From assembly GCA_024653845.1 (NCBI GenBank), contig JANLHA010000062.1, positions 1 to 14,239 on the forward strand: a stretch of 14,239 nt of DNA, written 5' to 3'. The translations under genes were made by a program, and so were the position numbers. The notes under the pieces are model-generated. The model worked only from the letters and a program-made list of their open reading frames with translations. It did not search any database and was not told where the DNA came from. Source of the stretch: Candidatus Omnitrophota bacterium (lineage in GTDB: Bacteria > Omnitrophota > Gorgyraeia > Zapsychrales > JANLHA01). This document shows, one piece after another, positions 1 to 14,239 of the stretch (position 1 is its first letter; each line of letters begins with the position of its first letter).

Positions 1-260
1 TCCAACGTTTTGATTCCTCCTCCATAGCAAAGAGGCATAAAACACTCTGTGGCAATATTCTGAATCAATTCAAAATTGGGTTCTCGTTTTTCTTTAGAAG
101 CGGAAATATCCAAAAAAATCAGCTCGTCGACTTCCTTTTCATTGAATATCTTCAAGGCATTGATCGGATCTCCTACATATTTGGAATCCGTGAATTTCAC
201 TGTTTTCACTAAACCGGCACCTTTGAGCAACAAACAAGGAATCACGCGAATATTTAACAT
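1..260 (-). CDS. HisF-like sugar-amidation subunit, second copy (WbuZ type), partial at window edge
   Basis: The reverse strand from the ATG at 260 reads open for 86 codons to the window edge, so only the N-terminal third of a roughly 250-residue protein is present. It starts MLNIRVIPCLLL and contains VDELIFLDIS and ECFMPLCYGGG, the first beta strands and a phosphate-binding-type loop of the HisF (beta/alpha)8 barrel. By hand alignment about 58 of 86 residues match the HisF-like protein at 5099-5860, yet synonymous positions differ widely, so this is not a fresh duplication. Residue 11 is Leu instead of the cyclase Asp11, as in the other copy, so a role in passing ammonia to a sugar amidotransferase is inferred rather than imidazole glycerol phosphate synthesis. 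The start overlaps the upstream glycosyltransferase stop by 7 bases (ATGTTAA), and a GAAGGG motif lies 11 bases upstream. Confidence 0.88.
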   Translation of the reverse strand, partial: MLNIRVIPCLLLKGAGLVKTVKFTDSKYVGDPINALKIFNEKEVDELIFLDISASKEKREPNFELIQNIATECFMPLCYGGGIKTL

Positions 261-1426
261 GAGAGTCTCAGCCCTTCATATATCTGCAAGAGAATTTTTT
301 CTTGCTCTTGCCAATTGAATTTTTCTGCAGCAAGCCTCAAGTCATTTTTAAAATACTCTGTGCCTTTTGCAAGGATCCGATCCATGGCTACTCTCACCGA
401 TTCACGATCATCAGATTCAATAATTTCTCCAACGGGATGTGTTGAGACAAATTGACGCATTTCCGTTCGATTAGAAACCAGAACAGGAATACCCGCTTGG
501 ATATATTCAAAGAGTTTGTTTGGCAAGCAGTAACGAAAACTCAAATTTTTATCTTCAATAAGAGCAAAACCATAATCTGCAGAACTCGTGTAGCGTAAAA
601 GATCATTAGGTTTTACGGCAGGATGAAAGAAAATATTCTGAGAGTTTTGGGACGCTCTGATGATTTCTGCTTCAAGGGGACCATAACCTAAAAAGATCAA
701 AACATATTTTTGCGGATCTAGAGATCGGAATACCTGCAATAACAGCTCGACTCCCCGACCAGATGCTAGCCCTCCTTGATAAAGAAATATTTTCTGGGAA
801 GGCTGAATCGCAAATTTTTGCCTAAACAAATCATATTTCTCTACAGAATGATATCGTGGCGGACAATTGAAAATCACATGAAGTTTTGGGATCTTATATA
901 ATTTTTCATAATCCTGGGCGATCGATTCACTCACAACTAAGATTTCATCTGCAAAACGGATCAATGTTTTCTCGATGACTTTAGCGATCAGCTTGGGAAG
1001 ACCATGCTTAGAGAATTGCTCTGTTTCATATTCATGGCAATCATAGATCAACTTTGACTTTCGATTAACAAAAATCTTATAAAAAACACCTAAAGGCAAT
1101 GCCTGAATGGCATGTGCATGAATGATGTCACAATTTCGGTATGTTGTTATTAATGCCCACATATATTGAACCAGCATTTCCGTATACATCACAATCAACT
1201 GAGCCGCGTTAGCCTTTCCTGGCTGATAACCAATCCAACGTGTCGTTTTTAATTGAAGACGATCAACTTCAATTTGCTGTATGACCTCGTGGGCAGGAAG
1301 GCCTCGTGAAGTCACAGCAAGTACACGAACGTTGTACCCGGCTTCTTTCAAACTCACAGCTTCTTTGAGAGGACGAATGTCATGCGTGAAATCATTAAGA
1401 ACTAAGAGAAGGACTTTTTTTTTCAT
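254..1426 (-). CDS. GT4-family glycosyltransferase
   Basis: This 390-residue protein looks like a GT-B fold glycosyltransferase of the GT4 group, which transfers a sugar from a nucleotide donor to the growing lipid-linked oligosaccharide on the cytoplasmic side. The N-terminal half has VLLLVLNDFTHDIRPLKEA and, near residues 100-115, the DIIHAHAIQALPLG segment typical of GT4 acceptor domains. The C-terminal donor domain has FLYQGGLASGRGVELLL, then LPNKLFEYIQAGIPVLVS, the usual nucleotide-sugar-binding region with the conserved Glu of the EX7E area. Its length is normal for the family. The start forms an ATGA overlap with the Wzx stop, and the stop overlaps the next gene, so it is translationally coupled on both sides. 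Donor and acceptor cannot be read from the sequence. Confidence 0.9.
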   Translation of the reverse strand: MKKKVLLLVLNDFTHDIRPLKEAVSLKEAGYNVRVLAVTSRGLPAHEVIQQIEVDRLQLKTTRWIGYQPGKANAAQLIVMYTEMLVQYMWALITTYRNCDIIHAHAIQALPLGVFYKIFVNRKSKLIYDCHEYETEQFSKHGLPKLIAKVIEKTLIRFADEILVVSESIAQDYEKLYKIPKLHVIFNCPPRYHSVEKYDLFRQKFAIQPSQKIFLYQGGLASGRGVELLLQVFRSLDPQKYVLIFLGYGPLEAEIIRASQNSQNIFFHPAVKPNDLLRYTSSADYGFALIEDKNLSFRYCLPNKLFEYIQAGIPVLVSNRTEMRQFVSTHPVGEIIESDDRESVRVAMDRILAKGTEYFKNDLRLAAEKFNWQEQEKILLQIYEGLRLSC

Positions 1427-2898
1427 ATCTTTATCAGATGTTGCAAATGAATTTTCTGGATGAGCTTCCTGACGTGTTCATGTGTCAAGACCTTAAGATA
1501 AAACGCTAGGGGCAAAAATAGCGAACAAAGTACGACACGAAACACAAACCCCCAAAAACTATCTAAAGGAATAAAAAACATATTGATCGCAATGATAATC
1601 CATGAAAAACAAAAACAAACCAATACAGGCTTGAATTCATAAGGAATATAAAAATGCTTTTGGGCAATCCAGAAAAGATAAACTGCTGAAATGAGATAAG
1701 AAACCATGGACGCAAAGGCGGCTCCATCCTTTCCCATCAGTGGAACCAGAATCAAATTCAATATGATATTCAATCCCGCAGCAATAAAAATGCTCAAAGC
1801 CACAGGAACGGATTTCTTAACAAACGCTGGGCCAATGGACGCAATATCTCTGATTCCAAGCAATAAGAATGAAAACGCAAGAAATGGGACGGCAGATGCC
1901 GCAGAAGAATATTCCGGAGTGGCTAAAACTTTTAAGATAAAAGAAGCGAATAAAGAACAAGCTGTACAAAAGAAACATCCTGCCCATCCATAGAGACTAA
2001 GAACCTTCGCATACACATGACCAGAAACTTCTTCTTTTTGAATGGAATAAGCAAAGGGGCTCCAAGCCATTTGAAAACCTGCCGTAAAAATCCCAACTAA
2101 CCCAGCGATATTAAACGCGACAGCATAGAGACCAATCTCCGTAGAATCATAAAAATATTTTAAAATAAAAGAATCCGAGAACATAATGATCCAAGAAGCT
2201 ACACTCGCTGGGGCAAGAGGTAAACCAAAAGCCAACATCTTTTTTAATCGTAACCAAGAAAAATATTTTAGACTCAACCAGTCTTTCATAATCCAAACCG
2301 TAGCTATCGTTGTCATTAAAGTTCCTATCAATTGCGCCCAGAAAACACCCAATAAACGCATGTTGAGAAAATAGACTAAAATGATGCTCAAGATGGCAAC
2401 TCCAAATGAGGTCATCAAGGATACAATAGAAGTTCCCCACGCGCGTCTTTGAAAAAGAAACCAACTCGTCAATACCCGGTTCGCCGTCGCAAAGAACAAA
2501 ATGAATGCCAGAATTTGAATAAGCCATTTGTATTTTGTGGTATCAAATAAAACTTCGGAAAGCCATGAAGAAAAGAAAATAATTCCAACACCAAAAAACA
2601 AACTAATCACAGATTGACACCAAAACCAACATGAAAATGTGGATTTTTGATCTTCTTGGTTTTTAGTATCATAAAACCAAACTGCCGATGAACTATCTAA
2701 TCCTGCAACAACCAACATCATAAAAAAACCTAAAAAAGCTAATAAAAGATTCATAATTCCATAATCATACGGAGTAAAAATGCGCGTATAGAATGGCAAA
2801 AGTATGGTGTTGATCACTCTAGGCTTAGAAAGCATGCCTAAGATGCCATAAATCAACGATTCCGTCACTAATTGTTTAATATGTTTAGCAAAGGTCAT
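1423..2898 (-). CDS. wzx: Wzx-type polysaccharide flippase
   Basis: This is a 491-residue, strongly hydrophobic protein with about a dozen or more predicted membrane spans throughout, the layout of the Wzx/RfbX branch of the MOP flippase superfamily. The N-terminus (SKPRVINTILLPFYTRIFTPYDYGIMNLL) is the characteristic first helix and loop of polysaccharide biosynthesis flippases. Positively charged loops separate the spans, and the C-terminus ends in a basic tail. The family moves undecaprenyl-diphosphate-linked repeat units across the inner membrane. It sits between two glycosyltransferase genes, starts one base after the preceding stop, and shares an ATGA overlap with the following gene. 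An AGGAA motif lies 12 bases before the ATG. No Wzy polymerase is seen in this window. Family assignment is secure, but substrate is unknown. Confidence 0.93.
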   Translation of the reverse strand: MTFAKHIKQLVTESLIYGILGMLSKPRVINTILLPFYTRIFTPYDYGIMNLLLAFLGFFMMLVVAGLDSSSAVWFYDTKNQEDQKSTFSCWFWCQSVISLFFGVGIIFFSSWLSEVLFDTTKYKWLIQILAFILFFATANRVLTSWFLFQRRAWGTSIVSLMTSFGVAILSIILVYFLNMRLLGVFWAQLIGTLMTTIATVWIMKDWLSLKYFSWLRLKKMLAFGLPLAPASVASWIIMFSDSFILKYFYDSTEIGLYAVAFNIAGLVGIFTAGFQMAWSPFAYSIQKEEVSGHVYAKVLSLYGWAGCFFCTACSLFASFILKVLATPEYSSAASAVPFLAFSFLLLGIRDIASIGPAFVKKSVPVALSIFIAAGLNIILNLILVPLMGKDGAAFASMVSYLISAVYLFWIAQKHFYIPYEFKPVLVCFCFSWIIIAINMFFIPLDSFWGFVFRVVLCSLFLPLAFYLKVLTHEHVRKLIQKIHLQHLIKI

Positions 2899-2899
2899 T

Positions 2900-3958
2900 T
2901 TAAACTGAGCTTCCTAGCAAATTCTTGTAAAGATCCAACAATTCATGAGCAATTTTGTGGGCGTCATGATGTTCTTCCACATACGCTCGGCTAGCCTTTC
3001 CAATTTGAGCCCGCTTTTCTCCAGAGCTTAAAAGGGTCGTCAACACTTCCACAAGGTTATCGGAATTGGCATTCACCAAGGGCAGCGAGGAAGAATATTT
3101 GGGAAGAGATGAAGGTTTAATATAACAAACAACAGGTTTTCCTAATGCCATAGCCTCGATAGCAGCCAATCCATAGGCTCCTGAAATGATTTCATCGATC
3201 ATGATGTCACACTTACCAACCCACTCTAACATTTCTTTTCTTGGCATGTTGTGAATCAATTGAAAATCAAATTCATACTTTCCTTTGAGCTGCTCGATCA
3301 CTTCTAAAATTCTTTTTGTTCCTTTGATTTCTTTACGGGAAGGTGTATGGATGATTAATGGACGCTTCTTGATCGAATCAGGAAAATTGGGAATAAAATC
3401 TGACATCAAGATACGCGCTTTGCTTCGATAAAAAGAATGGAAAATATCTTTCTGAACATACGGCTCCATTTCGACGTCGGGAATTAGACACGCAAAGCCA
3501 TATTTTGCAAAACGTTTTTGGGTATCAATGGATTTTTCTCTTCCATTAACTGCAAATTCAGGATACATCTCATACATTTTTTGAATATAAGGATTGTCTT
3601 GACAGGCAATTTCTGGAATTCGAATGTCGCTTCCCCAAAATTCCACAACGCAAGCTTTTTTCAAAGATGCTAAATATCTCAAGTCGAGCTCAAAAGGCAA
3701 AAGTCGGCTATTGAAATGCCAATGGATGACATCCGCCCAGCGCATCGCTTTTAAGATGGAATAGGTGAAAGGAATTCTCATCAACAACTTCTGCAAAGAG
3801 TTTTTCTCTTCGACGGAGAAACTTTCAATATATTGATGATCTTGCATGGGAGAATAGGTTAAAACAATTCCTCTAGCATCAACGCCGATGTCGCGTAAGG
3901 CTTTGACCGTCGTATTGACTTGAGAAGCAATGTTGTCAGGGATGTGCAAAACTTTCAT
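2900..3958 (-). CDS. GT4-like glycosyltransferase
   Basis: This 352-residue protein starts MKVLHIPDNIASQVNTTVKAL, a glycine-poor version of the GT-B N-terminal strand. It has WADVIHWHFNSRLLPFELD and VEFWGSDIR in the acceptor-side domain. The C-terminal domain has LIIHTPSRKEIKGTKRILE, then IMIDEIISGAYGLAAIEAMALGKPVV, where the two Glu residues fit the EX7E nucleotide-sugar site of GT4 enzymes. It therefore probably adds one residue of the repeat unit. It begins 13 bases after the amidotransferase stop and ends one base before wzx. No clear Shine-Dalgarno sequence precedes the ATG, so its translation may rely on coupling. The fold assignment is good, but sugar specificity is not readable. Confidence 0.87.
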   Translation of the reverse strand: MKVLHIPDNIASQVNTTVKALRDIGVDARGIVLTYSPMQDHQYIESFSVEEKNSLQKLLMRIPFTYSILKAMRWADVIHWHFNSRLLPFELDLRYLASLKKACVVEFWGSDIRIPEIACQDNPYIQKMYEMYPEFAVNGREKSIDTQKRFAKYGFACLIPDVEMEPYVQKDIFHSFYRSKARILMSDFIPNFPDSIKKRPLIIHTPSRKEIKGTKRILEVIEQLKGKYEFDFQLIHNMPRKEMLEWVGKCDIMIDEIISGAYGLAAIEAMALGKPVVCYIKPSSLPKYSSSLPLVNANSDNLVEVLTTLLSSGEKRAQIGKASRAYVEEHHDAHKIAHELLDLYKNLLGSSV

Positions 3959-3971
3959 AATTTACGAAAAT

Positions 3972-5102
3972 TTAATCTTGATATTTTCTTGTGTATTTGA
4001 GATAAAAACTTTTGGGAACCAGATTCAATCGGTACATGATCCAGAAAAGCCAACGAAAATCTTCAAATGTTTCTTTGTAAGTTTTGTAATCACGATACGT
4101 TTTAGGAGGAAGATTCATGATTCGATCAAATTCTTCATCTGTAAAGCCAAGACGCTTTTTGATTTCCTCCAAAATATCTTTGTTGAAAGGTTTTGGTTCC
4201 TGAATAAGCTTGAGCGCTTCTTCCCTGCTCATTTGTCCTGACCGAACCAATGCTGAAAATTCCGAATATCGTAAATCAATCTTGAACTTCCGCGGCAGAT
4301 AGTAATTATTGGTGAAATAAGCCGTCCGGTTCTCCATGTGATGACCGCCATACCACTTCCAATTCAATTCTCGACTCAAAAAATCTTTAACCTGATCTTT
4401 GTGATAATCAATGTAATAAAGAGGCCGCACCTTCTTAATTCCATCGATGACAGACCATTTGAGCCAAGACGATAACCAAAGGTTGGGGAAGGTTTTGATT
4501 TTATGAGAACCAAATTGCTTCTGAACCGTTTGGATGTATTTGGCATCCATATAAAACCACCCGTGGGGAGAAATGCCTTCGGTTCGAAAAGAATGTCCTT
4601 CAAAAATGTATTTGATTTTATATTTGCGAGCCGCAAGATAATGAGTAGTAGCCAAACCAATATCTGATGGTGTATCAATATCGGGGACCGACGCTTTGAA
4701 AAAAGATTTGAAAAGGTCACAAAATTCCTGGGCGTCGACCACGTGAGTATACAAATCAATATTCAACTTATTCAAAACATTATAAATGTTCTCAACAGCA
4801 ATTTTAGAATTCCAAGTGTTGTCAAAATGAGCCGCTAAAGGCCGAAGTCCTAATTCCTTGGCCAAGTGCAATAAATAAGAAGAATCCGTCCCCCCACTGA
4901 CACCCACAACCACATCATATTTGAGGTGACGACCTTCATGCTTAATTTTCTTAGCCAAGGCTTCCAAAATAGCGCGGCCTTTTTCTCCGGTCGGATATTC
5001 TTGATCAAGTTGTTCATGTTGGCGGCAATAATTACAAACTCCTTCAGAGTCAAAAGAGATATATGGGATGTGGTCATCGTAAATACACCTTGAGCAGATC
5101 AT
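3972..5102 (-). CDS. wbpG: N-acetyl sugar amidotransferase (WbuX/WbpG/PseA family)
   Basis: This is the 376-residue PP-loop ATPase that uses ATP and ammonia to convert a sugar N-acetyl group to an acetamidino group. It has the family's N-terminal cysteine quartet (C3, C6, C23, C26, in CSRCIYDD and CNYC), likely a metal site. A PP-loop SGGTDSS follows at residues 69-75 in VVVGVSGGTDSSYLLHLAKE, and then FEGHSFRTEGISPHGW. Known relatives act on ManNAc(3NAc)A in Pseudomonas O-antigen (WbpG) and on pseudaminic or legionaminic acid (PseA and relatives). The start makes an ATGA overlap with the HisF-like gene and has GGAGAAGG 7 bases upstream, so its ammonia-supplying partner is translationally coupled to it. 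No NeuB-type nonulosonate synthase or UDP-sugar 6-dehydrogenase is present here, so the acceptor sugar is unknown. Confidence 0.93.
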   Translation of the reverse strand: MICSRCIYDDHIPYISFDSEGVCNYCRQHEQLDQEYPTGEKGRAILEALAKKIKHEGRHLKYDVVVGVSGGTDSSYLLHLAKELGLRPLAAHFDNTWNSKIAVENIYNVLNKLNIDLYTHVVDAQEFCDLFKSFFKASVPDIDTPSDIGLATTHYLAARKYKIKYIFEGHSFRTEGISPHGWFYMDAKYIQTVQKQFGSHKIKTFPNLWLSSWLKWSVIDGIKKVRPLYYIDYHKDQVKDFLSRELNWKWYGGHHMENRTAYFTNNYYLPRKFKIDLRYSEFSALVRSGQMSREEALKLIQEPKPFNKDILEEIKKRLGFTDEEFDRIMNLPPKTYRDYKTYKETFEDFRWLFWIMYRLNLVPKSFYLKYTRKYQD

Positions 5103-5860
5103 GTGAGCACCTTCTCCAATTTTTCGCGATTGGGAAAGTTGATTAAGACACCCAAATCTTTTCCTTGATAAACAACCATACTGCCTGCAGCCACTGCGGA
5201 AGCTCCACCCTCTTTAACAGCACGTCCAAAATCATCAACAGATCCTGCACCTCCACAAGCAATCACGGGGATTTGAACACTTGCAGAAATCATTCGTATC
5301 AAATCAAGATCATAACCGTTCCATGTTCCATCACGATCAATCGAATTCAAAAAAATTTCACCTGCTCCCATCTCTGCCATTTTCTGAACGTGCTCAATCG
5401 CAGACAAATTCACGGGTTTCTGCCCACCATGAGAACAAACCATATATTTCCCCCAAATGTTCTTCTTAACATCCACTGCGACCACAATGCTTTGACTGCC
5501 AAAGGATATCGCTGCCTCTTTAATCAACGACGGGTTCTCAATCGCATAGGTATTGATCGCAACTTTTTCGATCCCAAGTGTGAACAATTTCTGCAGATCT
5601 TCCATCGACCGGACACCTCCCCCATAAGTCAATGGCATAAAGCACTCTTCAGCAATTTCTGATAAAAGTTCAAATGAGGGGTTTCGATTTTTAGAAGTGG
5701 CCGTGATATCCAAAACAATAAGCTCATCCACTTCTTTCTCATTGTAAATCTTAATGGCATTAATCGGGTTCCCTACGTAAGACGGATTCTTAAACTTAAC
5801 CGTCTTAACCAATCGGCCATCTTGGAGTAATAAACATGGGATAACTCTGATGTTTAGCAT
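5099..5860 (-). CDS. wbuZ: HisF-like ammonia-channelling barrel subunit (WbuZ type)
   Basis: This complete 253-residue (beta/alpha)8 barrel is of the HisF family. It retains the barrel landmarks YGGGVRSM (79-86), VVAVDVKK (126-133), FLNSIDRDGT (170-179) and ACGGAGS (201-207). The general acid/base Asp130 is present, but the other cyclase catalytic residue, Asp11, is Leu (IPCLLLQDG). It is therefore unlikely to cyclise the histidine intermediate. Its expected job is to dock HisH and pass ammonia to the PP-loop sugar amidotransferase, whose gene overlaps its stop by ATGA. The WbuZ group of sugar-locus HisF paralogues is known to occur with a HisH homologue and a WbuX-type enzyme, as here. It starts 26 bases after the radical SAM gene without an obvious Shine-Dalgarno motif. 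A related copy lies at the left edge of the window. Confidence 0.92.
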   Translation of the reverse strand: MLNIRVIPCLLLQDGRLVKTVKFKNPSYVGNPINAIKIYNEKEVDELIVLDITATSKNRNPSFELLSEIAEECFMPLTYGGGVRSMEDLQKLFTLGIEKVAINTYAIENPSLIKEAAISFGSQSIVVAVDVKKNIWGKYMVCSHGGQKPVNLSAIEHVQKMAEMGAGEIFLNSIDRDGTWNGYDLDLIRMISASVQIPVIACGGAGSVDDFGRAVKEGGASAVAAGSMVVYQGKDLGVLINFPNREKLEKVLT

Positions 5861-5886
5861 TTTGTAAGATGATAAAGCAAGCTATA

Positions 5887-6915
5887 TCAATTGGCAGGAA
5901 CTGTTGAGACATGCTCATATATCTTGGCAAGGCCGCTGTATGTAACTTTCATATCCTTACCTTTGATGATTCTTGAATTTTCAACAAAAACCTTTTTCCA
6001 GGCATCACATTTATAACAAGCAGATTTTGGATGGAATTCTTTCTTAAGTGCAGCAAGTCTTAATTGAGAATACGATTTCCCCTTCCAAATGGCTCGAACA
6101 CCTTTCTTATGAACATTCCCCATAAAATTTCGGCCGGCAATATCATCACAACAAGTCGTCACATCTCCATTCCACAAAATGGCCATATAGAAAAAAGGAT
6201 TTGAACAAAAATTCCTTTGTATCGTAGGTTGATCAAAAAAATTCTCGGGCTGCAAGATCTCCAAATCTTCAGTTTCATATGGATAAATACAAACTTGACT
6301 CACTCGTTTGACCCAATAATTGATGAATTCTTCAATTTCCTGATCAGTATGATTAGACACCGTCAAATTGACACTGAGATTTAATTTAGATCCATGTTGA
6401 TTACGTGCTTCCAATAAATGGATAATGTTCGCTTCGACTTTCTCAAAATTGGAATGCACTCGGATAGCCTCATGTTTTTCTCTAAGTCCATCTAAACTGA
6501 TTGAAATTCTATCAACTTGAGTCTTCATAATCGTAGAGATGACTTCTGAATTCAAAAGAAGTCCGTTGGTATGGAAACCCAAATTAAATTTTTTTAAAGA
6601 GGCTGCATATTCCAGCATCTTACAGAATTCAGGATGAATAAGACCTTCTCCACCAAAATTAAGTCCCAAACTGATTCGATGGGGCAATTGAGCTAGTTCA
6701 TCTATAATATTCTTATACTCCTCCCACTTCATATAACCTTTTTTTCTCACAGGATATAATGAAGGACATTGAGAATTGCAAATTGTACATCGAAGATTAC
6801 AAACGTTGGTTGGTTCAATGGCAACGGCTTTTAAAGGAGGAGGAACATGTTTAACCACGCCTGGAAAAGCTGGCAATATTCTTTGTGCTAAATTCATCAA
6901 TGATCCTTTTTTCAT
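5887..6915 (-). CDS. Radical SAM enzyme with SPASM-like C-terminus, inside the amidation module
   Basis: This 342-residue protein has the radical SAM cluster motif CX3CX2C at C39, C43 and C46 (NVCNLRCTIC), with a fourth nearby cysteine at C50. It has a GGE-type SAM-binding stretch in LNFGGEGLIHPEF (around residue 88) and a ISLDGL strand at 138-144. The C-terminal region has C237 in FCSNP, C255-C256 in GDVTTCCDD, GNV with AIW, then C300 and C303 in CYKC. That is the ordering of SPASM/twitch auxiliary iron-sulfur domains, but with few cysteines, so probably one auxiliary cluster. The substrate is unknown. Its position between the HisH-like and HisF-like genes suggests it acts on the same sugar or its nucleotide-linked form. 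The ATG at 6915 is chosen because GGGAGGG lies 8 bases before it. An in-frame ATG at 6897 is the alternative. Confidence 0.88.
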   Translation of the reverse strand: MKKGSLMNLAQRILPAFPGVVKHVPPPLKAVAIEPTNVCNLRCTICNSQCPSLYPVRKKGYMKWEEYKNIIDELAQLPHRISLGLNFGGEGLIHPEFCKMLEYAASLKKFNLGFHTNGLLLNSEVISTIMKTQVDRISISLDGLREKHEAIRVHSNFEKVEANIIHLLEARNQHGSKLNLSVNLTVSNHTDQEIEEFINYWVKRVSQVCIYPYETEDLEILQPENFFDQPTIQRNFCSNPFFYMAILWNGDVTTCCDDIAGRNFMGNVHKKGVRAIWKGKSYSQLRLAALKKEFHPKSACYKCDAWKKVFVENSRIIKGKDMKVTYSGLAKIYEHVSTVPAN

Positions 6916-6919
6916 CTAT

Positions 6920-7549
6920 TTATCCCTCCCTAATATTTTCAATAAAATTTCTTAAAACATTCATTCCATACTTATGACTTTTCTCGGGATGGAATTGGAC
7001 TCCATAAATATTATTTTTCTCAATCGAGGATACAAAATCGTAACCATAATTTGTAACCGTCAAAATGTCTTGAGGCTCTGCGCATTTGAGATGATAAGAA
7101 TGAACAAAATAAAAACGCTGTTCTTCTTCCGGGCGAGGGAATATAGCACTATTTTTGTTAACCGAGACCTGATTCCATCCCATATGGGGAATTTTGAGAT
7201 ATTTCATGCTTTCATCAAATTTAAATTTCACAGTTGCAGCATTAATCCATCCAAGGCCCTTCAACTGTCCCTCTTCACTTTTCTGGGAGAACAATTGCAT
7301 TCCCAAACAAATCCCTAAGATAGGAACGCGGCCATGCAATACTCTTTCCTCAAGAATAGGCAACAGAGCTCGATCTTGCAAATTACGCATCCCATAATCG
7401 AAAGCCCCAACGCCCGCCAAAATCAACCGATCAGCTTTTCTGATCTCTTCGCTATCTCTAGAAATTTTTGAAGGAAATCCAAGATATTTCAGCATATTCT
7501 GAATGGATCCCAAATTCCCCATACCATAATCAATGATCACAATATTCAT
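6920..7549 (-). CDS. hisH: HisH-like glutamine amidotransferase subunit (WbuY type)
   Basis: This 209-residue class I glutaminase hydrolyses glutamine and hands ammonia to its HisF-like partner. The catalytic triad is intact: Cys81 in LGICLGMQLF, and His187 and Glu189 in VQFHPEKS. GMGNLGSI (9-16) and GWNQV (124-128) are also family landmarks. The usual oxyanion-strand PGVG reads AGVG here (LAGVGAFDYGM). Because it lies with a HisF-like gene and a PP-loop sugar amidotransferase, with no other his genes, its role is inferred to be sugar amidation. The ATG at 7549 gives the standard MNIVIIDYG start and has AAAGG 12 bases upstream. A TTG three codons earlier would have only 3 bases of spacing. 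The stop lies 4 bases before the next start. Confidence 0.92.
   Translation of the reverse strand: MNIVIIDYGMGNLGSIQNMLKYLGFPSKISRDSEEIRKADRLILAGVGAFDYGMRNLQDRALLPILEERVLHGRVPILGICLGMQLFSQKSEEGQLKGLGWINAATVKFKFDESMKYLKIPHMGWNQVSVNKNSAIFPRPEEEQRFYFVHSYHLKCAEPQDILTVTNYGYDFVSSIEKNNIYGVQFHPEKSHKYGMNVLRNFIENIREG
6924..6931 (-). promoter_or_regulatory. Shine-Dalgarno site deciding the start of the second radical SAM gene
   Basis: The reverse strand reads AGGGAGGG here, ending 8 bases before the ATG at 6915 and lying over the last codons of the HisH-like gene. It favours 6915 over the in-frame ATG at 6897. Confidence 0.8.
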
Positions 7550-7571
7550 GTTATACAAAAACCTTTATAAA

Positions 7572-8105
7572 TTATTTTCTCTTTCGAAGGATTTGAGCGG
7601 GAACACCTGCAACAACATGATAAGAAGGAACGTCTTTGGTCACAACCGATCCAGCCCCAATGATAGCACCCTCTCCAATTTTGACTCCTGGCAAAATGAT
7701 CGCTCCTGTTCCAATATCCGCGCCATCTTCAATGATCACTTTCCCAAATGCCAAATCATTACTCATCACTGGTTTATCGAGCGGTCCGTCTTGGTGTGTG
7801 GATGTAAGAATTTTAACCATTGGACCTATTCCCACAGCTTTGCCGATCTCGATGCCACCAGCGCTGTGAAAGAAGCATCCTTGACCAATCCAGGTATGAT
7901 TTCCAATCACCATTTCGTTTTTATGATAGGCTTTCAAAATCGTATTGTGGCCAATATAAATATTCTCACCTAATCTAATATTATTAGCATGAAAGACAAG
8001 CACTCCTTTTTCAAAAACAATATTCTTGCCGATTTCCCTAAAATCTCTTCTAAGAAATTTACCACTCCCATGGGTCAAATATTTTTTCTGAAAACGAATA
8101 TCCAT
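7572..8105 (-). CDS. Left-handed beta-helix (hexapeptide) acyltransferase
   Basis: This 177-residue protein has regular [LIV]-G-x-x-x-x hexapeptide repeats ([68 protein letters not shown]). It ends in the common [16 protein letters not shown] tail of WbbJ/LacA/Maa-type O- or N-acyltransferases. His104 in ILTSTHQDG is the likely catalytic base by family position. It probably acylates, most often acetylates, a sugar hydroxyl or the amino group installed by the upstream aminotransferase. If the latter, it would make the N-acetyl group that the amidotransferase later modifies. It lacks the N-terminal Rossmann-like domain of PglD-type enzymes. It follows the first radical SAM gene by 17 bases and precedes the HisH-like gene by 22. 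The Shine-Dalgarno region is weak (GGTG 8 bases upstream). Confidence 0.9.
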
Positions 8106-8122
8106 ACCATTAGCACCAATTG

Positions 8123-9163
8123 TTAAAGTCCTAGCTTCTTAACTGCCTCATAATTCTTCTTGTTCCGACCGCTCCACGTTGTCAAATAACCGCATCCATT
8201 ACAAATGCCATAGTCTCCAGAGATATGTCGTTGGCGAACATACGCCAGCTTTTTCAATAACTTTTGAGAATCATCTGTAATCTTTCCTAAACATAGGCCA
8301 TCATCTCTTTTGGTCCACACCCCCAGACAACACGGAAAAACATATCCATCAATATCAACCATCATGGTATTCCAAAGTTGACTACAGGGATGTTTTTCAC
8401 CTTGCTTAGGAGACCAATCTGTCAAAGGCATATATTTCTCAATCAAAAGTCTGTCGGTCTCTCTTAATAATGGATTCCAGCGTTTCACAATCTCAGAATA
8501 TTTTTGAGCCGTTAAATCTTTATCAAAAACATGGATGGTCACACGTGGAGTACGTTCTCCTCTTAAAGCTAAAAAATTTCTTATATTTTCAACAACCGTA
8601 TCATATTTCTCAACACCCACCAAATTATTGAAAGTTTCTCTATCATCAAAACACAAGCTAAGAACAATACTATCGACTTCGCTACCTGCTAATCTTTCCG
8701 CAATCTTTCCTTTTAAAACGATACAGTTTGAATTTGCGTGAATGTGGGCCTTCGGAAAAACTTGTCTAGCGTAAGCCACAATATCAAAAAAGCTCGGATT
8801 AAGTAATGGCTCTCCCAATCCCACAGGAGAAAATTGGATTCGTTCTTCCGGAACATTTTGCTGGCGGGTTAATTCTCTGACTTTGTCGATCACATTTTTA
8901 ACCTGTTCAAACTCCATATGTTTCACAGGTTTCACGCCGGATTTGGTTACTGTTTCCCTTGTACAAAAACTACATTTTGCATTGCAATAAGTGGTGATTT
9001 CAACATTAATATCGGTTGGATAATTTGTAGGTACAGGGATCGGTTCCAAATATAAAGAGTTAGACTGAATGATGGTATGTAACCAATAATTACTTCTTAC
9101 AAGTCTTCCCAATCTTTTTATCAGTTTCTGCCCTATTGTTCTTTTTGGGGCTAATTTGATCAT
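8123..9163 (-). CDS. Radical SAM enzyme with SPASM-like C-terminus, coupled to the aminotransferase
   Basis: This 346-residue protein has the radical SAM motif CX3CX2C at C60, C64 and C67 ([14 protein letters not shown]). A GGEP-like element, [11 protein letters not shown], sits at 113-123 and a ANSNC strand near 143-147. The C-terminal part carries C260 in HPCSQLW, C278-C279 in [11 protein letters not shown]291, then C321 and C324 in [10 protein letters not shown]. That is SPASM/twitch-like spacing for an auxiliary iron-sulfur cluster. A basic N-terminal stretch of about 50 residues precedes the core. The substrate is not recognised. The start overlaps the aminotransferase stop as ATGA with GGAGG 9 bases upstream, so the two are made together. 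A step on the sugar nucleotide (dehydrogenation, epimerisation or deamination, as radical SAM enzymes do on aminosugars) is a reasonable inference, but peptide modification is not excluded. Confidence 0.87.
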
Positions 9164-10284
9164 GAATTTATACCTCCAAGAGATAATTCCAATTTTCTGA
9201 TGACATGTTTAATGTCTTTTTCATTCAGAGCAAAATGCATAGGCAAAGCCAACCCTTGCGTATAGGCTTCTCTGGCATTCAGGAAATCTCTTTCCTTTAG
9301 TTTATACCTTTTCTGATAATAAGACAAACATGGTAAGGCCTGGGCTCCAAGGTTAGCTTCAATCCCTTGATCTCTCAATTTCTGGATCAACGCATCCCGA
9401 GAAACATTTTGATTAAGCATCACATGATAAGTTTGATAAACATTCTTTCGATTCTGAATCGACAAAGGCGTTTTAATCCAACTTATTCCAGCCAATCCTT
9501 GATCATACGCTTTTGCCAACGCTACTCGAGCTTTCAACATTTTTTCCAGATGAGCCATTTGAGATAGCCCCAAAGCCGCCTGGAAGTCCGTCATCCGATA
9601 ATTAAGGCCAGCATAATCAAAGTCCATTTTGCCATTTTTCACACAGATTCCATGGCTTCTCAAAGACCGAAGCTTCTCCGCCATGGCCACATCATCTGTG
9701 ACAAGAAGTCCACCCTCTCCCGTCGTCAAAATTTTACGGGGATGAAAACTGAAACATCCGATTTTCCCGAAAGTCCCGACCATTTGATTTCCAAATTTTG
9801 CACCTAACGCACACGCAGCATCCTCAACCACAGTAATATTTCTTTTTTTTGCGACCGACATGATTTTTTTAATATCCGCCGGTTGACCAAATTCATGAAC
9901 AGGAATGATCGCTTTGGTTCTTTTGGAAATGCATTTTTCAATTTTTCTCACATCCATACAAAAATCGTCTAAAGCAATATCTACAAAAACAGGTTTGGCT
10001 TTGACCAGTTCAACAACATTGGCCGTTGCCGGGAATGTAAAGGCAGGAACAATGACTTCATCTCCTTCTTTGATATCAAGAGCTAAAAGAGCCAGATGCA
10101 AAGCTGCAGTTCCGGAAGACACAAGAATGGCATGTCGCGTACCGAGATATTTTTGCAAAGCCAGTTCAAATTTTTTGACAACCTCGCCCTGGACAAGATT
10201 CCCAGATTTTAGAACTTTCTGGACTTCTTTGATTCCGCTTGAAGGAATATATGGTTTGGATAATTTGATTTTGAGTGGTTTCAT
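9160..10284 (-). CDS. DegT/DnrJ/EryC1/StrS-family sugar aminotransferase
   Basis: This 374-residue PLP enzyme should transfer an amino group, usually from glutamate, to a keto sugar nucleotide. Landmarks are SSGTAALHLALLAL (56-69), VIVPAFTFPATAN (77-89), VVEDAACALGA (152-162; Asp155 pairs with the PLP ring nitrogen), and FSFHPRKILTTGEGG, where Lys184 is the Schiff-base lysine. An FDYAGLNYRMTDFQAALGL block typical of the family follows. The ATG at 10284 gives the normal MKPLKIKLSKPYIPSSG start and lies one base after the preceding stop. An upstream in-frame start at 10344 would add 20 atypical residues inside the preceding gene. Pairing with an SDR epimerase/dehydratase is the classic arrangement for 4-amino (or 3-amino) sugar synthesis. 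The carbon position aminated cannot be read directly. Confidence 0.93.
   Translation of the reverse strand: MKPLKIKLSKPYIPSSGIKEVQKVLKSGNLVQGEVVKKFELALQKYLGTRHAILVSSGTAALHLALLALDIKEGDEVIVPAFTFPATANVVELVKAKPVFVDIALDDFCMDVRKIEKCISKRTKAIIPVHEFGQPADIKKIMSVAKKRNITVVEDAACALGAKFGNQMVGTFGKIGCFSFHPRKILTTGEGGLLVTDDVAMAEKLRSLRSHGICVKNGKMDFDYAGLNYRMTDFQAALGLSQMAHLEKMLKARVALAKAYDQGLAGISWIKTPLSIQNRKNVYQTYHVMLNQNVSRDALIQKLRDQGIEANLGAQALPCLSYYQKRYKLKERDFLNAREAYTQGLALPMHFALNEKDIKHVIRKLELSLGGINS
9173..9177 (-). promoter_or_regulatory. Shine-Dalgarno site of the first radical SAM gene
   Basis: The reverse strand reads GGAGG, 9 bases before the ATG at 9163. It sits inside the 3' end of the aminotransferase gene, so this ATGA junction has its own ribosome site as well as stop/start coupling. 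Confidence 0.75.
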
Positions 10285-10285
10285 T

Positions 10286-11233
10286 TTATTTTTGAATCCA
10301 TTTTGCCGTCTCGAGAATTCCTTCATCCAAATCCACCTTGGCACGGAATCCCAGAAATTGATCAGCTTTTTCTACGGATGGCACTCGTAATTCAATCTCG
10401 GCTGAAAGTGCCGGCTTAAAAAGAATTTTGGATTGAGAAGACAAAACCCGACATACCGTCTGGGCCAATCCATAGGTTGTTGAGACAGCTCTTGCGTTGC
10501 CAATATTGAAAGACTCACCAATCGCTCTAGGGTTTTCCATGCACTCCATCAAGCAATCGACAAAATCATTTACATAACACCATGCACGAATCTGACTTCC
10601 ATCCCCGTGGATGTGAATGTCTTCATTTTTCAAGGCCCTTCGAATAAATACCAAAATCGCGCCTTCTCCGGTTTGGCCTGGACCGTAAACGTTAAACGGT
10701 CTGACAGACACTGTTGGCAGTCCAAATTCTCGATGATACGCCGTGGCCAAATGTTCTCCAGCTAATTTGCTCACCGCATAAGTCCACCTGGCCTCGCCAG
10801 CGCTCCCCGCAACCGTATCACTACTTTCCGTTGGTTTAAAAGCGTGACTGCCAAAAACTTCAGAAGTCGAAAAATCCACCACACGATCTTTCACGCCATT
10901 TTGCTTGGCAGCTTCTAAAACATTGGCCGTCCCAATCATATTAACTCGCATGGTCTCCGTCGGACTTTTGATCACGGTATCAATTCCCGCAATGGCTGCC
11001 GCATGAACCACAATATCGATTCCCTTCATACTCTTGAGCAACTTTTCATTATCCAAAACATCCCCCTTAATAATGGTAATATTGGGATGTTTCGCGTAAG
11101 GACTCGACGAAAGCGTATCTCTTCGAAAATTGTCATAAACAATAATCTTATTATTTTCGACCATGCGTCCGATCACACAGTTAGCAATAAATCCCGCTCC
11201 ACCGGTAATAAAGATAGTTTTATTCTTAATCAT
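10286..11233 (-). CDS. Extended-SDR NAD-dependent sugar epimerase/dehydratase
   Basis: This 315-residue nucleotide-sugar enzyme has an N-terminal Rossmann dinucleotide site [12 protein letters not shown] (7-18). The third Gly of GxxGxxG is Ala17. It continues with [11 protein letters not shown], then STSEVFG (122-128), and the catalytic pair YAVSK (Tyr152, Lys156). [11 protein letters not shown] and [18 protein letters not shown] are the substrate-domain signatures of UDP-glucose 4-epimerase and 4,6-dehydratase relatives. The SE pair in STSEVFG resembles 4,6-dehydratases such as LegB, but the sequence alone does not separate dehydratase from 4-epimerase. The next gene, an aminotransferase, would use a keto sugar, which slightly favours dehydratase. 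GAGGAG lies 9 bases before the ATG. The 44-base gap upstream is the largest in the window and shows no promoter-like element. Confidence 0.9.
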
Positions 11234-11277
11234 TTTTTCACACTCCTCAGCAGAATATCTTCAATTTAAAGTGAACA

Positions 11278-12345
11278 CTATCCTAAGATTTTCTTTAAAA
11301 CCTCAACCATTTCTTCCGCCGCACGGCCATCGCCAAAAAAACTTTTCGGCTTTTTTCGAGGCGCTGTTTTCTTAATGGCTTTCAAAATCTTTTCTTGCGA
11401 TACTCCCGCTAATGTATTGCATCCATCATTCAATGTTTCTTTCCACTCCGTCTCGTTTCGCAAGGTAATGCATGGCACATTCAAGAAGTAAGCTTCCTTT
11501 TGTACACCTCCCGAGTCCGTCAAAATCTTTTTTGCATTTTTCTCCAGAATGAGCATATCCAAATAACCAACCGGCGAAATGAATAAAATATTGGGCAAAT
11601 TTTCTGGCTTAAAATCCTTTAAAGTCTTCAACATCTTCTGTGTTCGAGGATGAACCGGAAAAACCACGCTATCCTTAATCTTGCCTAATGCCAACAAAAT
11701 GGATTTCAAGTTTTCAATATTATCCGCATTGTCTTGACGGTGAATAGTTAAAAGATAGTATCCTTTGGGCTTCACACCGTTTTTCTTTAAGATATTAGAA
11801 TGGCCCACTGAAATGTTCTGCTTAAAAACATCGTACATCACATCCCCGACAAAAAACACATTCTTCGTAATCCCTTCTCGCTTGAGATTATCAACGGCTG
11901 CTTTCGTCGGACAAAATAATAAATTGGACATATGATCCGTCAGAACCCGATTGACCTCCTCAGGCATATCCAGACGATAACTCCTTAACCCAGCTTCAAC
12001 GTGTCCGAGGGGAATTTTCTGATGAACAGAGGCAAGGGCTCCAGCCATGGTTGATGTGGTGTCTCCGTAGACCAAAACCATGTCGGGCCTTTCTTTTTTC
12101 AAAATACCTTCCAATCCCTGAAGAATCAATGCCGTTTGCTGAGTTGATGTTTGACCTTTAACATTCAAATGATAATCCGGCTTTGGAATGTTCAATTGCT
12201 GGAAAAAAATCTTCGACATTTCGTAATCATAATGCTGCCCTGTATGTAACAAAATGTGCTGGATTCGATTTCTTCGAAAACTCTCGATGACCGGTTTCAC
12301 CTTAATAAATTGCGGCCTGGCTCCGACAATGCTCAAAACTTTCAT
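11278..12345 (-). CDS. wecB: Non-hydrolysing UDP-HexNAc 2-epimerase (WecB/WbpI family)
   Basis: This 355-residue GT-B fold enzyme interconverts UDP-GlcNAc-type and UDP-ManNAc-type sugars at C2. The key acids match E. coli WecB numbering: Asp95 in LVYGDTTST and Glu117 in GHVEAGLRS, with Glu130 in MPEEVNR and the catalytic-loop His202 in LLTIHRQDN. The N-terminal SIVGARPQFIK and the TDSGGVQKEA motif near residue 290 are also standard. HRQDN replaces the common HRREN. Family relatives act on UDP-GlcNAc (WecB) or on 2,3-diacetamido uronic acids (WbpI), and this one could be either. It begins in an ATGA overlap with the DUF354 stop, with GAAGGA about 9 bases upstream. Length is normal. The presence of a 2-epimerase suggests a manno-configured amino sugar in the polymer. 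Confidence 0.93.
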   Translation of the reverse strand: MKVLSIVGARPQFIKVKPVIESFRRNRIQHILLHTGQHYDYEMSKIFFQQLNIPKPDYHLNVKGQTSTQQTALILQGLEGILKKERPDMVLVYGDTTSTMAGALASVHQKIPLGHVEAGLRSYRLDMPEEVNRVLTDHMSNLLFCPTKAAVDNLKREGITKNVFFVGDVMYDVFKQNISVGHSNILKKNGVKPKGYYLLTIHRQDNADNIENLKSILLALGKIKDSVVFPVHPRTQKMLKTLKDFKPENLPNILFISPVGYLDMLILEKNAKKILTDSGGVQKEAYFLNVPCITLRNETEWKETLNDGCNTLAGVSQEKILKAIKKTAPRKKPKSFFGDGRAAEEMVEVLKKILG

Positions 12346-13394
12346 ACCGTCGATTCCTTCTTCTGATAACTTAAGATCCGATCAACCATCCAATCGGTCA
12401 CATCAATTTTGTCTTTCAAAAGTTCTTCCCGCTTTTTTTGCCAATCTTGTTTCAAAGCCAGATTTTTGAGAAGCTCTTTCATTTTCGCCAAAGCCTGAGC
12501 AAAATCCCGGAAAGAATAAATCAAATCATATTTTCTCTCCAGCTCAATAAAATTCCCCATATCGTTGGGCCCTACAAAAGAATTGTAACGGATGGCTGGC
12601 GTTCCTAAAAGTGCCGCTTCCGTCGTAACCGTCTGAGAATCCGTGATGAGTAGGGTGGCATAATAAAGAATATCTAACAATCGATGCGGTGAAATTCGAA
12701 TCCGATAAGGCTCCAACTCTTTTTCTAAAGGCTTTTCAGATGTGATAAAAACCTTTCCTTCTTTTTGAAGAAGAGACAGCAGTTCCAATTTCTGGTTCAG
12801 ATTAAAGCCATACCGACCCACATCATGACTCGCCGACCAGGCAACAAATCGACATACAAAGAATTTCTCTCCCGCTTTAACTCCGAGTTCATTCAGCACC
12901 TCCGGGTCGGGCTGGAAACGTTTGGGATGCAAATAAGCAAGTTCATGATACCCTGCATACTTGACATGTTTTTTCCCATGATGGAGGTGATAACTTTCGG
13001 GAGTATAAATTTTAGTGGCAAAAGGATAGGTTAAAGCATTTTGCAATTCTGCACTCTCAGAATCATGAAAAATGAGATAAGGAATTCCCATCAAACGTGC
13101 AATGTGAATCGAGCTGGCCCCAGTCACAGAAATACAAAGTTGAATTTTATTTTTTAAAAGAATTGGAATCAATTTCAACTGCCGGACAATCAATTCTTTT
13201 CCTAACCCGAGGATGCCTTTTCCGGCTTTGCTGAGGAGGAGATAAGGCAATTGATAATATTGAAGAAGCTGAGTGGTTACCTCTTTCTCTCTCGAGGCAA
13301 TAACGATGTGATGGCCCTGTTTCGATAATTCTTGGATGGCATTTCGAAAAAGATGAACATGCGCGGGGTGATTCATGTCAAAGAGGATGTTCAT
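12342..13394 (-). CDS. DUF354-family GT-B-like protein
   Basis: This 350-residue protein belongs to the DUF354 group, distant relatives of UDP-GlcNAc 2-epimerases and GT-B glycosyltransferases. The sequence starts MNILFDMNHPAHVHLFRNAI, the diagnostic N-terminal strand and DxxHPAHVH motif. It has ISVTGASSIHIARLMGIPYL near residue 90, FVCRFVAWSASHDVG near 185-198, and LITDSQTVTTEAALLGTPAIRY near residue 265, the sugar-nucleotide-binding side. It is probably a glycosyltransferase or sugar-nucleotide enzyme, but the family has no single established reaction, so none is claimed. The gene is locked by ATGA overlaps to the GT2 upstream and the 2-epimerase downstream, which points to a shared pathway. 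Length is typical. Confidence 0.85.
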   Translation of the reverse strand: MNILFDMNHPAHVHLFRNAIQELSKQGHHIVIASREKEVTTQLLQYYQLPYLLLSKAGKGILGLGKELIVRQLKLIPILLKNKIQLCISVTGASSIHIARLMGIPYLIFHDSESAELQNALTYPFATKIYTPESYHLHHGKKHVKYAGYHELAYLHPKRFQPDPEVLNELGVKAGEKFFVCRFVAWSASHDVGRYGFNLNQKLELLSLLQKEGKVFITSEKPLEKELEPYRIRISPHRLLDILYYATLLITDSQTVTTEAALLGTPAIRYNSFVGPNDMGNFIELERKYDLIYSFRDFAQALAKMKELLKNLALKQDWQKKREELLKDKIDVTDWMVDRILSYQKKESTV

Positions 13395-14239
13395 GATTTG
13401 CTACCCAACTCAATCTTTTTGATCCTGAGCAAACATTCCTCGATCAATCTTCGGTTTGCAGCGATGAGGTCTGAAACAAGCCCAACCACAGCCATTTGAA
13501 ATCCAACAATCAATGAAACAGCCGCCAGAATCAAAGACTGAATTTTCCCGCCTTGGCCTAACAGGAAATAATCCAAGAGAAATCGTAAAACTAGCAAAGA
13601 ACCAATTCCAACACAAATCACGCTCACCGTCATAAACAACCGAAAGGGGCTATACATCGCATACACTCGCAGCAAGGTGACTATCGATCGTTGAATGTAT
13701 TGTGGAATATTTTTAAAGAGGCGCGAAGGACGATGCACTTGGTTTGTCGAGATTGTGATATTGGCAATGGCCAAATCTTTCTTCTCGGCCTGAATGATGC
13801 TTTCTAAGGTGTACGTGTAATCCGAGATGATGTTGAGCTTCATGGCCGCATCGCGATTATAGGCACGGAACCCAGTCGTCGCATCCTTGACCGTCGAGCT
13901 TGACAAGTTACGGACCACTCGGCTCCCCAGACGCTGTAGTCTCTTCTTAACCCATGAGAATTGGCGAATATTTTCAATATCACGATTGCCAATTACAATG
14001 TCAGCTTTATGTTCTAAAATCGGTTGAACAAGACGCGGGATGTCTTCTCCTTTATATTGGCCATCCGCATCGGTATTGACAATGATATCAGCTCCAGATT
14101 CTAAACACGCATCCAATCCCGCCTGAAAAGCCCGTGCCAATCCACGACGTTTGGTAAATCGTACGATATAATCGACCATCCCCGTAGCTTTAGCCACCTC
14201 ACTCGTGCCATCAGTGCTTCCATCATCAATAACCAAAAC
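13391..14239 (-). CDS. GT2 glycosyltransferase with C-terminal membrane anchor, 5' end outside window
   Basis: The frame is open for 283 codons to the window edge, beginning inside the conserved VLVIDDGSTDGT strand of GT-A family 2 enzymes, so the first part of the domain is missing. Visible catalytic features are the metal-binding TDADGQY (DxD region), DIVIGNRD, and DATTGFRAYNR, the polyprenyl-phosphate glycosyltransferase signature seen in DPM1 and related enzymes. Two membrane spans follow in roughly the last 85 residues (MTVSVICVGIGSLLVL and SLILAAVSLIVGFQMAVVGL), ending in a short charged tail. It probably transfers a sugar to undecaprenyl phosphate or initiates or extends the lipid-linked chain at the inner membrane. 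It ends in an ATGA overlap with the DUF354 gene. Specificity is unknown. Confidence 0.92.
   Translation of the reverse strand, partial: VLVIDDGSTDGTSEVAKATGMVDYIVRFTKRRGLARAFQAGLDACLESGADIIVNTDADGQYKGEDIPRLVQPILEHKADIVIGNRDIENIRQFSWVKKRLQRLGSRVVRNLSSSTVKDATTGFRAYNRDAAMKLNIISDYTYTLESIIQAEKKDLAIANITISTNQVHRPSRLFKNIPQYIQRSIVTLLRVYAMYSPFRLFMTVSVICVGIGSLLVLRFLLDYFLLGQGGKIQSLILAAVSLIVGFQMAVVGLVSDLIAANRRLIEECLLRIKKIELGSKS

Follow-up and report, generated by a model that had tools for sequence, protein, structure and literature searches.

What does a radical SAM enzyme do in the middle of a sugar amidation module? The window analysed here, a stretch of 14,239 nucleotides, is contig C75 of a metagenome-assembled genome (2.07 Mb, 87% complete) whose host is probably an Omnitrophota bacterium. 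Its main genes all lie on the minus strand and make up a one-strand glycan locus. Between the genes for HisH and HisF stands a radical SAM gene, here called rSAM2 (5887-6915, minus strand, 342 amino acids, ATG start), separated from HisH by 4 bases (6916-6919) and from HisF by 26 bases (5861-5886). An earlier reading made from the DNA letters, referred to below as the sequence-only reading, had these coordinates and this order exactly. It took the position to mark a step linked to amidation.

The order of genes is GT2, DUF354, WecB, SDR, DegT, rSAM1, hexapeptide acetyltransferase, HisH, rSAM2, HisF and WbuX, followed by a glycosyltransferase, a flippase, a glycosyltransferase and the start of a second HisF. 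The largest intergenic gap in this operon is 44 bases. The amidation genes had been named correctly, and all three score above curated cut-offs: a HisH-like glutamine amidotransferase for ammonia supply (6920-7558; TIGR01855, 234.7 bits, cut-off 105.4), a HisF2/AglZ-type sugar amidation subunit (5099-5860; NF038364, 370.1 bits, cut-off 310) and a WbuX-type PP-loop N-acetyl sugar amidotransferase (3972-5102; TIGR03573, 243.2 bits, cut-off 203.2), which overlaps HisF by 4 bases. On the other side of HisH lie a hexapeptide (left-handed beta-helix) acetyltransferase (7572-8105; PF00132, 44 bits), the second radical SAM gene rSAM1 (8123-9163) and a DegT-family sugar aminotransferase (9160-10344; PF01041, 383.4 bits), for which PseC is the closest model (TIGR03588, 329.8 bits, below the cut-off of 423.5). 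Then come an NAD-dependent sugar dehydratase/epimerase (SDR, 10286-11233; PF01370, 187.6 bits), with the dTDP-glucose dehydratase and LegB models both below cut-off, a WecB-type UDP-GlcNAc 2-epimerase (11278-12345; TIGR00236, 334.1 bits, cut-off 210) and a DUF354 protein (12342-13394; PF04007), which we take to be glycosyltransferase-like. Beyond WbuX are a glycosyltransferase (2900-3958; PF00534), a 28% homologue of which directly precedes the rSAM2 relative in locus L006, and a putative Wzx-type flippase (1423-2898), labelled by eye from sequence. All of these genes are on the minus strand, as is the start of the second HisF (3-260). The rest of that gene is on contig C198 (L087), joined to the window end by a 43-base exact overlap. 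The second HisF and a second WbuX after it (together window 3-260 and L087:3-1639) have no adjoining HisH in the readable DNA; the single HisH may serve both amidotransferases of the locus. The next gene encodes an asparagine-synthase-like amidotransferase (L087:1652-3478; TIGR01536, 473 bits), and each of the two close rSAM2 relatives likewise has such a gene in its locus (L005:5272-6699, L006:5260-7152).

The protein matches Radical_SAM (PF04055, 65.5 bits, cut-off 29.5) and carries the CX3CX2C motif as C39, C43 and C46, which places it in the radical SAM superfamily. It also matches SPASM (PF13186, 48.9 bits, above cut-off). The term 'SPASM-type' used in the sequence-only reading is thus backed by a Pfam match, but it is too broad. 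Across 17 aligned sequences the only invariant cysteines outside the core are C237, C255, C256, C300 and C303, which leaves none to bind a second auxiliary cluster of the SuiB, PqqE or anSME type. Four of them, C237, C255, C300 and C303, align at equal spacing with C169, C187, C232 and C235 of BtrN and are predicted to hold one auxiliary cluster. This pattern fits the one-cluster 'twitch' domain rather than the two-cluster SPASM domain. The motifs are kept in relatives at 35-49% identity wherever fragments cover them, and the AlphaFold2 model has a mean pLDDT of 89.5; rSAM2 is therefore not a chance open reading frame.

Comparison with solved structures points to the same enzyme. The profile of the 17 aligned sequences, searched against solved chains, found BtrN best (E 1.3e-22; next 3.7e-17). 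With a profile of the auxiliary domain alone, for which the window's sequence was combined with those of 24 wider members (25 in all), BtrN scored 1.8e-15 and SuiB, the next hit, 0.2. Foldseek placed BtrN on top (1.3e-12) and DesII second (5.6e-11), an aminocyclitol enzyme and a sugar enzyme; the Foldseek and VIA-align lists were used to exclude no family. The highest NCBIfam score was that of N_Twi_rSAM (105.5 bits, below the cut-off of 170), and none of the best 25 of 61 models passed its cut-off. Assignment to metalloenzyme or tungsten-cofactor maturases (TIGR04317, 105.2 of 380 bits; TIGR04311, 91.6 of 400) was rejected, the scores being taken to reflect the common core domain. BtrN is the 2-deoxy-scyllo-inosamine dehydrogenase of butirosin (PDB 4m7s/4m7t). 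It has in common with rSAM2 the CX3CX2C core and the auxiliary cysteine spacing, but identity is only 16%, and rSAM2 is longer (342 versus about 250 residues). It has Cys256 where BtrN has Phe188, and its gene lies in a glycan locus, whereas that of BtrN lies in an antibiotic locus.

Could rSAM2 and the amidation enzymes work on one and the same sugar in linked steps, its gene being kept between HisH and HisF for that reason? The tight spacing and the one-strand operon speak for this, and the enzymes of the locus feed one glycan, so that the same sugar could be the substrate. Gene neighbourhoods of relatives speak against it. Two close relatives have readable surroundings (the neighbourhoods of metagenome relatives among P0003-P0019 were left out): L005 (50%), from a Planctomycetota genome (G404), read over 16 kb (20 kb as L157), and L006 (46%), from an Omnitrophota genome of the same order as the window (G159), read over its whole 36-kb contig (L088, L089). 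Common to the two loci are glycosyltransferases, methyltransferases (two of them in L005), a flippase-type protein, which in L006 is a Wzx homologue, an asparagine-synthase-like amidotransferase, and one more radical SAM gene. The neighbours in L006 also include DUF354, SDR, DegT, hexapeptide acetyltransferases and an rSAM1 relative (41%), its additional radical SAM gene being the third there. HisH, HisF and WbuX were found near neither (0/2) in the stretches read. The genome of L005 yielded no HisF2 (best E 7.8e-4). That of L006 has an uninterrupted WbuX-HisH-HisF trio, its HisF below the AglZ cut-off, on a contig other than that of rSAM2.

The wider family gave the same picture. Matches to rSAM2 at E 1e-40 or better occur in 81 of 384 sampled genomes of the phylum, the window's included; at most five candidates were scored per genome in this search and in the one for rSAM1, and absence there is not proof. 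The 118 matches comprise 2 close ones (G000, G159), 108 wider ones in 100 stretches that were read, and 8 wider ones left out. Wider relatives have about 30% identity. The flanks read on each side were about 7 kb long in the first 40 stretches and about 4 kb in the other 60, shorter where a contig ended. HisH was found in 0/100 of these neighbourhoods and HisF in 0/100. WbuX occurs in 2/100 (L202 and L203), within 4 kb of the relative and above the TIGR03573 cut-off in both. Outside the 100, a Lachnospiraceae locus (L008:7695-12780; 29%) has consecutive genes for SDR, DegT, an rSAM2-like protein, WbuX and a cytidylyltransferase, and neither HisH nor HisF; the auxiliary domain of its rSAM2-like protein ends early. 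These three cases of WbuX near or directly after a relative favour a tie to amidation. Apart from G404, the 294 Planctomycetota genomes searched gave a single wider relative, in G680 (226.6 bits), and no HisH, HisF or WbuX occurs in the 16 kb read around it. A scan of viral contigs returned one distant relative only (L017, 33%).

Amidation modules elsewhere in the phylum were compared from the opposite side. With the window's genome counted in both figures, 12 of 81 genomes in the order and 11 of 368 in the phylum have an AglZ-type HisF that scores above the cut-off. From 17 stretches we obtained 19 HisF/WbuX modules besides the window's, some with HisFs below the AglZ cut-off, and sorted them by inspection into 11 uninterrupted trios, 4 HisF-WbuX pairs without adjoining HisH and 4 interrupted modules. 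The genes that flank rSAM2 are members of this WbuX/HisH/HisF2 (WbpG, AglZ) module, but a radical SAM gene lies inside none of the 19 others. By Pfam, the inserts are methyltransferase genes in L102 (between HisF and HisH) and in L094 (between WbuX and HisF) and, in L100, an acetyltransferase gene together with one that has no Pfam match; L103 is interrupted by some 0.7 kb lacking any long open reading frame. Because unrelated genes interrupt the trio elsewhere, a position inside it is weak evidence of a joint step. The second HisF-WbuX pair of the locus, having no adjoining HisH, suggests in addition that HisH-HisF adjacency is not needed. The four pairs of this kind in other genomes are L093, L095, L098 and L156; in L156 a 27% relative lies at the stretch edge, seven genes before HisF. 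In the sequence-only reading it was also said that no known sugar amidation pathway includes a radical SAM step, and none turned up in the portion of the literature covered, which included PMC2147049. That reading had proposed a check of gene-order conservation, with relatives mostly away from amidation genes as the result that would speak against a linked step, and this is the result we obtained. On the neighbourhood counts (0/2 close relatives; 0/100 for HisH and for HisF; 0/19 modules) we reject rSAM2 as a partner in amidation and regard that role as improbable.

Two other roles have to be weighed. A radical SAM peptide maturase of the RiPP type (SuiB-like), or an anSME-like protein maturase, might stand in a glycan locus by chance, and neither a single-sequence search nor VIA-align separates rSAM2 from peptide maturases. 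The auxiliary-domain profile does, in favour of BtrN over SuiB, and the invariant cysteines suffice for one auxiliary cluster plus one residue. No family model in NCBIfam claims the protein among those listed above, both close relatives lie in glycan loci, and no gap in the operon could hold a precursor gene, although an unlinked precursor would escape this argument. The missing precursor gene beside rSAM2 and the auxiliary-domain profile led us to reject this role, which we consider improbable. A DesII-like lyase would deaminate or deoxygenate the amino sugar made by the DegT aminotransferase of the locus. DesII (dTDP-4-amino-4,6-dideoxyglucose ammonia-lyase; PDB 8hzv/8hzy) is a sugar-nucleotide radical SAM enzyme, ranks second in Foldseek for rSAM2 and first for rSAM1, and DegT is at hand, with rSAM1 directly after it. 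Among the scored wider relatives, 17 of 119 directly adjoin a DegT gene. rSAM2 itself does not adjoin DegT in the window, L005 or L006. DesII is also larger (about 470 residues), and its model TIGR04426 is absent from the best 25 of 61 families for rSAM2 and weak for rSAM1 (21.3 bits, cut-off 450). Moreover, a net-neutral elimination would need no auxiliary cluster of the BtrN type. We therefore think a lyase unlikely.

In the reading that we prefer, rSAM2 is a twitch enzyme of the BtrN type, serves to tailor one sugar in the glycan made by this locus, and stands inside HisH-HisF-WbuX by a happenstance of gene order; we give this a probability of about 0.6. What survives of the sequence-only reading as a whole is an enzyme that probably acts on sugar, with BtrN closest by profile; the partnership with amidation does not survive. 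The substrate is probably an amino sugar (as a nucleotide sugar, a lipid-linked unit or the polymer), because the locus encodes a 2-epimerase, a dehydratase-like SDR, an aminotransferase and an acetyltransferase. By analogy with known enzymes, rSAM2 would most likely epimerise or oxidise one carbon of the sugar, beginning with the abstraction of its hydrogen. In this class, as described in PMC9012708, cleavage of SAM yields a 5'-deoxyadenosyl radical; BtrN carries out a two-electron oxidation of its substrate, in which the auxiliary cluster probably takes one electron. In rSAM2, SAM would be reductively cleaved at the C39/C43/C46 cluster, and the resulting 5'-deoxyadenosyl radical would remove a hydrogen at a carbon of the sugar that carries OH or N. 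The auxiliary cluster at C237/C255/C300/C303 would exchange the second electron. The carbon radical could then be quenched on the other face by hydrogen from C256, as in the epimerases NeoN and HygY, or be oxidised to a ketone, as in the dehydrogenase BtrN. We lean slightly towards the epimerase (about 45 to 35 over the dehydrogenase, with the rest for other reactions).

This leaning is tied to C256, which adjoins the auxiliary ligand C255. The position is Cys in 16/16 core rows that cover it (3 more are gapped), in 8/8 rSAM1 rows and in 40/71 wider rows. The sugar epimerases of neomycin (NeoN) and hygromycin (HygY) biosynthesis offer an analogy in the work done, which starts with a radical at a sugar carbon. 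According to PMC10991966, Cys249 of NeoN supplies the hydrogen that completes epimerisation. HygY is a twitch enzyme in which changing one cysteine switches the epimerase to a dehydrogenase, according to the title of a reference in the same paper. The invariant C256 would suit a hydrogen donor and hints at epimerisation, but CC is also common in such auxiliary domains.

The ketone made by BtrN goes to a DegT aminotransferase. It was predicted on this ground that Cys256 marks epimerases and that members lacking it are dehydrogenases making ketones for DegT. Members with Cys256 lie beside DegT in 1 of 26 cases and those without it in 8 of 28 (p 0.025, first 40 stretches); the figures for 60 new stretches are 1 of 34 and 7 of 31 (p 0.023); these counts skip two proteins without a ligand cysteine. 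Another alignment of the first set gave 1/26 versus 8/30 (p 0.029). The association ranks only 11th among 242 testable columns, and at the level of clusters its p value is 0.32, 0.11 and 0.03 at 35, 40 and 50% identity. It does not rise above clade background in these column and cluster controls, and we do not claim Cys256 as a marker of reaction type.

The gene that travels with rSAM2 is rSAM1, rather than HisH or HisF. Only 7 relatives of rSAM1 were found at E 1e-20 in the protein collection, and in the 384-genome sample, with at most five candidates scored per genome, it occurs in G000 and G159 only. The close relatives of rSAM2 are in the same two genomes (E 1.6e-148 and 1.8e-155, followed by a drop to 1.5e-63). 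Chance agreement on the second genome would be about 1 in 383, for a cut that was set after the gap had been seen and with few candidates scored per genome. Some 7 kb separate the rSAM1 relative from the rSAM2 relative on a single contig of G159. Against this pairing, rSAM1 is missing from the Planctomycetota genome, whose rSAM2 locus does, however, contain a different radical SAM gene. The auxiliary cysteine pattern of rSAM1 is similar to that of rSAM2 and includes the extra cysteine. Its model has a mean pLDDT of 83.8, with DesII as the closest solved fold in Foldseek, while its sequence profile found NifB first (1.4e-6) and BtrN at 2.3e-5, a weak tie. It is a tentative and rather doubtful extension that the two form a pair of cysteine-quenched twitch epimerases, which would invert carbons in the ring of an acetamidino sugar belonging to a bacterial surface glycan, and are members of a large Omnitrophota family of glycan-tailoring radical enzymes.

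The larger point is a predicted family of BtrN-type enzymes in Omnitrophota sugar loci, widespread in the phylum. Antibiotic pathways are the main known setting for radical chemistry of the BtrN type on sugars. A search of titles and the beginnings of abstracts returned no description of such a family in sugar loci, which is no proof of absence. If the family acts on surface glycans, many anaerobes would have an oxygen-sensitive route to invert or oxidise unactivated sugar carbons, and thus to sugars that ordinary epimerases do not make. Cys or another residue at position 256 could be a one-residue distinction between two reactions, in a protein small enough for expression and assay. Sugar loci of Omnitrophota often stack several radical enzymes. 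For each of the first 40 stretches, the genes on the same strand immediately beside the best rSAM2-like gene were collected (at least 100 residues, n=73); Radical_SAM is found 14 times, DegT 7, CTP_transf_3 7 and NeuB 3 times, beside glycosyltransferases and hexapeptide transferases. B12-binding domains (4) and HMPTM zinc-ribbon domains (3) also occur among these 73 neighbours (L104-L143).
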